64,000 bases of DNA from Sulfuricurvum sp. (GTDB taxonomy: Bacteria > Campylobacterota > Campylobacteria > Campylobacterales > Sulfurimonadaceae): positions 62,001-126,000 of the forward strand of contig DYMK01000001.1 in assembly GCA_020721585.1 (NCBI GenBank), in the 5' to 3' direction. Positions 1-64,000 of this stretch are shown one piece after another. The number at the start of each line of letters is the position of its first letter. Within the stretch, counting starts at the first letter, position 1. Under the pieces are notes generated by a model, which did not search any database, had not been told where the DNA came from, and saw only the letters and a list, made by a program, of their open reading frames with translations. A program made the translations under genes and the position numbers.

Positions 1-32
1 AGAAGATGAAAGTTATAGACCATAATAAACCA

Positions 33-389
33 TTAACCGAAAATGTTACCAAAATAGGTTTTAGCCCACGTAAACAATCCCCAGTCATTGGCTTTGACTT
101 CCTCAGCAGTAAATTGCGTCGTTTTCCCCGTATTAAGGTTCGTATACGATCCACCCTCAATCACTTTAGTCTGAGAATTTCCTACAACCGTTGCATCCCC
201 AACATGGATATTTTCAACACCTTGATTGGTGTTTGTTGGATTGGTATACACTTGTCCGACAAACACACTTGCATGCGCCCCAACCGGTGCTGTTAATGCA
301 CCCAATGCGACTACTGCCGGTGCGACGTATACCACTTTTTTCAAAAAGCCTCTGCGAGCTTCACCTTTTTGATTGTGTGTATTTTTCAT
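33..389 (-). CDS. Small secreted protein with Tat-like signal
   Basis: Unrecognised 118-residue protein. The start at 389 is chosen because a strong ribosome binding site (GGAGGT) lies 6 bases upstream; a longer frame to 440 lacks one. The N-terminus has an RRGFLKK twin-arginine-like motif followed by a hydrophobic stretch and a likely cleavage site after AHA, so export through Tat is inferred. The mature part is short, rich in Asn, Thr and Gly, and has no motif I know. It is the last minus-strand gene after the polysaccharide export genes, but about 200 bases separate it from them, so it probably has its own promoter. Confidence 0.6.
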   Translation of the reverse strand: MKNTHNQKGEARRGFLKKVVYVAPAVVALGALTAPVGAHASVFVGQVYTNPTNTNQGVENIHVGDATVVGNSQTKVIEGGSYTNLNTGKTTQFTAEEVKANDWGLFTWAKTYFGNIFG

Positions 390-595
390 AATTCTACCTC
401 CGCATTGAACCACTCTCGTTGAACGATAAGATAGTTCCATAACTTTAAATTATCTTTTTATCAGAAAGCGATCAAAAAGCGATCCCCAACGTAAAAAAGT
501 AACCTCCACACACTATAAAACATCTTGTAAAAAATGTATCTATAGTTTACACGACTATACCATCAAATCTTTGAAGGAGAGCTAAAAAGGGTGAA
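390..595. promoter_or_regulatory. AT-rich intergenic region with short direct repeat
   Basis: A 206-base gap between the Wzc-like gene and the small secreted protein gene. It holds a TATAGT-like -10 on the minus strand near 515 and a close direct repeat of AAGCGATC around 465-483. No coding frame with a ribosome binding site is visible. A promoter for the downstream small gene is inferred. Confidence 0.3.
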
Positions 596-2899
596 TTACT
601 CAATCACCCACGGGCGAATTTTTTTGAGTTCCAACGCATTAAGGATAATCCCCACATTATGCAATCCATGCTCTTTGACAAAGCGATTGGTACTTTTAAT
701 GAAGTCTTTTTTGGAATACCCCGCTTTAAAGACGATTAAATTCAAATCGGATAAACGCATCAATACCAGCGCATCCGCCACAAGCCCTGCAGGAGGAGAT
801 TCAACAATAATATAGCGATACTCTTGACGTAATTGCTGTAACAATATATTCAATTGATCGGAGATGATTAATTCGTAGGGGTTATTGGTAATGGTTCCTG
901 CCACCACCACATCCATATAGGGCGTAACGTGTCGAACCACTTCATCAAACGTTTTTCCCCCCGAAAGAATATCACTAATTCCCAATTCATTGGAGAGGGC
1001 AAGCTTTCGCTTTACGCGTGACTCCCGCATATTAAGGTCTAAAATAACAACTTTTTTACTGCTTTTACTAATAATTTGTGCCAATTCAAGGGCGGTGGTC
1101 GTACGTCCCTCTTTTTGTACCGACGATGTGATGGTGATCACTTGGGGTTTTTCATCACTAAATTCAAGACGTGTCAACAACACCCGCAACGCATCTTCAT
1201 AGAGTGATTTTCGCTCTGCAAAAAGGGGTAAAATACCATACAACGGAAGCGGGGTATGCCCCTCTACATCATTAATGGTTTGAATGGTATTGGCGATAAA
1301 GTGTCTAACAAACGCTTGCAGAAACCCAATTAACACCCCAACAATCAACCCCATCATCATAATGAGTGTCCGATTGGGTTGCACAGGAGCGCCCCCCACC
1401 AACGCTTCATCGACAATGCGAATCCCTGAAACCGTTGAAGATTCAATAATCGACGTTTCCGCCCGTTTTTGGAGCAGATATTCATAAATTTTTTCATTGA
1501 CATTAAACGTACGATTAAGCTGCGCTAATTCACGCTCCTCTTCGGGGATCGCTTCCAATGACTCTGTGTATTTTTGGAGGATGGAATTTAATGAGAACTC
1601 ACGCTCTTGAATCCCTCGTAAACTGCTCTCAATCGTCCCTTGTAAATCCGCTTTTAACGAGGCCAACTGCTCATTAGCTTTCATAACTGAGGGGTGTTTT
1701 GGGGTATAGTCCACCAATAAAGAGCTACGTAAGGTATTAATATCTTGAATTTTTTGGATTAAATTTGAAATGGATTTACTTGCCGTACTTAAATCCAATC
1801 CTCGGATCTCTTTATTATTTTTAAGATATTGCAACAGGGTTTGAAGCGAACTCTCTTGCATTTTGAGTTCATACAATTGTGTTTCATAGCTACTGATTTC
1901 TTGTTCCATAATGCTGGCTTTGCGACTTTGATTGGTCACTTCATGAGACGATTTATAATCTTTGAGCTTGATCTCTGATTGTTGTAGTTTCGCTTTAATC
2001 TCCTCCAATTGCGCATCAATAAAGCCTAACGTTTTTTCCGCACTGGCACTTTTACTTTTAACACTTTGGCTTTCATAGACTTCAGCCACAATGTTAAGAA
2101 TATCTTGCGCCCGTTCAGGAACATTATCTTGATAACTTAGCGATAAGATAGAACCCTGATCCGCCCCCATAGCAACACCAATAGAAGATTGAATCATCCC
2201 TGCCATAGTATCATTGGGGACAATGGTAAACGTATAATCCCGTGAAGTTAAGGCTCCTTCTTTGGTGATCGTCAATCGAAACAGGGAGTTATTGATTTTT
2301 TTGCCATAGAGGCACAACTCTTGATAATCAGTAGTATTGACCATCGCCTGCGCGCTACGAGAACCAAAAAACGCGGCCAGCTTCATCCCAAACTTGGGAG
2401 AAAGACGTAAAAGAAAATGCTGCTCATCAATGGGGCGAAGTTCAAAACTGTAGCCCAGTAAGGACTCGCTAATCATCTCGGTATGCACTTTAAAAGGGAT
2501 ATTTTTGTACAACTCCGTTGTTTTTAATCCGGAAGGAATGTAATAGCGAGTTCCTAATTGCACGCGTTCAAGAACTTTCTGGGCGATAAAACGGGATTTT
2601 AAGACGGCGATTTCATTGGCAAGGTTACCACTGGGTAACCCAATTGCAGCAGTCAAAAAATCATTTTGCCCACGAGAACTGGGAGAATCTTGGGTTTGGA
2701 GGGTTAATTCTGCTTGATAAATATCGGTTTTGGAATACGCTACAAAAACACTGATCAAAAAAGTGATGAAGACAATCGTTGCCATTGATTTTTTGTATAA
2801 AAAAAGACCAACAACAACCTCTTTAAGATCTATCTCCTCTTCAAACTCATTGCTGCCACCGGTGTGACCTTGTTGGGCATTATTTAAATAAGACGACAT
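596..2899 (-). CDS. Wzc-like polysaccharide co-polymerase, degenerate kinase domain
   Basis: 767-residue inner-membrane protein of the Wzz/Wzc family for polysaccharide chain-length control. It has an N-terminal Wzz domain with a membrane segment near residues 40-60, a long coiled-coil periplasmic part, a second membrane segment near residue 520, and a C-terminal cytoplasmic P-loop domain. That domain looks inactive: the Walker A lysine is arginine (KEGRTTT, R599), the Walker B aspartate is glutamate (IIVESPP, E700), and no tyrosine cluster is present at the C-terminus. Start 2899 (MSSYLNN) is preferred because GGAAAG lies 7 bases upstream; it overlaps the Wza-like gene by 20 bases, so the two are translationally coupled. 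Confidence 0.85.
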   Translation of the reverse strand: MSSYLNNAQQGHTGGSNEFEEEIDLKEVVVGLFLYKKSMATIVFITFLISVFVAYSKTDIYQAELTLQTQDSPSSRGQNDFLTAAIGLPSGNLANEIAVLKSRFIAQKVLERVQLGTRYYIPSGLKTTELYKNIPFKVHTEMISESLLGYSFELRPIDEQHFLLRLSPKFGMKLAAFFGSRSAQAMVNTTDYQELCLYGKKINNSLFRLTITKEGALTSRDYTFTIVPNDTMAGMIQSSIGVAMGADQGSILSLSYQDNVPERAQDILNIVAEVYESQSVKSKSASAEKTLGFIDAQLEEIKAKLQQSEIKLKDYKSSHEVTNQSRKASIMEQEISSYETQLYELKMQESSLQTLLQYLKNNKEIRGLDLSTASKSISNLIQKIQDINTLRSSLLVDYTPKHPSVMKANEQLASLKADLQGTIESSLRGIQEREFSLNSILQKYTESLEAIPEEERELAQLNRTFNVNEKIYEYLLQKRAETSIIESSTVSGIRIVDEALVGGAPVQPNRTLIMMMGLIVGVLIGFLQAFVRHFIANTIQTINDVEGHTPLPLYGILPLFAERKSLYEDALRVLLTRLEFSDEKPQVITITSSVQKEGRTTTALELAQIISKSSKKVVILDLNMRESRVKRKLALSNELGISDILSGGKTFDEVVRHVTPYMDVVVAGTITNNPYELIISDQLNILLQQLRQEYRYIIVESPPAGLVADALVLMRLSDLNLIVFKAGYSKKDFIKSTNRFVKEHGLHNVGIILNALELKKIRPWVIE

Positions 2900-3707
2900 T
2901 GGTAATCTTTCCATTTTTAAGGGAAATAGCACTCAAAAAGGGGGTCATAATGGTATTAATCATGCTGAAAAAAGGAAGTTGCTCATTAAAGGCGACATTA
3001 TACGCTTTCATCGGACGTGGTTGCACATAAATAATATCGTTGGGTTCTAAAATCAAACTGGTCAATCGCATTTGCCCCATATTCGCCAAATTGACCTCTC
3101 TCATTTGAGGATTGCGTAATCCCCCCCGTATCACCCGAACATTGGTACGATCCGCATCAATGGTCAAATCACCCGTTTTTGCTAACGCTTCAAAAAGGGT
3201 CATCGTCCCATTGGTCACCTGCACCACCCCTGGATTTTTGACTTCCCCTAAAACATACAATTTTTGATTGAGAATTTTGACACTGATATAGGGTTGACGT
3301 AAATACTCTTTATACAGCATGGTAAGTTTCTCGGCAGCTTGACTTTCGGTCAATCCTATAACATTAACTAACCCCACCAACGGCAATCGCAACGTTCCAC
3401 TATCAGGGATTAAATACCCCTCAGTTCCATCTTTGGTGAGGGATTGTTGTCCCCCTCGGCTGAGGATTTGGTTGAGTTGTTGATCCCCCTCACCCGAAAT
3501 TTGGTTGACAATATTGATTTCAACCCGATCCCCTTTAACAATCTTCCACTCGAATTTTACCTCTTCGGAGTAATTAAGATCAGAAACCTCGACGGTCTTA
3601 ACAATATCATCACTCCCTCCAAACATTTTGAACGAACCAATACCGCATCCATTGAAAAGAAAAGCTGTGACAATCATAATCACAAATCCATAATACTGCA
3701 TCATCAC
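2880..3707 (-). CDS. Wza-like polysaccharide export lipoprotein
   Basis: 275-residue outer-membrane polysaccharide export protein. The N-terminus is a lipoprotein signal with a lipobox ending at Cys21 (FLFNGC). The poly-export domain follows (VEINIVNQISGE, then SGTLRLPLVGLVNVIGLT) and one or two SLBB beta-grasp repeats (KLYVLGEVKNPGVVQV). It would form the outer-membrane channel partner of the Wzc-like protein encoded next. It is shorter than E. coli Wza (379 aa), so the C-terminal membrane-spanning helix may differ. No glycosyltransferases lie in this part of the window. Confidence 0.85.
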   Translation of the reverse strand: MMMQYYGFVIMIVTAFLFNGCGIGSFKMFGGSDDIVKTVEVSDLNYSEEVKFEWKIVKGDRVEINIVNQISGEGDQQLNQILSRGGQQSLTKDGTEGYLIPDSGTLRLPLVGLVNVIGLTESQAAEKLTMLYKEYLRQPYISVKILNQKLYVLGEVKNPGVVQVTNGTMTLFEALAKTGDLTIDADRTNVRVIRGGLRNPQMREVNLANMGQMRLTSLILEPNDIIYVQPRPMKAYNVAFNEQLPFFSMINTIMTPFLSAISLKNGKITNVVLFK

Positions 3708-3734
3708 CCTTTCCCCTCACACTGGATTTAACAA

Positions 3735-4664
3735 TTAGCTAAACAATGAATTGACACTCTCATTGTGATAGACACGACGGATCACCTCGGCAAACAACGG
3801 GGCGACACTAAGCACTTTAATCTTATCACTTTGCCCCCGTAGTTCAAGGGTATTGGAGATGATTAACTCATCGAGTTCTCCATTATTGATATTTTCAAAG
3901 GCGTTTCCACTCAAAACGCCATGGGTTGCACACGCCATGACCGAAGTCGCTCCCCGTTTTTTAAGCGCAGAAGCTGCTTTGACCATGGTTCCTGCGGTAT
4001 CGACCATATCATCAATCATAATGACATCTTTTCCTGCGACATCCCCAATAATATTCATTACTTCCGACTCGTTGGCTTTTTCACGTCGTTTATCGACAAT
4101 GACCATATCCAAACCTAATTTTTCAGCAAAATAACGCGCACGGGTCACCCCTCCAATATCGGGAGACGCAATAACCGGATTAGCAAGATTTTTAGAGCGA
4201 ATGTACTCTTGGAAGATGATAGAACCGTATAAATTGTCGACAGGGATGTCAAAAAATCCTTGGATTTGCCCTGCGTGAAGATCGATGGTCACGACACGGT
4301 CAATCCCTGCCGTTTCAAACATATCCGCAACCAATTTAGCGGTAATAGGAACCCGTGGGGCAGCTTTGCGATCTTGTCGCGCATACCCAAAATAGGGGAC
4401 AACGGCGGTAATGGAACTGGCTGAAGAGCGACGAAGGGCATCGGTCATAATGAGCAATTCCATCAAGTTATCGTTTGAGGGCGCACCCGTACTTTGGATA
4501 ATAAACACATCCCGCCCCCGAACGCTTTCGGAAATTTGAACATTAATCTCTCCATCACTAAAGCGTTTAATTTCTGCTTTAGAGAGGGGAACATCCAGAG
4601 TTTTACACACTTCTACGGAAAATGCGTGACACGCTGAACCGCTAAAAATTTTATATCCGCGCAT
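3735..4664 (-). CDS. prs: Ribose-phosphate pyrophosphokinase
   Basis: 309 residues, the usual length. It makes PRPP from ribose 5-phosphate and ATP, feeding purine, pyrimidine, histidine, tryptophan and NAD synthesis. Recognisable are the KRFSDGE region, the VPYFGYARQDRK flexible ATP loop, the metal-binding DLHAGQIQGFFDIP segment, and the PRPP-binding loop VIMIDDMVDTAGT. The start at 4664 gives the canonical N-terminus (GYKIFSGSA). A TACAAT -10 box is seen upstream at 4696-4701 on the minus strand. Confidence 0.97.
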   Translation of the reverse strand: MRGYKIFSGSACHAFSVEVCKTLDVPLSKAEIKRFSDGEINVQISESVRGRDVFIIQSTGAPSNDNLMELLIMTDALRRSSASSITAVVPYFGYARQDRKAAPRVPITAKLVADMFETAGIDRVVTIDLHAGQIQGFFDIPVDNLYGSIIFQEYIRSKNLANPVIASPDIGGVTRARYFAEKLGLDMVIVDKRREKANESEVMNIIGDVAGKDVIMIDDMVDTAGTMVKAASALKKRGATSVMACATHGVLSGNAFENINNGELDELIISNTLELRGQSDKIKVLSVAPLFAEVIRRVYHNESVNSLFS

Positions 4665-4695
4665 GGGTCGTCCTAGTACTGTAATAATTGGCGCG

Positions 4696-4701
4696 ATTGT
4701 A
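4696..4701 (-). promoter_or_regulatory. Candidate -10 box for prs
   Basis: TACAAT on the minus strand, 32 bases upstream of the prs start, in the gap after argJ. No convincing -35 hexamer is present, which is common for Campylobacterota housekeeping promoters. Confidence 0.35.
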
Positions 4702-4729
4702 GCGTGCTATCACTTAGTCCTTTCTAATA

Positions 4730-5917
4730 CTAGGTTCGATAGTCTGCGTTGATTTTAACGTATTCATGCCCTAAATCACACCCATACGCAGTAAACTCAC
4801 CCTCCCCTTGACCAATATCACAATGGATTGTAAAAGCACTTTTTTGCATCACTGCGGCGGCGAATGGTTCTAAGCGTTCATCAAATAACAGCTCCCCTTG
4901 CACATAGACACACACCTCATCAAACCAAATACTCAAGGTTGCTTCATCACACACAATCCCACTGGCTCCCACGGTTGAGGCGATACGTCCCCAATTGGGA
5001 TCTTGACCAAAAAGTGCCGTTTTCACCAACAACGAATTGGACAATGCCTTAGCACACACCTCTGCCTCGTGGTGACTTACCGCACCGCTTACATGATAGG
5101 TGACCAATTTCGTCGCCCCCTCACCATCTCGAACCATCTCTTTGGCTAAAAAGAGCATTATTGTTTCTAAAGCGGTTTTAAACGCTTCGTGATGGAAAAC
5201 CCCACTGTGACCGTTTGCCATCATCAACACCGTATCATTGGTCGAGGTGTCCCCATCGACGCTGGCGGCATTAAACGTCGTATGGATGCATTCATCCAAA
5301 AGGATTTGCATCGTTGCACTCTCCACCAACGCATCGGTCGTGATAAAACACAGCATCGTTGCCATTGCGGGGTTAATCATCCCCGCCCCTTTTGCCATTG
5401 CGCCCATACGAAACGAACGCCCATCTTTAAGGATCACTTCAAAAGCAATCCGTTTGGCAAACGTATCGGTGGTCATAATGGCTTCCGATGCCGCCACACC
5501 CTCTCGATGGGTTAGATCAAACGTCATCGCCCCCTCAATGATTTTTGCTTTGGGGAGACGTACCCCAATGACCCCCGTTGAACTCATCACAGGGTGTTGA
5601 ATTTGGGGAAATTTTTCGATCAATGCGCCCAATACCTCATCAATATCTGCAATCCCCGCATTCCCCGTCATGGCATTGGCATTTTTGGCATTAATAAGGA
5701 CAAAATTTCCCTGAAAATCCCCTTTTTGTCGAAAATGACGGATGGGGGCTGCGGTCATCTTATTGGTAGTGAATACCGAAGCGTTCTGACAGACCGTATC
5801 CGAATAGATAAAAGCGAGATCTTTGGCATTCTCTTTTTTGAGTCCAATGGCGATTCCATCAGCATAAAAACCACGTGCGGCGCATACTCCGCCCTCTACA
5901 GCGTTAAGGGTAAACAT
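4730..5917 (-). CDS. argJ: Bifunctional ornithine acetyltransferase / N-acetylglutamate synthase
   Basis: 395 residues. ArgJ transfers the acetyl group from N-acetylornithine to glutamate in the cyclic arginine pathway. The self-cleavage motif is intact (AKGAGMINPAMATMLCF; cleavage between Ala and Thr creates the catalytic threonine), and the C-terminal DPNWGRI is present. The frame is open to 6028, but start 5917 is chosen because GGAG lies 8 bases upstream and the product begins FTLNAVEGGV like other ArgJ proteins. The extra upstream residues show no conservation. Confidence 0.93.
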   Translation of the reverse strand: MFTLNAVEGGVCAARGFYADGIAIGLKKENAKDLAFIYSDTVCQNASVFTTNKMTAAPIRHFRQKGDFQGNFVLINAKNANAMTGNAGIADIDEVLGALIEKFPQIQHPVMSSTGVIGVRLPKAKIIEGAMTFDLTHREGVAASEAIMTTDTFAKRIAFEVILKDGRSFRMGAMAKGAGMINPAMATMLCFITTDALVESATMQILLDECIHTTFNAASVDGDTSTNDTVLMMANGHSGVFHHEAFKTALETIMLFLAKEMVRDGEGATKLVTYHVSGAVSHHEAEVCAKALSNSLLVKTALFGQDPNWGRIASTVGASGIVCDEATLSIWFDEVCVYVQGELLFDERLEPFAAAVMQKSAFTIHCDIGQGEGEFTAYGCDLGHEYVKINADYRT

Positions 5918-6055
5918 ATCCATATCTCCGAAAATAATAAAGTGTCGTATTATAAATCGACTAAGGTTAGAACAAAGGGTTTCAGAGAAAAGAAAAGGGG
6001 AAAGAGACAATCGGGAGAAAACTCCCAAATTGGAAAAGAAGATGTCGACTAAAAG

Positions 6056-6244
6056 TTACGAATCTTTTTTAAGGGTACGAAGCTCAGAAGCAGCAATGCG
6101 AAGTTTTTTGGTAGTACCATCTTCTAAAGTCACACGAACGGTGCGAAGATTAGGGAGAAAACGACGTTTTGTTCTGTTTTTTGCGTGAGAAACATTGTTT
6201 CCACTCATTGGGCCTTTACCACTAATAGCACATTTTCTTGCCAT
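6056..6244 (-). CDS. rpmB: 50S ribosomal protein L28
   Basis: 62 residues, typical L28 length and composition: N-terminal [22 protein letters not shown], then a basic [10 protein letters not shown] stretch. A component of the large ribosomal subunit. It lies upstream of argJ on the same strand with a 138-base gap and is divergent from rpe. Confidence 0.96.
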
Positions 6245-6370
6245 GTTGGGGCTCCTTGCGTAAATTTTAAGTTGCGAATTCTATCTCAATGAACCCAAAG
6301 TTTACCTTAAGGCGACTCCAAAAACTTTTTGGCTAAAATGGTAAAAATCTTCTTCATAAAGGGAACCGCT

Positions 6371-7012
6371 ATGCTCGTAGCACCCAGTATTCTTTCCGCC
6401 GATTTTGGCAACTTAGCGCACGATGTCCGCGCCATCTGTGATGCAGGGTGTGATTTGGTGCATGTCGATGTCATGGATGGTCATTTTGTCCCCAATATGA
6501 CCCTTGGCCCTGTGGTAGTCAGTGCCATTGCCAAAGCAGCGACCAAACCATTGGACATTCACCTTATGGTTCAAAACAACACCTTTTTTGTCGATCTGTT
6601 TGCCCCGTTTAAACCCGCTTATATCTCTTTTCATATTGAAGAGGAAAAAAATCCCCATCGTCTTATCCAGTATATCCGATCCTTAGGGATCAAACCCGCC
6701 ATCGTCCTCAATCCCCATACCCCCGCTGAAGCGATCGAATACCTTTTGGGGGATTTGGATATGGTGCTGGTAATGAGCGTCAATCCTGGCTTTGGGGGGC
6801 AAAAATTTATCCCAACGGTCGTTGAAAAAATTCAACGACTCAAAGCATTGCGCGATCGGATTAATCCTACGTGTCTTATCGAGATTGATGGAGGGGTAGG
6901 AAGTGCCAATATCCAACTCCTCTCGGATGCAGGAGTTGATATTTGTGTCGCGGGAAGTTACGTTTTTGGTGCGGATGATTATAAAACGGCGATTGATAGC
7001 CTTAAAGTATGA
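6371..7012 (+). CDS. rpe: Ribulose-phosphate 3-epimerase
   Basis: 213-residue TIM-barrel enzyme interconverting ribulose 5-phosphate and xylulose 5-phosphate (pentose phosphate and Calvin-type cycles). Shows LVAPSILSADFGNL, the metal-binding VHVDVMDGHFVPNMT, and the phosphate-binding EIDGGVG. Start 6371 follows an AAGGGA site; the open frame from 6329 has no supporting site. Overlaps trpF by 4 bases, so translational coupling is likely. Confidence 0.95.
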   Translation: MLVAPSILSADFGNLAHDVRAICDAGCDLVHVDVMDGHFVPNMTLGPVVVSAIAKAATKPLDIHLMVQNNTFFVDLFAPFKPAYISFHIEEEKNPHRLIQYIRSLGIKPAIVLNPHTPAEAIEYLLGDLDMVLVMSVNPGFGGQKFIPTVVEKIQRLKALRDRINPTCLIEIDGGVGSANIQLLSDAGVDICVAGSYVFGADDYKTAIDSLKV

Positions 7013-7596
7013 GAGTTAAAATCTGCGGGATCACCAACCTAGAGGATGCCCTTCATGCCATTCGTTCAGGGGCTGATGCCCTTGGGTTTGTTTTTTATCC
7101 CCCCTCACCCCGTTATATCTCCCCTGAGGATGCGCGCACCCTCATTCAACAACTTCCCCCTTTTGTCGAAAAAGTAGCCCTCTTTGTCAACGAAACCGTC
7201 GATACGATTCACGATGTGTGCGTCCTAAGCGGCTGTACGTTGGCACAAATCCATTTTGATACGGATGAGGATTTTTTTGGACATCTTCGTTTTCCCTCTC
7301 TCCGTGTTATTCGTGCCAAAAATCGTGACGATGTTCAACAATACCCCCATGAATACCGTCTGATTGATGCCTATTGCGAACGTTATGGCGGTGCGGGAAA
7401 ACGGCTCAATATCGAATGGTTTGAGGGGATAGATTGCTCTAAAATCATCCTCGCAGGAGGGCTTGACCCTGATAATGTTGCCTCACTGAAAGCGTATGGC
7501 TTTTATGGGATTGATGTCAGCAGTGGCGTTGAACACACTCAGGGTAAAAAAGATCCCCAAAAGGTGTTTGATTTTATCCAAAGAGCCAAAGCATGA
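7009..7596 (+). CDS. trpF: Phosphoribosylanthranilate isomerase
   Basis: 195-residue TIM-barrel enzyme of tryptophan synthesis (Amadori rearrangement of N-phosphoribosylanthranilate). Begins with the family signature VKICGITN containing the catalytic Cys, and ends with GIDVSSGVE, the phosphate-binding part. Overlaps rpe upstream and the exonuclease gene downstream by 4 bases each (ATGA). No other trp genes are in the window. Confidence 0.93.
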   Translation: MRVKICGITNLEDALHAIRSGADALGFVFYPPSPRYISPEDARTLIQQLPPFVEKVALFVNETVDTIHDVCVLSGCTLAQIHFDTDEDFFGHLRFPSLRVIRAKNRDDVQQYPHEYRLIDAYCERYGGAGKRLNIEWFEGIDCSKIILAGGLDPDNVASLKAYGFYGIDVSSGVEHTQGKKDPQKVFDFIQRAKA

Positions 7597-8354
7597 CCCC
7601 CTTTGATCCCAAATTTCTCCATCGTCTCTCCAAAGCCAATGGTGTTCCCAAAAAAGAGTTTGAGGAAAAAATCGGTGATGATCTTGCCCTTGAGATGCTT
7701 AAAGCACAAGGGATGAACCTCATCCTCCACTCCTACGCCTATAAATTTCGCACCGCTCTTACCCCCATTGATGAGACCCTCTTTTGCATTGTCGATGTCG
7801 AGACCAATGGTTCCAAAACCGATCATCACCAAATTATCGAAATTGGTGCGGTTAAATTTCACAAAGGCAAGATAATTGATACCTTTGAAAGCTTGGTCTA
7901 TTGTGACACCATTTCGGATCCTATTGCGGAGATTACGGGCATTCGCGTAGAGCAAACCCTCCTTGCGCCCCCTTTAAGTAAGGTGATGAGTGACTTTCGT
8001 CTCTATTTGGGGGATGCAGTTTTTGTGGGGCATGATGCTAAATTTGACTATAAATTTGTCTCGGCCATGATGGAGAGGGTGGGGTTTGGCAAACTGCTCA
8101 ATCGTCAACTTTGCACCATTGATCTCTCCGAACGCACCTTTGAATCCCAACGGTATGGATTGAAATACCTCAATGAAACTTACGACCTTCACGACGATGC
8201 GACCTACCATCGCGCCCTTAGTGATGCCCTTATCACCACCAAGCTTTTCGCCCAAGTCCTCCCCATGATCCCTAAAACGATTCATACAACCGAAGATCTC
8301 ATCGCTTTTTCCAAAGAGGCTCCACGACTGAAGCGGATAAAAGAGAAAGAATAA
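7593..8354 (+). CDS. DnaQ-family 3'-5' exonuclease
   Basis: 253 residues. The DEDDh nuclease domain shows ExoI (CIVDVETNGS), ExoII (VGHDAKFDYKF) and ExoIII (HRALSDALIT) motifs with all acidic residues and the histidine. About 60 N-terminal residues precede the domain, a layout seen in stand-alone epsilon-like proofreading proteins of Campylobacterota. It could act as the DNA polymerase III proofreading subunit or as a repair exonuclease; the sequence does not decide. Overlaps trpF by 4 bases. Confidence 0.88.
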   Translation: MTPFDPKFLHRLSKANGVPKKEFEEKIGDDLALEMLKAQGMNLILHSYAYKFRTALTPIDETLFCIVDVETNGSKTDHHQIIEIGAVKFHKGKIIDTFESLVYCDTISDPIAEITGIRVEQTLLAPPLSKVMSDFRLYLGDAVFVGHDAKFDYKFVSAMMERVGFGKLLNRQLCTIDLSERTFESQRYGLKYLNETYDLHDDATYHRALSDALITTKLFAQVLPMIPKTIHTTEDLIAFSKEAPRLKRIKEKE

Positions 8355-8411
8355 ACGCCATCTAAGAACACAAAATGCATCTCTTTGGGAAACGTTCTCA
8401 AAGGGTTTAGC

Positions 8412-9236
8412 ATGGATATAGAGACAATCAAAAAAGAGTTACGCAATCACACCACCATCCCCTATTTTGGATTAGGGGTATTTGAGGGGATTATGACCAA
8501 AGAGGGGGAAAATGTTCCTCACGACAGTGATTCGCTCATCTTGGCGATGAATGGGGGGCGGGCGATGGCACCTCGCTTGATGTTTGAATACTCCCGTGCG
8601 GCGATGCACCTCGAACAACGTCGTGGCGTAGAATATATGACCCAATTACTCAACCATATTTACACCAAACCCTACGAACCCACCCCTTTGCACAAAGCCA
8701 TTATCGCAATGTCACCACGCTACCTTATTGATACCAATCGCGACACAAAATTTCAAGAATTGCTCGCCTTTACCCCCCATTGTCTCATTATCGGAAAATC
8801 CCGCATTATGGGTGATTTGAACCGTTATGAAGTGTATGAGTACGATGTGGAGAATCAAAAATATTTTTTGGTCGAGGAAGAGGTGCTTGACACCGCTGCT
8901 AAAATTCTCTTTAAACCCATGGGGTCACCTCTGCCTAATCCCACGTTTGTCATCTCCGATGCCGATTATGTCGATTGGCTCACCGAAGCGATGGCGGGAT
9001 TTGCGGTACCCAAAGTCCTTAAAACCTACCGAAAAGCGAAAAAATACCTCTTTTTAGGGACTTCATTTGGTCACGATACCGATCGTATGGTCGCTAACGA
9101 ACTCACTCTGGATTTGGAGGGTGGGTATGTGATTACCGATCAACCGTTGGGGAAAAAAGAGCAAAAATTTGTCGACAAACACCATCTTGAGGTGATACCG
9201 ATGTCACTTGTAGCGTTTATCAATGCGTTTATTTAA
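8412..9236 (+). CDS. SIR2-like domain protein
   Basis: 274 residues from the start at 8412 (AAAGGG 7 bases upstream). Its pattern resembles the SIR2_2 family of NAD-binding proteins: an N-terminal PYFGLGVF segment, a TNRD motif in the position of the usual TNYD, then GSPLPNPTFVISDADYVDWL like the GS-x-DDPES-VLTE-DY signature, and LFLGTSFGHDTDRM like LFLGYSxxDxDxR. The N-terminal glycine loop is weak, so catalytic NAD hydrolysis is uncertain. It lies between the exonuclease and clpP. Function unknown; some relatives are anti-phage NADases. Confidence 0.55.
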   Translation: MDIETIKKELRNHTTIPYFGLGVFEGIMTKEGENVPHDSDSLILAMNGGRAMAPRLMFEYSRAAMHLEQRRGVEYMTQLLNHIYTKPYEPTPLHKAIIAMSPRYLIDTNRDTKFQELLAFTPHCLIIGKSRIMGDLNRYEVYEYDVENQKYFLVEEEVLDTAAKILFKPMGSPLPNPTFVISDADYVDWLTEAMAGFAVPKVLKTYRKAKKYLFLGTSFGHDTDRMVANELTLDLEGGYVITDQPLGKKEQKFVDKHHLEVIPMSLVAFINAFI

Positions 9237-9292
9237 TGCTCATCCCTTCTCGTGCTTGACACGAGGAACCCTCCCCCATACCAAAAAGCTAG

Positions 9293-9312
9293 ATTCCCGC
9301 TTTTGCGGGAAT
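9293..9312. repeat. 20-bp palindrome, dRS3-like
   Basis: ATTCCCGCTTTTGCGGGAAT, a perfect 8-bp stem with a 4-base loop. It fits the pattern ATTCCC-N8-GGGAAT known as dRS3 in Neisseria. A sister copy is at 13874-13893. It sits between the SIR2-like gene and clpP. Confidence 0.7.
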
Positions 9313-9334
9313 GACAGATACTAAGGAGTTTACG

Positions 9335-9931
9335 ATGCCATTTATCCCTACGGTCAAAGATGTTTCCCCACGGGGAGAGCGTTATTTTGACCTTTTTTCC
9401 AAACTGTTGGGTGACCGTGTTATCATTATCACCGAAGCCATTGATGACCATCTTATGGGGATTGTCGTCTCGCAATTGTTGTATCTTGAAGCAATGGATC
9501 CCGAAGAACCCATCCATCTGTACATCAGCTCTCCGGGGGGATCGGTGATGGCGGGATTGGCGATATTGGATACCATGAATCTCATCAACGCCCCCGTCTA
9601 CACGTACGCCATGGGATTGGTAGCGTCGATGGCATCGGTGTTGTTTACCTGCGGTGAAAAAGGGCATCGCTGTATGCTTCCCAATGCGGAAGTGATGATC
9701 CACCAACCCTTGGGGGGCTATTCGGGACAGGCCAGTGACATCGAAATTCACACCAAACATATCCTCAATCTCAAACGTCGTCTCTATATCATCCTCTCCC
9801 ACGCGACAGGACAACCCCTTGAGGTGATTGAAAAAGAGTCCGACCGTGACAACTACATGGAGGCGCATGAGGCGATTGCCTTTGGTCTTGCGGATGAGAT
9901 TCTCACCAAATTTAGCCCAAAGGATGTGTGA
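9335..9931 (+). CDS. clpP: ATP-dependent Clp protease proteolytic subunit
   Basis: 198-residue serine protease that forms the tetradecameric barrel with ClpX. Catalytic triad: Ser in LVASMASVLF, His in MIHQPLGGYSG, Asp in RDNYMEAHEA. Start 9335 has AAGGAG 6 bases upstream at 9323-9328; the frame open from 9311 starts inside the palindrome repeat and is not used. It ends in a TGATG overlap with clpX. Confidence 0.97.
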   Translation: MPFIPTVKDVSPRGERYFDLFSKLLGDRVIIITEAIDDHLMGIVVSQLLYLEAMDPEEPIHLYISSPGGSVMAGLAILDTMNLINAPVYTYAMGLVASMASVLFTCGEKGHRCMLPNAEVMIHQPLGGYSGQASDIEIHTKHILNLKRRLYIILSHATGQPLEVIEKESDRDNYMEAHEAIAFGLADEILTKFSPKDV

Positions 9932-11151
9932 TGAGCGGTGAAAAAACCTGTTCTTTTTGTGGTCGTTCGCAGCGTGATGTAAAAAAAATGTTCTCCTCGG
10001 AGACCACCCATATTTGCAATGAGTGTGTCACCACCTGCTCTAGTATTTTGCAAAAAGAGGTACGTTACGAACAACGAGGGGAACTCAAACTCCCCATTCC
10101 GGAAAAAATTGTCGAGTTTTTGGATCAGAGTATCATCGGGCAAGAGGAGGCGAAAAAAGTCCTCGCCGTTGCACTGTACAACCACTACAAACGGATTGAA
10201 AATCCTATTTACAATAATGTTGAACTGGAAAAATCCAATATCCTTCTTGTCGGTCCCACAGGAAGCGGTAAAACCCTTTTGGCAAAATCGCTCTCCAAAA
10301 TTATGCAAGTACCCTTTGCCGTTGCCGATGCGACCGCCCTTACAGAAGCGGGCTACGTGGGAGAAGATGTCGAAAGTATCCTCTCACGTCTTTTGGCCGC
10401 GGCTAATTATGACATTGAACTGGCACAACGGGGGATCGTCTACATCGATGAGATTGACAAAATCGCCCGAAAAGGGGAATCCTCCACCATGGGACGCGAT
10501 GTTTCGGGTGAGGGAGTTCAACAAGGATTACTCAAAATTTTAGAGGGAGCAGAGGTCTACGTCCCGCTCAAAGGGAGCCGTAAAAACTCCACCACTGAGA
10601 CCGTTTTGTTTAACACTACCCATGTCCTTTTTGTCTGTGGTGGGGCGTTTGTGGGATTGGTTCCCGATACCCATACCCAAAAAAGCAACAAAGTAGGATT
10701 TACCAAAACCGCCGACACAAAAGGGGCAATCGTCAAAAAAATCGATGCCAAAGCGTTGGTGCATTATGGAATCATCCCCGAATTTATCGGTCGTATCCCC
10801 GTTATCGCCCAATTGCGCGAACTCTCCAAAACCCAGATGGTACAAATCCTCCAAGAACCCAACAGCTCCCTTATCAAACAATTTCAAGCCCTTTTTGATA
10901 TGGATGGGATTGAACTTCAGTTTGAACCCTCGGCACTGGATGCGGTCGCCCAAAAAGCGATTGATCGGGGTGTGGGGGCAAGAGGATTGCGCAGTATCAT
11001 CGAAGAAGCGATGCTTCCGTTGCAATTTAGCTGCCCCTCGAAGAAAAATTTACACCGTGTCACCATTACCGAAGCGGTGATTGAGGATCCCAATAACGAC
11101 CCAATTTTTGTCTATAAAGAAGATCACGCAGTCGTTGCAACGCCTTCGTGA
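9931..11151 (+). CDS. clpX: Clp protease ATP-binding subunit ClpX
   Basis: 406-residue AAA+ unfoldase. N-terminal zinc-binding domain with two CxxC pairs (CSFCGRS and CNECVTTC), Walker A (GPTGSGKT), Walker B (IVYIDEIDKIA), a VGF tripeptide for ClpP docking, and the sensor-2 GVGARGLR. Translated with clpP through a 1-base stop/start overlap; a GTG three bases earlier is an alternative start. Delivers ssrA-tagged and other substrates to ClpP; smpB lies about 13 kb downstream. Confidence 0.97.
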   Translation: MSGEKTCSFCGRSQRDVKKMFSSETTHICNECVTTCSSILQKEVRYEQRGELKLPIPEKIVEFLDQSIIGQEEAKKVLAVALYNHYKRIENPIYNNVELEKSNILLVGPTGSGKTLLAKSLSKIMQVPFAVADATALTEAGYVGEDVESILSRLLAAANYDIELAQRGIVYIDEIDKIARKGESSTMGRDVSGEGVQQGLLKILEGAEVYVPLKGSRKNSTTETVLFNTTHVLFVCGGAFVGLVPDTHTQKSNKVGFTKTADTKGAIVKKIDAKALVHYGIIPEFIGRIPVIAQLRELSKTQMVQILQEPNSSLIKQFQALFDMDGIELQFEPSALDAVAQKAIDRGVGARGLRSIIEEAMLPLQFSCPSKKNLHRVTITEAVIEDPNNDPIFVYKEDHAVVATPS

Positions 11152-11216
11152 TCTATACCCCTTAAAACGTTGTATGCGATCCTTGGTTCATTCAACGTTT
11201 TTTACTGTAATATGCA

Positions 11217-11258
11217 TTGATCTTCATCAATCTTTTTATCCCTATCCTGCCCTATACT
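11217..11258 (+). promoter_or_regulatory. FNR/CRP-type class II promoter
   Basis: A perfect TTGAT-CTTC-ATCAA palindrome at 11217-11230 is followed by TATACT at 11253-11258. If transcription starts about 7 bases after the -10 box, near 11265, the palindrome is centred at about -41.5, the standard position for activation by FNR-type regulators. The next gene start is at 11281. The site sequence and spacing are seen directly; the regulator is inferred. Confidence 0.7.
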
Positions 11259-11280
11259 CTCACCTAAAAAAAGGTATCCC

Positions 11281-11643
11281 ATGAATCCCATCGCATTTTT
11301 ACACCATACCCGTTTTGAGACCAAACCCGTGATTGAGATGCTCCTAGAAACCCCGTTTTCCAAAGAGATTCGCATCTGCATGGGCGAGGGGGTCATGATG
11401 AGAGAACATACCGCCCCCAATGCGATCACAATTATGGTGCTAGAGGGGAGTGTGACCATCGAGTCATTGGGGTCAAGCGTCTGTTTAACGTCGGGAGATA
11501 CGATCTATTTTGACCCTAAAGTCCCCCATTCGCTCCATGCCACGCTCCAAAGTGTGGTACGTCTCACCCTTGCCAAAACCGATACGCTGCAAAGGGTACT
11601 CAATGTGGGAGTTGGAGTTAAAAACGTGATGGGTCAATCCTGA
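11281..11643 (+). CDS. Cupin-domain protein
   Basis: 120-residue single-domain cupin. The GDTIYFDPKVPHSLHA segment is the second cupin motif (G-x5-P-x-G-x2-H-x3-N type) with the metal-binding His; the first motif around MREHTAPNAITIMVLEG has one His and is less typical. No catalytic role can be named. It appears to be a single-gene unit under the FNR-type promoter just upstream, so a role in micro-oxic or anaerobic growth is inferred. Confidence 0.75.
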   Translation: MNPIAFLHHTRFETKPVIEMLLETPFSKEIRICMGEGVMMREHTAPNAITIMVLEGSVTIESLGSSVCLTSGDTIYFDPKVPHSLHATLQSVVRLTLAKTDTLQRVLNVGVGVKNVMGQS

Positions 11644-11673
11644 CGACAACGTCATCAATACCTCTACCACAAA

Positions 11674-13638
11674 TTATCTACGATTACACTGCCAAACGAA
11701 GGATTCAAACGCCGCAACAGGGAGCGGTTTGCTAAAATAGTACCCCTGAATCTCATCACACCCGTGTGAACGTAAAAAATCAAGCTGTTGGGCAGTCTCG
11801 ACCCCCTCAGCGATCGTGTGCAGTCCCAAATTATGTGCCATATCGATGATCGTGGTCACAATGGTCTGATCATCCGAATCATGGGTAATGTCACGAACAA
11901 ACGATTGGTCAATTTTGAGTTTAGAAACTTGGAATTTTTTGAGATAACTCAACGACGAATACCCCGTCCCAAAATCATCAATCGCCATACGAATACCCTG
12001 TGCATGAAACTGTCGCATAATCTCCATCGCCAAATCCTGATTGACCATCGCACACGCTTCGGTGAGTTCCAGTTCCAAACACGAGGGGGGAACGCCGGTG
12101 TCGTTGAGAATGTTCATCACCAATGCGACCAAATTTTTCTGCCGAAATTGAACCGTTGAGAGATTCACCGCAATCACCATAGGGGGAAACCCTTGCGCGA
12201 TCCACCCTTGAAGCTGTTCCATGGCGGTACGTAACACCCACTCCCCGATGGGGATAATCTGCCCACTCTCTTCGGCAATGGGGATAAATTCCGCAGGTGA
12301 GATCATCCCCCACAGTGGATGATGCCATCGTAACAATACTTCTGCCCCTATCATTTCCCCCGTTTTCAGGGACATTTGAGGTTGATAGTACAATTGAAAC
12401 TCATCGCGTTTAAGGGCATATCGGAGGGCATTGACCAATTGGAGATGACGGTTAAAATGGATTTGCATCTCGGGGGTAAAAAAATAAAAATCGTTTCGAT
12501 TCTCCCCTTTGACCTGATGCATCGCGGTGTTGGCATTTTTGAGCAGGGTTTCAAAATCGTCTCCATCGTGGGGGTACAACGCAATCCCAATAGACGCGGT
12601 AAGGGTGAGTTCATTTTGCTCTATGGAAAAAGGGTGTGCAATGGTCTCCAAAAGCGTGAGGGCGATCATCGAGGCTCTATTGGCATCGGTAGTAGGGAGA
12701 AGAAGGACAAACTCATCCCCACTCAAACGGGAGACAATCGCCTCTTCGCCAAGGGTCGTTTGGAGCCGTTGGGCGGTTTCGATGAGTACCCCATCCCCCA
12801 CCACACGCCCTAAGGTGTCATTAACCTCTTTAAAATGGTCAATATCCACAAACATCACCGCTAAAGATTCCTTCTCACGATGCGAGGAATCCAGTAACGC
12901 ATCAATTCGATCTTTGAGGAGCATACGATTGGGCAATCCCGTTAGCTGGTCGAAGTGACTTAAGCGCTGTTTTTCCCGTTTGAGATCGGCGTTCATACGG
13001 CGTAAATACCATGTCAAAAAGGGAAAACTCAACGCAATGGTGCCAAAAAGACGCAATAAGAGGGAAAAAGCCTCTTGGCGTAACTCCGCACTAATCGTGT
13101 TAATTTTAATATCTGCCCCCACAATATAAGTAGCCCCATGGGGACTGTGCATGGGGATAAAAATACTCCGAAACGTCCCCCATTTATCGGTATATTCATC
13201 ATAGTGCATTTGATGGGTTTGAAACGTTTTTTCTAACGCATCACTGGCATCTTCATAGCAATCAAAATAGTGGGTTAAATTGACCCCCGTTGCGCGCTCT
13301 TCGTCGGTGCCACTGGAGGCGGTAAAATAGATTTTGCCGTTTTTTTGGATCACACTGTAGACATAGACCACCCCCATGTTTTTGGCAAATTCGCTTAAAC
13401 GATCGATATTATTCCGATCTTGCGTCGGATAAATACCCTTTGCCTCAACGCTACGATCCTGAAAATGGGGGGTGAGAAGGGTATTGGTCGTTTGCGCTGC
13501 AATGCGCAGTCGCTCATCAATTTGATGGTAGAGGAGTTTTTTATGGTTCTGGTATTCAAAATAGCTAAAGAGGGTAATTCCCACAATGAAGAGGAGAAAT
13601 GTCCCCATCCATACCCATAAATCTTTTGTATTTTTCAT
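11674..13638 (-). CDS. Membrane GGDEF-EAL protein
   Basis: 654-residue cyclic-di-GMP turnover protein. Two membrane segments near residues 10-28 and 190-210 enclose a periplasmic sensor of about 160 residues. A GGDEF domain follows with LSGDEFVLLL (Ser replacing the first Gly, usually still compatible with activity), then a complete EAL domain with EVLLRWHHP in the signature position, AIDDFGTGYSSLSYL, and ETAQQLDFLRSHGCDEIQGY at the end. The phosphodiesterase side looks intact. ATG at 13638 is used; the frame is also open one TTG codon upstream. Confidence 0.9.
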   Translation of the reverse strand: MKNTKDLWVWMGTFLLFIVGITLFSYFEYQNHKKLLYHQIDERLRIAAQTTNTLLTPHFQDRSVEAKGIYPTQDRNNIDRLSEFAKNMGVVYVYSVIQKNGKIYFTASSGTDEERATGVNLTHYFDCYEDASDALEKTFQTHQMHYDEYTDKWGTFRSIFIPMHSPHGATYIVGADIKINTISAELRQEAFSLLLRLFGTIALSFPFLTWYLRRMNADLKREKQRLSHFDQLTGLPNRMLLKDRIDALLDSSHREKESLAVMFVDIDHFKEVNDTLGRVVGDGVLIETAQRLQTTLGEEAIVSRLSGDEFVLLLPTTDANRASMIALTLLETIAHPFSIEQNELTLTASIGIALYPHDGDDFETLLKNANTAMHQVKGENRNDFYFFTPEMQIHFNRHLQLVNALRYALKRDEFQLYYQPQMSLKTGEMIGAEVLLRWHHPLWGMISPAEFIPIAEESGQIIPIGEWVLRTAMEQLQGWIAQGFPPMVIAVNLSTVQFRQKNLVALVMNILNDTGVPPSCLELELTEACAMVNQDLAMEIMRQFHAQGIRMAIDDFGTGYSSLSYLKKFQVSKLKIDQSFVRDITHDSDDQTIVTTIIDMAHNLGLHTIAEGVETAQQLDFLRSHGCDEIQGYYFSKPLPVAAFESFVWQCNRR

Positions 13639-13755
13639 CAACCATACCCATCGTGACGCTATTTATCGGCGTAATTATAGTCTTTAAATGGTGTATGGAA
13701 TGTTATAAATTTCATCAATCATCTAAAACTTTTCTTCCGTCACCCAACATTTCAT

Positions 13756-13928
13756 CGTCACCCTGAGCTTGACTCAGGGTCTAAAAGAAAAGATGCTGAA
13801 TCAAGTTCAGCATGACTGGATTCCCGCCTTTTCTCGTTCCATCCTCTCCTGAGGTGGAACGCGGTTAAGCTAGATTCCCGCCTTCGCGGGAATGACGAAG
13901 TGCGTCACCCTGAACTCGATTCAGGGTC
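13756..13928. repeat. Cluster of short palindromic repeats
   Basis: Four REP-like palindromes in about 170 bases: ACCCTGAG-CTTGA-CTCAGGGT at 13760-13780, ATGCTGAA-TCAAG-TTCAGCAT at 13793-13813, the dRS3-like ATTCCCGCCTTCGCGGGAAT at 13874-13893, and ACCCTGAA-CTCGA-TTCAGGGT at 13907-13927. Three have an 8-bp stem and a 5-base loop related to CTTGA. The last one supplies the stop codon of the STAND-PPR gene. A matching cluster lies on the other side of that gene at 15925-16025. Confidence 0.85.
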
Positions 13929-15558
13929 TCACTTCCCGACAGTGTTTATCAATGGTAATCCCAAACTTACGCTGAACCCGTTTAATGACAAAATCATTGG
14001 CACGAACATCCATCCCTGCAAATCGTTCCAAAAGTTCCCGCAGCAGGTCGAGTCTATTCGCATATATTTTATTGATAACACTCGAGAGGGTAAAGGCATC
14101 AGGATGTAAACGCGCCTCGTGCATCAGATCCACCACCTTCATGGCATCCGTGTAATTTTTGGTACGCTTGATGATCGAGGTGTAGGTGACCACATTGGGG
14201 ATAAGCTGGTGGGCTTTCATCTCTAAAAGTACTTCCATGGCCTGCTCGTAGCTCTTACACTTATCGATGATCGAGGTGTAGGTGACCACATTGGGGGAGA
14301 TGCCAAGCGTGCGCATCTTCGTGATGATGTTCTTCGCCTCCTCGAAAGTAACCTCCCGTAGGGCTTTGGAAAACGCATAGACATCGGTCAAAAACCCTTT
14401 TTCGCGCAATTCAGCTGAGGTATAAAGGTCGAAAAGATCGTCAAAATAGTTGGCTACCTTAAAGCCCTTATTGACAATACGCTCCAAATAGACCTCTTCG
14501 ATGTAGAGGGTGTGGGATGATTCTTCGAGGAAATTGAGATGGGTGTCATCGGCTGTGAGTACCATGAGGGCATTGGCAAAATCCTCACGTGAAAGCGTGA
14601 GCTTTCGTTGACAAAAATCAAAAACTTTCGTTTTGGCGTAGAGATTTTTTCCCGCGGTGTTGTGGGTGTAATACAAAAGATTCAACGCCTTAAGGACACC
14701 CTCCACGTGCTGTCGCTGAGAGCGGTCATACTGTTTACACAATTCCCCCAACCGTCGGAATCGATCCTCCATCGTCGAGAGTTCCAAGAAATACGAGCCA
14801 ATGGTATGATCGTACGCTTGGGTATCGAGGGTGAGCTGAGGATGGGCGGTTTGGAAGGCGAGGGTTTCACCCTCATCCATTTTAGCCACTTCGACCCGCT
14901 CGAAAGTATCGTTGATAAACGCTGCTCCAAGCCCCCCCAAGAGGGTATCGTACTCATCACCCTTTCGGCACGTGGCGAGGATGGGATTGCCCTGATTCAG
15001 AAGCTGGGTGATAAAAATTTTCAGTTCCCCTCCCCACGCGGCTAAAAACTCCTCGATGTCATCGAAGAAGATGAGGGTCTTCTCAGGGGTGTAGGCAAGA
15101 TTTTTGGGAGAATGCTCTTGTTTGACAATGAGCAGTTCGTTGTCGCTGAGGGTTTTAAGCGATTCAAAAACCGCCCGCGTTTTTCCAACAAGCGAATCCC
15201 CCAGTACCAAAAGAGGGTTACCCTCACGTAGATGTTGGGCGATTTGTCCATCATAAGGGCGTGGGAAATAGAAATCTTTCGTAGGGTTACGAAGCCGTTT
15301 ACCACGGAGAAAATCACTCAGCGTAAGCTCAGCGATGGGTTTGGGGTGGATGAGCGGGGGAGGTGGGGGAGTGGGAGGGAGAGAATTAATCTCCACCTTT
15401 ACATAATGAGAACCATCACCAGAGACGTTAAATGCGAAACCACCATCACCTGCTGTAGCGGATTGGGTAGATATGTTATTATTGTCCCCTAGAACGATAG
15501 GGGAGTTATTGTCTTTTTCTATTGCTATGTTTGTCTCAGTTGTTTTTTTATCCAACAT
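13921..15558 (-). CDS. STAND-like NTPase with pentatricopeptide repeats
   Basis: 545 residues. Residues 15-55 carry a Gly/Asn-rich segment (DNNSPIVLGDNNN), then a proline-rich linker (60-75). A P-loop NTPase follows: Walker A GDSLVGKT at 120-127, Walker B TLIFFDDIEE at 161-170, and ILATCRKG at 193-200 as a probable sensor arginine. Residues 391-521 form four consecutive helical repeats, the first three exactly 32 residues, with PPR consensus (NVVTYTSII...AMEVLLEMK...LIP). PPR proteins bind single-stranded RNA in organelles and are rare in bacteria. The layout, nucleotide switch plus repeat sensor, is that of signalling or immune STAND proteins. The start overlaps the broken upstream gene (TAATG). 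No effector domain is visible. Confidence 0.75.
   Translation of the reverse strand: MLDKKTTETNIAIEKDNNSPIVLGDNNNISTQSATAGDGGFAFNVSGDGSHYVKVEINSLPPTPPPPPLIHPKPIAELTLSDFLRGKRLRNPTKDFYFPRPYDGQIAQHLREGNPLLVLGDSLVGKTRAVFESLKTLSDNELLIVKQEHSPKNLAYTPEKTLIFFDDIEEFLAAWGGELKIFITQLLNQGNPILATCRKGDEYDTLLGGLGAAFINDTFERVEVAKMDEGETLAFQTAHPQLTLDTQAYDHTIGSYFLELSTMEDRFRRLGELCKQYDRSQRQHVEGVLKALNLLYYTHNTAGKNLYAKTKVFDFCQRKLTLSREDFANALMVLTADDTHLNFLEESSHTLYIEEVYLERIVNKGFKVANYFDDLFDLYTSAELREKGFLTDVYAFSKALREVTFEEAKNIITKMRTLGISPNVVTYTSIIDKCKSYEQAMEVLLEMKAHQLIPNVVTYTSIIKRTKNYTDAMKVVDLMHEARLHPDAFTLSSVINKIYANRLDLLRELLERFAGMDVRANDFVIKRVQRKFGITIDKHCREVRP
14170..14296 (-). repeat. 96-bp-period DNA repeat inside PPR array
   Basis: A 31-base block is identical at 14170-14200 and 14266-14296, exactly 96 bases (32 codons) apart, coding for the start of two adjacent PPR units. 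Such identity indicates a recent repeat duplication or gene conversion in the sensor region of the NTPase. Confidence 0.85.
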
Positions 15559-15850
15559 TATCTTTTTCCCACATGGTTATTTTTACCAATGATAATGGGA
15601 GCATTATTATCTCCATTGACCGTAATAGTGGTCGTTTTTCCCTTAGGTACTTCTTCTTTGGACGTGTTTTTGCTCTCTATTATTTTCCCTTAGGTACTTC
15701 TTCTTTGGACGTGTTTTTGCTCTCTATTATTTTCCCTGCAATTAAAAAAAGGGTTACAATCATTAAACCCGCAAGAATAAAACTATGTTCTTCGGAAAAA
15801 GAGGCAAATTTCGCGACAATATCCCCCAAAAGAGTAACAATTCCCTCCAT
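15558..15850 (-). pseudogene. Small membrane-anchored gene, frameshifted by tandem duplication
   Basis: Start ATG at 15850 with AGGGG 5-9 bases upstream. The reading frame gives a 56-residue peptide with one membrane segment (FILAGLMIVTLFLIAG) and stops at 15680-15682. Removing one copy of the 47-bp duplication restores an 81-residue frame ending KTTTITVNGDNNAPIIIG and stopping at 15558-15560, where its TAA overlaps the ATG of the STAND-PPR gene. The restored tail shares the GDNN-x-PI-x3-G-x-NN pattern with the NTPase N-terminus, so the two probably work together. Present state: truncated, membrane part kept, shared motif lost. A sequencing or assembly error cannot be excluded. Confidence 0.7.
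15636..15737. repeat. 47-bp tandem duplication
   Basis: Two identical 47-base copies (15636-15682 and 15683-15729) followed by an 8-base remainder TTTTCCCT at 15730-15737. The copies are bounded by this 8-base microhomology, the mark of replication slippage. Because 47 is not a multiple of three, it shifts the frame of the small gene on the minus strand. Confidence 0.9.
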
Positions 15851-15924
15851 CTCATCCCCTCAACGTTTTATCGTTTAAATGGTACCAAATTGTCTCTTAA
15901 GGGGTGTATCCTCACGCTTTCGTC

Positions 15925-16025
15925 ATTGCGGACTCGATCCGCAATCTAAGACCCTGAAACCAGTTCAGGGTGACGAGGTGGATGTTTTGGGTGACTGGGT
16001 TTCGTCACTCCCGTGAAGACGGGAA
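15925..16025. repeat. Cluster of short palindromic repeats, second flank
   Basis: ATTGCGGA-CTCGA-TCCGCAAT at 15925-15945, ACCCTGAA-ACCAG-TTCAGGGT at 15951-15971, and an imperfect CTCCCGT-GAAG-ACGGGAA near 16007-16024. Same architecture as the cluster at 13756-13928. Together they bracket the STAND-PPR gene and its small partner. Confidence 0.8.
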
Positions 16026-16039
16026 TCCAGCTTAGAAAA

Positions 16040-16645
16040 TTAAGGATTTTTAGGGATAAACGTCTCCATCACATCCCCTTTGCGTTGTAAGACAATCACA
16101 TTATTTTCCAATGCTTTTTCTTTGAGGTCTTGAGGCATATAAAACGAAGCTAATGCTAAATGATGATTATAGTCTTTATAAATGGGGAAAAGTTCTTTAA
16201 AATTTTCTTGTTTTTTGGTCAAAAGTTTTTCTAAATCTTTTTCATGCGCTTTGTATTTTACTTCGATAATCGCAATGTCTTTCCCATTGACCATCACTAT
16301 ATCAAACTCATCACGCAGATTTTTGGTACTGCTTTTCCAGTTTTTATCGATGAAATCGTAGTGAATTCCTGCTAAGTCTTTTTTCTCTTCGAGAGAATTA
16401 TAAAAAAACTCTTCGGCAACATCGCCTTGGTTATTGGAAATATTGCCTAGGAGTATTCCCATCTTGGTGAGCTTGGCTTCGTTGCGGTTCATCTGCTCAT
16501 CGGTCTTTTGTTGCGACTTTCGCAGTTCTTTTATCTGATGGTCTGTCTCTTTCATCTGCTCATCCGTTTTTTTCATTTGCTCATCGGTTTTGGCTTGCGA
16601 AATCGCTAAACTTGCCACGAGGTCTTTAAGTTCTTGATCGGTCAT
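16040..16645 (-). CDS. Coiled-coil protein with PD-(D/E)XK nuclease-like domain
   Basis: 201 residues. The N-terminal third is a coiled coil with clear heptads (TDEQMKK, TDEQMKE, TDHQIKE) around residues 17-50. The C-terminal domain has EFDIVMVNG and AIIEVKYKAHEKDLEKL, matching the D...ExK core of restriction-endonuclease-like folds (DUF3782-type proteins). Catalytic activity is possible but not proven. It lies in the accessory stretch between the palindrome cluster and uvrB. Only a weak ribosome binding site precedes the start. Confidence 0.65.
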   Translation of the reverse strand: MTDQELKDLVASLAISQAKTDEQMKKTDEQMKETDHQIKELRKSQQKTDEQMNRNEAKLTKMGILLGNISNNQGDVAEEFFYNSLEEKKDLAGIHYDFIDKNWKSSTKNLRDEFDIVMVNGKDIAIIEVKYKAHEKDLEKLLTKKQENFKELFPIYKDYNHHLALASFYMPQDLKEKALENNVIVLQRKGDVMETFIPKNP

Positions 16646-16768
16646 TGGGGTCTCATTACAGTAGGAAAAATCATAACCGTATTTTAGCTTATTTTACGTT
16701 TTATAGACCCCGAATCACCCTTAGGGTGACAGATAAAAAGCGGGAGTCCCCATCGTACCCATTTTGGC

Positions 16769-16774
16769 TATAAT
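16769..16774 (+). promoter_or_regulatory. -10 box for uvrB
   Basis: TATAAT 35 bases upstream of the inferred TTG start of uvrB. No good -35 hexamer at the expected distance. It lies inside the longer open frame, which argues against a start at 16764. Confidence 0.5.
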
Positions 16775-16808
16775 TCGCTCCATTAACTCAAACATAGGGG
16801 ATGTCCAT

Positions 16809-18782
16809 TTGCCACTTTTTAAAGTTCATACCCCCTACCACGCCGCAGGGGATCAACCCATCGCGATTGAAACCCTTGCCCGCGGTATCCAAAAGGGGGA
16901 GCAGTATGTGACCCTTGAGGGGGTGACGGGGAGTGGAAAAACCTACACGATGGCAAAAGTGATCGAAAGCGTACAGCTTCCCACCATCATTATGACCCAC
17001 AACAAAACCCTCGCGGCGCAACTTTACAGTGAATTTCGAGGGTTTTTTCCCGATAATCACGTCGAGTATTTTGTCAGTTATTACGACTATTATCAACCGG
17101 AAGCCTACATCCCCCGTCAAGACCTCTTTATCGAAAAAGACAGCGCGATTAACGATGAGTTGGAGCGGTTACGCCTCTCGGCTTCGGCGAATTTGCTCAC
17201 CTACAGTGATGTCATTGTGGTCGCTTCAGTCTCTGCCAATTATGGATTAGGGGATCCCCAAGAGTACGAAAAAATGGGTCATGTGGTAAGCGTGGGCGAT
17301 AGCGTCCATCAACGAAAATTTCTGCTGCGTCTGGTGGAGATGGGGTATACCCGAAGCGATGGCTATTTTGAGGGGGGAAATTTTCGGGTCAATGGTGAGG
17401 TGATCGATATTTATCCCCCCTATTGGCAAGATCAGGCGATACGGATCGAATTTTTTGGGGACGAAGTGGAAAAAATCACCTATTTTGAACCCCTCAACAA
17501 CAGTGTGACCCAAACCCTCCACGAGGTGACCTTTTTTGCCACCAGTCAGTTCGCGGTGGGACAAGAGAAGTTAAGCCGTGCGATTAAACGGATCGAAGAG
17601 GAGTTGGGAGAGCGGCTCAACGACCTAGAAGCTCAGGGCAAATCGATCGAAGCGCAACGGTTACGACAACGGTGTGAATTTGATTTGGAGATGCTTCAAG
17701 CCACCGGAATGTGCAAAGGGATCGAAAACTATTCGCGCCTGCTAACCGATAAAAAACCCGGTGAAGCCCCCTATACGTTGTTGGATTATTTTGCCCTGCA
17801 TCACGAAAAATACCTCATTATCGTCGATGAGTCGCACGTAAGTTTGCCCCAATTTCGGGGGATGTTTGCCGCCGATCGTTCCCGTAAAGAGGTGTTGGTG
17901 GAGTATGGGTTTCGGCTTCCTAGCGCACTGGACAATCGCCCTTTGACCATTGATGAGTATCTCCATAAAGCCCCCCATTATCTCTTCGTCTCAGCTACCC
18001 CCTCTGCTCAAGAGTTGGACTTAAGCACCACCTTAGCGCAACAAATCATCCGCCCCACAGGGTTGCTTGATCCCCCCATTATCATTCGACCCTCCACCAA
18101 TCAAGTCGAAGACCTCCACGATGAGATCAAACACACCGTTGCGTTGGGGGATCGGGTACTGGTGACGGTATTGACCAAAAAGATGGCAGAAGCGTTGACC
18201 AAATACCTCGCGGATTTGGGGGTCAAAGTGCAGTATATGCACTCCGAAATTGACACCATCGAACGCAATCAGATTATTCGCGCCCTTCGGGTGGGGGATT
18301 TCGATGTCCTTATTGGGATTAATCTTTTGCGGGAAGGGTTGGATTTACCCGAAGTGAGCTTGGTGGCAATATTGGATGCCGATAAAGAGGGGTTTTTACG
18401 TTCTGAAACCTCCCTCATCCAGACCATCGGACGCGCAGCACGTAATGCCCGTGGTCGGGTGATTTTGTATGCCCAAAAGATCACAGGGTCGATGGAGCGT
18501 GCCATCGCCAAGACCGACGCGCGCCGTGAAGCTCAACAAGTGTACAACCAAACGCATGGCATTACCCCCACCACCACCATCCGCTCTCTCGATGAAAATC
18601 TCAAACTCGACGATGCAGGGGAGCTGTACAATCGCTCCAAAAAAGCCAAAACGCTCCCCGCAGCCGAACGGAAAAAATTGGTCGAAGAGCTGACGCTCAA
18701 GATGCGCGAAGCGGCTAAAAAGCTCGAATTTGAAGAAGCAGCACGATTGCGCGATGAAATCGCTAAAATACGGAAATTATAA
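16809..18782 (+). CDS. uvrB: Excinuclease ABC subunit B
   Basis: 657 residues from a TTG start at 16809, preceded by AGGGGA 7 bases upstream; this start gives [16 protein letters not shown], matching the usual UvrB N-terminus. Damage-verification helicase of nucleotide excision repair. Walker A GVTGSGKT, the tyrosine-rich beta-hairpin ([12 protein letters not shown]), DESH box, helicase motif VI with QTIGRAARN, and a C-terminal UVR domain ([17 protein letters not shown]) for UvrC contact. Its end overlaps the convergent LysR gene by 6 bases. Confidence 0.96.
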
Positions 18783-19676
18783 TTTAAGCCCTAGTAAATA
18801 GGTGACAACATTGTCAATAAACGCATCATGTTTGCGTTCTTTGGTGTAGGCGATGTAAAATTTGCGTTTGATTTTAAAGTTTTTAATCCGTGCTTCAAAC
18901 AATCGTCCCTCTTCGACTTCCCCTTGGATCACATGACGAGACATCACCGAAACGATGGGACGTTCAGCGTTTTTGGGGGAGCGCATAATGGTCTCTTTGA
19001 TCGCCGTGGAACTGGCAATAACCCCAATAACATTAAACCCTGAACACTCTACGCCGATCTCTTCAAACACTTCAGCGGTGAGTTTGCGGGTATGGGACTC
19101 TTCATCACGGCAAATCCAATCAAATTTGTACATATCTTCTTTGCGCAATTGCTTGGGGATGGGTTGATTGGAAAAAATGACCAATTCATCCTCTTCCCAC
19201 TCCCGATAGATAATCCCCTCTTGGATAAAAGGGGATTCGATGAGGGCAATGTCAATTTTTTTATCCGCCAATTGGGTGATAATGTCTTGGGAAAAGGCAA
19301 CATGGATATGAACTTCATTGTTAATTTTTTCTTTGAGGGCGGCAAGATAGGTAGGGAGGACGTAATTGCCAATGGCGTAGGAAGCACCCACGACAAAGGT
19401 AAATTCTTTGTTGATAATTTTAAGTAAATCTTTTTCACTGGCGAGGATTGCTTTTTCCAATTTGACCGCAATACGGTACAAATCTTCCCCCTCTTTGGTG
19501 AGCTTAATCCCATTCTTTTTCCGTTCAACGACGCGCGTATCCAAATAATCTTCGATAAATTTGATCTGTTGTGTGACCGCCGGCTGGGAGATGCCAAGCT
19601 TCGCTGAGGCTTTTGAAAAGCTTTTTTCTTTTACTACGGTGAGAAACGTTAGAAGTTTCGCAAAGTCTTTTAACAT
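18777..19676 (-). CDS. LysR-family transcriptional regulator
   Basis: 299 residues, standard LysR length. The winged HTH is clear ([26 protein letters not shown]), followed by the periplasmic-binding-like effector domain. It is divergent from uvrD, with 142 bases between the starts; a TATAAT box and repeated ACCCAT/AACCCAT motifs lie upstream of its start at about 19700-19730, possible sites of autoregulation. The inducer and targets cannot be read from the sequence. Confidence 0.88.
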
Positions 19677-19774
19677 AATAATTCCTATAAGTATGATTTA
19701 TACCCATATTATAACCCATAATTATGACCTTAGCAAGTAGTTCACCCCTTTTTACGTTTAGGGCAAAATTAAGT

Positions 19775-19780
19775 TATAAT
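19775..19780 (+). promoter_or_regulatory. -10 box for uvrD
   Basis: TATAAT 38 bases upstream of the helicase start, within the intergenic region shared with the divergent LysR gene. Confidence 0.45.
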
Positions 19781-19818
19781 ATAAGACTACATCACGCGCA
19801 CTAAGGCACACAACCATT

Positions 19819-21870
19819 ATGAATAACACGATGACCGATCTCAATGAAGCCCAACAAAAAGCCGTTGAGACCACCGAGGGACCTTTACTGATTTTAGCCG
19901 GTGCAGGAAGCGGCAAAACCAAAACCATCACCGCACGATTGGCGTATTTGCTTGACGTAGTGGGGATCCCCGCCAGTCAAACTCTGACGCTGACGTTTAC
20001 CAATAAAGCCGCCAAAGAGATGCGTCATCGGGCGATGGGACTGCTCTGTCATGACCACGCGTATCCCCCCTTGCTGTGTACGTTTCATAAATTTGGGTTG
20101 CTCTTTTTAAAGTTTCATATCCATCGTTTGGGACGAAGCAACACTTTTGTGGTCATTGATACCGATGACAAAAAAAAGATTCTCAAAAAAATCAATGCCG
20201 AGTTGCCCACCCCCCTTATCGCCAGTGAGATTTCCCGTTACAAAAATTCGTTGATGGATCCCTCTCAAGCCTACGCCCAAGCGCAATTGGCGAATTACAA
20301 ACAGATCGCCAAAATTTACGAAGAGTATCAAGACTATCTCGTCGAAAACAATCTCGTCGATTTTGATGATCTCCTCTCACTCACCTACAGGCTCCTTAGG
20401 GACAATCCTGAATTGTGCGTCGCCACCAGTGAAAAATACCGCTACATCATGGTCGATGAGTACCAAGATACCAATGAGTTACAATTGCAGTTATTGAAAC
20501 TGTTGTGTTCTACCCATTCCAATTTGTGCGTGGTCGGAGACGATGACCAAAGCATTTATGGGTGGCGGGGGGCGCATGTGCGCAATATTTTGGAGTTTGA
20601 TCACGATTTTCCCCTTACGACCATCGTCAAATTAGAGCATAATTACCGCTCTACGCATGCCATTTTAGGGGTTGCCAATGCCTTAATCGAACACAATCGC
20701 TCTCGTCATGGCAAAACCCTCATCGCAACCAAAGAGCAAGGGGAAGCGGTCAATGTAATCGAATCGTATGACGAAAGCGAAGAGTCCCACACCATCGCTT
20801 CCCGTATCCGTGCCTTAGTGGATCAGGGGGTGGTACCCAACGAAATTGCAGTGCTTTATCGGATCAATGCCTTAAGCCGCTCCCTTGAAGAGGGGCTTAA
20901 TCGTGCTAACGTTGCCTATAAACTCGTGGGGGGACTGCGTTTCTATGACCGTGCGGAAGTCAAAGACCTCATTAGCTACCTACGGGTCATCACCAACGTG
21001 CATGACACCTTTTCCCTCAAACGGATCATCAACAAACCCAAACGGGGATTGGGCAAAGCGACCATTGAGAAACTTGAACTCTCAGCCCTCCAAGCGGGAC
21101 GCTCCTTGTTTGATTTTATCGATACCGTGAGTGATTCAGAACTAGAAGTTTTGGTGCGCAAAAAAAATTGTGACGTATTGCGCCATTTTATCCGTGACAT
21201 CAAAACCTTACAAACTCTTGCCCATGAGACCATTAGCGTGTTTATCGATGCGCTAGAAGAGCGATTTAAGATTAAAGCAACCCTCAAAGGGCTTCCCGAT
21301 GAAGCCGATAGGGTCTCGAATGTGGATGAGTTTTACGGTCTCTTTCGTGATTACATCCAAGAACATCCCCTTACCTCGTTAAGCGAATTTCTCAACGAAA
21401 TCACCCTCCAAAGTGACCAAGACCAAGTGGAGGGGGAGAGCATCTACATCATGAGCATTCACGCAGCTAAGGGGTTGGAGTTTGAACATCTCTTTATCAT
21501 TGGACTGGAAGAGGGATTTTTGCCCCTCATCGGGGAGGGAAGTGATTTGGAAGAGGAACGACGCTTGGGGTACGTGGCACTCACCCGTGCCAAAAGCCAT
21601 CTCACCCTTTCGCACGTACAAAGCCGTTTTTACAAAGGTCGCCGTACCCAACTCGACAAAAGCCGTTTTATTGCGGAAGCGGGGTTGTCTGAGGGGTCGC
21701 TGATCGTCGAAAAAAATACCGCGTACAAAAAAGGGGATTTGGTGCGTCATAAGATTTTTGGGGCAGGACGGATTGAGGGGGTGAGTAAAGCGGGACGGGA
21801 GTTTAAACTCACGATTAATTTTGGGGGGAATCGCCGTGATATTCTTGCCTCCTTTGTGGAGAGACTGTAA
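19819..21870 (+). CDS. uvrD: UvrD/Rep-family DNA helicase
   Basis: 683-residue superfamily 1 helicase. Motif I AGAGSGKTKT, Ia LTFTNKAAKEM, II VDEYQDTNE, III VGDDDQSIYGWRGA, IV YRS-like segment, V IMSIHAAKGLEF, VI YVALTRAKSHLTLS. The C-terminal basic beta-rich tail (GDLVRHKIFGAGRIEGV) is the usual UvrD/PcrA Tudor-like end. Repair and replication-fork helicase. A second ATG at 19831 is an alternative start. It directly abuts truB. Confidence 0.93.
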   Translation: MNNTMTDLNEAQQKAVETTEGPLLILAGAGSGKTKTITARLAYLLDVVGIPASQTLTLTFTNKAAKEMRHRAMGLLCHDHAYPPLLCTFHKFGLLFLKFHIHRLGRSNTFVVIDTDDKKKILKKINAELPTPLIASEISRYKNSLMDPSQAYAQAQLANYKQIAKIYEEYQDYLVENNLVDFDDLLSLTYRLLRDNPELCVATSEKYRYIMVDEYQDTNELQLQLLKLLCSTHSNLCVVGDDDQSIYGWRGAHVRNILEFDHDFPLTTIVKLEHNYRSTHAILGVANALIEHNRSRHGKTLIATKEQGEAVNVIESYDESEESHTIASRIRALVDQGVVPNEIAVLYRINALSRSLEEGLNRANVAYKLVGGLRFYDRAEVKDLISYLRVITNVHDTFSLKRIINKPKRGLGKATIEKLELSALQAGRSLFDFIDTVSDSELEVLVRKKNCDVLRHFIRDIKTLQTLAHETISVFIDALEERFKIKATLKGLPDEADRVSNVDEFYGLFRDYIQEHPLTSLSEFLNEITLQSDQDQVEGESIYIMSIHAAKGLEFEHLFIIGLEEGFLPLIGEGSDLEEERRLGYVALTRAKSHLTLSHVQSRFYKGRRTQLDKSRFIAEAGLSEGSLIVEKNTAYKKGDLVRHKIFGAGRIEGVSKAGREFKLTINFGGNRRDILASFVERL

Positions 21871-22689
21871 ATGAATCGCCTGTTTGTTGCGTATAAACCC
21901 TCAGGGGTGAGTTCTAACCATTTTTTAGGGCGATTAAAACGTCGTTATGGGGTCAAAAAAGGGGGATTTTCAGGAACCCTTGACCCTTTTGCTAAGGGGG
22001 TGTTGATTATCGCTTTTGGCAATCATGGGAGGCTTTTTCGTTTTTTAAACAAAACGCCCAAACGATACCGTGCAACCTTGTGGCTGGGTGCCTACTCTCC
22101 GACCCTTGATATTGAGGGGATAGAGGAAATTGACACCCCATCACCTTTGGACGAGACCACCGTATCAAATGTCATCGCATCGCTTCAAGGGGAATTGACC
22201 TACTCCCCCCCCCAATTTAGTGCCAAACGGCTCAACGGAAAACGGGCGTACGAATTTGCCCGTGAGGGGATAGAGGTTGAACTCAAACAGATCACCTCCA
22301 CTATCTACGACATTCAGATGCTCCATTATTGTCACCCCTTTGTCACCTTTGAAGCGACCGTTTCTGAGGGGAGTTATATCCGTTCATTGGGTCAAATGAT
22401 CGCCCATACCCTTGGGGTTGAGGGGTCACTCAGTGCCTTGGAACGGCTCAGTGAGGGGCAATTTACCCCCAATCACGAAGCACCAATTGAAATTAAAACC
22501 GCATTGAATATTCCCCAAAACCACTATTACGGAGAGACCCAAGCGATTTTGTTGGGTCAAAAACTTATCAAAAGCTCTTTTGCGTGTCAGGACAATGGCA
22601 CCTACTGGATTGACAATGGCGATACCATCTCGATTGTCCAACTCAGCGATGAGGGGGTTGCCTATCTTCTTAATAAGGTTGAAGTATGA
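21871..22689 (+). CDS. truB: tRNA pseudouridine(55) synthase
   Basis: 272 residues. Makes pseudouridine 55 in the T loop of tRNAs. N-terminal LFVAYKPSGVSS, catalytic Asp in GGFSGTLDPFAKGVL, and SEGSYIRSLGQMIA are family signatures. Starts right after the uvrD stop and overlaps ispE by 4 bases, so this is a transcription unit uvrD-truB-ispE. Confidence 0.94.
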   Translation: MNRLFVAYKPSGVSSNHFLGRLKRRYGVKKGGFSGTLDPFAKGVLIIAFGNHGRLFRFLNKTPKRYRATLWLGAYSPTLDIEGIEEIDTPSPLDETTVSNVIASLQGELTYSPPQFSAKRLNGKRAYEFAREGIEVELKQITSTIYDIQMLHYCHPFVTFEATVSEGSYIRSLGQMIAHTLGVEGSLSALERLSEGQFTPNHEAPIEIKTALNIPQNHYYGETQAILLGQKLIKSSFACQDNGTYWIDNGDTISIVQLSDEGVAYLLNKVEV

Positions 22690-23450
22690 TGAAGTATAAA
22701 GCGTATGCTAAAGTCAATATTTTTCTTAAAATCACAGGGATGAGAGGAAGCTATCACACCCTAAGTTCCCGTTTTATGCGGGTTGAATCGTTGTTTGATC
22801 TACTGTGGTTTGAGCCCAAGTCAACCCCAGAATTTGAAATACGGGGCAGTTTTGATTGTGAAGTGCGTTCCAATACGATTTACAAAGCCTATAAACACCT
22901 TCAAGCTCTCACCCGTTCGGATAAATTGGCCACTTTTTTTGAAGAATATGCCATTTGTGTCGATAAAAATATCCCCTCGTTCGCCGGATTGGGGGGAGGA
23001 AGTTCCGATGCCGCCACTTTTTTACGGATGTGCAACGAAACCCTTGATTTGGGTCTTGGCATCGACGAACTGTGTGAGGTGGGTTCGCATGTGGGTGCGG
23101 ATGTCCCCTTTTTTATCTACAACTACCCAAGTGCCAATGTATCGGGGATAGGGGAGATTGTTGAACCTTTTCATGAACCACTGATCCCATTTGAGATTAT
23201 CACCCCTCCCCTCCAAATCAGTACCCCAAGTGTCTATGAACACTATCGAAAACATCTCTATGATCCCATCAGCGACACACAAGCGCAAGCACTCGAATCG
23301 ACCCCCTCACACGAAATTCTTCGTTCGCTCCCCCCCAAGGAGGCGAATGATCTGTATAACGCAGCGTTAGGATGCTATGACGAACTCACCGAAAAAGAGG
23401 GGTGGTTTTTCTCAGGAAGCGGTAGCAGTTTTTTTAAAATCAAGCAGTGA
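22686..23450 (+). CDS. ispE: 4-diphosphocytidyl-2-C-methyl-D-erythritol kinase
   Basis: 254-residue GHMP kinase of the non-mevalonate isoprenoid pathway. N-terminal KAYAKVNIFLKI and the ATP-binding PSFAGLGGGSSDAATFL are present; the C-terminal FFSGSGSSFFKI completes the fold. Overlaps truB (ATGA); a second ATG follows directly. Somewhat short for the family (about 255-290), but all motifs are there. Confidence 0.93.
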   Translation: MMKYKAYAKVNIFLKITGMRGSYHTLSSRFMRVESLFDLLWFEPKSTPEFEIRGSFDCEVRSNTIYKAYKHLQALTRSDKLATFFEEYAICVDKNIPSFAGLGGGSSDAATFLRMCNETLDLGLGIDELCEVGSHVGADVPFFIYNYPSANVSGIGEIVEPFHEPLIPFEIITPPLQISTPSVYEHYRKHLYDPISDTQAQALESTPSHEILRSLPPKEANDLYNAALGCYDELTEKEGWFFSGSGSSFFKIKQ

Positions 23451-23464
23451 ATGTCTTATTTGTA

Positions 23465-23493
23465 TTGACAATACATCTACATTTTGTTACAAT
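23465..23493 (+). promoter_or_regulatory. Consensus sigma70 promoter of toxin-antitoxin pair
   Basis: TTGACA at 23465-23470, a 17-base spacer, then TACAAT at 23488-23493, 31 bases before the toxin start. One of only two near-consensus -35/-10 pairs found in the window; both drive toxin-antitoxin modules. Confidence 0.8.
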
Positions 23494-23523
23494 CAAACAA
23501 GAATAGCCCGAAAAGGAATCGGT

Positions 23524-23811
23524 ATGTCGAAAATAATTCGATGGAATGAAGAGAAGAATCAGCTCCTCCAACTTCAACGAAATATTAGCTTTGAACACGT
23601 CCTAGAGAAGATCGAAAAAGATGAGATCATTGATCGATACGCTCATCCCAACAGTGAAAAATATCCTCATCAACAAATTTTCGTTATCAGTATGGATAAT
23701 TACATTTGCTATGTCCCTTTTATTGAAACCGAAGAGGAGATATTTTTAAAATCAATCATCCCAAGCCGAAAATTAATGGCTAACTACGGAGGCAAAAAAA
23801 ATGGAACATGA
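23524..23811 (+). CDS. BrnT-like toxin
   Basis: 95 residues from the ATG at 23524; the frame is open further upstream into ispE without a start signal. The start IIRWNEEKNQLLQLQ, then ISFEHVLEKI, and the end ...LKSIIPSRK resemble BrnT ribonuclease toxins (RelE-like fold), which begin F-x-WDE-x-K-N and end R-x-ISAR. It overlaps the next gene by 11 bases, as toxin-antitoxin pairs often do. Family assignment is by pattern only. Confidence 0.6.
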   Translation: MSKIIRWNEEKNQLLQLQRNISFEHVLEKIEKDEIIDRYAHPNSEKYPHQQIFVISMDNYICYVPFIETEEEIFLKSIIPSRKLMANYGGKKNGT

Positions 23812-24091
23812 TTTTATCTATCTTGACCAAGAAGAGAATGATCTTCTCTGTGAAATTGAAGCTGGCGATTGGATTCAAAAACCTCTTTCTACTCAAGAAC
23901 GCCAAACGTATCAAGGTCACGCTAAATACACCAAAGCTCTCCAAGAAAAACGACAAACAACCATTCGATTCTCTGTTAGTGATTTAGCAACGATTAAAGC
24001 ACGATCCAAAGAGATGGGAATTGGTTACCAAAATCTCATCCAAGCACTCGTACACAACTATGCCATCGGAAAAATTAAGCTCGAAGTCTAA
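23801..24091 (+). CDS. BrnA/CopG-like antitoxin
   Basis: 96 residues. The C-terminal half (TTIRFSVSDLATIKARSKEMGIGYQNLIQAL) is a ribbon-helix-helix-like DNA-binding domain as in BrnA and CopG antitoxins; the acidic N-terminal half would neutralise the toxin. Toxin-first order with an 11-base overlap fits brnTA. Autorepression of the consensus promoter at 23465 is expected but no operator was identified. Confidence 0.65.
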   Translation: MEHDFIYLDQEENDLLCEIEAGDWIQKPLSTQERQTYQGHAKYTKALQEKRQTTIRFSVSDLATIKARSKEMGIGYQNLIQALVHNYAIGKIKLEV

Positions 24092-24166
24092 AAGGTTAAA
24101 TCCGCTATTATTTGGCATTTATTTAGTCAAACTCCCCCCTTAGGGGAATTATAAGAGGAATTAAAG

Positions 24167-24619
24167 ATGGGTGAAACGATCGCCACCAACAAAAAAGCTT
24201 TCTTCGATTACCACATCGAAGAAAAATTTGAAGCAGGATTAGTCTTGCATGGCTCTGAGGTCAAAGCACTGCGTGACAAACGGGTGAATCTCAAAGATGG
24301 ATTTATCAAAATTGTTCGAGGTGAGGCGTTTTTATTTAACGTTCACATCGGCGTATTGGCGACTACCCACCACTATTACACCCATGAAGAGCGAGGGGCG
24401 CGTAAATTACTCCTCCATAAACGACAAATTGAAAAGATGCTCAAGGCGGTAGAAAAAGAGGGGTTTACCCTTATACCTTTAAGTCTTTATCTCAATGATC
24501 GTAATATTTTTAAACTCCAAATGGGAATCGCCAAAGGGAAAAAACTTTACGATAAACGTAGTGATCTCAAAGAAAAAGACATCAAACGGGATATGCAACG
24601 AGCCATCAAAGGTGAATAA
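24167..24619 (+). CDS. smpB: SsrA-binding protein
   Basis: 150 residues. Binds tmRNA in trans-translation. Family marks: [29 protein letters not shown], and a basic C-terminal tail ([21 protein letters not shown]) that enters the ribosomal mRNA channel. ATTAAAGATG start context with an AGAGGA site upstream. tmRNA itself is not in the window. Confidence 0.96.
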
Positions 24620-24669
24620 GTAATACTTGTATATTTTTGATTGTGAATAATTAAAAAAGGAAGAGTTTT

Positions 24670-24696
24670 CTCCCGCATCCAAAAGATGCGAGTGAG
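24670..24696 (-). terminator. Hairpin after rplS
   Basis: CTCGCATC-TTTT-GGATGCGGGAG on the minus strand, 25-50 bases after the rplS stop, followed by an A-rich then T-rich run ending in six T. It would end the ffh-to-rplS operon. smpB ends convergently at 24619. Confidence 0.6.
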
Positions 24697-24721
24697 CTTG
24701 CAGAAGATATTCGTTTGAGTA

Positions 24722-25096
24722 TTAAACGTTACTGGCTTTTGGGCGACGAATCTCTTTGATACGTGCTTTTTTACCGGCAAGATCACGAAGATAGAACAAT
24801 TTAGCACGACGAACGCGACCACGACGAAGTACTTCGATTTTTTCTAAGCTGTCGCTGTAGATAGGGAAAATACGCTCAACACCAACGCCATTAGCGCCGA
24901 TTTTACGTACTGTGATGGTTCTGCCTGTTCCCTCTCCACGAATAGAGATACAGACACCTTCATAATTTTGGACGCGTGATTTTTCACCCTCTTTAATCGT
25001 AACAGCCAAACGAAGTGTATCACCTGCACGAAATAAAGGGATTTCTTTCCCTGCGATTTGCGCTTGCTCAAAGCTAGCGATGTATTTATTTTTCAT
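24722..25096 (-). CDS. rplS: 50S ribosomal protein L19
   Basis: 124 residues. Shows [28 protein letters not shown], and [22 protein letters not shown] typical of L19 at the 30S-50S interface. Last gene of the minus-strand operon; its start overlaps trmD by 11 bases. Confidence 0.97.
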
Positions 25097-25784
25097 AAGA
25101 AGTCCTTATTTTATGCTTTAGTAGCTGTTGAGGTCTGAAGTATTTTGTTTTGCATTCAGACAAAGCTAATTTTAGTGTCAGAATTTTACTGTGGTTTCCC
25201 TTTAAATATTCTGATGGAACCCCCATTTGCTCATAAACTGGGGGTTTTCCAAAAGAAGGTGCTTCTAAAAGTGGCGTTTCAAAACTCTCTGTTTCCAACG
25301 ATTCACCGTTTCCCAACACCCCTTCGATATTACGGACAATCGCATCGGTCATGACCAATGAAGGGAGTTCTCCCCCCGTTAGCACATAATCCCCTATACT
25401 AAACACTTCATCCGCAAACGTCTCAATAACCCGTTCATCGATCCCCTCATACCGTCCACTGACAAAAACGATATGAGACTTCAACGCAAGACGCTTAGCA
25501 TCGTTTTGGGTAAAGGGTTTCCCCACAGGGGCAGCAATAATGATATAGGCACCTTCCTCTTCCAAAGAGCGCAACGTATCAAATAAGGGTTGCGGTGTCA
25601 TCACCATCCCAGCACCCCCACCTACGGCCGTATCATCAACTTTGGCATGCTTGGAGAGGGTGTAGTCTCTGGGGTTTGTGTACGCCACCTCAAATTTTTC
25701 TGATTCAATGGCACGTTTTAAGATGGAATCTTGAAAATATCCTTGAATCAAATTCGCGAATAAGGTAACGTACGTAAAACGCAT
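25086..25784 (-). CDS. trmD: tRNA (guanine37-N1)-methyltransferase
   Basis: 232 residues. Methylates G37 of tRNAs using SAM, preventing frameshifts. SPOUT knot fold with [33 protein letters not shown] and [17 protein letters not shown]. Abuts rimM (shares base 25784) and overlaps rplS. Confidence 0.96.
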
Positions 25785-26338
25785 TACGATGCCTCAAGGA
25801 GATCAAGACCACCATTCACATCGACTTTTTTGTGTTCCAAATCAACATTCATAACAAAATGGTCCAGATAAGGGATCAAAAAAGTTTCGGGATGATTCTG
25901 ACTCACCAAAGTGCCATCGGTTTTAATCAACAAATAATCTTGTGGGCCAATACGCTCAACCTCAAGGATACTCCCCAACAACAGCACCCCTTCAAAAACA
26001 GACAATCCAGGTAAATCAAACCAAAAAAACTCCCCCTCAGAGAGCTTACACCGTTCACGTGTCACCTCATGGGTCGTAAACAGCTTGGCATTGGTTAGCT
26101 TTTTCGCTGCTTCAGGGGTTTCTACCCCCTTAATACGAACCAATTCACGCTGGGCATGGTACGAAGCAAGGGTAATTTCTTCCCCATTTTCAAGGATAAA
26201 CGTACTATTAGGGGAAAATTGTTCGGGAAAATCACTCAGTACATTGAGCTTCATGTCTCCCTTTAAGCCGACGGTACGACCCAAAGTGGCGACATGCAAA
26301 AGATGTTGCGGAAGCGAATTACGAAAGCGGTTCGACAT
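25784..26338 (-). CDS. rimM: 16S rRNA processing protein RimM
   Basis: 184 residues from the ATG at 26338. Binds S19 and helps 30S maturation. N-terminal LHVATLGRTVGLKGDMKL, the PRC-barrel part with FFWFDLPGLSVFEG, and the C-terminal LIPYLDHFV. Start 26338 overlaps khpA by 20 bases; the frame is open to 26398 without a site, and an in-frame TTG at 26299 would avoid the overlap. Confidence 0.9.
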   Translation of the reverse strand: MSNRFRNSLPQHLLHVATLGRTVGLKGDMKLNVLSDFPEQFSPNSTFILENGEEITLASYHAQRELVRIKGVETPEAAKKLTNAKLFTTHEVTRERCKLSEGEFFWFDLPGLSVFEGVLLLGSILEVERIGPQDYLLIKTDGTLVSQNHPETFLIPYLDHFVMNVDLEHKKVDVNGGLDLLEAS

Positions 26339-26558
26339 TGATACGGTAACTTTTGCCATCTTTGGCTTTGCATCCAGAGATAACGGTTTTGATCGCACCG
26401 ATCATCTTTCCCTCTTTCCCAATGAGCTTTCCCACATCCATTTGATTAGCATGCAATACAATCTCTGTTACTTCATCGCGTTCATACGATTCTACGCGCA
26501 CATCCTCGGGATAGGTAGCAATGAGCTTGGCAAAACCAGCGACAAAGTCAGCAATCAT
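26319..26558 (-). CDS. khpA: KH-domain RNA-binding protein
   Basis: 79-residue single KH domain with the GKEGKMIGAIKT loop (GxxG-type nucleic-acid contact). Known as KhpA/YlqC, always found between rpsP and rimM in this operon. Binds RNA, possibly as a chaperone. Three bases separate it from rpsP. Confidence 0.92.
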   Translation of the reverse strand: MIADFVAGFAKLIATYPEDVRVESYERDEVTEIVLHANQMDVGKLIGKEGKMIGAIKTVISGCKAKDGKSYRINVEPLS

Positions 26559-26560
26559 AC

Positions 26561-26791
26561 TTATTTACCCGTGATTTTTTTAACGCGGTCTGACATTTGA
26601 GCACCAACGCTCAACCAGTAATTCAAACGCTCTTCATCTACTTTGGTAGTGATAGGGTCTGTCATTGGGTTATAATACCCGATCAATTCGATCCAACCAC
26701 CATCGCGACGTTTACGACTATCGGTAACCGCGATACGGTAGAAAGGTTGTTTTTTACGACCCATGCGGGTTAAACGGATGACTGTTGCCAT
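26561..26791 (-). CDS. rpsP: 30S ribosomal protein S16
   Basis: 76 residues from the ATG at 26791, with AAAGGA upstream. Starts [19 protein letters not shown], the S16 signature. The open frame to 26884 has no start support and runs into the ffh-rpsP spacer. Confidence 0.96.
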
Positions 26792-26894
26792 TGTGTGTCC
26801 TTTTAAAGTGTTTTTTATTTCGCCAAGTAGCTTAGAGACCTGTTTTGCCCACAAAAGCAAAAGAAAAGTGTCTAAACCGCTCACACGCGATCAG

Positions 26895-26949
26895 CATAGA
26901 ATGCCAAAACTTATACTCTATATAAGAGTACACGGTTTGGCATTCTATG
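26895..26949 (-). repeat. Long inverted repeat between ffh and rpsP
   Basis: Perfect 14-bp arms, CATAGAATGCCAAA at 26895-26908 and its complement at 26936-26949, with a second 6-bp stem (TACTCT/AGAGTA at 26914-26930) nested inside. No T-run follows on either strand, so it is not a simple terminator. It could be an RNA element in the ribosomal protein operon leader or a small mobile inverted-repeat element. Confidence 0.75.
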
Positions 26950-26956
26950 GCTTGTT

Positions 26957-28303
26957 TTAGCGAGGGATACGTGACCCTTGCATTTGTCCCATCATGCTTT
27001 GAAGATCTTTCATCCCTTGCTTACCTGAAAAACGTTTCGCCATTTTAGAGGCATTTTTAAACTGTTTCAAAATACGGTTAACGGCGACAATATCCAAACC
27101 ACACCCTTTAGCCAAACGGGCTTTACGACTGTTATTGAGCAATTCGGGATCTTCTCGCTCTTTCATGGTCATCGAAGAGACCAACGCTTTGATCCGCTTG
27201 AGTTCGCCGGAGTTTTCAAGATCGAAATCTTTAAGCGCCGATGCCATCCCACTCATTCCGGGAATCATCCCCATAAGCGATTGCATACTCCCCATTTTTT
27301 TGAGGCTCTCCATCTGTTCGAGGAAATCGTTAAAATTGAATTCCCCTTTTTTGATCTTTTTATTGAGAGCTTTGGCTTTTTTCTCATCAATGACCGCTGC
27401 GGTTTTTTCCGCCAACCCCTCAATGTCACCCAATCCCATAAGGCGGTTGACGATACGCTCAGGTAAAAAGATCTCCAAATCCTCCATTTTTTCACCCGCA
27501 CCGATAAAGCGAAGCGGAACGTGGATTTGAGATGCGATTCCAAGAGCTACGCCCCCACGTGAATCTCCATCGTATTTGGTGAGAATTACCCCATCAATCC
27601 CGATTTTTTGGTTAAAGGTATCGGCAGTGCGTACTGCATCTTGTCCTGAGAGAGAATCAGCCACGTAGAAAATCTCATGCGGATTAGCCGCTTTTTTTAC
27701 TTCATCAAGTTCGCCCATCAACGCATCATCGATGGCTAAACGACCTGCGGTATCGATAAGGACGACATCCACAAGCACTTTTTTAGCGTATTCCAATGCC
27801 CCTTTGACTACCTCAACGGGACTTTTTGTCGCTTCATCGCAATACAACTCAACTTCAATCCCCGCACATACTTGACGCAATTGTTCCACTGCGGCAAGAC
27901 GTTGTAAGTCGGCTGCTACTACCAAAACACGCTTTTTTTGACGAATTTTGAGATAATTTGCCAATTTTCCCGTTGTGGTCGTTTTACCCGATCCTTGCAA
28001 ACCTGTCATCAAGATGACCGTCGGAGACTGGGGGGCGAAAACAAATCCCGCATTCCCTTTGACTTTTAATAAGCCATATAAGGTATTTCGGAGAGCATCC
28101 AAAAATTGGTCTTTGCCAATACCATTTTGTTTGACTTGCAATTCAACCGATTCCACCAAATCTTTCACCACTTTATGGTGAACATCGGCTTTTAATAATG
28201 CTTTTTTAAGCTCACCCAATGCCTTGGTAAGTGCTTTCTCATCGTCATGAAAACGAATTTTACGGATGGCAGAGGTAAATGACTCTGTGAGACTATCAAA
28301 CAC
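26957..28303 (-). CDS. ffh: Signal recognition particle protein Ffh
   Basis: 448-residue SRP54 GTPase. NG domain with GLQGSGKTTTTGKLA, DTAGRLAID, TKYDGDSRGG; the C-terminal M domain is methionine-rich (MGSMQSLMGMIPGMSGM) for signal-peptide and 4.5S RNA binding. First gene of the ribosomal/tRNA-modification operon; a TATAAT-type -10 lies upstream near 28350. The 4.5S RNA gene was not found here. Confidence 0.97.
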   Translation of the reverse strand: MFDSLTESFTSAIRKIRFHDDEKALTKALGELKKALLKADVHHKVVKDLVESVELQVKQNGIGKDQFLDALRNTLYGLLKVKGNAGFVFAPQSPTVILMTGLQGSGKTTTTGKLANYLKIRQKKRVLVVAADLQRLAAVEQLRQVCAGIEVELYCDEATKSPVEVVKGALEYAKKVLVDVVLIDTAGRLAIDDALMGELDEVKKAANPHEIFYVADSLSGQDAVRTADTFNQKIGIDGVILTKYDGDSRGGVALGIASQIHVPLRFIGAGEKMEDLEIFLPERIVNRLMGLGDIEGLAEKTAAVIDEKKAKALNKKIKKGEFNFNDFLEQMESLKKMGSMQSLMGMIPGMSGMASALKDFDLENSGELKRIKALVSSMTMKEREDPELLNNSRKARLAKGCGLDIVAVNRILKQFKNASKMAKRFSGKQGMKDLQSMMGQMQGSRIPR

Positions 28304-28383
28304 GGGAACTCCTAACTCAATATAACAAAAAGGTGTAAATAAGTTTGCAATTATACTTAATTTTTGCTTTAATTACCCTTTTT

Positions 28384-28417
28384 TTAACTCCCAAAATGAC
28401 CAAAAATTTTGGGTTCA
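28384..28417. repeat. 34-bp direct repeat, copy 1 (duplicate 3' end of the RluA-family gene)
   Basis: Matches 29013-29046 at 32 of 34 bases. Read on the minus strand both copies encode EPKIFGHFGS and a stop; the two differences are at third codon positions (TTT/TTC and GGT/GGA). The two copies flank the RelE-type toxin-antitoxin module. Each copy also holds a CCCAAAA/TTTTGGG inverted repeat. Confidence 0.85.
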
Positions 28418-28440
28418 TCCATTGAGTCAGAAGCTAACAA

Positions 28441-28701
28441 TTAATAGACCTCTTTACGATGTCCAATACGAATAATCAGGATAAGGACTCTTACTTCTTC
28501 GATGCGAAAAAGTATCCGATAATCTCGTACACGAAGACGAAATTTTCCTTCGTACTCTCCCTTAAGTGCCTTGATATTATTTTTAAGCTTCGAGGGATCG
28601 GTTGCTAATACAATAATCTTCTCTTTAAGTTGTTTTTGAATAGCAAAATCCAACGATGAGAGCTCTTTTTTGGCTGAGGGCAAAAACTCTATGGCGTACA
28701 T
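28441..28701 (-). CDS. RelE/ParE-family toxin
   Basis: 86 residues. IEFLPSAKKELSSLD, KALKGEYEGKFRLRVRDYRILFRI and HRKEVY at the end are RelE-superfamily signatures; such toxins cleave mRNA on the ribosome. It follows the antitoxin by 3 bases. The module lies between ffh and the pseudouridine synthase gene and is bounded by a 34-bp direct repeat. Confidence 0.85.
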   Translation of the reverse strand: MYAIEFLPSAKKELSSLDFAIQKQLKEKIIVLATDPSKLKNNIKALKGEYEGKFRLRVRDYRILFRIEEVRVLILIIRIGHRKEVY

Positions 28702-28704
28702 TGG

Positions 28705-28944
28705 CTACAGACCAAGTTCTTTCCACACGTCTTGCGCTGGTATTGCCTTAACCTCTCCCGATTCAAGTTCACGCAAACGTTTGTCTGTGAGTTTTTCATC
28801 GAGTATATCAAAATAAATCATCAGCGCATTCTCAATAAGATGACTCTTTTTTTCATTGAGTTCTTTGGCAAGTGCATTAAGTTCCATCATCACTTCATTG
28901 TCTAACGTAATGCTCATTTTGGTTACATTGACATATTTACTCAT
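28705..28944 (-). CDS. Ribbon-helix-helix antitoxin
   Basis: 79 residues. Start with AGAGGTG upstream. MSITLDNEVMMELNALAKELNEKKSHLIENALMIY is a ribbon-helix-helix domain; the C-terminal third would wrap the toxin. It is expected to repress its own promoter, and a TGTAT-N8-ATACA inverted repeat overlaps the -10 box just upstream. Confidence 0.83.
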   Translation of the reverse strand: MSKYVNVTKMSITLDNEVMMELNALAKELNEKKSHLIENALMIYFDILDEKLTDKRLRELESGEVKAIPAQDVWKELGL

Positions 28945-28958
28945 TTTACACCTCTATT

Positions 28959-28997
28959 TGTATGGACAATTATACAGTTAACAAAAAAAGTTGTCAA
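28959..28997 (-). promoter_or_regulatory. Consensus promoter and operator of RelE module
   Basis: On the minus strand TTGACA (28992-28997), 17-base spacer, TATAAT (28969-28974): a full consensus sigma70 promoter 25 bases from the antitoxin start. TGTAT-N8-ATACA at 28959-28976 covers the -10 box and is the likely operator. Confidence 0.82.
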
Positions 28998-29012
28998 CAA
29001 GGGATAGCATCA

Positions 29013-29046
29013 TTAACTCCCAAAATGTCCGAAAATTTTGGGTTCA
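29013..29046. repeat. 34-bp direct repeat, copy 2 (current gene 3' end)
   Basis: Forms the last ten codons and stop of the pseudouridine synthase gene. Partner of the copy at 28384-28417. Confidence 0.85.
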
Positions 29047-29750
29047 GGAGCAATAAACGTCAGATCAAGAAGAGTCACTTTTTTGGCGTGCAGCATCACC
29101 CGTTTGGCTTGCCGTCCGCCGTAACTCTCATCGCCGACGATGGGGTGAAGGGCGTATTTCATGTGCGCGCGGATTTGGTGTGTTCGTCCATGATGGATAA
29201 TGAGTTGTACTTTGGTCTTTTTTCCCGATACTTCCAATGGGGTCACTTCGGTAATGGCAGGTTTACCACTTTTGGCAACTTTCGTATACGCTTTGTTCCC
29301 TTTTTTTTCGGTAATGAGGGGCTGATCAATAACAAATGGCTCACTGATGATCCCCTCAACCCATGCCACGTACTCTTTGTAAACCCGATTTTTTTTGAAT
29401 TCAGCAATCGCTTTGAGGCGATATTCTTCGTTTTTGACCAACATTAATACCCCACTGGTCTCACGATCCAAACGGTGCAACAACTGGGATCCTTTGAACT
29501 GTCGCTCAATCTCATCAGAGTTGACAAAAGCCGGTTTATCAATGACAATAAGATTGTCATCTTCATAAATAGGGTGTGCTTTTTCCACTTTTTGGACGAT
29601 GAAGTGGGTTTTGGCACCGATTTCTCCCCGAGCGATCAATACTTTGGAATTACCCACGTAGACCAATCCCCGATCAATCAATGACTTGGCTTCGGAATTA
29701 CTAATCCCCTCTTGTGCTGCTAGAAGTTTATACGCTTTTGGTTTTTCCAT
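29013..29750 (-). CDS. RluA-family 23S rRNA/tRNA pseudouridine synthase
   Basis: 245 residues. N-terminal S4 RNA-binding domain (residues 1-55), then the catalytic domain with LLHRLDRETSGVLML (catalytic Asp) and GRTHQIRAHM. The exact target uridine cannot be assigned. Its 3' end is one arm of the direct repeat that brackets the RelE module, so the last ten codons may have come with the inserted cassette. Confidence 0.9.
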   Translation of the reverse strand: MEKPKAYKLLAAQEGISNSEAKSLIDRGLVYVGNSKVLIARGEIGAKTHFIVQKVEKAHPIYEDDNLIVIDKPAFVNSDEIERQFKGSQLLHRLDRETSGVLMLVKNEEYRLKAIAEFKKNRVYKEYVAWVEGIISEPFVIDQPLITEKKGNKAYTKVAKSGKPAITEVTPLEVSGKKTKVQLIIHHGRTHQIRAHMKYALHPIVGDESYGGRQAKRVMLHAKKVTLLDLTFIAPEPKIFGHFGS

Positions 29751-29917
29751 AACTATTCTCCTCAGGTTGAGTCATCCTCAATCCGTTTATTTTTACGAAG
29801 TATACCATTTAAGGGCTTCAACGAAAATGCTTGACTTTTGAGTGTACCCATCCCGGATACAATAGCAACGATTAAGATTATTTTGAAAAAACGAAAAGTT
29901 TTTTAGCCCATCTTCGC

Positions 29918-29923
29918 TATAAT
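29918..29923 (+). promoter_or_regulatory. -10 box for alaS
   Basis: TATAAT preceded by a T-rich stretch, 32 bases upstream of alaS. The 204-base gap between the divergent pseudouridine synthase gene and alaS holds nothing else that I can support. Confidence 0.5.
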
Positions 29924-29954
29924 CGCGACAATTTTACCCAAATGAGAGTACCCA

Positions 29955-32507
29955 ATGATGGATGTCCGCGAAGAATTTTTAACCTTTTTTGAAACGAAAA
30001 AACACACCCGTGTTGCGAGTTCTCCCCTTGTCCCTGAGGATGCGACGTTGTTGTTTACCAATGCAGGAATGGTGCCGTTTAAGTCCATTTTTACCGGTGA
30101 TATTCCGATCCCCTCCAACCCAAGAGCAACCAGTTCGCAAACGTGTTTACGGGCAGGGGGAAAGCATAATGACCTCGAAAATGTCGGGCATACGGCGCGT
30201 CACCACACCTTTTTTGAGATGTTGGGAAATTTTAGTTTTGGCGATTATTTTAAAGAAGAAGCCATATCCCACGCGTGGGAATTTGTCACCCAAGTGATGC
30301 AATTGCCCACAGAAAAACTTTGGGTTACCGTGCATGAAAGCGATGACGAAGCCGAAGCGATTTGGCAAAAGCACATTGCACCTGATCGCATTATGCGGTT
30401 GGGGGATAAAGACAATTTTTGGCAGATGGGCGATACAGGGCCCTGTGGTCCGTGTTCAGAGATTTTTGTTGATCAGGGTGCGGAGCATTTTCAGGGTGCA
30501 GAAGATTACATGGGGGGCGATGGGGATCGTTTCTTGGAAATTTGGAACCTCGTCTTTATGCAGTATGAGCGCAATGCGAAAGGGGAGCTTAAACCCCTGC
30601 CTAAACCTTCTATCGATACGGGGATGGGATTAGAGCGCGCCGTTGCGGTGCTAGAGGGGGTTCATAGCAACTATGACAGCTCCCTTTTTATGCCGATTAT
30701 CCGTCATGTCGAAGCGTTGATTGGTAAACCTTACGCATACGCTAAGGGTGCCTCGTACCGTGTTATCGCCGACCATATCCGTACGGTCACCTTTTTGTTA
30801 GCGCAGGGGACGAATTTCTCCAACGAAGGGCGTGGATACGTATTGCGTCGTATTTTACGCCGTGCGGTACGTCATGGGTATTTGCTTGGATTTACCAAAC
30901 CCTTTATGTATGAAGTTGCCGATACGGTCGCAGCACTCATGGGGAAACAATATCCGTATATCGTTGAAAAATTGGCAGTTTTAAAAGAGCAAATTATGCT
31001 TGAAGAAGAACGATTTTTCAAAACCATCGCTTCAGGAATTGAGCTGTTTAATGAAGAACTTAAAAATACTAAAGACATTTTTAGTGGAGAAGTGGCATTT
31101 AAACTCTACGATACGTTCGGATTTCCCCTTGATCTGACCGAAGATATGCTTCGTGAAAAAAATCTTGCTTTGGATGTGGAGATGTTTGAGACGTTGATGT
31201 CCCAGCAACGTAAGCGGGCAAAAGCAGCATGGAAAGGGTCAGGGGATAACGCGGTTGAGGGGGATTTTAAAACGTTGCTTGAGACCTTTGGGGTCAATAC
31301 CTTTATTGGTTATACGACGATGAAAGCATCTGTGACCATTCAAGCCCTTTTGGGGGAAAATTTCGAGCGCGTTGAACAGCTTCATGCCCATCAAAAAGGG
31401 TGGGTATTATTGGAACAAACCCCTTTTTATGCCGAAAGTGGGGGACAATGTGGTGATAGTGGTCTCCTTGGGGAATCCGCGATCGTTTTGGATACCAAAA
31501 AATTCCACGGATTGAACCTCTCTCACCTTCAGACCAAAGCGACCTTGAGTGTCGGTGAGACCATCGACGCATTGGTTGACCCCTCCCGCAACGAAATTGC
31601 CAAACACCACTCCGCGACCCACTTGCTCCATGCCGCGTTGTATGAAATTCTCGGTGAACATATTGCTCAAGCGGGGTCGTTGGTCGAACCTAACCGTCTC
31701 CGTTTTGACTTCTCTCACCCCAAAGCGATGTCGCATGAAGAGATTGCATTGGTCGAAGAGCGGGTCAATTACCATATTTTCCACGCATTAGCGGGGGCTA
31801 CGCGAGAGATGAGCATTGACGAAGCCAAAAAAAGTGGCGCAAAAGCCCAATTTGGGGAAAAATACGGCGATACGGTACGAGTGGTGAATTTCGGCACCGC
31901 ATCGGTTGAATTTTGCGGTGGGGTTCATGTGGAGAATACCGCCTCGATTGGAACGTTTGTGATTGTCAAAGAAAGCGGTGTGAGCGCGGGGGTACGTCGT
32001 ATCGAAGCCGTATGCGCAAATGCGGCGTACAACCTCTTTAAATCCCAACGTCATCTCCTTGAATCAATCGAAGCCTCGGTAAAAAATCGGGATCCACTCG
32101 CAGGGATTGAACGCCTCAAAGAGCAGGTTAAAACCCTAAAAAGTGAGTTAACGACGTTGGCATCCTCCGCCAAAGAGGAGTTGGGTGTCACCATGATGGG
32201 TGCTACGGCTGTGGTGGTTGCACACCTAACCAACGGTGACATCAAGGAGCGGATCGATGAACTCAAAAATCAACACGATTCGATTGCGGTGATGTTGTTC
32301 CAAATCAAAGAGGATAAAGTCCTCCTTGCCTCAGGAGCCAAAAACACGACCATCAAAGCAGGTGATTGGGTCAAAGCTATCGCCCCCATCGTTGGTGGTG
32401 GCGGTGGCGGACGCGCCGATTTTGCCCAAGCAGGGGGGAAAGACCCCTCCAAAATGGACGATGCGTTAGCCCAAGCATTAGCGTATGTCACCAAGGAGTT
32501 AGCATGA
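29955..32507 (+). CDS. alaS: Alanyl-tRNA synthetase
   Basis: 850 residues. Class II catalytic core ([34 protein letters not shown]), editing domain with [12 protein letters not shown] and the distal CGGVHVENT, and the C-terminal DHHA1 part with [15 protein letters not shown]. Two ATG codons open the gene. Overlaps the next gene by 4 bases. Confidence 0.97.
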
Positions 32508-33043
32508 AAGATCTTTTAATCCAAACCTTTTCCGATCACCGAATTCTCATTACGTTTTTGCATATTCTCAGCGCCGTTATTTGGGTGGGAGGGATGATTG
32601 CGATCCGTTTTGCGACCCATCCTGCCATGGGGGTTATTGCTGATCCTAAGGTACGACTTGAACGGATGGCCAATATCCTCAAACGGCTTTTTACCATCGT
32701 GTTGCCTTTTGTGATTATCCTCATTGGTACGGCGGTGTTGATGGCAGTGGGTCTTGGGTTTCGTGATGCGGCGGTAGATCCGCTTAGTGGTGCCGTGATT
32801 GATCCCTACGCGATGAGTTTGTACAATACCATTCATATCAAAGAGGTCATTTGGGGTATTATGACCCTTAATTTGTTTTTTATGATGTATTTGCGCAAAG
32901 AGGGACAACGTGCCCTTTTAATGAATAATCTTGAGCGTGCCAAAGGGTTATTATCCTCTATCGCCAATTTCTTGGTTCCGTTAAATATTGTATTGGGTAT
33001 TGGGGCTATTTTTATTGGGGTTTTCTTACGTAACGCGTATTAA
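32504..33043 (+). CDS. Four-helix membrane protein, CopD-like
   Basis: 179 residues from the ATG overlapping the alaS stop. Four hydrophobic segments: [56 protein letters not shown] and [19 protein letters not shown]. The first carries a [11 protein letters not shown] pattern as in CopD-type or heme-linked membrane proteins, with a conserved His. Function unknown. Confidence 0.75.
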
Positions 33044-33057
33044 ACAAAGGAAAAGTC

Positions 33058-33327
33058 ATGCCAACGATTAGTATGTTCTATGGAATTGTTATAATGATGT
33101 TTTTTCGAGACAATCAACAGCATCATCTCCCTCATATACACGTTAGATATCAGGATACCAAAGCGGTTATTGGCATACCTGATGCAGAATTAATTGAGGG
33201 TTCATTGCCGAAAAAACAGATGAGAATGGTTCAAGCGTGGATCGAAATACATTGTGATGAACTGATGGCAGATTGGGATTTAGCAATTGAGGGTGAACAA
33301 ATTTATAAAATTGATCCCTTGAGATAG
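33058..33327 (+). CDS. DUF4160 protein
   Basis: 89 residues. The start TISMFYGIVIMMFFRD followed by HHLPHIHVRYQDTKA and WIEIHCDELMADW is the DUF4160 signature. AAAGGA upstream. Such genes typically sit next to DUF2442 genes, as here, and the pair is often listed as a putative toxin-antitoxin module without firm proof. It lies between two core genes. Confidence 0.82.
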   Translation: MPTISMFYGIVIMMFFRDNQQHHLPHIHVRYQDTKAVIGIPDAELIEGSLPKKQMRMVQAWIEIHCDELMADWDLAIEGEQIYKIDPLR

Positions 33328-33338
33328 GTGGATGACTA

Positions 33339-33581
33339 ATGGTGCTTGATGTCATAGAATTTAACTACCTCAATGACTATAAACTTTTACTCACGTTTGA
33401 AAATGGGGAGAAAAAAGAGTTTGATTGCGCACTTTTACTGGATAAAAAACCTTTTCACGTTTTTAACGATACCAATTATTTTAAAAAAGCCAAAGTTGAA
33501 TATGGGACATTGGTTTGGCCAAACGAAATAGACATAGCCCCTGAAACCCTCTATTTTTGTTCTACTCCGTGGAATCATTAA
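33339..33581 (+). CDS. DUF2442 protein
   Basis: 80 residues: V-x4-FNYLNDYKLLLTFENGEKKEFD and WPNEIDIAPETLYF match DUF2442. Possible partner of the DUF4160 protein 12 bases upstream. The stop codon overlaps the maf start (TAATG). Role unknown. Confidence 0.82.
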   Translation: MVLDVIEFNYLNDYKLLLTFENGEKKEFDCALLLDKKPFHVFNDTNYFKKAKVEYGTLVWPNEIDIAPETLYFCSTPWNH

Positions 33582-34246
33582 TGCTCCGTCTTTGCTCCTC
33601 CTCCCTTACCCGCGCCCAGCTTTTGACCGCTGCTGGTATCCCCTTTTTTCAAGAGTCGATCGATTTTGATGAAGATGCCATTATTGCCTCCTCTCCCAAA
33701 AATTTCGTCTACCAAGCGACATTGGGAAAATATCGGGTTAATTTAGCCCATTTTGGGTGCAGTGACTACCCCCTTCTGGTCGCCGATACAGTCGTCACCG
33801 CACAGGGAAAAATACTGCGAAAAGCCAAAGACGAAGCCGATGCACGCGCGATTTTAGCAACCCAAAGCGGCTGTGAAGTGACAATCTTGACCTGTATGAT
33901 CTACAAAACCCCCTCGTTGGAAGTAATGGACATCTCCTCAACCCACTATTTTTTTAACCCGTTTGATCCTGAGGATGTGGATCGGTATATCACCAGTGGT
34001 GAGTGGCGTGGGAAAGCGGGTGCGTGCATGGTGGAGGGATTTTGCCAACCCTATATCCGTGAAACGAAAGGGTTTGAGAGTACTGCGATGGGGTTAAATG
34101 TGGAAGTGTTGAAACCATTTTTGGTCAAAATTCCTAATGACACAACCATCAAAGCGATGCAAGAAGCCAAAGATGGGATTAATAGGGAATCGGTTACGAT
34201 GGATGCGTTAAAAGTTGAATGGGAAAAAAATAAAAAGGGGTATTAA
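33581..34246 (+). CDS. maf: Maf-like nucleotide pyrophosphatase
   Basis: 221 residues. CSSSLTRAQLLTAAGI replaces the usual ASxSPRRxELL, with the reactive region ADTVVTAQGKIL and the C-terminal GKAGACMVEGFCQPYIRET. Hydrolyses non-canonical or canonical NTPs, linked to division arrest in other bacteria. Starts in the stop codon of the DUF2442 gene. Confidence 0.85.
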   Translation: MLRLCSSSLTRAQLLTAAGIPFFQESIDFDEDAIIASSPKNFVYQATLGKYRVNLAHFGCSDYPLLVADTVVTAQGKILRKAKDEADARAILATQSGCEVTILTCMIYKTPSLEVMDISSTHYFFNPFDPEDVDRYITSGEWRGKAGACMVEGFCQPYIRETKGFESTAMGLNVEVLKPFLVKIPNDTTIKAMQEAKDGINRESVTMDALKVEWEKNKKGY

Positions 34247-34247
34247 A

Positions 34248-35324
34248 ATGAAAAATTATAAAATATCCGCTGTTGATTTGTTTTGTGGAATTGGTGGACT
34301 CTCTTATGGTCTCAAAAAAGCAGGGATTGAGGTAAAGGCAGGGATTGATTTTGAAAATTCTTGTAAATACGCGTTTGAAACGAATTGTGATGCTACCTTT
34401 ATTCATCAAGATATTACTAAAGTAAAAAGTGAGCAAATAGCAGCATTTTATGATGAAGATGATGTTAAGGTTTTGTTAGGTTGCGCACCATGCCAACCTT
34501 TTTCTACCTATACCCTTAATGGGGATAAGCAAAACGATAACCGTTGGCGGTTATTGTATGAATTCGCACGGTTAATTAAAGAAGTGCAACCTGAGATCGT
34601 TTCAATGGAAAATGTCCCCAATCTACTGAATTTCAAAAAAGAGCCTGTATTTGAAAACTTTGTGAATGAATTGAAAAAAGATGGTTATTTTGTGTGGCAT
34701 AAAATCGTTTATTCCCCCGATTATGGTATCCCACAAAAGCGAAAACGATTGGTTTTATTAGCGTCTAAAAAAGGAAAAATTGCCTTAATTGATCCAACCC
34801 ATACACCTGATACGTATGTGACCGTTAAAGATGCGATTGGTCATTTAGAACCAATTGCCTCTGGTGAAACTTCAAAAAGTGATTTTATCCATAAAGCTTC
34901 CAAGCTATCAGATAAAAATATTCAAAGGATTAAACAATCCACGCAAGGTGGAAGCTGGAAACGGGATTGGGATGAGCATTTAAAGCTGGATTGCCATAAA
35001 AGTGATAGTGGCAAAAGTTACGGTAGTGTATATGGTCGTATGCGATGGGATGAACCATCACCCACTATGACCACTTTTTGTACAGGCATTGGGAATGGAC
35101 GATTTGGACATCCTGAACAAAATCGGGCTATATCGTTGCGTGAAGCTGGAATTTTACAAAGTTTTCCTGCCCATTATAAATTCACTGATAAAGAGGAAAA
35201 TCTTAAATTTACCCATATTTCCAAACAAATTGGTAATGCAGTACCTCCAAGATTAGGCGAAGTGATAGGATTGAGCATTATTAAACACTTAGAGGAGATG
35301 GGTTATGGCAAAGATAAAAAGTAA
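34248..35324 (+). CDS. DNA (cytosine-5) methyltransferase
   Basis: 358 residues. Motif I AVDLFCGIGGLSYG, motif IV with catalytic Cys82 (APCQPFS), motif VI MENVPNL (E121), motif VIII QKRKRLVLLA, target region near GRMRWDEPSPTMTTF, motif X QIGNAVPPRL. Complete and probably active; target sequence unknown. First gene of a block that is more AT-rich than its neighbours. It overlaps the DUF262 gene by 20 bases. No classical restriction endonuclease is adjacent. Confidence 0.93.
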   Translation: MKNYKISAVDLFCGIGGLSYGLKKAGIEVKAGIDFENSCKYAFETNCDATFIHQDITKVKSEQIAAFYDEDDVKVLLGCAPCQPFSTYTLNGDKQNDNRWRLLYEFARLIKEVQPEIVSMENVPNLLNFKKEPVFENFVNELKKDGYFVWHKIVYSPDYGIPQKRKRLVLLASKKGKIALIDPTHTPDTYVTVKDAIGHLEPIASGETSKSDFIHKASKLSDKNIQRIKQSTQGGSWKRDWDEHLKLDCHKSDSGKSYGSVYGRMRWDEPSPTMTTFCTGIGNGRFGHPEQNRAISLREAGILQSFPAHYKFTDKEENLKFTHISKQIGNAVPPRLGEVIGLSIIKHLEEMGYGKDKK

Positions 35325-36387
35325 ATTTACGGAAGAAGAATTAGAGCAGATACAAGAGCAAATAAGTGAAGAGTCTGGCTTATACGATTATATGTCTAAA
35401 GATTATCCTTTTGAAGTCATTGAATCAAAATTTGGAGAACAAGATGATGAAAAGGCAACCCTTTATGTTCCTGAATATCAAAGAGAATTTGTTTGGGATC
35501 CAAAAAAGCAATCAAGATTTATTGAATCTGTTTTGTTGGGCGTTCCACTAACTCCTTTTTTGGTCTCTGAAGATGAAAATGGAAGATTAGAAATTATTGA
35601 TGGTTCTCAAAGAATTAGAACATTAATAGCATTTCATGAAGATAAATTACGCTTAAGAGGCTTAGATAAACTTGATAAAATTAATGGTGCAAAATTCAAA
35701 GATTTGCCCAAAAAAGCACAAAATTATTTTAAAAATAGAGATTTTAAAATAATTATTACTGATGAATCAGAAAAAGAAGTTAAACAAGATATATTTAATA
35801 GGATAAATACAAGTAGTGAGTCTTTAACTGATAGTGAAATACGAAAAGGTGCTTATGCTGGTAAGTTTTATACAATGATTCTTAAGTTAAAAGATGACGA
35901 AGCATTTAAAACCATTTGTCCTGTTTCAGATACTAAAGAAAAAAGGGGAGAATACGAGGAGTTGATTTTAAGATTTTTTGCATATGTTAATAAGTATCAA
36001 GAATTTAAACACGATGTAGCAAATTTTTTAAATAATTATCTTGATGAAATGAATGAGCAAGAATATGACGAAGAAGCATATTTAAAAGTTTTCAATGATA
36101 TGGTAATTTTTGTAACTAATAATTTTCCTCTTGGCTTTAGAAAAGACAGTACGAATAACTCAATTCCACGGGTAAGGTTTGAAGCAATATCCGTAGGCGT
36201 TCATTTAGCACTACAAGAAAATCCATCTTTGGCAAATCCTAATATGGATTGGTTAGATTCTGATGGGTTTAAAATCCAAACTACCTCTGATGCAAGTAAT
36301 AATCCTAATCGATTACGAAATAGAATAGAGTTTGTAAGAGATGGTTTATTGGGGCGATTAACACCTGATAGGTTGGCAAATGGTTAA
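35305..36387 (+). CDS. DUF262 (ParB/GmrS-like) protein
   Basis: 360 residues. DUF262 domain: VPEYQREFVWD at 55-65 and DGSQR at 99-103, the ParB-like NTP-binding/nuclease motifs of GmrSD and SspE-type proteins. The usual second HNH (DUF1524) domain is absent; the C-terminal half is helical with no motif I know. A GGAG site precedes the start inside the methyltransferase gene, and the end overlaps the HEPN gene by 8 bases. Tight overlaps mean the three proteins are made together. Role in modification-dependent defence is inferred. Confidence 0.8.
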   Translation: MAKIKSKFTEEELEQIQEQISEESGLYDYMSKDYPFEVIESKFGEQDDEKATLYVPEYQREFVWDPKKQSRFIESVLLGVPLTPFLVSEDENGRLEIIDGSQRIRTLIAFHEDKLRLRGLDKLDKINGAKFKDLPKKAQNYFKNRDFKIIITDESEKEVKQDIFNRINTSSESLTDSEIRKGAYAGKFYTMILKLKDDEAFKTICPVSDTKEKRGEYEELILRFFAYVNKYQEFKHDVANFLNNYLDEMNEQEYDEEAYLKVFNDMVIFVTNNFPLGFRKDSTNNSIPRVRFEAISVGVHLALQENPSLANPNMDWLDSDGFKIQTTSDASNNPNRLRNRIEFVRDGLLGRLTPDRLANG

Positions 36388-37060
36388 TACAAAAAGTGAT
36401 TTTGAAGTTAGAAAAAAAGAAATTGAAAATTACTTTTCGTTTTTAGAAATATTAGATAAAGATGAAACCGTTTTAAAGTATGTCAAAAATGGGAAAATTA
36501 CCGAAGAAGAAATATCAAAAGATATTCAACGAATATTAATAGCTAACTCATTTTTAATTCTTTACAATCTTATTGAGTCTACCGTGCGAAATTCGATTCT
36601 TGCTATTTATGAAAAAATAAAAGAAGATGAAGTCAATTACACGGTACTATCGTCTAATTTGAAAAAAATTTGGTTGCAGAAAAAAACGAAAAATTTGAAT
36701 AAGAGTAATTTAGAAGAGATTATAAAAAGTGTTGTTGAAAATGAAATAATAGCATTAACCCAAGATGATATAAATATTTCTGGCAATATTGATGCTGAAA
36801 AAATAAGAGGATTAGCCAAAGAAATAGGATTTGAAAAATCAAATAATGAAAGAAATGGTCAAAATTTAGTAACGATTAAAAATAAACGAAATGGACTGGC
36901 TCACGGGAATCATACTTTTTATGATGTTGGTAAAGATTATACAGTGAATGATATAAATAGATATAAACAAGAAACTTTTGAGTATTTATCGGAGGTGATT
37001 ACTAATATAGAAATTTTCATAACAACAAAAAAATATACGGTTAACCCAATCAATTCATGA
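36380..37060 (+). CDS. HEPN-domain protein (MAE_28990-like)
   Basis: 226 residues, all-helical. N-terminal helix with SFLILYNLIESTVRNSI, and the HEPN ribonuclease motif Rx4H as RNGLAH at 170-175. This matches the MAE_28990/MAE_18760 HEPN families named in surveys of bacterial conflict systems. A metal-independent RNase is expected. Last gene of the methyltransferase-DUF262-HEPN operon; its stop overlaps the start of the next enzyme gene by 4 bases, so the insertion joins the core gene precisely. Confidence 0.8.
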   Translation: MVNTKSDFEVRKKEIENYFSFLEILDKDETVLKYVKNGKITEEEISKDIQRILIANSFLILYNLIESTVRNSILAIYEKIKEDEVNYTVLSSNLKKIWLQKKTKNLNKSNLEEIIKSVVENEIIALTQDDINISGNIDAEKIRGLAKEIGFEKSNNERNGQNLVTIKNKRNGLAHGNHTFYDVGKDYTVNDINRYKQETFEYLSEVITNIEIFITTKKYTVNPINS

Positions 37061-38163
37061 CCCCCCTCTACACCAACGAACTCAAAGCCCTCCATCGATC
37101 GGGTCGTTACCGAGAGCGTCATCTGGTCAATGACGCATTGATTGATTTGGCATCTAACGACTATTTGGGGTTGGCACACGATGTGACCTTGCATCATCAC
37201 GCGTGTACAATGGTGGAAGCGTATGCTTATCACGCTCCAAAATCCTCGATGTTGGTCAATGGGTATCACCCCATCCACCAAAACTTTGAGCAAGCGTTAT
37301 GCGATGCCAATGGGTTTGAAGCGGGTATCGTGATGGGAAGTGGCTTTAATGCCAATGTGGGGCTGATGGAAGCGTTGGTGCGTAAAGGGGATGTGTTGCT
37401 CATGGATGAACACTACCATGCCAGTGGGATTGTGGGGGCAAAGGTGTGTGAGGGGGAGGTAATCTATTTCACCCATAACGACCCTGATGCGCTAGAAGCA
37501 TTACTCAAAACGCATTCAGGCAAACGGATCATTGTCGCGGTGGAGGGGATCTACTCGATGGGGGGGGATCGACTTTGTCGTGACATTCTTACCCTTTGCA
37601 ATGACTATGAAGCCCTTGTAATCCTCGATGAAGCCCACAGCAGTGGGGTGATCGGGGAGCATCTTAGGGGAATTTTGGATTTTTATGCGATTACTCCCAC
37701 CCCGCTGATGATTAAAATGGGGACGTTAGGCAAAGCGTATGGGAGTTTTGGGGCGTATGTTCTCTCCTCCCATCACATTTGTGACTATCTTCTTAACCGT
37801 GCTAAAAACGTCATTTACGCCACCGCCCCCTCCTTGTACGATACGGCATTAGCCCATAGCGCACTTAACCATATTCAAGAGAATGTTGTTCCCCTCACCG
37901 AAGCGATTACTCAACGACAAACGTTGATTAAGCACCATCTTGGATTGGAGATTGGGGGGTTAATCGTCCCCATCGAAATCGGGGATAATCGTACGGTCAT
38001 GATGCTCCAATCACAGCTTCAAGCAGAGCTTGGCGTAGCCGTGGGAGCCATCCGTCAACCCACGGTTGCTAAGGCAATTATCCGTCTAATCGCCCGTACG
38101 ACCATTTCCGAAGAAATTTTAATCACGGTGTGTGAGCGTTTTAGTCACAATTGGATAAAATAG
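37057..38163 (+). CDS. bioF: AONS-family aminotransferase (8-amino-7-oxononanoate synthase-like)
   Basis: 368 residues. PLP-dependent alpha-oxoamine synthase: LASNDYLGLA, YHASGIVG, LDEAHSSGVIGEHLRG, and the PLP lysine in MGTLGKAYGSFGAYV. Most likely BioF of biotin synthesis, though 2-amino-3-ketobutyrate ligase cannot be ruled out. No other bio genes are nearby. ABC ATPase and PBP1A follow on the same strand. Confidence 0.75.
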   Translation: MTPLYTNELKALHRSGRYRERHLVNDALIDLASNDYLGLAHDVTLHHHACTMVEAYAYHAPKSSMLVNGYHPIHQNFEQALCDANGFEAGIVMGSGFNANVGLMEALVRKGDVLLMDEHYHASGIVGAKVCEGEVIYFTHNDPDALEALLKTHSGKRIIVAVEGIYSMGGDRLCRDILTLCNDYEALVILDEAHSSGVIGEHLRGILDFYAITPTPLMIKMGTLGKAYGSFGAYVLSSHHICDYLLNRAKNVIYATAPSLYDTALAHSALNHIQENVVPLTEAITQRQTLIKHHLGLEIGGLIVPIEIGDNRTVMMLQSQLQAELGVAVGAIRQPTVAKAIIRLIARTTISEEILITVCERFSHNWIK

Positions 38164-38167
38164 CGCG

Positions 38168-38866
38168 ATGAAGTCAGTGTATATCGATGAATTGTGTGTC
38201 CGTTACGGGGAAGAGACCTTGGTTTCGTGCGCATTTACCATTCACACGTCTCTTGCCTTGGTGGGGCATAGTGGGAGTGGTAAGTCCTTGATCCTCAAAT
38301 CGCTGTTGGGGATGGGGGATAGCGGACTGGAAATTGCGGTAAAAAAGCGGTGTGGGTTTGAGTGGATGCGGGGGGAGAGCGTTTCGTTGGTTCCCCAAAA
38401 TCCCTTTACCGCCCTTTCGCCTTTGACCAAAATTAAGGATCAGCTGTTTCGTTCTCCGCAACGGATGGTGGAGATTATGGGGTGGCTTGATTTGCCCAGT
38501 GACACCCTCAACCGCTATCCCAGTGAGCTTTCAGGGGGGCAATTGCAACGGATCGTGGTCGCTATGGCACTCTCAAGTAACCCTGCATTGCTGTTGTTGG
38601 ATGAACCAACCACCGCCTTAGACCCTGTATCCAAAGCGGGGATGATTGAGGTGTTGCGTTCGTTGCAAGCCAAGTTAGGGTTTTTAACCCTCTTGGTCAC
38701 CCATGATATGGGGGTTGCATCGCAATTGTGTGACACCTTGTGCGTCCTAGAAAAGGGCAATATTATCGAGCGGGGGGAGATGGAGAGCATTATGCACCAT
38801 CCCCACCACCCGTATACCAAAGAGCTTATTGAAGCCAATTTTACCACCCGATCGTTTCGAGTTTAA
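38168..38866 (+). CDS. Orphan ABC transporter ATPase, DppD/NikD-like
   Basis: 232 residues. Walker A VGHSGSGKS, signature LSGGQLQRI, Walker B LLLLDEPTTALD, and the C-terminal HPYTKELIEA typical of peptide/nickel importer ATPases. No permease or binding-protein gene is adjacent, so its partner is unknown. Four bases after the preceding gene. Confidence 0.85.
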   Translation: MKSVYIDELCVRYGEETLVSCAFTIHTSLALVGHSGSGKSLILKSLLGMGDSGLEIAVKKRCGFEWMRGESVSLVPQNPFTALSPLTKIKDQLFRSPQRMVEIMGWLDLPSDTLNRYPSELSGGQLQRIVVAMALSSNPALLLLDEPTTALDPVSKAGMIEVLRSLQAKLGFLTLLVTHDMGVASQLCDTLCVLEKGNIIERGEMESIMHHPHHPYTKELIEANFTTRSFRV

Positions 38867-38881
38867 CAGTAGGATAAGAGG

Positions 38882-40858
38882 ATGAATAAAAAGTTATGGA
38901 TTACATTGGGATTGATCATTGCACTCCCTTTGGGCTATTTGGGATATGTGATCTACAATTTTGAATACGAGACGCAACGTCTGATTGACTATAAACCCCA
39001 CTTAACGACCGAAGTATACGACCGTAATGGGGATAAAATTGCGAATTTATTCAATAATGAACACCGTTATTATGTCTCCTTTGAAAACATTCCACCCCGC
39101 TTGGTTGAGGCGTTAGTCGCCATTGAAGATACCGATTTTTTTGAACATCATGGGGTGAATCCTGATGCAATTTTTCGCGCTATCATCAAAGACGTTAGTG
39201 CAGGAAAACTCAAAGAAGGGGCAAGTACCATCACCCAACAATTGGTGAAAAATGCCCTCTTGACCCGTGATAAGAAATTTTCCCGAAAATTCAAAGAGCT
39301 TTTGTATGCTATTCGCATTGAGCAACAATTGTCCAAAGAACAGATTTTGGAGCGGTATTTTAATGAAATCTATTTGGGACATGGCTATTATGGGATCAAA
39401 ACCGCTGCCGATGGCTATTTTCATAAACCCCTCAAAGAGTTAACCCTCAAAGAGATGGCGATGCTGGTTGCCCTCCCCAAAGGTCCTAACTTTTATGCTC
39501 CGACGAAAAACTATGAACTCAATATCGGTCGTGCCAATCGAATCATCGCCCGTATGTTGCAATTGGGATGGATTGACCAAGCCACCTACGATAAAGCTAC
39601 CCAAGAGCGTCCTTACGTCTTTAATGACACCTTGACCCGCAATTCAGGGCCTTATATCATCGATGAAGTGATGCGCCAGTTGGGGGATGCATTTCCCGAT
39701 ATCCGCAGTGGTGGGTATAAAATTTATACAACCATCGATATGAAACTCCAAGAAGCGGGGTATAAAGCCCTTTTGGCAGGACGTAATGATATTCTTTCGC
39801 GTGCTGAAGAATCAGGTGCGTTGGATGAGAACATGAAAACGCAGCTCAATGGGGGATTAATGAGTATGGATCCTTATTCAGGGGAGATTTTAGCGATGGT
39901 AGGGGGGTATGATTATGCGGTTAGCCCCTACAATCGGGTGACGCAAGCCAAACGCCAACCGGGATCAGCCTTTAAACCCTTTATCTATCAAGTGGCTTTG
40001 GATAATGGGATGTCTCCTGCGACATTGGTTCCCGATGTTGCCCGTATTTATACCTACAAAGGGGACGATGGGGAAGAAAAAGCATGGAAACCGCGTAACT
40101 ACAAAAACGAATACAAAGGGATGGTCACTATCCGCGATGCGTTGACCTACTCCCGTAACCTTGCGACCATTAACATGGTCAGTGATATGGGCTTTAGAAA
40201 AGTAGTGAATGGGTTACACCAATTTGGGATTGTCGAAGATCTCCCTGAGAATCTCTCCCTTGTCTTGGGAACCATATCTCTGACACCGCACGATTTGGCC
40301 AAATATTATACGATGTTTGCCGGAGCGGGCGTACAAACCAACCCTATTTTGATCCGTCGGGTCATTACCCCCAAAGGGGAGACGTTCCAGTATGAAAATA
40401 CCCATCGTCAAGTCGATAGTCGGGAACAAATTTATAAAATGACCTCTATCTTGCAAGACGTTGTCGCCTTTGGAACGGGTACCGAAGCCAGAGTGTATGG
40501 GGTTGAAATTGCGGGTAAAACCGGAACGACCAACAAAAACATTGACGCATGGTTTATTGGCTATTCTCCCACCATTGAGACCGTGGTATGGTATGGTAAT
40601 GACAATAACACCCCGATGCGCAAAAATGAAACAGGAGGGCGTGCTGCAGGATCGGTTTTCCGCTATTTTATGGAAGATGTGTTCCGTATTTATCCTAAAA
40701 CCAAGCGCTATTTTGATCGTCCTCTCAGTAGTCCAACCGGCAATCGTCTAAACAGTGTAGATAGTGAGGGAAATGAGACACAAACCTCTCCTGAAGAGGC
40801 AACGCCTAACCCTGCAATTGAATCGGTAGTTCCTACTACAGAAGCTCCTACGTTATAA
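38882..40858 (+). CDS. pbpA: Class A penicillin-binding protein 1A
   Basis: 658 residues. N-terminal membrane anchor (residues 4-24), GT51 glycosyltransferase (VAIEDTDFFEHHG, EGASTITQQLVKN), and transpeptidase with active Ser in GSAFKPF, SRN in TYSRNLAT, and KTGTT. Makes and cross-links peptidoglycan at the inner membrane. The last 40 residues are a low-complexity Ser/Thr/Pro/Glu tail. Confidence 0.94.
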   Translation: MNKKLWITLGLIIALPLGYLGYVIYNFEYETQRLIDYKPHLTTEVYDRNGDKIANLFNNEHRYYVSFENIPPRLVEALVAIEDTDFFEHHGVNPDAIFRAIIKDVSAGKLKEGASTITQQLVKNALLTRDKKFSRKFKELLYAIRIEQQLSKEQILERYFNEIYLGHGYYGIKTAADGYFHKPLKELTLKEMAMLVALPKGPNFYAPTKNYELNIGRANRIIARMLQLGWIDQATYDKATQERPYVFNDTLTRNSGPYIIDEVMRQLGDAFPDIRSGGYKIYTTIDMKLQEAGYKALLAGRNDILSRAEESGALDENMKTQLNGGLMSMDPYSGEILAMVGGYDYAVSPYNRVTQAKRQPGSAFKPFIYQVALDNGMSPATLVPDVARIYTYKGDDGEEKAWKPRNYKNEYKGMVTIRDALTYSRNLATINMVSDMGFRKVVNGLHQFGIVEDLPENLSLVLGTISLTPHDLAKYYTMFAGAGVQTNPILIRRVITPKGETFQYENTHRQVDSREQIYKMTSILQDVVAFGTGTEARVYGVEIAGKTGTTNKNIDAWFIGYSPTIETVVWYGNDNNTPMRKNETGGRAAGSVFRYFMEDVFRIYPKTKRYFDRPLSSPTGNRLNSVDSEGNETQTSPEEATPNPAIESVVPTTEAPTL

Positions 40859-41019
40859 CTGCCTTTACTCTCTTGTTAAAGGTAAGTCCTTTTCTATTAC
40901 CTTGACAGTCCCATCACTTCCACTTTCTAGGGAGTGACGAAACGTAGTGATTATGCGCATACTTTTAGATTTCTTGTGTAATTTAAATCAAAAAATAACG
41001 TACTGTGTACCATCAAGTA

Positions 41020-41025
41020 TATAAT
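41020..41025 (+). promoter_or_regulatory. -10 box for rnhA
   Basis: TATAAT within AGTATATAATACC, 22 bases upstream of the rnhA start. The 189-base gap after PBP1A also holds a weak CCTTTA/TAAAGG hairpin near 40863-40883 that might end the upstream transcript. Confidence 0.4.
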
Positions 41026-41047
41026 ACCGAAAAAAGAGAAGGTAAAT

Positions 41048-41845
41048 ATGGCAGTGACCTTAACCAAAGCATTCATAGAAGAACATATTCACGGTGAATC
41101 CCTCAACGCATCCCAAGCGACCATCTTAGGGCTTTTATGGTCAGAATGGATCAACAGCGTTGAGGGGAGTGTGATCAGCGATGCCAGCGCAGAATTATTT
41201 ATCCGCCTCAAAGGGGTGCGAGGGCAAAAAGAGCAAGCGCGTCTCATTGCCCAATTCAAAAAAGAAAAAGCCAAACAACTCGAGGCAGGGAGTCTTTTCG
41301 ATCCTACCATTGAAAACGAAAAACCCCAAGCGGTGTTGCGTATCTATTGCGATGGTGCGTGTTCGGGCAATCCCGGCCCCTCAGGAAGTGGTCTTGCCAT
41401 CTACGAAACGGAGCATAAACCCCTCTTGCTCTACGGGGAAGCGGATAAACGGGGTACCAATAACACCGCCGAACTCAAAGCCCTCATTCACGCCTTGGAG
41501 TATGCTAAAATCTCCCTCTCACCCAAGGTCACCATCTTATCCGATTCCAAATACAGCATTGACTGTGTCGTGACGTGGGCGTATGGATGGAAAGCTAAAG
41601 GGTGGACGAAAAAAGGGGGAGAGATCAAAAATCTCGAACTCATACAACACGCCCATGCCCTCTATGAGAGCCTCAAAACCAAAGTGACCCTTCAGCACGT
41701 CAAAGGTCATGCGGGGATTGAGGGGAATGAATTAGCCGATCGGATGGCACTGATGGCGATTGCTAAGGGCAATAATCACTTTGAAACCTATACGTACGAG
41801 ACGATTGCCGAAGTATTGGCATTTAGCTCCGATGCAAAAGGGTAA
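41048..41845 (+). CDS. rnhA: Ribonuclease HI with N-terminal extension
   Basis: 265 residues. The RNase H domain starts near residue 98: IYCDGACSGNPG (Asp), TNNTAELKAL (Glu), ILSDSKYSID (Asp), GNELADRMA (Asp), so all four acids are present. About 95 extra N-terminal residues precede it, helical and charged, of unknown role; it is not the usual hybrid-binding domain by eye. Degrades RNA in RNA-DNA hybrids. Confidence 0.92.
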   Translation: MAVTLTKAFIEEHIHGESLNASQATILGLLWSEWINSVEGSVISDASAELFIRLKGVRGQKEQARLIAQFKKEKAKQLEAGSLFDPTIENEKPQAVLRIYCDGACSGNPGPSGSGLAIYETEHKPLLLYGEADKRGTNNTAELKALIHALEYAKISLSPKVTILSDSKYSIDCVVTWAYGWKAKGWTKKGGEIKNLELIQHAHALYESLKTKVTLQHVKGHAGIEGNELADRMALMAIAKGNNHFETYTYETIAEVLAFSSDAKG

Positions 41846-41904
41846 ACCTAAAAAAATAGTGCTAAAATTAGACCCTCTATCATTTTGATTCAAAGGTAAC
41901 TTTT

Positions 41905-42135
41905 ATGCTCTCTACTGCCACACCCATTGAACGTCTCACACAACTTGTTGCCCAACTCGTTGAAAAACAAACCTCCCAAGAAAATGAACTCTTAGCTCTC
42001 ACCGAAGAGGTGAGTAAATTACAAGCTGCCCTTATGAACCAAAAAGAGGAGCTAATGAAACTGGAAAATGAGTTACTGGAAAAAGACATTGAGATTGAGG
42101 GTATCGTTTCCAATCTTGAAGCAGTATTGGGGTAA
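41905..42135 (+). CDS. Small coiled-coil protein
   Basis: 76 residues, a nearly continuous coiled coil (LTQLVAQLVEKQTSQENELL, EEVSKLQAALMNQKEELMKL), resembling ZapB- or SlyX-like short coiled coils in size only. Start ATG after AGGTAAC. Two bases separate it from the next small gene, so they are co-transcribed. Function unknown. Confidence 0.65.
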   Translation: MLSTATPIERLTQLVAQLVEKQTSQENELLALTEEVSKLQAALMNQKEELMKLENELLEKDIEIEGIVSNLEAVLG

Positions 42136-42137
42136 GG

Positions 42138-42362
42138 GTGAAAATTTCCCTCACGTTTAATGCCAAACCCTACACCATTGAGGTGGAAGAGGAGTTTGCC
42201 CTTTTTTTGCGCACGCAAATTTCCCACGATTTTGACACCCACAACAACAATGAGTTAAAAACACTGCTTCATGCGTATGTCCGACAAACCTTTGCCCTCT
42301 ACGAACACGAAAAACAGATCGCTTCCCTTCTTGCCGCGCTGGAAAAGGAGACATTGCGCTAA
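42138..42362 (+). CDS. Small conserved-looking protein, GTG start
   Basis: 74 residues starting at GTG 42138 with GGGGTAAGG directly upstream. The N-terminal half is beta-like (KISLTFNAKPYTIEVEEEF), the rest helical. With the preceding coiled-coil gene it may form a small cell-division or envelope pair, but this is a guess. Confidence 0.6.
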   Translation: MKISLTFNAKPYTIEVEEEFALFLRTQISHDFDTHNNNELKTLLHAYVRQTFALYEHEKQIASLLAALEKETLR

Positions 42363-42363
42363 T

Positions 42364-42389
42364 GTCATTCCCATTTGGATGAGAATGAC
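42364..42389. terminator. Hairpin between convergent genes
   Basis: GTCATTC and GAATGAC arms, 12 bases apart, between the convergent ends at 42362 and 42398. No strong T-run; a weak bidirectional terminator or a degenerate member of the palindrome family. Confidence 0.35.
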
Positions 42390-42397
42390 GGCTTTTA

Positions 42398-43315
42398 TTA
42401 CTCACTCGCCCCTTGCAATACCGCTTCAAAATCTTTTTGCGCTTGAAGCAAGACCGCTTTTCCCTCAGCATCGTTGACTTCAGCGGCGCTTAACCAACTG
42501 TAGACGCTGGGAAAGCCCATCACGATCTCATTGGCATCTTTTTTCTTATAGACCATCAAGGTACACGGAGCAAACGCGGATGCTTCGGGATGGGTTTTGG
42601 CAACGGTGTAGATCACTTTGAGTTTACAAATCGAGTAGGTATCGTAAAAATCAAACGGACTTGTTCCCCCTTTGTCGGTGAGGACAAATTGGTAATCGGT
42701 AAAGTTTGAGAGGGTAAACCCTGCAGGTTTAAGACCATCTTCGATCATCATTTCGACATTTTCTTTCTCTTTTTTCCACGCTTGACCCTCAGTCGAATGG
42801 ACAAAACGGGTCAGCAATTTTCCCTGAGCAGGGAGAGACGTTTTGGTAATGGTGTGGGTCATTTGGGGTAATATTTTGGTCAAGGTTGCAACCATTAGCT
42901 TCTCAATGGCTCCAAATTCAGGGGCTTTGAACCCTGCAATCTTCTCTTGTCCTTGGGAGGTTAACACCGCAACATGAAGATTTTTATCCCCTTTTCGTTG
43001 GTAAATGCCCAATGACATCGGGACAAAAATCCCCCCATCAGCATGACTTTTGACCAAAGTAGCGCTGTGTTTGGCGTGATACACGGTCAGCAGATTAAAC
43101 GCGCTAAAATCACTCTCCCCAAACTGAATTTGAAACGGATGGGTCATCTCGGAGTTGCCTGCGATCACAAATCCGTTGGCTTCTAACCCTTTTTCAATCA
43201 TCGTCGGGGTCACTTTCCCCTCAGGATTGGGGCAACTAAATTCATGAAGGTCGCCTTGCGCGTGTAACGCTACGACTCCAAGTATCATCCAAAGATAAAA
43301 CGCTATTTTTTTCAT
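42398..43315 (-). CDS. Secreted protein with two DUF302-like domains
   Basis: 305 residues. Signal peptide (residues 1-20, cleaved after HAQ). Two DUF302-like halves: FQIQFGESDFSAFNLLTVYH...PMSLGIYQRKGDKNLHV, and YDTYSICKLKVIYTVAK...PCTLMVYKKKDANEIVMG. DUF302 proteins are small alpha-beta domains of unknown role, frequent in sulfur oxidisers. Last of four genes downstream of soxB and the porin on the same strand. Confidence 0.75.
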   Translation of the reverse strand: MKKIAFYLWMILGVVALHAQGDLHEFSCPNPEGKVTPTMIEKGLEANGFVIAGNSEMTHPFQIQFGESDFSAFNLLTVYHAKHSATLVKSHADGGIFVPMSLGIYQRKGDKNLHVAVLTSQGQEKIAGFKAPEFGAIEKLMVATLTKILPQMTHTITKTSLPAQGKLLTRFVHSTEGQAWKKEKENVEMMIEDGLKPAGFTLSNFTDYQFVLTDKGGTSPFDFYDTYSICKLKVIYTVAKTHPEASAFAPCTLMVYKKKDANEIVMGFPSVYSWLSAAEVNDAEGKAVLLQAQKDFEAVLQGASE

Positions 43316-43329
43316 GGTAATCCTTTTTT

Positions 43330-43764
43330 TTAGGGTTTAATGTAGATCCAACCCTCTTTGACTCGCTCAAGCATCTCCACAATCCCTGCGGTGACGATCT
43401 CACTTCCCTCAATGAGGTGATCGGGTTGAATGTTTTTGGTGTGCATCGTATTGCCACACGCAATAAATTTGACATCGTATTGCATCAAGGCACGGACACG
43501 AACACCAATGACTTTTTCACTTTTTAATAACGCCCGTATCCCATGATAATAGGCGACAATTTCGATATTCACTTTTTCAGGACCATAAAATTTCAAGACG
43601 TTATTTGCCGAACTAAGGACATGATTAATCGATTCATCATCCCCTTCCGTGATGCAAAAAACCACCTGACGGGGAGCTTCCAGTGAGGGGAGCGGTTGGG
43701 CAAACTGCGTCTCTCCAGAGAGATGTATGACCATCAACACAATAAGAATCCAATAGCGTCTCAT
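43330..43764 (-). CDS. Periplasmic DsrE-family protein
   Basis: 144 residues from the ATG at 43764, which overlaps the stop of the metallohydrolase gene (ATGA). Signal peptide-like N-terminus, then a DsrE/F fold: VVFCITEGDDESINHVLSSANNVLKF, VNIEIVAYYHGIRAL, and VKFIACGNTMHTKNI with a Cys at the usual active-site position. Probably handles reactive sulfur in the periplasm, given the sox neighbours. Confidence 0.72.
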   Translation of the reverse strand: MRRYWILIVLMVIHLSGETQFAQPLPSLEAPRQVVFCITEGDDESINHVLSSANNVLKFYGPEKVNIEIVAYYHGIRALLKSEKVIGVRVRALMQYDVKFIACGNTMHTKNIQPDHLIEGSEIVTAGIVEMLERVKEGWIYIKP

Positions 43765-44666
43765 TGTTCCCACTCCAGTGTTCGGTAGGCAGCTTCCACA
43801 TTGGATCGGTGGAGTGTCTCAAACATTTTTAGGTGTTTATATTCAGGTAGGGTCACAGTGTTCATCGTCTCTTCGATCCCCAATCCTGCGTGAAGGGCAT
43901 TGCGTATGGCGTGGCGTAAGTGGGTTAGATAGCCATAGGTCATGGTCATCGCTTCTGCATCGGTTTTGTACCCATGCCCTCCGATAATTGTGGTCGCACC
44001 GTATTTTTGAAGCTGTTCTAATGCCCCTATCCATCCGTTAATATCTCCCCCCAAAAGCGAGGGGATCCGATCATTAAAGACCAAATCGCCCGCAAAAAGG
44101 GTTTTTGACTGTGGGAGAAAAATCACCAAATCTTTGGCACTGTGTGCTAATGTGGGGATGAGATGGAATTGCAATTTCGTCGTCCCAAACGTGAGATTGG
44201 TATCGTGATCAATCATCTCTGTGGGTCGCGTCGGGATGGTGTTGGCGTAGGCTTGGGGGGAGATATGGGTTTGGATTCGGGTGGGAGAATCAATTCTGGA
44301 ATTATGAGCAAAATCATCCGAACCCAAAACCCTAACGCCCTGAGCGACAAAAAAACCATTTCCCAACCAATGGTCATCATGGACGTGAGTATCAATCACC
44401 AGTATAACGGGTAGCTCTTTGGTGATGTGCATCGCTTTGTACGCTGAAGCGGCGTACGCATACGACGACCCACTGTCGATGACCACATACCCTTGCGAGG
44501 TTGCGATGTAACAGCTGTTGACCATATTACCATTGTTGGTGGTGTTCATCACCTCCGGTTTACCCAAAAAGCAGGTGACCGTGGAGGAAATTTTGGTGGG
44601 GTGTAACCCCAACTCAAATGCGCCCAAAAGAGGAACTATCAGGAGTAAAAGTATCAGTGAGCGCAT
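43761..44666 (-). CDS. Metallo-beta-lactamase-fold hydrolase (SoxH-like)
   Basis: 301 residues. Signal peptide (LILLLLIVPLLGAFE). Metal motif HxHxDH as DTHVHDDHWLGNG, then HSAKDLVIF, FAGDLVFN and GGHGYKTD. Resembles SoxH or the quinoprotein-relay metallohydrolases. A periplasmic hydrolase on a sulfur-containing intermediate is plausible from the neighbours. Two DsrE/DUF302 genes follow with tight spacing. Confidence 0.82.
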   Translation of the reverse strand: MRSLILLLLIVPLLGAFELGLHPTKISSTVTCFLGKPEVMNTTNNGNMVNSCYIATSQGYVVIDSGSSYAYAASAYKAMHITKELPVILVIDTHVHDDHWLGNGFFVAQGVRVLGSDDFAHNSRIDSPTRIQTHISPQAYANTIPTRPTEMIDHDTNLTFGTTKLQFHLIPTLAHSAKDLVIFLPQSKTLFAGDLVFNDRIPSLLGGDINGWIGALEQLQKYGATTIIGGHGYKTDAEAMTMTYGYLTHLRHAIRNALHAGLGIEETMNTVTLPEYKHLKMFETLHRSNVEAAYRTLEWEQ

Positions 44667-44679
44667 TTAGAAGTCTCCT

Positions 44680-46215
44680 TTAGAAAAGATAATTGATCTC
44701 GAAACGGTACTCATTGTACGATTCGTAATCGGTTTTTAACGTCGTATCCGTTTTGGCTGAAGGATCTGCTTTGATGGTCGCAAAACGGAATTTAAACTCT
44801 GCATTGGGAATGGCTTTGAAATTTTGGATCAAATCGACATGAAAAATCGAACGATCGCTCAAATCAGAGGCCAAAGCGACATTTTTCTTCTCATCAAAAT
44901 TCATCTGAGCATAATCAACCGTCGCTTTAAGCCCTGGAATAATCCCCGCTTTATCAAAGTCATACTGCGCTAAGACCATCCACGATTTGGTGTTGGCAAT
45001 CCAGTTGACTTGTGCCATTGAACGGGTGTACCCTCCGGTGGGGAATCCACGCCATGGAGCGATAATATCCGCATCATCCGATACTTTTGAATATCCCGCC
45101 ATCAAAGACAATGCCCCTTTTGCCAAGACCAACCGTTCCATCAAAATACTTCCATCAACACTGTTAGGATGGGTATACGAAGCACGCGCCGTAGCACTTC
45201 CGCCATTGGCAGTCGTTGCAGCCTTTCCATTGAGGGATGCACCTCCGATGGCACCCGCACCATTATCCATTTGACGTAAATAGCGCACACCCGGAGTCAA
45301 TGTCCATCCATCCCCCAAAGCGATATCGTAATTGGCTTCAGCAATTGCCGTGGAGAAAAAATCATTAATACCATAATACTCCCCATTAAGGGTTAGATTC
45401 GGAATTGATTTATTTTGAAAAGTACCAAAAAACATCTCAGGATTGGTTTTTCCCCCAATTTTGGTGATATTGGCAAGGCTCAACCCTTTGTGGACACCTG
45501 AATCATCATTGCCATTGACTTTAAACGATAGATTTCCGGATGTCGTTCCATCATACGTTAAAATGCTGTGAAAAGCTTGATGATCCCGTAATTTTTGTTT
45601 GGTAATGTACCCTAAACGGACACTTGTATCAGGGAGATCTTTGTTCTCAATAACAGCGGCTTCAAACGTATTGGGGATCATCTTCGAGTCATTCGATGCC
45701 AAAAGGGTACTTTCGATCATTTGACGACCCACTTTAATGTTGGTTTTTCCCCCTTTGTACTCTCCATACCCTTGAGCAATCACCCCAATATCGGCTTCAC
45801 TCCCATCCGCACGGGTTCGATAGGTATCTTTTCCCGCTTTACCGTAGTTCACACCCGTGGTAAAACGGTTTTCATCAAGGGCTTGTGTCGCACCATAAAT
45901 TCCTACGGTTGCCCCAAAACCTTGGTAAAAGGCTGTTTTATAGACTAAGTTTGCACCCAATCCGACCATATTGTTATCCGAAGTGGTATTGGCTTTAACA
46001 TTGCCCCAATCCCACCAAAAAGCGTTGGTGCGGATGTCGCCGTACACTTTTCCTTGACTAAACATTTCCGCGAAGGAATTGACCTCTGCGGGTGCTTTTA
46101 AATAGACCACTTGTCCATTGGGTTTTAACTCACGATCCTGCGTTTTAAGCGCGTGTGCTGAAGTTGCGAGCAAACAGACCGTTGCGGCTGCTAAACTTAC
46201 TTTTACCATTTTCAT
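44680..46215 (-). CDS. OprD-family outer-membrane porin
   Basis: 511 residues. Signal peptide cleaved after AHA (residue 22). Long beta-barrel pattern with alternating hydrophobic residues, and a C-terminal Phe in EINYLF, the usual outer-membrane insertion signal. Resembles OprD-type porins of Campylobacterota. Located 23 bases after soxB, so probably the uptake channel for thiosulfate or another sox substrate. Confidence 0.82.
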   Translation of the reverse strand: MKMVKVSLAAATVCLLATSAHALKTQDRELKPNGQVVYLKAPAEVNSFAEMFSQGKVYGDIRTNAFWWDWGNVKANTTSDNNMVGLGANLVYKTAFYQGFGATVGIYGATQALDENRFTTGVNYGKAGKDTYRTRADGSEADIGVIAQGYGEYKGGKTNIKVGRQMIESTLLASNDSKMIPNTFEAAVIENKDLPDTSVRLGYITKQKLRDHQAFHSILTYDGTTSGNLSFKVNGNDDSGVHKGLSLANITKIGGKTNPEMFFGTFQNKSIPNLTLNGEYYGINDFFSTAIAEANYDIALGDGWTLTPGVRYLRQMDNGAGAIGGASLNGKAATTANGGSATARASYTHPNSVDGSILMERLVLAKGALSLMAGYSKVSDDADIIAPWRGFPTGGYTRSMAQVNWIANTKSWMVLAQYDFDKAGIIPGLKATVDYAQMNFDEKKNVALASDLSDRSIFHVDLIQNFKAIPNAEFKFRFATIKADPSAKTDTTLKTDYESYNEYRFEINYLF

Positions 46216-46238
46216 CTTATCTCCCTTTTTAATGAGCC

Positions 46239-48002
46239 TTATTTTCGTGAACCCTTACGTGGGCAACCGCACTCGTAATCGAGAATTTTAACGTTACTAT
46301 GCCCATCGATGCGGACATTTTTTTGACGACGAAGGTACCCTGCGGTAACATCGTAGACCGGTTTGATCAACGATTCTTGCAAATGGCTCCCCGCGTTTTG
46401 GAGATTGCCCCCCCATGAGGAGACTTTATAGATTTTGGTGTCATCCAAAGGTTTACCCTTCACCAAAATGTTGCTGATCCGTTTTCCACTTCCTGCACCA
46501 ACTTTAATACTGTACGTTACTCCACCCAAACGGCTCATATCCCCCCCTTGTTGGTACAACGGGTTGGGATTAAAGACGTTATCGGCAATGTCTTCTAGCA
46601 ATGTCCGAATGTGTTTACCCGTGAGTTCAAAGGTATAGACATTGGGGTAAGTAATGGCAGTCATCCCATAGACATCATCCATGGTAATCCCCTCTCCTGC
46701 TAAGACCGTGGTTCCCCAACGGTATCCTGGGGTAAAGGAGATGTCACAATCCATCGTATCGATAATCGCATCGTTGATCAATGCATCAAACGGAGAGTAA
46801 AACGTATCCCGTTTGTACAAAATATTTTTCGTCACCCCTAATACTTCCCCAAACTCTTTGTCGTAAGGTGCGTAGAGGGCATTGACCAATTCAACCCCCT
46901 CAGGATCGGCGGGAATGAGATTGGAGGCGATGGGGATAAGTTTGTACTCGTACCCTTTGACCTTATGGTTTTGAATGTCGATGTCGAGTCGTCCGAGGTA
47001 TTTACCATGACTCCCTGCAATCACAATCACGGTACCATTAATGACCGTGGGTTGAGGAGAGGGATCATGGGTATGACCGCTGAGGATAAAATCGATCCCC
47101 TTAACTTGACGCGCCACCTCTTGATCGACGCTAAACCCATCATGGGACAAAACGACGACACAATCAACTTTTTCCTCTTTGCGAAGTTTATCGACGTAGG
47201 TTTGGAGGGTGTCCAAACGAAGCCCAAAACTCCACCCTTGGGTAAACTCTTTGGGATTCGCCGTCGACGTAAACGGAAACGATTGTCCAATCACCCCGAT
47301 TTTTGCCCCTCCACGCTCCATAATGGTGTACGGTTTAAAAATAAGTTCTTCAAAATCATCGGCGAACGAATCATCCCCCACGATGTTTTGGGAGACAAAT
47401 TGGGCATTAAGCATCCCCAGTAACTCTTTGACCCGTGTTTTGCCGTAGGTAAATTCCCAGTGACCGACCATCACATCAACACCCAAATAATTTTGGGCTT
47501 TGACAATCGCTTCTCCTGTGGTTTTAAGGGCAACGCCCGTCCCCTGCCACGTATCTCCGGAATCAAGCAAGAGGACATTGTCCGCACCCCGCTCTTTTTT
47601 GATGTGGTTGATGAGGGTTTTGATATGCGCAACCCCCCCCATTTTCCCAAACTTGTGGGCAAGGGCATCAAAATTCATAAAGGTATCAAAATAGGCATCC
47701 AGCGTTTTGCCCTGCATCCCATAGTGTTTCAAAAACGACTCACCGCACAAAAACCCTGGGGTTCCCGTAAGGTTGGGTGCGGAGATGAGGGTGGAGGGTT
47801 CTCGCCAATACAAGGGTTTAATGTGGGCGTGCATATCACACATATGCAACAGCGTCACATTTCCACGGGCGTTAAACGCATAAATATCTTTTAACCCCAC
47901 CTCATCAATCCGTTTAGGGGTGGATGCTGCCATCCCAAGGGTAGGAAGACCGATCCCCAATGCCGCTGCGATATGAAAAAAGTCTCGTCGTGATACGTCC
48001 AT
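46239..48002 (-). CDS. soxB: Thiosulfohydrolase SoxB
   Basis: 587 residues. Twin-arginine signal SRRDFFHIAAALGIG. Di-manganese 5'-nucleotidase-like fold: DMHAHI, DSGDTWQG, VGHWEFTYG, LSHDGF and SGHTHDPS supply the metal ligands. Releases sulfate from the SoxY-bound sulfonate. Nine bases after soxA. Length is usual for SoxB. Confidence 0.95.
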   Translation of the reverse strand: MDVSRRDFFHIAAALGIGLPTLGMAASTPKRIDEVGLKDIYAFNARGNVTLLHMCDMHAHIKPLYWREPSTLISAPNLTGTPGFLCGESFLKHYGMQGKTLDAYFDTFMNFDALAHKFGKMGGVAHIKTLINHIKKERGADNVLLLDSGDTWQGTGVALKTTGEAIVKAQNYLGVDVMVGHWEFTYGKTRVKELLGMLNAQFVSQNIVGDDSFADDFEELIFKPYTIMERGGAKIGVIGQSFPFTSTANPKEFTQGWSFGLRLDTLQTYVDKLRKEEKVDCVVVLSHDGFSVDQEVARQVKGIDFILSGHTHDPSPQPTVINGTVIVIAGSHGKYLGRLDIDIQNHKVKGYEYKLIPIASNLIPADPEGVELVNALYAPYDKEFGEVLGVTKNILYKRDTFYSPFDALINDAIIDTMDCDISFTPGYRWGTTVLAGEGITMDDVYGMTAITYPNVYTFELTGKHIRTLLEDIADNVFNPNPLYQQGGDMSRLGGVTYSIKVGAGSGKRISNILVKGKPLDDTKIYKVSSWGGNLQNAGSHLQESLIKPVYDVTAGYLRRQKNVRIDGHSNVKILDYECGCPRKGSRK

Positions 48003-48011
48003 ACTCTCCCC

Positions 48012-48785
48012 TTAGCGTTTGACACCAGGGACATGAATGGCATTCCCTTTGGTCATATTGGTCACATACACTTCTAAGGCGACCATCTCTTTGGAACCCA
48101 AAGGGATTTTAGCAAGAAGGGCATTGTCCATACATTGTTGGAACCGTTTATCCAGCAGCGTCGTTTCGCTTTTGGTCATACGATACGCCGGCCACGTCCC
48201 TGCTGAAGCATTCGCTTTAGACCCCAAATCGGGGAGAATTTGCATCCGTAACCGTTGCCCGATAATATCACTACTGTGACAGCTGTTGCACGAAAGCCCA
48301 CGCCCTCCACGTTGTTGTTCAAATACCGCCTTACCTAAGGTCATCATCGCTTTCATCTGCGGATTGGCTTTGACATTCATCGCCGTTTTCTGACCGTTGG
48401 CTAAGGATTTAAGAAAAAGGGTCATTTTAAGCATCTCGGGACTCTCTAATTTAGGCACCTCTTTCCCTTGTGATGCGGCCGCCATTTGGATTGTTTGGGA
48501 CAAAGTGACCACTTTTTTGGCGCTGTCCACGTAACGGGGGAATCCTGCGATATACGCAGGCAGTGCTTTTTCACTCACCCCCATCATCTTGGCATACCCT
48601 GCTTTCCCGATCAATGCACCAAAGAGACTCTCCCCCTCCGATAACTCCATATCTGCGGGATTATTTTCGAGTAATTCATCGTACATCGCTTTATCAGCGG
48701 CACTCATACTCATCGACTCTTCCGCGTATGCCGATCCCAAAAGGGCTAAACACACCAGCGCGATACTGAGAGAACGTTTTCCCAT
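48012..48785 (-). CDS. soxA: Cytochrome c subunit SoxA
   Basis: 257 residues. Signal peptide cleaved after AYA. One heme motif CNSCH (GLSCNSCHSSD) and the conserved Cys in RFQQCMDNALL, the persulfide heme ligand of SoxAX. The N-terminal heme site of di-heme SoxA is missing. Forms SoxAX with the SoxX gene, conjugating thiosulfate to SoxY. The spacing to soxZ is 3 bases. Confidence 0.93.
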   Translation of the reverse strand: MGKRSLSIALVCLALLGSAYAEESMSMSAADKAMYDELLENNPADMELSEGESLFGALIGKAGYAKMMGVSEKALPAYIAGFPRYVDSAKKVVTLSQTIQMAAASQGKEVPKLESPEMLKMTLFLKSLANGQKTAMNVKANPQMKAMMTLGKAVFEQQRGGRGLSCNSCHSSDIIGQRLRMQILPDLGSKANASAGTWPAYRMTKSETTLLDKRFQQCMDNALLAKIPLGSKEMVALEVYVTNMTKGNAIHVPGVKR

Positions 48786-48788
48786 AGC

Positions 48789-49124
48789 TTATCCTTTAGG
48801 GGTAATTTGTTGAGTGGTCTCAACGCTTTGCCCCTTGTTGTCTTTGGCAAGGATTTTTAAGGTTCCTGCCCCCGTGATTTTGAGATTCACGGAGAAGAGA
48901 GGATTCACCGAAAGGGATTCCCATGTGACCATTTTGGTGATTACTTTGTCATTCAACAAAAAGGTCACTTCATTGATGTAATGGGCCAGAATGAGTGCGC
49001 CGCTGTCTTTGTCTTTACGCATCCCCGATTCCATGGGGTGCATCGCCATAAAATCGACCGCTACCACATCCCCCACACTGTAGGTTTTGGGTTTAATTTT
49101 AATGAGTGTTTTGATCTCTGCCAT
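48789..49124 (-). CDS. soxZ: Sulfur-carrier partner SoxZ
   Basis: 111 residues, immunoglobulin-like fold: AVDFMAMHPMESGMRKD, AHYINEVTFLLNDKVI, NPLFSVNLKI. Partner of SoxY. It lies 174 bases after soxY, a gap filled by a palindrome array. Confidence 0.93.
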   Translation of the reverse strand: MAEIKTLIKIKPKTYSVGDVVAVDFMAMHPMESGMRKDKDSGALILAHYINEVTFLLNDKVITKMVTWESLSVNPLFSVNLKITGAGTLKILAKDNKGQSVETTQQITPKG

Positions 49125-49174
49125 ACTAAATCCTTTGGTTATAGTTTAATGTTTAATCGTATGTACTTTTTTGC

Positions 49175-49264
49175 TGTGTCACCCCAAACATGATCTGAGG
49201 TCTTATTCGTCACCCTGAACTTGATTCAGGGTCTAAAAAAGAGATTCTAAATCACGTTCGGAAT
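49175..49264. repeat. Palindrome array between soxY and soxZ
   Basis: A perfect ACCCTGAA-CTTGA-TTCAGGGT at 49212-49232, flanked by two degenerate relatives: ACCCCAAA-CATGA-TCTGAGGT at 49181-49201 and ATTCTAAA-TCACG-TTCGGAAT at 49244-49264. Same 8-5-8 design as the clusters at 13.8 and 15.9 kb. It splits the soxXYZAB operon. Confidence 0.78.
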
Positions 49265-49298
49265 GACACACTGCGTCTGCAATGACACTAAGGGCGTA

Positions 49299-49769
49299 TC
49301 ACCCACACCCACCGATGGTCACTTTAACATTTTGCTTCGCTGCCAAAAAGGTGCCATCGCTCATTTTGACCACGGCAACCACATCTTGCGTTCCCCCCAG
49401 TTTAATCCGCGTTCCAAACGAAGCCGATCCATTCGCAGGACTCAAATAGACATCCGCGCAACGAACATTGTTGTTTTTGGAAGCCAAAACATGGATCTCT
49501 TTGACATGATCTTTTTCGGTCATGGGGCTTTCCACACTCACTTTGACGGGAACGACTGCCCCATTTTCGGCGATTTCAGGGGCGGAGAGGGTCACTTTGG
49601 GCGAAAAGGTCACCGCTTTTCCCCCCGTAATCGCCGACATCGCCGCATCAAGACTTAACGCATTGGGACCGGCTACTTTTTTTGCCTCTTCGCCGTACCC
49701 CAGTTGAGGGATAAGGGTTATTGCTGCACCCATCGCACCAAAACTTTTTAAAAATGATCTACGTTCCAT
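49299..49769 (-). CDS. soxY: Sulfur-carrier protein SoxY
   Basis: 156 residues. Twin-arginine signal ERRSFLKSFGAMGAA. The C-terminal GGCG carries the Cys to which sulfur intermediates are attached. SoxZ is expected to fold with it. Eighteen bases after soxX. Only one soxYZ pair is present here. Confidence 0.95.
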   Translation of the reverse strand: MERRSFLKSFGAMGAAITLIPQLGYGEEAKKVAGPNALSLDAAMSAITGGKAVTFSPKVTLSAPEIAENGAVVPVKVSVESPMTEKDHVKEIHVLASKNNNVRCADVYLSPANGSASFGTRIKLGGTQDVVAVVKMSDGTFLAAKQNVKVTIGGCG

Positions 49770-49787
49770 TGAATTCTCCTTGAAAAA

Positions 49788-50306
49788 TTATTTTTGTGAC
49801 AGGATGTACGAGGTCAAATCACACACTTCCCGCTCATTAAACAGCTTGGTGGTGAGATTGATCGTCATGTGTGTTTTGGGATTATCCATCCGTGCATCGG
49901 CAATTTTTTGGTAGACAAACGGAGCATTGCGCGCACCACTAGCGACAAACATCGTATGGTATTTGGTCAAATCAGGCCCAACATTCCCATGCCCTTGCGC
50001 CCCTTGGATATTATGACACGCGACACAATTGCCATATTGTTTCTCTTTCCCATTGGGTAAAAGCTTAGTTAACCCCTCTGGTGGAGCATCTTTGGCATCT
50101 TTTCCATTAAGGTTATGAAAGAGGTATTTTCCCCGTGCAATCACAGAGGGGTCGTCACTCACACACCCCGCTGGCATGGTATAGACCGTTGCCTTGGGTA
50201 AAGCATCTTTTTGCAAAATCGCCACAGCATCGGGACTTTCGATCACCTGTGCGACATCCACCGCACCCAACAACGTCGCGATTCCCAGTAGGATCAGTTT
50301 TCGCAT
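49788..50306 (-). CDS. soxX: Cytochrome c subunit SoxX
   Basis: 172 residues. Signal peptide (LILLGIATLLGAV). One heme motif CVACH (GNCVACHNIQGAQGHG) and a distal Met in the C-terminal part. First gene of the soxXYZAB cluster. No clear promoter elements were recognised in the 110 bases upstream, which end at the transposase remnant. Confidence 0.92.
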   Translation of the reverse strand: MRKLILLGIATLLGAVDVAQVIESPDAVAILQKDALPKATVYTMPAGCVSDDPSVIARGKYLFHNLNGKDAKDAPPEGLTKLLPNGKEKQYGNCVACHNIQGAQGHGNVGPDLTKYHTMFVASGARNAPFVYQKIADARMDNPKTHMTINLTTKLFNEREVCDLTSYILSQK

Positions 50307-50419
50307 TGGCTCTCCTTGAATAATTTACACCACGCATTGTAGAGTAGGAGTGTAAAAATAACGTAAAAAAAGAAAAAGTTATCCGAAGGGGAGAAATATT
50401 GGGGTACGGTGGGGGGATT

Positions 50420-50533
50420 TTACCCGTTTAGCCGTTGTTTGCATTCTACATTGGCAACCGTGTCTCTGTATAATCCAAGTTTACGTGCTATCGCACTTTT
50501 ACTCAGACCTTCTTTTATCATCTAGTGTATCAT
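50420..50533 (-). pseudogene. Transposase N-terminus remnant (IS21 IstA-like)
   Basis: Reads MIH, an in-frame TAG, then MIKEGLSKSAIARKLGLYRD and ends 13 residues later. GLSKSAIARKLG is the N-terminal helix-turn-helix of IstA-type transposases. The rest of the element is gone. Marks past mobility at the boundary between sox and the ATPase module. Confidence 0.6.
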
Positions 50534-50535
50534 TT

Positions 50536-50715
50536 TTACTTCACCTTTTTTAACTTTGCGTCTGACAGATAAGAACCTAAAATGGGTACGGATTCGAGTA
50601 CATTGTCCAGTTTCATCGCATACTCACCACTTGTAGTCCACTCGATATGATCGACGAACTGCGAAAAATGACGAATCTGTTTCAGTGTATCGGGAGTATC
50701 AAGAAAAATGGACAT
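50536..50715 (-). CDS. Small hypothetical protein
   Basis: 59 residues from ATG 50715, or 80 from 50778. No recognisable domain; contains VDHIEWTTSGEYAMKLDNVL. It ends two bases before the transposase remnant and lies just after the ATPase/ExK pair. Could be a fragment. Coding status is uncertain. Confidence 0.3.
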   Translation of the reverse strand: MSIFLDTPDTLKQIRHFSQFVDHIEWTTSGEYAMKLDNVLESVPILGSYLSDAKLKKVK

Positions 50716-50796
50716 AATCTCAATACCTATACCATTGCGGGGCATTTGTATTGGAGATAATGAAAAAAAGCTATGCAAAGCGCAATATTTTGAGGG

Positions 50797-51351
50797 CTAG
50801 CTACACTTTTGATTTTCTAAAAATTTTGAGAGTTTACTGCATTCAACTAGTTTTTTGTTGCCTATTTTTGAACTAAAAATGAGGCTTATGTAGCCACTCA
50901 TATTTTCGTCTTCAGGTAAATTTGAACCTTTGCAATATAAATATACAGTTATGGAATTAGCAGTTTTAACATTACAAAATGCACCATCTCCATATAATAT
51001 CGTCATTGTATCTCTTAGCTTATCGTCATGAGACAATGTCTTATCAAAACAAGCCTTGTACATGATGGTTTTTTTGGCGGATGGATCCAATTTGGATATA
51101 CTTTTCAGGAAATCATTCGGAATTTCACCATCGACAGGACAAAAGTGATGCTCACATTCTTTGCCTGCTAATCTATAATAATCCAGTAAAAAACTTTTTT
51201 CTTCAATAAAAATATATTTATCGTCACATTCTAAAACGTTATCGACGGAAGACATACTTTTATTGGGCTTGTATTCATCTAATTTGACGGTATGAAGCGA
51301 GTTTAATCCTTCACAACATCCTTCAGTTAAAGAGCTTAGAGGTATTCCCAC
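50797..51351 (-). CDS. ATPase-associated protein with ExK nuclease-like motif
   Basis: 184 residues, no family recognised. The pattern VDNVLECDDKYIFIEEKS (37-53) resembles a D...ExK nuclease core (acid residues 43-44, E50, K52). Many Cys residues (CCEG, CEHHFC). Overlaps the end of the ATPase gene by 16 bases, so translation is coupled. AT-rich like its neighbour. By analogy with two-gene AAA ATPase plus nuclease modules, an effector role is inferred. Confidence 0.55.
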   Translation of the reverse strand: MGIPLSSLTEGCCEGLNSLHTVKLDEYKPNKSMSSVDNVLECDDKYIFIEEKSFLLDYYRLAGKECEHHFCPVDGEIPNDFLKSISKLDPSAKKTIMYKACFDKTLSHDDKLRDTMTILYGDGAFCNVKTANSITVYLYCKGSNLPEDENMSGYISLIFSSKIGNKKLVECSKLSKFLENQKCS

Positions 51352-52559
51352 ATTATTTCCTCTAATGGACCAAGTAGCTCATCACGTAATTGTGACCAGT
51401 TCGTACCGTCTAAAATAGTATTCGATACAACACCGTCTGTTTCACTCAAAAGGTTGAATGAAACACGGTTTCTTAGCTCTTTCTTTTTAGATATAACATT
51501 AAGATAATCAGCCATGTATGGGCTATGGGTTGAGAATATGATTTTTACCCCCGCATTCATCAGCTCGATAAACAGTTCTACCATTTTAAGCTGCCATGTA
51601 GGGTGAAGATGAACTTCTGGCTCTTCCCAATAGAGAGTAGAGCCTTTTATAATTGCTCTATTTTTTACGAGATATTGTAAAAGCCCAATGCTCTTGATGC
51701 CTGATGAGGCATTAACAATACTGTATGTTTTACCGTTGTGCGATACGAATGCAAAGTCTGTTGCATTTTTAGAGATGTTACCTTTGATGACAGCAGCAGT
51801 TGATTTGATAAATTCATTTATGAAATTATTTGCTTCTTCACTTTTAAACGTAAAATCATTTTTATTTAATTCTTGCAATAATGAATCAATGTGATAAGGA
51901 ACTTTGAATGGTTCACTTGGGAGAAACTTTTGAAATTCTAAAATCAAAGGTGTTTCAACGAATAAAGCTCCAGTATTATCATCTGATATATTTGTCTTTT
52001 CAATGTTGAGCTTATCGTCAGAAAATGTTAATTTTAAATTACTGTTTTCATAGGAAAATGATTCATTTATTTGATTAATATCCACAAAGATAGATTCTAA
52101 GATATTTCTAAAAATGAAATAAAATCTATCTTCCTCAGTGTCAGTAAATGCTTCTTTTTGTTTTTTAGAATATTTCTTTAAGATAGTTTGAATAAGGCTA
52201 AGATGCCCATTTTCTTTTTCTATCAATGGGAACTCTTCTTTAAAAGCTTTATAAGCACCTATATAATCATTTGTTTCTATCAAAACATTAATTTCTTTAT
52301 AACGACTAGTTTCTTTTTTTGGAAAACTGTATTGAAAAAATTTTAATATTGATAACTCATGATCTTGACTATCAGCTAGTGCATAATGCTTTACATAGTT
52401 TCCACTAATAATAGAATGAATTGCTTCTGTTTCAGCATATAGAAACTTCATGAGAAAACTTTTACCCGTTCCTGGTTTACCAGCAAAAACAGTTATATCA
52501 TTAATAGCAAAATCACTTTCTTTTATTTTGGCAAAGTTTTTAAGATTTAAATTAACCAT
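51336..52559 (-). CDS. AAA15/AAA21-type ATPase
   Basis: 407 residues. SMC/OLD-like ATPase: Walker A GKPGTGKS at 27-34, signature NASSGIKSIGLLQYL, Walker B STLYWEEPEVHLHP near 307-320 with the double Glu, and the switch His in IIFSTHSPYMADYLN. The middle is a helical insertion without TOPRIM. Such ATPases act as the sensor or motor in OLD, PARIS, Septu and retron-linked defence. Its own partner follows with overlap. Confidence 0.8.
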   Translation of the reverse strand: MVNLNLKNFAKIKESDFAINDITVFAGKPGTGKSFLMKFLYAETEAIHSIISGNYVKHYALADSQDHELSILKFFQYSFPKKETSRYKEINVLIETNDYIGAYKAFKEEFPLIEKENGHLSLIQTILKKYSKKQKEAFTDTEEDRFYFIFRNILESIFVDINQINESFSYENSNLKLTFSDDKLNIEKTNISDDNTGALFVETPLILEFQKFLPSEPFKVPYHIDSLLQELNKNDFTFKSEEANNFINEFIKSTAAVIKGNISKNATDFAFVSHNGKTYSIVNASSGIKSIGLLQYLVKNRAIIKGSTLYWEEPEVHLHPTWQLKMVELFIELMNAGVKIIFSTHSPYMADYLNVISKKKELRNRVSFNLLSETDGVVSNTILDGTNWSQLRDELLGPLEEIMWEYL

Positions 52560-52627
52560 TTATGAATTTTATCTTTTCTGAAAATTTTTTGGAATATATA
52601 AGAAAATACCTAGGTGCATTCATATCG

Positions 52628-52795
52628 TTAACGAATACCCATTGCCAACATTCTACCATCCAAACCTGTTAATTCACCATAATCACCATAATAATCGGCT
52701 ATTTGAGCAATGATGGTCCTATGTTCCCGATAGTTAATCGCCCTTGGACGTATTTCGTGGATCAGATGAAAACCACATAAGGACCAGAGGGGTTC
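52628..52795 (-). CDS. Small hypothetical protein
   Basis: 55 residues from ATG 52795, with AAAGAGA upstream. Contains HEIRPRAINYREHRTIIAQI and YGELTGLDGRMLAMGIR. Not recognised. It lies between the histidine kinase and the ATPase gene; could be a fragment of a larger mobile gene. Confidence 0.35.
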   Translation of the reverse strand, partial: EPLWSLCGFHLIHEIRPRAINYREHRTIIAQIADYYGDYGELTGLDGRMLAMGIR

Positions 52796-52823
52796 CATAT
52801 TATTTCTCTTTAAGATTTTTTTC

Positions 52824-53993
52824 TCACCCTCGATAAATCGGCGAAACAAAGGTATAGACAAACTCACTTCCCTCCCCATACACCGAGTCGATATGAAGGG
52901 TGATGCCCGCTTTATCAATGATCGATTTGACGATATTTAACCCGATCCCAAAGCCCCCTTTGTCGTGGTTTTCGCGGTAATAGCGTTGGAAGATCGCATC
53001 GATCGATTGTATCCCTATCCCATAATCACGAAATACCAAATCGCATTGCTTTGCATTTTCGGTTAAAATCACCTCAATAACCCCCTCTTCATGGGAATAT
53101 TTGATTGCATTGGAGAGATTGTTATCGATGATCCGTTGCAGTTGGGTGGGGTTAAAGTGCAAAACAATCCCCTCTGCGATGTGCGCTTGGATCGAAATGT
53201 TTTTTAACGCTGCCACTTCGGAAAAATAATCAATCCGCTCTTGGAGGTAACCACTCGCATCAATGGGTTCGTAGGGAAATGCCAACCGTTCATTTTTGAT
53301 GAGATAATCCATATCGTTGTAGAGCGTTGCCAAGGTTTTGGTGGCGGCTTTAATCCGTTGGAGGTATTTATTGGGGGGATTGGCGCGGTGATAGAGATCG
53401 ATATTGACGTTGATGATCGATAAGGGGGTATTGATTTCGTGCATGGAGTCTTTGATAAACTGATCGAGTCGTCGGTTAAGCCGCTGAAACGGCAGGGCAA
53501 ACCGATCCAAAAAGAAAAGGGATAACACAAAAATAAAAGTAGTAATGGCAAACAAGATAATGACCACATCCTGATAAATACGGACGTAGGAGCGTTCTCC
53601 CCCCACGACCAAATAGGTGGCATCAAAATAGCGTTGGGGGGGTAAGGTGACCACCAAGTAGGCGTAATTATCCTCAGAATGACTGTAATATCCCCCTTTT
53701 TGGAGGGGGAGAGGGTGGTCAATGAGGGTAAAAATGGGGGAAAAATGGTCATCGTACAATCCCGACTGAAACGATCGGAAGCGGGGGTAATCAAACGCTT
53801 TATCCTCTTTGTCATCAAAGCTCTCCATCGCTCTAAGGATCAGATGGGATTGTTGTTTGAGGGTAAATTCGTACTCAATATCGGTCAAATATTTCATATA
53901 GGTGACATAAACGTACGTGGGAATCAACAGTAACAGTGCCACCAACATCGTATACAAAAACGCATTTTTCAGCGCGTAGCGGTTATCGTTCAA
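52824..53993 (-). CDS. Membrane sensor histidine kinase
   Basis: 389 residues. Two membrane segments (about 13-32 and 143-163) enclose a periplasmic loop; no HAMP is obvious. Phospho-acceptor His in SMHEINTPLSIINVN, then N box NNLSNAIKYSHEEG, G1 DYGIGI, and G2 GGFGIGLNIVKSI. Phosphorylates the response regulator encoded upstream, whose gene it overlaps by 11 bases. Signal unknown. Confidence 0.9.
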   Translation of the reverse strand: MNDNRYALKNAFLYTMLVALLLLIPTYVYVTYMKYLTDIEYEFTLKQQSHLILRAMESFDDKEDKAFDYPRFRSFQSGLYDDHFSPIFTLIDHPLPLQKGGYYSHSEDNYAYLVVTLPPQRYFDATYLVVGGERSYVRIYQDVVIILFAITTFIFVLSLFFLDRFALPFQRLNRRLDQFIKDSMHEINTPLSIINVNIDLYHRANPPNKYLQRIKAATKTLATLYNDMDYLIKNERLAFPYEPIDASGYLQERIDYFSEVAALKNISIQAHIAEGIVLHFNPTQLQRIIDNNLSNAIKYSHEEGVIEVILTENAKQCDLVFRDYGIGIQSIDAIFQRYYRENHDKGGFGIGLNIVKSIIDKAGITLHIDSVYGEGSEFVYTFVSPIYRG

Positions 53994-54636
53994 GGATATA
54001 TCCTAACCCGCGCCGATTTTGGATGATGTCAAGCGGAAGTTTTTTACGGAGATTATTAATCTGTACCCGAATATTAGCAGGATCGACGTACTCTCCCCAA
54101 ATCGCATCTTGGAACATCTCCATCGAGACCACCTGATTTTTATGTTTCAAAAGGAGTCCAAAAATATCGTTTTCCATTTTACTCAAGGCGATAAGCTGCC
54201 CATGGTGACGCAGGGTAAAATGGTCAAGGTCGTACACCATCCCCTCTCCAAAATCGATGAGATTTTCCCCTTCGTTATAGTACGTTTTGATGGCGTGCAA
54301 AATACGCAAGTGTAATTCGGTGAGATCAAAAGGTTTACGGATATAGTCACAACACCCCGATTGATACCCCTCTTGGAGATCATGGACATTGACCATGGAG
54401 GTAAGAAAAATAGCGGGGGTTTTATCCCCCTCAGCACGCCGTGACCGTAAAAATTCAAACCCGCTCATTCCCGGAACATTGACATCCAAAACGTATAAGT
54501 CGCATCGGGTATCGTAGGTGGCTTCAAAGGCTTTGGTACCATTACCAAACCCTAACACCTCAAATCCCAACTCCTCTAAAAATTCGGTAATGCTAATGCG
54601 CAGCATATACTCATCTTCTAGCAACAATACCCTCAT
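53983..54636 (-). CDS. OmpR-family response regulator
   Basis: 217 residues. Receiver domain with acid pocket EDE near residue 7 and phospho-acceptor Asp in LYVLDVNVPGMSGFEFL, Thr/Ser in IFLTSM and Lys in CCDYIRKPF. C-terminal winged helix (NIRVQINNLRKKLPLDIIQN, RGLGYIL). Overlaps the Cache protein gene by 4 bases. Confidence 0.9.
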   Translation of the reverse strand: MRVLLLEDEYMLRISITEFLEELGFEVLGFGNGTKAFEATYDTRCDLYVLDVNVPGMSGFEFLRSRRAEGDKTPAIFLTSMVNVHDLQEGYQSGCCDYIRKPFDLTELHLRILHAIKTYYNEGENLIDFGEGMVYDLDHFTLRHHGQLIALSKMENDIFGLLLKHKNQVVSMEMFQDAIWGEYVDPANIRVQINNLRKKLPLDIIQNRRGLGYILER

Positions 54637-55769
54637 CGAATCTCCCCCGTAATCTCTTTGACCACTTTATGATGCAACAATATCCCCATCAATTCCTCTT
54701 TGGAATAGGTATTAAACCGTTCACGTGCCTCTTGGTCAAACAGTTCCCGATCTTTTGGGGCGACCACATCTTTGAGATACAACAACTCTTTATCGTAGGC
54801 ACTGTGAAATAATCCATTATCCAACTCTTTTTTCATCATCACATCGTACAACTCATCACGACTAAAATGGATCAAAAACGAAATATCTTCATTATCCGAA
54901 TGGGCATACGTCTTCACTTGTTTGGCACTTAAGGAGAAAACAAAAGCCCCGATGGTCTCCCCCTCCCCATTTTTCATCGGTTCATAAAAGAGGTATTTTC
55001 CCCCCTGAAAAATAACCCGTGATGGTTTAAAGGTTTTAAAATCGATCCCCCGCAAAAGATCCACATCACTTTGGGTATAGTGCGCGTTGGCCAAAATATA
55101 GCTTTTCCCGATGGAGGGGTTCTCTTGCATAAAAACCGCCGTTTTATAAAACCGTTCATCCATCAAAATATACAAATCAATCCCCAACCGATCGAAATAC
55201 TCTTGGGTCGATTCAAAAAAAGAGACGACCTCCACAAACCCCACCGTTTTGTCCTTATAGTGTATGGGAACGGTCGCTTTGATCCCCAGTTTCCGCCCCA
55301 CTTCGATGGCGGCACGGGGTTTATTATGGTGTTGAAAATACAACAAATCGGGACGGTGAAAATCCAAAGGCATCCCCGCATACGAATTATCCCAACTGCG
55401 AGCAAAAATGACATACTCTGCGGTGATAATTTGGGATCGAATGAGGGTGTCGGTATAAAGTTGAATTGATTTCATCACATCCGAAAGGATTTTAAACCCT
55501 TTTTCCTCGTCATCTTGCTCCAACGCATCCCCCAATGCCCCATTTTGACTGAGAATAAGGGCGTATCGCAAAGCGGTCGCTTGCTCTTTGTCCAATTGAT
55601 TGGTTAGGGCAATGGAGAGTTGATCGTTGAGACTTTGGAGCGTCTGGGCGGTAACTTCCCGTTCTAAACGGAAAAAAATTCCCCCAAGAATCCCCATAAT
55701 GACCAAAAAGACCGTAGCAATGACCTTTTTATTCCCTAAAAAGGGGATCCATTTGTCCATGGGTATCAA
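54633..55769 (-). CDS. Membrane-anchored Cache-type sensor protein without output domain
   Basis: 378 residues from a TTG at 55769 with GGAG 5 bases upstream. One N-terminal membrane segment (IATVFLVIMGILGGIFF), then an extracytoplasmic double-Cache-like domain (SQIITAEYVIFARSWDNSYAG, GIKATVPIHYKDKTVGFVEV, LYILMDERFYKTAVF). There is no second membrane segment and no HisKA, GGDEF or methyl-accepting part. Co-transcribed with the regulator and kinase, so it probably senses a ligand for them. Confidence 0.7.
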   Translation of the reverse strand: MIPMDKWIPFLGNKKVIATVFLVIMGILGGIFFRLEREVTAQTLQSLNDQLSIALTNQLDKEQATALRYALILSQNGALGDALEQDDEEKGFKILSDVMKSIQLYTDTLIRSQIITAEYVIFARSWDNSYAGMPLDFHRPDLLYFQHHNKPRAAIEVGRKLGIKATVPIHYKDKTVGFVEVVSFFESTQEYFDRLGIDLYILMDERFYKTAVFMQENPSIGKSYILANAHYTQSDVDLLRGIDFKTFKPSRVIFQGGKYLFYEPMKNGEGETIGAFVFSLSAKQVKTYAHSDNEDISFLIHFSRDELYDVMMKKELDNGLFHSAYDKELLYLKDVVAPKDRELFDQEARERFNTYSKEELMGILLHHKVVKEITGEIR

Positions 55770-55771
55770 CG

Positions 55772-56587
55772 TTACTCCATCTTCATCGACATATCAATCC
55801 AATTGGCTTGATGGATAAGCGATCCGGTACTAATCGCCTCAACGCCCGTTTGGGCATACGCTTCAATCGTCGAAAGGGAGATGTTGCCACTGGCTTCCAA
55901 AAGGATATGGGGATGGTGGGCGTGTTTGTACACCACCACTTCCAAAAGTTGCTCAGGGGTCATATTGTCACACATCACGATGTCAGCACCCACCTCCATC
56001 GCTTTTTTCGCCATCTCGAAATCTTCGGCTTCAATCTCAATTTTCGCCGTGAAGGGGATTTTTTTGCGTGCTTCTTCCATAAACGTCGCTAAATCATCAA
56101 TCGTTTTGAGATGGGTATCTTTAAGCATCAAGGCATCATCAAGTCCCATACGATGATTCGTCGCTCCCCCCATACGGGTGGCGTATTTTTCAAAAACGCG
56201 CAAAAGGGGGCGGGTTTTGCGGGTATCAAGGAGTTTGGTTCCATACGGTGCCACCGCTTGGATATAAGCGTGGGTTAAGGTCGCGATGGAACTGGCGTGC
56301 AAGAGGATATTGAGTAGTGTCCGTTCACTCCGAAGCAAAACATGGGAAGTACCACTAAGTGTCAGTAACACTTCCCCTGTGGTAAACGTCTCCCCATCGT
56401 GTTTGTGCCACTGAATGGTAAAACCTTCTAATCGTGCCAGTTCTTGCAAATACACTTCACCGGCGAAAACGCCTTTACTTTTAGCGATAATTTTGGCGTT
56501 GGCATCCACAGGTGTGGATACGTGTGCGTACAAATCGCCCCGCCCAATATCCTCTGCTAATACCTCACGGATAAATTGTTCGATCAT
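55772..56587 (-). CDS. nadC: Quinolinate phosphoribosyltransferase (decarboxylating)
   Basis: 271 residues. Makes nicotinate mononucleotide from quinolinate and PRPP. EDIGRGDLYAHV at the N-terminus, DTRKTRPLLRVFEKYATRMG, HRMGLDDALMLKDTH, EIEAEDFEMAKKA, DNMTPEQL and LEASGNIS are family marks. First gene of the minus-strand unit that continues into the Cache sensor 3 bases later. Confidence 0.95.
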   Translation of the reverse strand: MIEQFIREVLAEDIGRGDLYAHVSTPVDANAKIIAKSKGVFAGEVYLQELARLEGFTIQWHKHDGETFTTGEVLLTLSGTSHVLLRSERTLLNILLHASSIATLTHAYIQAVAPYGTKLLDTRKTRPLLRVFEKYATRMGGATNHRMGLDDALMLKDTHLKTIDDLATFMEEARKKIPFTAKIEIEAEDFEMAKKAMEVGADIVMCDNMTPEQLLEVVVYKHAHHPHILLEASGNISLSTIEAYAQTGVEAISTGSLIHQANWIDMSMKME

Positions 56588-56639
56588 CCTTAACCCTTTC
56601 TATTTTTGGAATATTAATTGTTTTAGTTATCTTAGCGTA

Positions 56640-56826
56640 TCTTTAATTGCTTTTTCACTATTTTTCAGTTATACTTCAGTCATTGAAAGATGATTTAGAG
56701 TTTCATCTTTGGCTAGCTCTCTATTGAAGACCTTTTTGTTAACAGTACGGCCCGCTCTAAGAATACTCCACTTTATATTTTCGACCACCGCGGCAACGGG
56801 GTGTATTTTTAACTAAAAGGCTTATT
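56640..56826 (+). promoter_or_regulatory. Long leader upstream of cold-shock gene
   Basis: About 190 bases upstream of the cold-shock gene contain a GC-rich spot (CGACCACCGCGGCAACGGGG near 56783) and AT-rich flanks. Long structured leaders are typical for cspA-type genes. I do not identify a defined thermosensor. Confidence 0.4.
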
Positions 56827-57045
56827 ATGGCAGATGTACAAAACGGAACAGTTAAATGGTTCAACGGCGAAAAAGGTTTTGGATTTATCCAACAAGATAA
56901 CGGAGACAAAGATTTGTTTGTTCACTTTCGTCAAATCAACCGCACAGGTTATGGCCGTGTTTCTCTTGAAGAGGGTCAAAAAGTAACTTATACTGTTGGA
57001 CAAGGCGAAAAAGGCCCTCAAGCAGAAAACGTTACTGCACTGTAA
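56827..57045 (+). CDS. Cold-shock domain protein
   Basis: 72 residues, a single OB-fold. RNP1 as KGFGFIQ and RNP2 as DLFVHF, start [12 protein letters not shown]. Single-stranded nucleic-acid chaperone of the CspA family. It is monocistronic, with a terminator downstream. Confidence 0.94.
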
Positions 57046-57055
57046 GTTCTCTCCT

Positions 57056-57090
57056 AAGTAGGTAGATTTTCTGCCTGCTTCCTCTTTTTA
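57056..57090 (+). terminator. Terminator after cold-shock gene
   Basis: An 11-bp stem with two G-T pairs (AAGTAGGTAGA at 57056-57066 with TCTGCCTGCTT at 57070-57080), a 3-base TTT loop, then CCTCTTTTT. Confidence 0.7.
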
Positions 57091-57163
57091 CACTCATTTT
57101 TTTCTACCTTTAATTTTTTATCCACTCAACCCCCTACTAGCTCACGATCAAAAGGATCACCCA

Positions 57164-57349
57164 ATGGAAAGCAGAGAAAAAGTTTTAGAAGCACTCAGTG
57201 AGGGTAAAAAACTTACCAGCACCGTTACTGGATTGCAATACAAATACATTGATGGCAAACTTCATTCCCGCAATGGGGAAAAAAACCATTGGAATCAAAG
57301 TGAACTCTCCTTTGACAACCCCCCCTCATGGCTCAATTTACGAGACTAG
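57164..57349 (+). CDS. Small hypothetical protein
   Basis: 61 residues. MESREKVLEALSEGKKL, then TGLQYKYIDGKLHSRNG; charged and soluble. No family recognised. Located between the cold-shock gene and pgaB on the same strand; AAAGGA precedes the start. Confidence 0.5.
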   Translation: MESREKVLEALSEGKKLTSTVTGLQYKYIDGKLHSRNGEKNHWNQSELSFDNPPSWLNLRD

Positions 57350-57424
57350 GTATGTCATTAGAAGTTATGAAAGGGTTCTAATGTATAATCATTAACCAAA
57401 ATTTTAAAGAGAGTACCCCTATTT

Positions 57425-59449
57425 ATGCGTAAACCCATCGTGAAATTGATGTTAGTGTTACTAGCTATTGCCAGTGGTTATGTGAATGCAACCGAATTGC
57501 CCAATGAATGTAGTCGGGATCAAAATCCCAATGAGTTTACCATCCTCAGCTATCACGAAATAGCGGAAAAACCTAAAACGCTTGATGCAACCTATGCTGT
57601 GTCTCCTCAACATTTTGAACAACAAATCCAGTGGTTACAAACGCATGGCTACCATTTTATCAATGTCGATGATATTTTGGCGTATCGAAATAAAGGAAAG
57701 GCACTGCCCAATAAAGCCGTACTCATCACTTTCGACGATGGGTATCACTCGGTATACGCCAATGCGTATCCCATCCTTAAAAAGTATAAAATTCCCTCTG
57801 TCATTGCTTTGGTAGGAAGTTGGTTACTCAAGGAAGATAAGGTCGATTTTGCGGGAAAAATGATTCCACGAACCGAATTTTTGAGCCAAAAAGAGATCAA
57901 AGAGATGGTAGGCAGTGGTCTTGTAGAAATTGCCAGTCACAGTTATCAAGCGCACGAGGGGATCCAAGGAAATCCACAAGGGAATATGGAACCTGCCATT
58001 ACAACACGTTTATGGTCAACTACTACCCAAAAATACGAAGATGACAAAAGCTATCAACGTCGTGTGTATAAAGATTTACGCGAAAACAACACTTTTTTAC
58101 AACACTACACGGGGCAAAAACCGCGTGTCATGGTATGGCCTTATGGTCATTATAATAAAGCGTCGCGTAATCTTGCCCAACGGCTAGGGATGCCTATCGG
58201 TCTGACCTTGGATGATGGCAGTAATACCAAAACAACGCCGTTATGGGGGCTACGCCGTATTTTGGTCGAGGGGACAATGTCCCTTAGCGAATTAGACCTC
58301 AATATGAAAACACGTAATGCCAATTGGACGGATGATGATCGCGCCACCAAAGCAGCTCATGTTGATTTAGATTATATTTATGATGCCAATGTCACCCAAC
58401 AAGAGAAAAATTTGGGTGATCTTCTTGAACGGATTAAAACATTGGGGGTCAATACCATTTATTTACAGGCTTTTTCCGATCCCGATTCAGATGGGGCAGC
58501 GGATTATGTCTATTTTCCCAATCGTCACATCCCTATGCGTGCGGATCTTTTTAATCGTGTAGCATGGCAAATTGCCACACGTACCCAAGTGACCCGAATT
58601 TATGCGTGGATCCCCTTATTAGCGTGGGAACTACCCAAAAATCACCCCGTCGCTAACGATAATAGTGTCATCACATTGCAAGTCGATCCAACCCATCTGA
58701 ATATGGGGTACCCACGGCTCTCCCCTTTCTCCCCCAAAGCGCGCAAAGTGATCCAAGAGATTTATGCCGATTTGGCAAAGTCTGCCTATTTTGATGGGAT
58801 ACTTTTCCACGATGATGTCACGTTATCCGATTATGAAGACGACTCCGCAGCCGCCCATAAACAGTATAAAAAATGGGGTTTATCGGGAACTGTGGCTAAA
58901 ATTCGCGCCAATCGCCACCAATTTGACCGCTGGACGCAACTCAAAACTACCTATTTGGATGATTTTGCGTTGCACTTAGCCCACAATGTCCGAGACGAGC
59001 AACCGGGGCTTAAAACCGCCCGTAACCTCTACGCGCAGGTTGCCTTGAATAAAAATGCCCAAGAATGGTACGCTCAAAATCTCTCAGAGTCGATCCAAAA
59101 ATACGATTACACCGCCATTATGGCGATGCCGTATATGGAAAAAGCGGACGATATGGATGCGTTTTATACCAAAATCGTCCATAATGTTGAAAAAGAGAAG
59201 TGCGGTTTAGAGCGCACCGTAATGGAATTGCAAAGCGTTAATTGGCGTAAAAACAATGAACCGATCCCCGCCAAAGAGATGAATGAGACCATCAACCATC
59301 TCTACCGCTTAGGGGTTCACCATATCGCCTATTATCCCGATAATGTCTTTAGCAACGTCCCCGATGCCACGACAATACGCGAAGCCTTTAAACAAAAGCC
59401 CTTACGTATGCATGTCGTAACCCCAACCACTCCTGTGGATAAACAATAA
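57425..59449 (+). CDS. pgaB: Poly-beta-1,6-N-acetylglucosamine N-deacetylase PgaB
   Basis: 674 residues, close to the E. coli length (672). Signal peptide (residues 1-22). N-terminal NodB deacetylase domain with FTILSYHEI, VLITFDDGYHSVYANA (metal Asp pair) and GLVEIASHSYQAH; C-terminal glycoside-hydrolase-like domain with GILFHDDVTLSDYED. Partially deacetylates PNAG for export. Followed by pgaC and pgaD; the outer-membrane pore gene pgaA is absent. Confidence 0.93.
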   Translation: MRKPIVKLMLVLLAIASGYVNATELPNECSRDQNPNEFTILSYHEIAEKPKTLDATYAVSPQHFEQQIQWLQTHGYHFINVDDILAYRNKGKALPNKAVLITFDDGYHSVYANAYPILKKYKIPSVIALVGSWLLKEDKVDFAGKMIPRTEFLSQKEIKEMVGSGLVEIASHSYQAHEGIQGNPQGNMEPAITTRLWSTTTQKYEDDKSYQRRVYKDLRENNTFLQHYTGQKPRVMVWPYGHYNKASRNLAQRLGMPIGLTLDDGSNTKTTPLWGLRRILVEGTMSLSELDLNMKTRNANWTDDDRATKAAHVDLDYIYDANVTQQEKNLGDLLERIKTLGVNTIYLQAFSDPDSDGAADYVYFPNRHIPMRADLFNRVAWQIATRTQVTRIYAWIPLLAWELPKNHPVANDNSVITLQVDPTHLNMGYPRLSPFSPKARKVIQEIYADLAKSAYFDGILFHDDVTLSDYEDDSAAAHKQYKKWGLSGTVAKIRANRHQFDRWTQLKTTYLDDFALHLAHNVRDEQPGLKTARNLYAQVALNKNAQEWYAQNLSESIQKYDYTAIMAMPYMEKADDMDAFYTKIVHNVEKEKCGLERTVMELQSVNWRKNNEPIPAKEMNETINHLYRLGVHHIAYYPDNVFSNVPDATTIREAFKQKPLRMHVVTPTTPVDKQ

Positions 59450-59458
59450 GGATTTATA

Positions 59459-60753
59459 ATGACTTTCGCGGTATTTGTTCATCTGTTATGGCAAACCATA
59501 TTGGGATATGTCTATTATTACCCCCTTTTTATGTCCAGTTTATGGATTGTTGGGGCGATCTTTTTTTATTTTAAGAATGAAAAACCCTACCTTAAATACC
59601 CCATTCCCCCCTAAGACCCAATGAAAAATGGCCAGGGGTGAGCATCTTGATCCCCTGTTATAATGAAGGGGAAAATGCCGTAGAGACCATTACCTACGCG
59701 TTAAATGTTGATTATCCCGAATTTGAGGTCATCGCTATCAATGATGGGAGTAAAGATAATACGTTGGAAATACTCCTTGCCTTAGCCAAAGAATATCCTA
59801 AACTCAAAGTAGTGAATCTTGCCGAAAATCAGGGAAAAGCCTTAGGGCTTCAAGCGGGTGCGTTGGTCGCTCACTACGAATATTTGATCGGGATTGATGG
59901 AGATGCTCTTATCGATAAGCACTGTGTCCACTGGATGGTCAAACACTTTATCCGTTATCCTGAAGTGGCAGCAGTGACGGGAAATCCCCGTATTCGCAAC
60001 CGTACGAGTTTGTTAGGAAAAATCCAAGTGGGGGAATTTTCCTCGATTGTAGGGATGATTAAACGGGCGCAACGCAGTTTTGGACGACTCTTTACGGTCT
60101 CAGGGGTTATTACTGGCTTTAGAAAAGCGGCGGTGCATGAAGTGGGGTATTGGAGTCCGGATATGTTGACCGAAGACATTGATATTACGTGGAAACTCCA
60201 ACGCAATGGATGGGATGTCCGCTTTGAACCCCGCGCGTTGGTATGGATTTTGATGCCAGAGACGATCAGTGGTCTGTGGAAACAACGGTTACGTTGGGCA
60301 ATGGGAGGGGTGCAAGTGATGCTTAAAAATTTTAAAGTACTCTTCTCTCACAAACAAACCCACCTTTGGGGACTTATGACCGAACTGATGCTTAGTACCC
60401 TCTGGGCATACAGTATGATTTTGGTTTTTTTTATGTGGTTTTTAAGTTTTTTCATATCTGTTCCCTATTTGTTGCCAGAACAATCCCCTATTTTACCCGA
60501 TGAGAGTAGCGTCATTTTGATTGGTGCATGTTTACTCCAATTTGGGGTGAGCAAATGGTTGGATGGTCATTACGACGAAGGGTTGGGAAAAAATTACTAT
60601 TGGATGATTTGGTACCCGTTTGCGTATTGGTTGCTTAATCTCTTTACCGCCGTAACCGCCCTTCCTAAAGTGTTATTGGGTACCAAAGGGCGCGCACGGT
60701 GGGTGAGTCCCGATCGTGGTCTCCACCAACAATTACCTAAGAAAAAAGGTTAA
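59459..60753 (+). pseudogene. pgaC: PgaC glycosyltransferase, frameshifted at a C tract
   Basis: The first frame, 59459-59614, encodes 51 residues with the N-terminal membrane segment and stops at TAA 59612-59614 right after a run of six C (59606-59611). The other frame then continues NEKWPGVSILIPCYNEGEN through the whole GT2 enzyme: NDGS, GIDGDALID, TGFRKAAV, TEDIDITW, QRLRWAMGG, plus C-terminal membrane segments. One more C would fuse them into 431 residues, near the E. coli length. Either a real frameshift, a phase-variable tract, or a sequencing error. A GTG start at 59638 could still give a protein without the first membrane segment. Confidence 0.85.
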
Positions 60754-60755
60754 CC

Positions 60756-61187
60756 ATGGAAAAGCTCATTATCAATAAACGCCATGAGATGCCCCGACGA
60801 AAACGGTGGCTGTGGGATGCAATGACCATTGGATTGTGGCTGGGTTTTATCTATTTATGGAAACCCGTATTAATCGTTGGTTATAAAATCCTTACCCTCA
60901 AAGTACCCTCCGAAGAGGTCTCCTATTGGATTTTTGAAAACATTAGTAGTGTCACCTTTGAACACGCCATTTATACCCTCATTGGAACCCCCCTTGTTTT
61001 GTTTATCCTTTCACGCCTCAATCGACATCGCGCCCCCAGTGAACATTTATTGTATGAACCACACGATTATGCTAACTATTTTCATGTCGATAAGGGGCAA
61101 TTAGACCTATGCGTCCATAGCCAATTGGTAACCGTTTACCACGATAATCATGGGCATATCACCAACATCACCAACCGCATAGATTAG
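60756..61187 (+). CDS. pgaD: PgaD-like synthase accessory protein
   Basis: 143 residues. Two membrane segments (WLWDAMTIGLWLGFIYLW and YTLIGTPLVLFILSRL) and a short cytoplasmic tail, like PgaD, which is needed with PgaC for PNAG synthesis and c-di-GMP response. Two bases after pgaC. The assignment rests mainly on layout and position. Confidence 0.75.
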   Translation: MEKLIINKRHEMPRRKRWLWDAMTIGLWLGFIYLWKPVLIVGYKILTLKVPSEEVSYWIFENISSVTFEHAIYTLIGTPLVLFILSRLNRHRAPSEHLLYEPHDYANYFHVDKGQLDLCVHSQLVTVYHDNHGHITNITNRID

Positions 61188-61188
61188 T

Positions 61189-61701
61189 ATGGATACTATT
61201 CCTACTCTCATCTATCTCAACCACTACCCTCACGAGCTGCATATACACGTGCAAAAGCTCATTGATACCAAAAGCTTGGGGGAACATTTGATACAAAAAT
61301 ATCCCTCACTGCACCCCTACACTACCGATAAAACCCTCTATGACTATGTCATGGAACTCAAAAATAGCTATTTACGCACCGGCGCACCCATCGCTAAAGT
61401 CCTTTATGATACCAAACTTCGGGATCTGCACGCAGCTTTGGGGACACATACCTTCGTCTCGCGGGTACAAGGGGGAAAACTCAAAGCCAAAAATGAGATT
61501 CGGATTTCCCATCTCTTTAAAAAAGCCCCTGAACCTTTTTTGCGGATGATTGTCACCCATGAGTTGGCGCATCTCAAAGAAAAAGGGCATACTAAAGCGT
61601 TTTATAACCTCTGTAGCCACATCGAACCGCACTACCATCAGCTGGAATTTGATGTGCGGTTGTATCTGACCCATCTTCAGCTTTTTGGGGAACTTTATTG
61701 A
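61189..61701 (+). CDS. YgjP/SprT-like metallopeptidase
   Basis: 170 residues. Zinc site HELAHLKEKGHTKAFY (His, Glu, His and a third His) as in the YgjP/DUF45 group. The preceding RISHLFKKAPEPFLRMIV is typical. Substrate unknown. It follows pgaD by one base but is not known to belong to the PNAG pathway. Confidence 0.8.
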   Translation: MDTIPTLIYLNHYPHELHIHVQKLIDTKSLGEHLIQKYPSLHPYTTDKTLYDYVMELKNSYLRTGAPIAKVLYDTKLRDLHAALGTHTFVSRVQGGKLKAKNEIRISHLFKKAPEPFLRMIVTHELAHLKEKGHTKAFYNLCSHIEPHYHQLEFDVRLYLTHLQLFGELY

Positions 61702-61714
61702 TATGACTTGACTC

Positions 61715-61720
61715 TATAAT
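61715..61720 (+). promoter_or_regulatory. -10 box of RelB/YafQ module
   Basis: TATAAT 35 bases upstream of the antitoxin start, without a well-placed -35 box. TTGAC at 61708 and GTCAA at 61738 form a widely spaced inverted repeat that may be the operator. Confidence 0.4.
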
Positions 61721-61755
61721 CCATTTGGAGTATGATTGTCAAAAAGGAGTTTACT

Positions 61756-62010
61756 ATGAAAATGCAAACCAGTGTTCGGGTTGAAGATCGTTTTTATAAC
61801 GAATCTAAAAAAGTGTTTGATGCGTTTGGAATGAGTTTTGGGGATGCTGTTAACCTTTTTTTAGCCAAAGTTGCTTTAGAAAAGCGAATCCCTTTTGATA
61901 TTTCCTTGCCCAGCGATGAGATGATGAATCGTATTGATCGTTTGGAAATAGACAGTGAGACCAAAGTTTTTGCCACTACCACTGAATTATTCAAAGAATT
62001 AGGTATCTAA
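61756..62010 (+). CDS. RelB/DinJ-family antitoxin
   Basis: 84 residues from the ATG at 61756, with AAAGGAG upstream. TSVRVEDRFYNESKKVFDAFGMSFGDAVNLFL is the ribbon-helix-helix DNA-binding domain of DinJ-type antitoxins, and the C-terminal part follows the same plan. Two bases before the toxin gene. Confidence 0.87.
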   Translation: MKMQTSVRVEDRFYNESKKVFDAFGMSFGDAVNLFLAKVALEKRIPFDISLPSDEMMNRIDRLEIDSETKVFATTTELFKELGI

Positions 62011-62012
62011 CC

Positions 62013-62303
62013 ATGCGTGAGATTCGTCTCGATAAAAATTTTCAAAAAGATATAGAAAGAGATAAACACAGTGGTCACTATTCAGAAGAGGATTTTGCAC
62101 TCCTAAAAACAGTCATTGTCGAACTTCAACACGATGATGTGATCCCCCATCACTATCGAAGACACCCGCTAAAAGGAGATATGAGAGGCTATGAATGTAT
62201 TCATATCAAAAGTGATTGGCTCTTGATTTTTAAAGTCGATACGGAGACATTAAAATTAGCCATGCTGGGAAAACATACCCAAGTGTACAAAAAATTCAAA
62301 TAA
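62013..62303 (+). CDS. YafQ-family toxin
   Basis: 96 residues. KNFQKDIERDKHSGHY, LKGDMRGYECIHIKSDWLLIFKV and MLGKHTQVYK are YafQ signatures, including the basic and His residues used for mRNA cleavage on the ribosome. Its end overlaps the convergent methyltransferase gene by 8 bases. Confidence 0.87.
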   Translation: MREIRLDKNFQKDIERDKHSGHYSEEDFALLKTVIVELQHDDVIPHHYRRHPLKGDMRGYECIHIKSDWLLIFKVDTETLKLAMLGKHTQVYKKFK

Positions 62304-63417
62304 TTTTGACCAACTCTACCAACGTCTCATAATGTTCCGTATGGGGGAACATATCAAACAGTTGCACACGCGCAACACGGTAATCACGTAAACAGCCAAG
62401 GTCTTTTGCCAAACTCACCGCATTGCAACTGGAGTAGATGATGGTTGGTGTACCCGTAGACTCAAGCCAATGACATAACGATTCTCCCAATCCTCGGCGG
62501 GGGGGATTAACGATAACGACCTGTGGTTTTTCCCCTGCATGGGCGTGAAATTGGGCGGTATCCATCGACTCAAATCGTAGATGGTCATACCCTAAGGATC
62601 GGGCTGAATCCCGCGCGCATTCGATCGCTTCAGCTTGAATCTCAATCCCCACAAGGATTCGATTGGGTGTCGCACAATGAAGAGCAAACCCTCCCACACC
62701 ACAAAAAAGATCCCACAGTATCGTAGGATTCGATTCATCGATCCATTCGGAGGCGGTTTGATAGAGTTTTTCCGCCACCGTAGGGTTGGTTTGAAAAAAA
62801 CTTTTGGGGCGGATAAAAAGGGGAATGCCATTGAATTGCTCTTCCAAACGATGGCAAGGTGTCAAAAACAGCTCCTCTTCCCCCTCCAAAATAGCGGCAT
62901 GAAGGGGCTGAATATTGGCGGTCACGACCGTAATGTGCGGTTCTTGGGAAAGAAGTTCTTCTAAAGCTTTTTGGATCCGTTTAAGTACTCCATGCGAGCG
63001 CAGCACCAAGCGCACCATCATCGATCCATCGTAACAGCTTTGGGTGAGGAGAACGTACTTAAGTTCCCCCTTTTTTTTCTCCACGTCGTAGGCTTTTATC
63101 CCCAAATGATTGAGCCACGCTTGAATACTGTGTAACGCCGTGTGCATAGCGGTATCGTATAAAGGGCAGTGGGTGAGACTCACCCCATCGGATAACCCCA
63201 AGGTGATTCCACTGGAAGTAGCACTCGCGACCATTTTGGCTTTATTACGAAACCCTAAAGAGGGGCTTTCAACGGAGGGTACATACGATTGGGGCGAAAA
63301 AGGGTCAAGCAAGGTACGAAGCATTTCCCCTTTTTGGGAGAGTTGCTGAGGGTAAGAGGTCTGTATCCAACCGCACGAACGGCACGTATGGGCGTTATAA
63401 AAAGGGCAAAAGCTCAA
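62296..63417 (-). CDS. rlmC: 23S rRNA (uracil-747-C5)-methyltransferase RlmC
   Basis: 373 residues, like E. coli RlmC (375). N-terminal iron-sulfur Cys set (CPFYNAHTCRSCGW with a further Cys in HCPLYD). SAM-binding DLFCGVGGFALH, VIVNPPRRGL and catalytic Cys in IIYSSCNAVSLAKDL. Lacks the TRAM domain, as RlmC does. Two bases after the CZB gene on the same strand. Confidence 0.88.
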   Translation of the reverse strand: MSFCPFYNAHTCRSCGWIQTSYPQQLSQKGEMLRTLLDPFSPQSYVPSVESPSLGFRNKAKMVASATSSGITLGLSDGVSLTHCPLYDTAMHTALHSIQAWLNHLGIKAYDVEKKKGELKYVLLTQSCYDGSMMVRLVLRSHGVLKRIQKALEELLSQEPHITVVTANIQPLHAAILEGEEELFLTPCHRLEEQFNGIPLFIRPKSFFQTNPTVAEKLYQTASEWIDESNPTILWDLFCGVGGFALHCATPNRILVGIEIQAEAIECARDSARSLGYDHLRFESMDTAQFHAHAGEKPQVVIVNPPRRGLGESLCHWLESTGTPTIIYSSCNAVSLAKDLGCLRDYRVARVQLFDMFPHTEHYETLVELVKII

Positions 63418-63419
63418 GA

Positions 63420-63890
63420 CTATAACGTTCCCTGTTCAGCCGCATCAAAAACATTTTGAGAAATGCCATATAACCGACGTTCCAAACGACCAATGTGTTC
63501 TAAAATATCATCCGAAGAAACTTGTAGTCGACTGAAATACTCTTTGGCGATCTCCCGTTCTTGCTCACCAATCTTCTTTTGGGAACTAAAAATTTTGGAA
63601 AAAAAGGAACGGTCACTGGTGTCAAAATAGATTTTAAAAATTTTAGTATAGTGTTCATGTACTTCAAAATGGGCTTTTTCAATGTCATGTAAACACTCTG
63701 TCGCCCCCAGCGCATTGAGTTGTTGCCCTTTGTCATAAAACCATTGCCCAAAATCGCAATCGGTACAATTCAACGGTATGGCATCTTGGTCAACGGGGAG
63801 TCCCCCAATCAATAATTTTGCCCGTTGCACCCATTTAACGTGCGATTTTTTTGCTTCAGCAAGCAATTGTAACGTAGCGGTTCGATCCAT
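63420..63890 (-). CDS. Stand-alone CZB-domain zinc-binding protein
   Basis: 156 residues from the ATG at 63890, with AAGGAAA upstream. The CZB core is complete: HVKWVQRAK, CDFGQWFYDKGQQL, and HFEVHEHY supply the His-Cys-His-His zinc site. The rest is helical. CZB domains usually sit on chemoreceptors or diguanylate cyclases; here it has no output domain, so it may bind a partner receptor. Confidence 0.85.
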   Translation of the reverse strand: MDRTATLQLLAEAKKSHVKWVQRAKLLIGGLPVDQDAIPLNCTDCDFGQWFYDKGQQLNALGATECLHDIEKAHFEVHEHYTKIFKIYFDTSDRSFFSKIFSSQKKIGEQEREIAKEYFSRLQVSSDDILEHIGRLERRLYGISQNVFDAAEQGTL

Positions 63891-63921
63891 GGATATTTCC
63901 TTCTGACGAATTAAATGCGAC

Positions 63922-63952
63922 ATTATAACTTAACCTTGTTACACTAGTGTAA
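63922..63952 (-). promoter_or_regulatory. Promoter with palindromic operator for CZB gene
   Basis: TATAAT on the minus strand at 63922-63927, and a perfect TTACA-CTAG-TGTAA palindrome at 63939-63952 covering the -35 region. It has the 5-4-5 design of CRP/FNR-superfamily sites. Centred near -30, it would more likely block than activate transcription. Confidence 0.5.
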
Positions 63953-64000
63953 TGACCGATGATTAACTATTAATCATGAATACTGCGCACGTAGCGTAAA

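Follow-up and report, generated by a model that had tools for sequence, protein, structure and literature searches.

The window analysed here is a stretch of 64,000 nucleotides from a Sulfuricurvum sp. genome of 2.29 Mb in 112 contigs. Between maf and bioF it carries three intact genes on the + strand. The first, M, encodes a C5-cytosine DNA methyltransferase of 358 aa (34248..35324; PF00145, 3.3e-66), the second, D, a DUF262-only protein of 360 aa (35305..36387; PF03235 GmrSD_N/DUF262, 2.9e-28), and the third, H, a HEPN RNase-fold protein of the MAE_28990 family of 226 aa (36380..37060; PF18737, 6.3e-27). The M and D reading frames overlap by 20 bases, and those of D and H by 8 bases. Coordinates and Pfam matches agree with the first-pass annotation, which had described three overlapping genes, and the residues that it singled out (C82, DGSQR at 99-103, R170 and H175) are present at these positions.

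The genomic context identifies M-D-H as a horizontally acquired insert, based on the empty maf/bioF junction of a same-genus relative (L213) and the low GC content of D-H. The relative has the order alaS, membrane protein, maf, bioF, no M-D-H, and maf and bioF overlapping directly through an ATGA junction, which is the junction that M-D-H occupies in the window. The inserted segment (34185..37056) coincides with a drop in GC content, with 28-32% across D-H vs 44-49% in the flanks. At its left side maf ends at 34246 and M begins 2 bases later (34248); at its right side the last 4 bases of H are shared with bioF, which starts at 37057. The insert deletes the native stop of maf and Maf gains a foreign C-terminal tail of about 40 residues (KIPNDTTIKAMQEAKDGINRESVTMDALKVEWEKNKKGY, window 34185-34246), where Maf relatives terminate in EVLKPFLA. 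A resemblance of this tail to the end of a small antitoxin was considered and set aside, as Pfam gave no match. Between the membrane-protein gene and maf lies a DUF4160/DUF2442 pair resembling the DhiT/DhiA toxin-antitoxin (window 33058-33581); it is missing from L213 and thus represents a second insert beside M-D-H. The same genome also encodes a second, more distant DUF262 protein, outside the window (G000:C33:9854-10819, minus strand, E 1e-41).

M contains all motifs of PF00145, as expected of the cognate DNA methyltransferase of a type II restriction-modification system. Its catalytic C82 is part of a PCQ motif that is kept in 77/77 M relatives, and the PADLOC models DrmMII (5e-100) and MTase_II (5e-99) both match. 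The family to which M belongs also includes methyltransferases linked to DISARM, to Druantia and to a GHKL-ATPase protein. Mean identity among the Ms is 54% in the target-recognition region (about residues 175-290) vs 50% in the catalytic part, and a single target-recognition cluster takes in 72 of the 77. The recognition region is as conserved as the catalytic part, which suggests that the M relatives share a target sequence that another factor also reads. M is a plausible candidate for the marker of self DNA that the first-pass annotation had proposed.

The N-terminal part of D (about residues 30-171) is a ParB/Srx (sulfiredoxin)-like NTP-binding domain, and in the AlphaFold2 model (mean pLDDT 89.4) the remainder of the protein consists of helices only. 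Residues 30-171 of the model match ParB CTPases (7bnr, Z 8.8, rmsd 2.6 over 94 residues) as well as the N-domains of BrxU and SspE; full-length alignments with the latter two gave an rmsd of 9-11 A, and the likeness is taken for the N-domain only. As the first-pass annotation had it, D is a DUF262 protein without DUF1524: Pfam gave no match to this HNH domain in D. In an alignment of 90 relatives, histidine exceeds 42% in no column, so that no conserved His-Me-finger site is hidden in D. The residues P56, Y58, R60, W64, E96, D99, G100, Q102 and R103 are invariant in 90 diverse representatives, and so are E219, R223, E293 and R340 of the helical C-terminal region, which may hold a DNase site of an unrecognised kind. 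Among the PADLOC models, D matches NsnA over nearly its full length (PDLC03877, 7.9e-58), its best match, and also PD-T4-2_A (PDLC04027, 1.9e-39), a model that matches 39/39 relatives. A weak resemblance to REase_II (PDLC03418, 8.9e-15) covers the DUF262 part, and no DNase domain was recognised in D or H. A role of D as a sensor is plausible, and no nuclease domain is recognisable in it.

H scores 95.6 bits against PF18737, for which the gathering cut-off is 26.8. The Rx4H HEPN motif that had been read from the letters (R170-x4-H175) is borne out by its conservation, with R170 and H175 invariant in 90/90 representatives; Y62, E66, G135 and G176 are invariant as well. The best structural matches of the AlphaFold2 model of H (mean pLDDT 94.4) are HEPN toxins (VIA; 7ae6, Z 9.9, rmsd 4.2 over 144 residues); Csm6, AbiV and RnlA rank lower. 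With Foldseek on its own nothing significant was returned for H, and a sequence search of the PDB returned no relative. Judged by its conserved residues, the HEPN RNase active site of H is complete, and RNase activity is predicted.

The first-pass annotation would have been refuted if the three genes rarely co-occurred in other genomes, but this is not the case. A scan anchored on D, with each species represented by one genome, found M, D and H together in 74 of the best 80 loci, and the corresponding scan of viral loci yielded the trio in 75 of the best 80, near-copies occurring among the latter; these fractions apply to the closer relatives of D and not to all DUF262 proteins. When the scan was anchored on H, the full trio was present in 34/36 loci and the remaining 2 were interrupted by contig ends. 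The independent D-anchored and H-anchored scans rule out a chance neighbourhood. D and H were adjacent throughout, the exceptions being a D truncated at the end of its contig and another with only 209 bases of downstream sequence. M either precedes the pair on its strand or follows it, in the latter case mostly in convergent orientation. Among 26 distant same-phylum DUF262 relatives (L186-L211), this M was found in 0/26 within ~1.5 kb on each side, and a HEPN protein was found by model in one (L192). A search for a fourth essential component gave no gene shared by more than 20/89 loci; the most frequent extra genes are an XRE/S24 regulator (20), a second C5 methyltransferase (10) and Vsr (6).

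Genome loci with the trio come from twelve phyla, and plasmids, phages and prophages carry it too. The closest relatives of D among the best 80 loci of the D-anchored scan belong to Campylobacterales MAGs (72-74% identity). In E. coli P2-like prophages (for example in NZ_CP059907.1 and NZ_CP147056.1), and also in phage P2_4B2, the trio is located between the portal and replication-endonuclease genes, a slot that is a phage-defence hotspot (Vassallo et al., 2022; PMC9519451).

D and H are an obligate unit, and their distances correlate (Mantel r 0.76, 0/1000 permutations), whereas the distances of M correlate weakly with those of D and H (0.14 and 0.16, respectively). A strictly co-inherited trio was rejected, as M tracks D and H weakly. 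In an M-anchored scan of viral loci, D-H lies beside M in 46 of the best 80, and in 21 of these 80 the neighbour is a GHKL-ATPase protein of about 650 aa, which PADLOC classes as a type II restriction enzyme (REase_II, PDLC03419). The latter arrangement is found in L298 (3995-7524) and in 20 more loci among L281-L349. The remaining neighbours of M in this set of 80 include DISARM DrmD, Druantia DruF and a DRT-type NERD-helicase protein. Placing the D-H and GHKL labels on a quick, and hence approximate, tree of M requires 10 parsimony changes, at least 5 of which are forced by starred branches. The exchange is also visible at one prophage site: L103 and L131, which carry D-H, and L298, which carries the GHKL enzyme, have the same flanks with a different effector between them, their Ms are 87% and 78% identical, and a regulator (S24/XRE) is shared on the other side. 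The GHKL-ATPase type II restriction-modification pairs thus have a methyltransferase of the same family (up to 87% identical) and use the same prophage site, but have one ATPase/restriction protein as effector where the trio has D-H. Since D-H and the GHKL enzyme replace each other at this site, D-H probably fills the restriction slot beside M.

Outside the main arrangement, D-H is accompanied by methyltransferases of other classes: N6_Mtase/Eco57I (L184), N6_N4 (L189, L192), Eco57I/MmeI-like (L055, L102) and divergent C5 (L061, L147, L020). In L055 (691-4818) and L102 (1143-4886) the pair is directly beside an Eco57I/MmeI-like methyltransferase of 1250-1376 aa, and in L055 a 1328-aa protein of unassigned family follows downstream. 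In L192 (712-3879) an N6/N4 methyltransferase and a DUF262-HEPN pair share the locus with an ICEA/REase_II-like restriction enzyme; this possible restriction-modification system would have one arm that cuts DNA and another that cuts RNA. D-H pairs without a recognisable methyltransferase nearby are found in L011 and L175, in L142, with a YhcG nuclease, and in L087 (2491-6840), where the primase-helicase of a TOTE conflict system lies directly upstream of D-H. Pairs of this kind imply that D can function in the absence of M, or together with one located elsewhere.

The set of genes itself was already noted in 2013. Anantharaman et al. (2013; PMC3710099) list in their Table 1 the MAE_28990 HEPN as active and in an operon with a ParB nuclease and a DNA methylase, which are the same three parts, likewise in an operon, as in M-D-H. 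The table entry gives no order, specificity, distribution or mechanism for the trio, and assumes the ParB-like protein to be a nuclease. The first-pass annotation had put forward M-D-H as a set for which it knew of no characterised system; in view of this table entry the set was not unknown, and a tested relative exists as well, as the DUF262 + HEPN pair PD-T4-2, without a methyltransferase, protects E. coli from T4 in the native strain and in K-12 (PMC9519451, PMC10952713). In the literature, of which part was covered, we found no experiment on the M-D-H family, and for DUF262 + HEPN the 2013 study and a review. What our analysis adds to the earlier table is how widely the set is distributed, D-H as a unit, the conservation of the target-recognition region of M and the natural swapping of D-H for a restriction enzyme.

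Several characterized systems resemble parts of M-D-H. PD-T4-2 shares the DUF262 + HEPN pair, with D matching its component A, but as described it lacks the methyltransferase. Neither H nor the H of L008 matches PD-T4-2_B (PDLC04028), which has no match in the source genome either, and membership of M-D-H in PD-T4-2 was rejected as H does not match component B. The best PADLOC match of D, NsnA, is the same kind of DUF262-only protein; it belongs to Nsn (NsnA/NsnB), which we take to be Menshen. The Menshen effector is the AAA/OLD-like NsnB, in a system without a methyltransferase, whereas that of M-D-H is a HEPN protein. NsnB was seen beside one relative of D (L206), but it is absent here, the neighbours of D being M, H, maf and bioF, and membership in Menshen was likewise rejected. 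GmrSD, BrxU and SspE share with D the DUF262 NTP-binding domain with DGxQR; in contrast to D, they have a DUF1524 HNH nuclease, and they sense modified or phosphorothioated DNA. A functional analogue has been proposed in EcoprrI-PrrC, where a modification enzyme and a HEPN RNase occur in one locus, but in that case a complete type I restriction-modification system is present alongside the RNase, which forms a fusion with an ABC NTPase. H is a stand-alone HEPN protein, without the fusion to an ABC NTPase that characterizes PrrC and RloC.

We consider it probable, with moderate confidence, that M-D-H is a restriction-modification-like defence module, acquired horizontally, with an RNase as the likely effector. 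M would methylate one sequence in host DNA and so mark self, and D, through its ParB/SspE/BrxU-like NTP-binding domain, would probably recognise unmethylated copies of that sequence on DNA entering the cell. An NTP-driven change in D would then activate H, which, as the first-pass annotation had also suggested, would cleave RNA; this would stop the multiplication of the phage, probably with arrest or death of the cell. In a more specific form, which we offer tentatively and rate as slightly less than evenly balanced, the ParB-like NTPase D would engage one unmethylated sequence, perhaps as a sliding clamp, and switch on the HEPN RNase, and D-H would exchange with classical restriction enzymes as partners of the same methyltransferase. 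The restriction arm of such a restriction-modification system might then be an RNase, with the identity of DNA read out as the destruction of RNA; this part of the same reading is just as tentative. Among the points that count against this reading are that M is not tightly co-inherited with D-H, that some D-H pairs occur without a recognisable methyltransferase nearby, and that the invariant C-terminal residues of D may form a DNase site.

The first-pass annotation had proposed that D senses either unmodified or modified DNA. A role as sensor is plausible, but from the gene neighbourhoods unmodified sites are much more likely to be what is sensed than modified DNA, as D-H occurs beside several methyltransferase classes and swaps with a restriction enzyme beside the same methyltransferase. 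T4 DNA carries modified cytosine, and the action of PD-T4-2 on this phage also fits sensing of modified DNA in the wider clade.

The main rival explanation, although an unlikely one, is that D is itself a restriction DNase and H a second-line suicide RNase that the complex keeps inactive and that is released upon failure of restriction, comparable to PrrC in EcoprrI. The same logic was proposed in 2013 for HEPN proteins linked to restriction-modification operons, in a study whose table names the partner a ParB nuclease (Anantharaman et al., 2013; PMC3710099), and L192, with its methyltransferase, D-H and ICEA/REase_II-like enzyme, would be in line with it. However, Pfam finds only the NTPase-type DUF262 in D, and the all-helical remainder, the lack of a conserved histidine and the lack of DUF1524 all argue against a DNase. 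Nor does any further nuclease family recur beside most trios, Vsr being present in 6/89.

More doubtful still is a selfish addiction module, in which D would be the antitoxin for H, or M would protect against D-H, so that cells losing the genes would be killed, and defence would be a by-product. In its favour, the genes of D and H overlap and are obligately paired, a toxin fold is present, plasmids and prophages often carry the pair, and the folds nearest to H are HEPN toxins with partner antitoxins. A plain toxin-antitoxin system would nevertheless not account for a methyltransferase being present in most cases, for the conservation of its recognition region or for the swap of D-H with a restriction enzyme, and the E. 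coli copies occupy a slot that is used for defence genes. Restriction-modification systems also addict their hosts, and the two readings overlap to that extent.

The least probable reading, which we regard as very unlikely, is a type IV-like system in which the target of D would be modified cytosine in phage DNA, with M either incidental or the marker of a decoy: the DUF262 proteins GmrSD and BrxU do act on modified cytosine, the DUF262 protein of Dazbog may recognise methylated DNA, and the DUF262 + HEPN system PD-T4-2 acts on T4 (PMC10952713, PMC9519451), but a host would then be modifying its own DNA while carrying a sensor for methylated cytosine, the class of methyltransferase varies with the D-H subfamily, and D-H substitutes for the enzyme of an ordinary restriction-modification pair.

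The existence of E. coli prophage and plasmid copies, together with the natural swap between D-H and a restriction enzyme, makes the function of the module directly testable. If the restriction-modification-like reading is correct, the gene set noted in 2013 would be a widespread defence system, present in at least twelve phyla, in which the logic of restriction-modification ends in RNA cleavage. The three DUF262-only systems, M-D-H, PD-T4-2 and Menshen, would then represent one sensor with exchangeable effectors.
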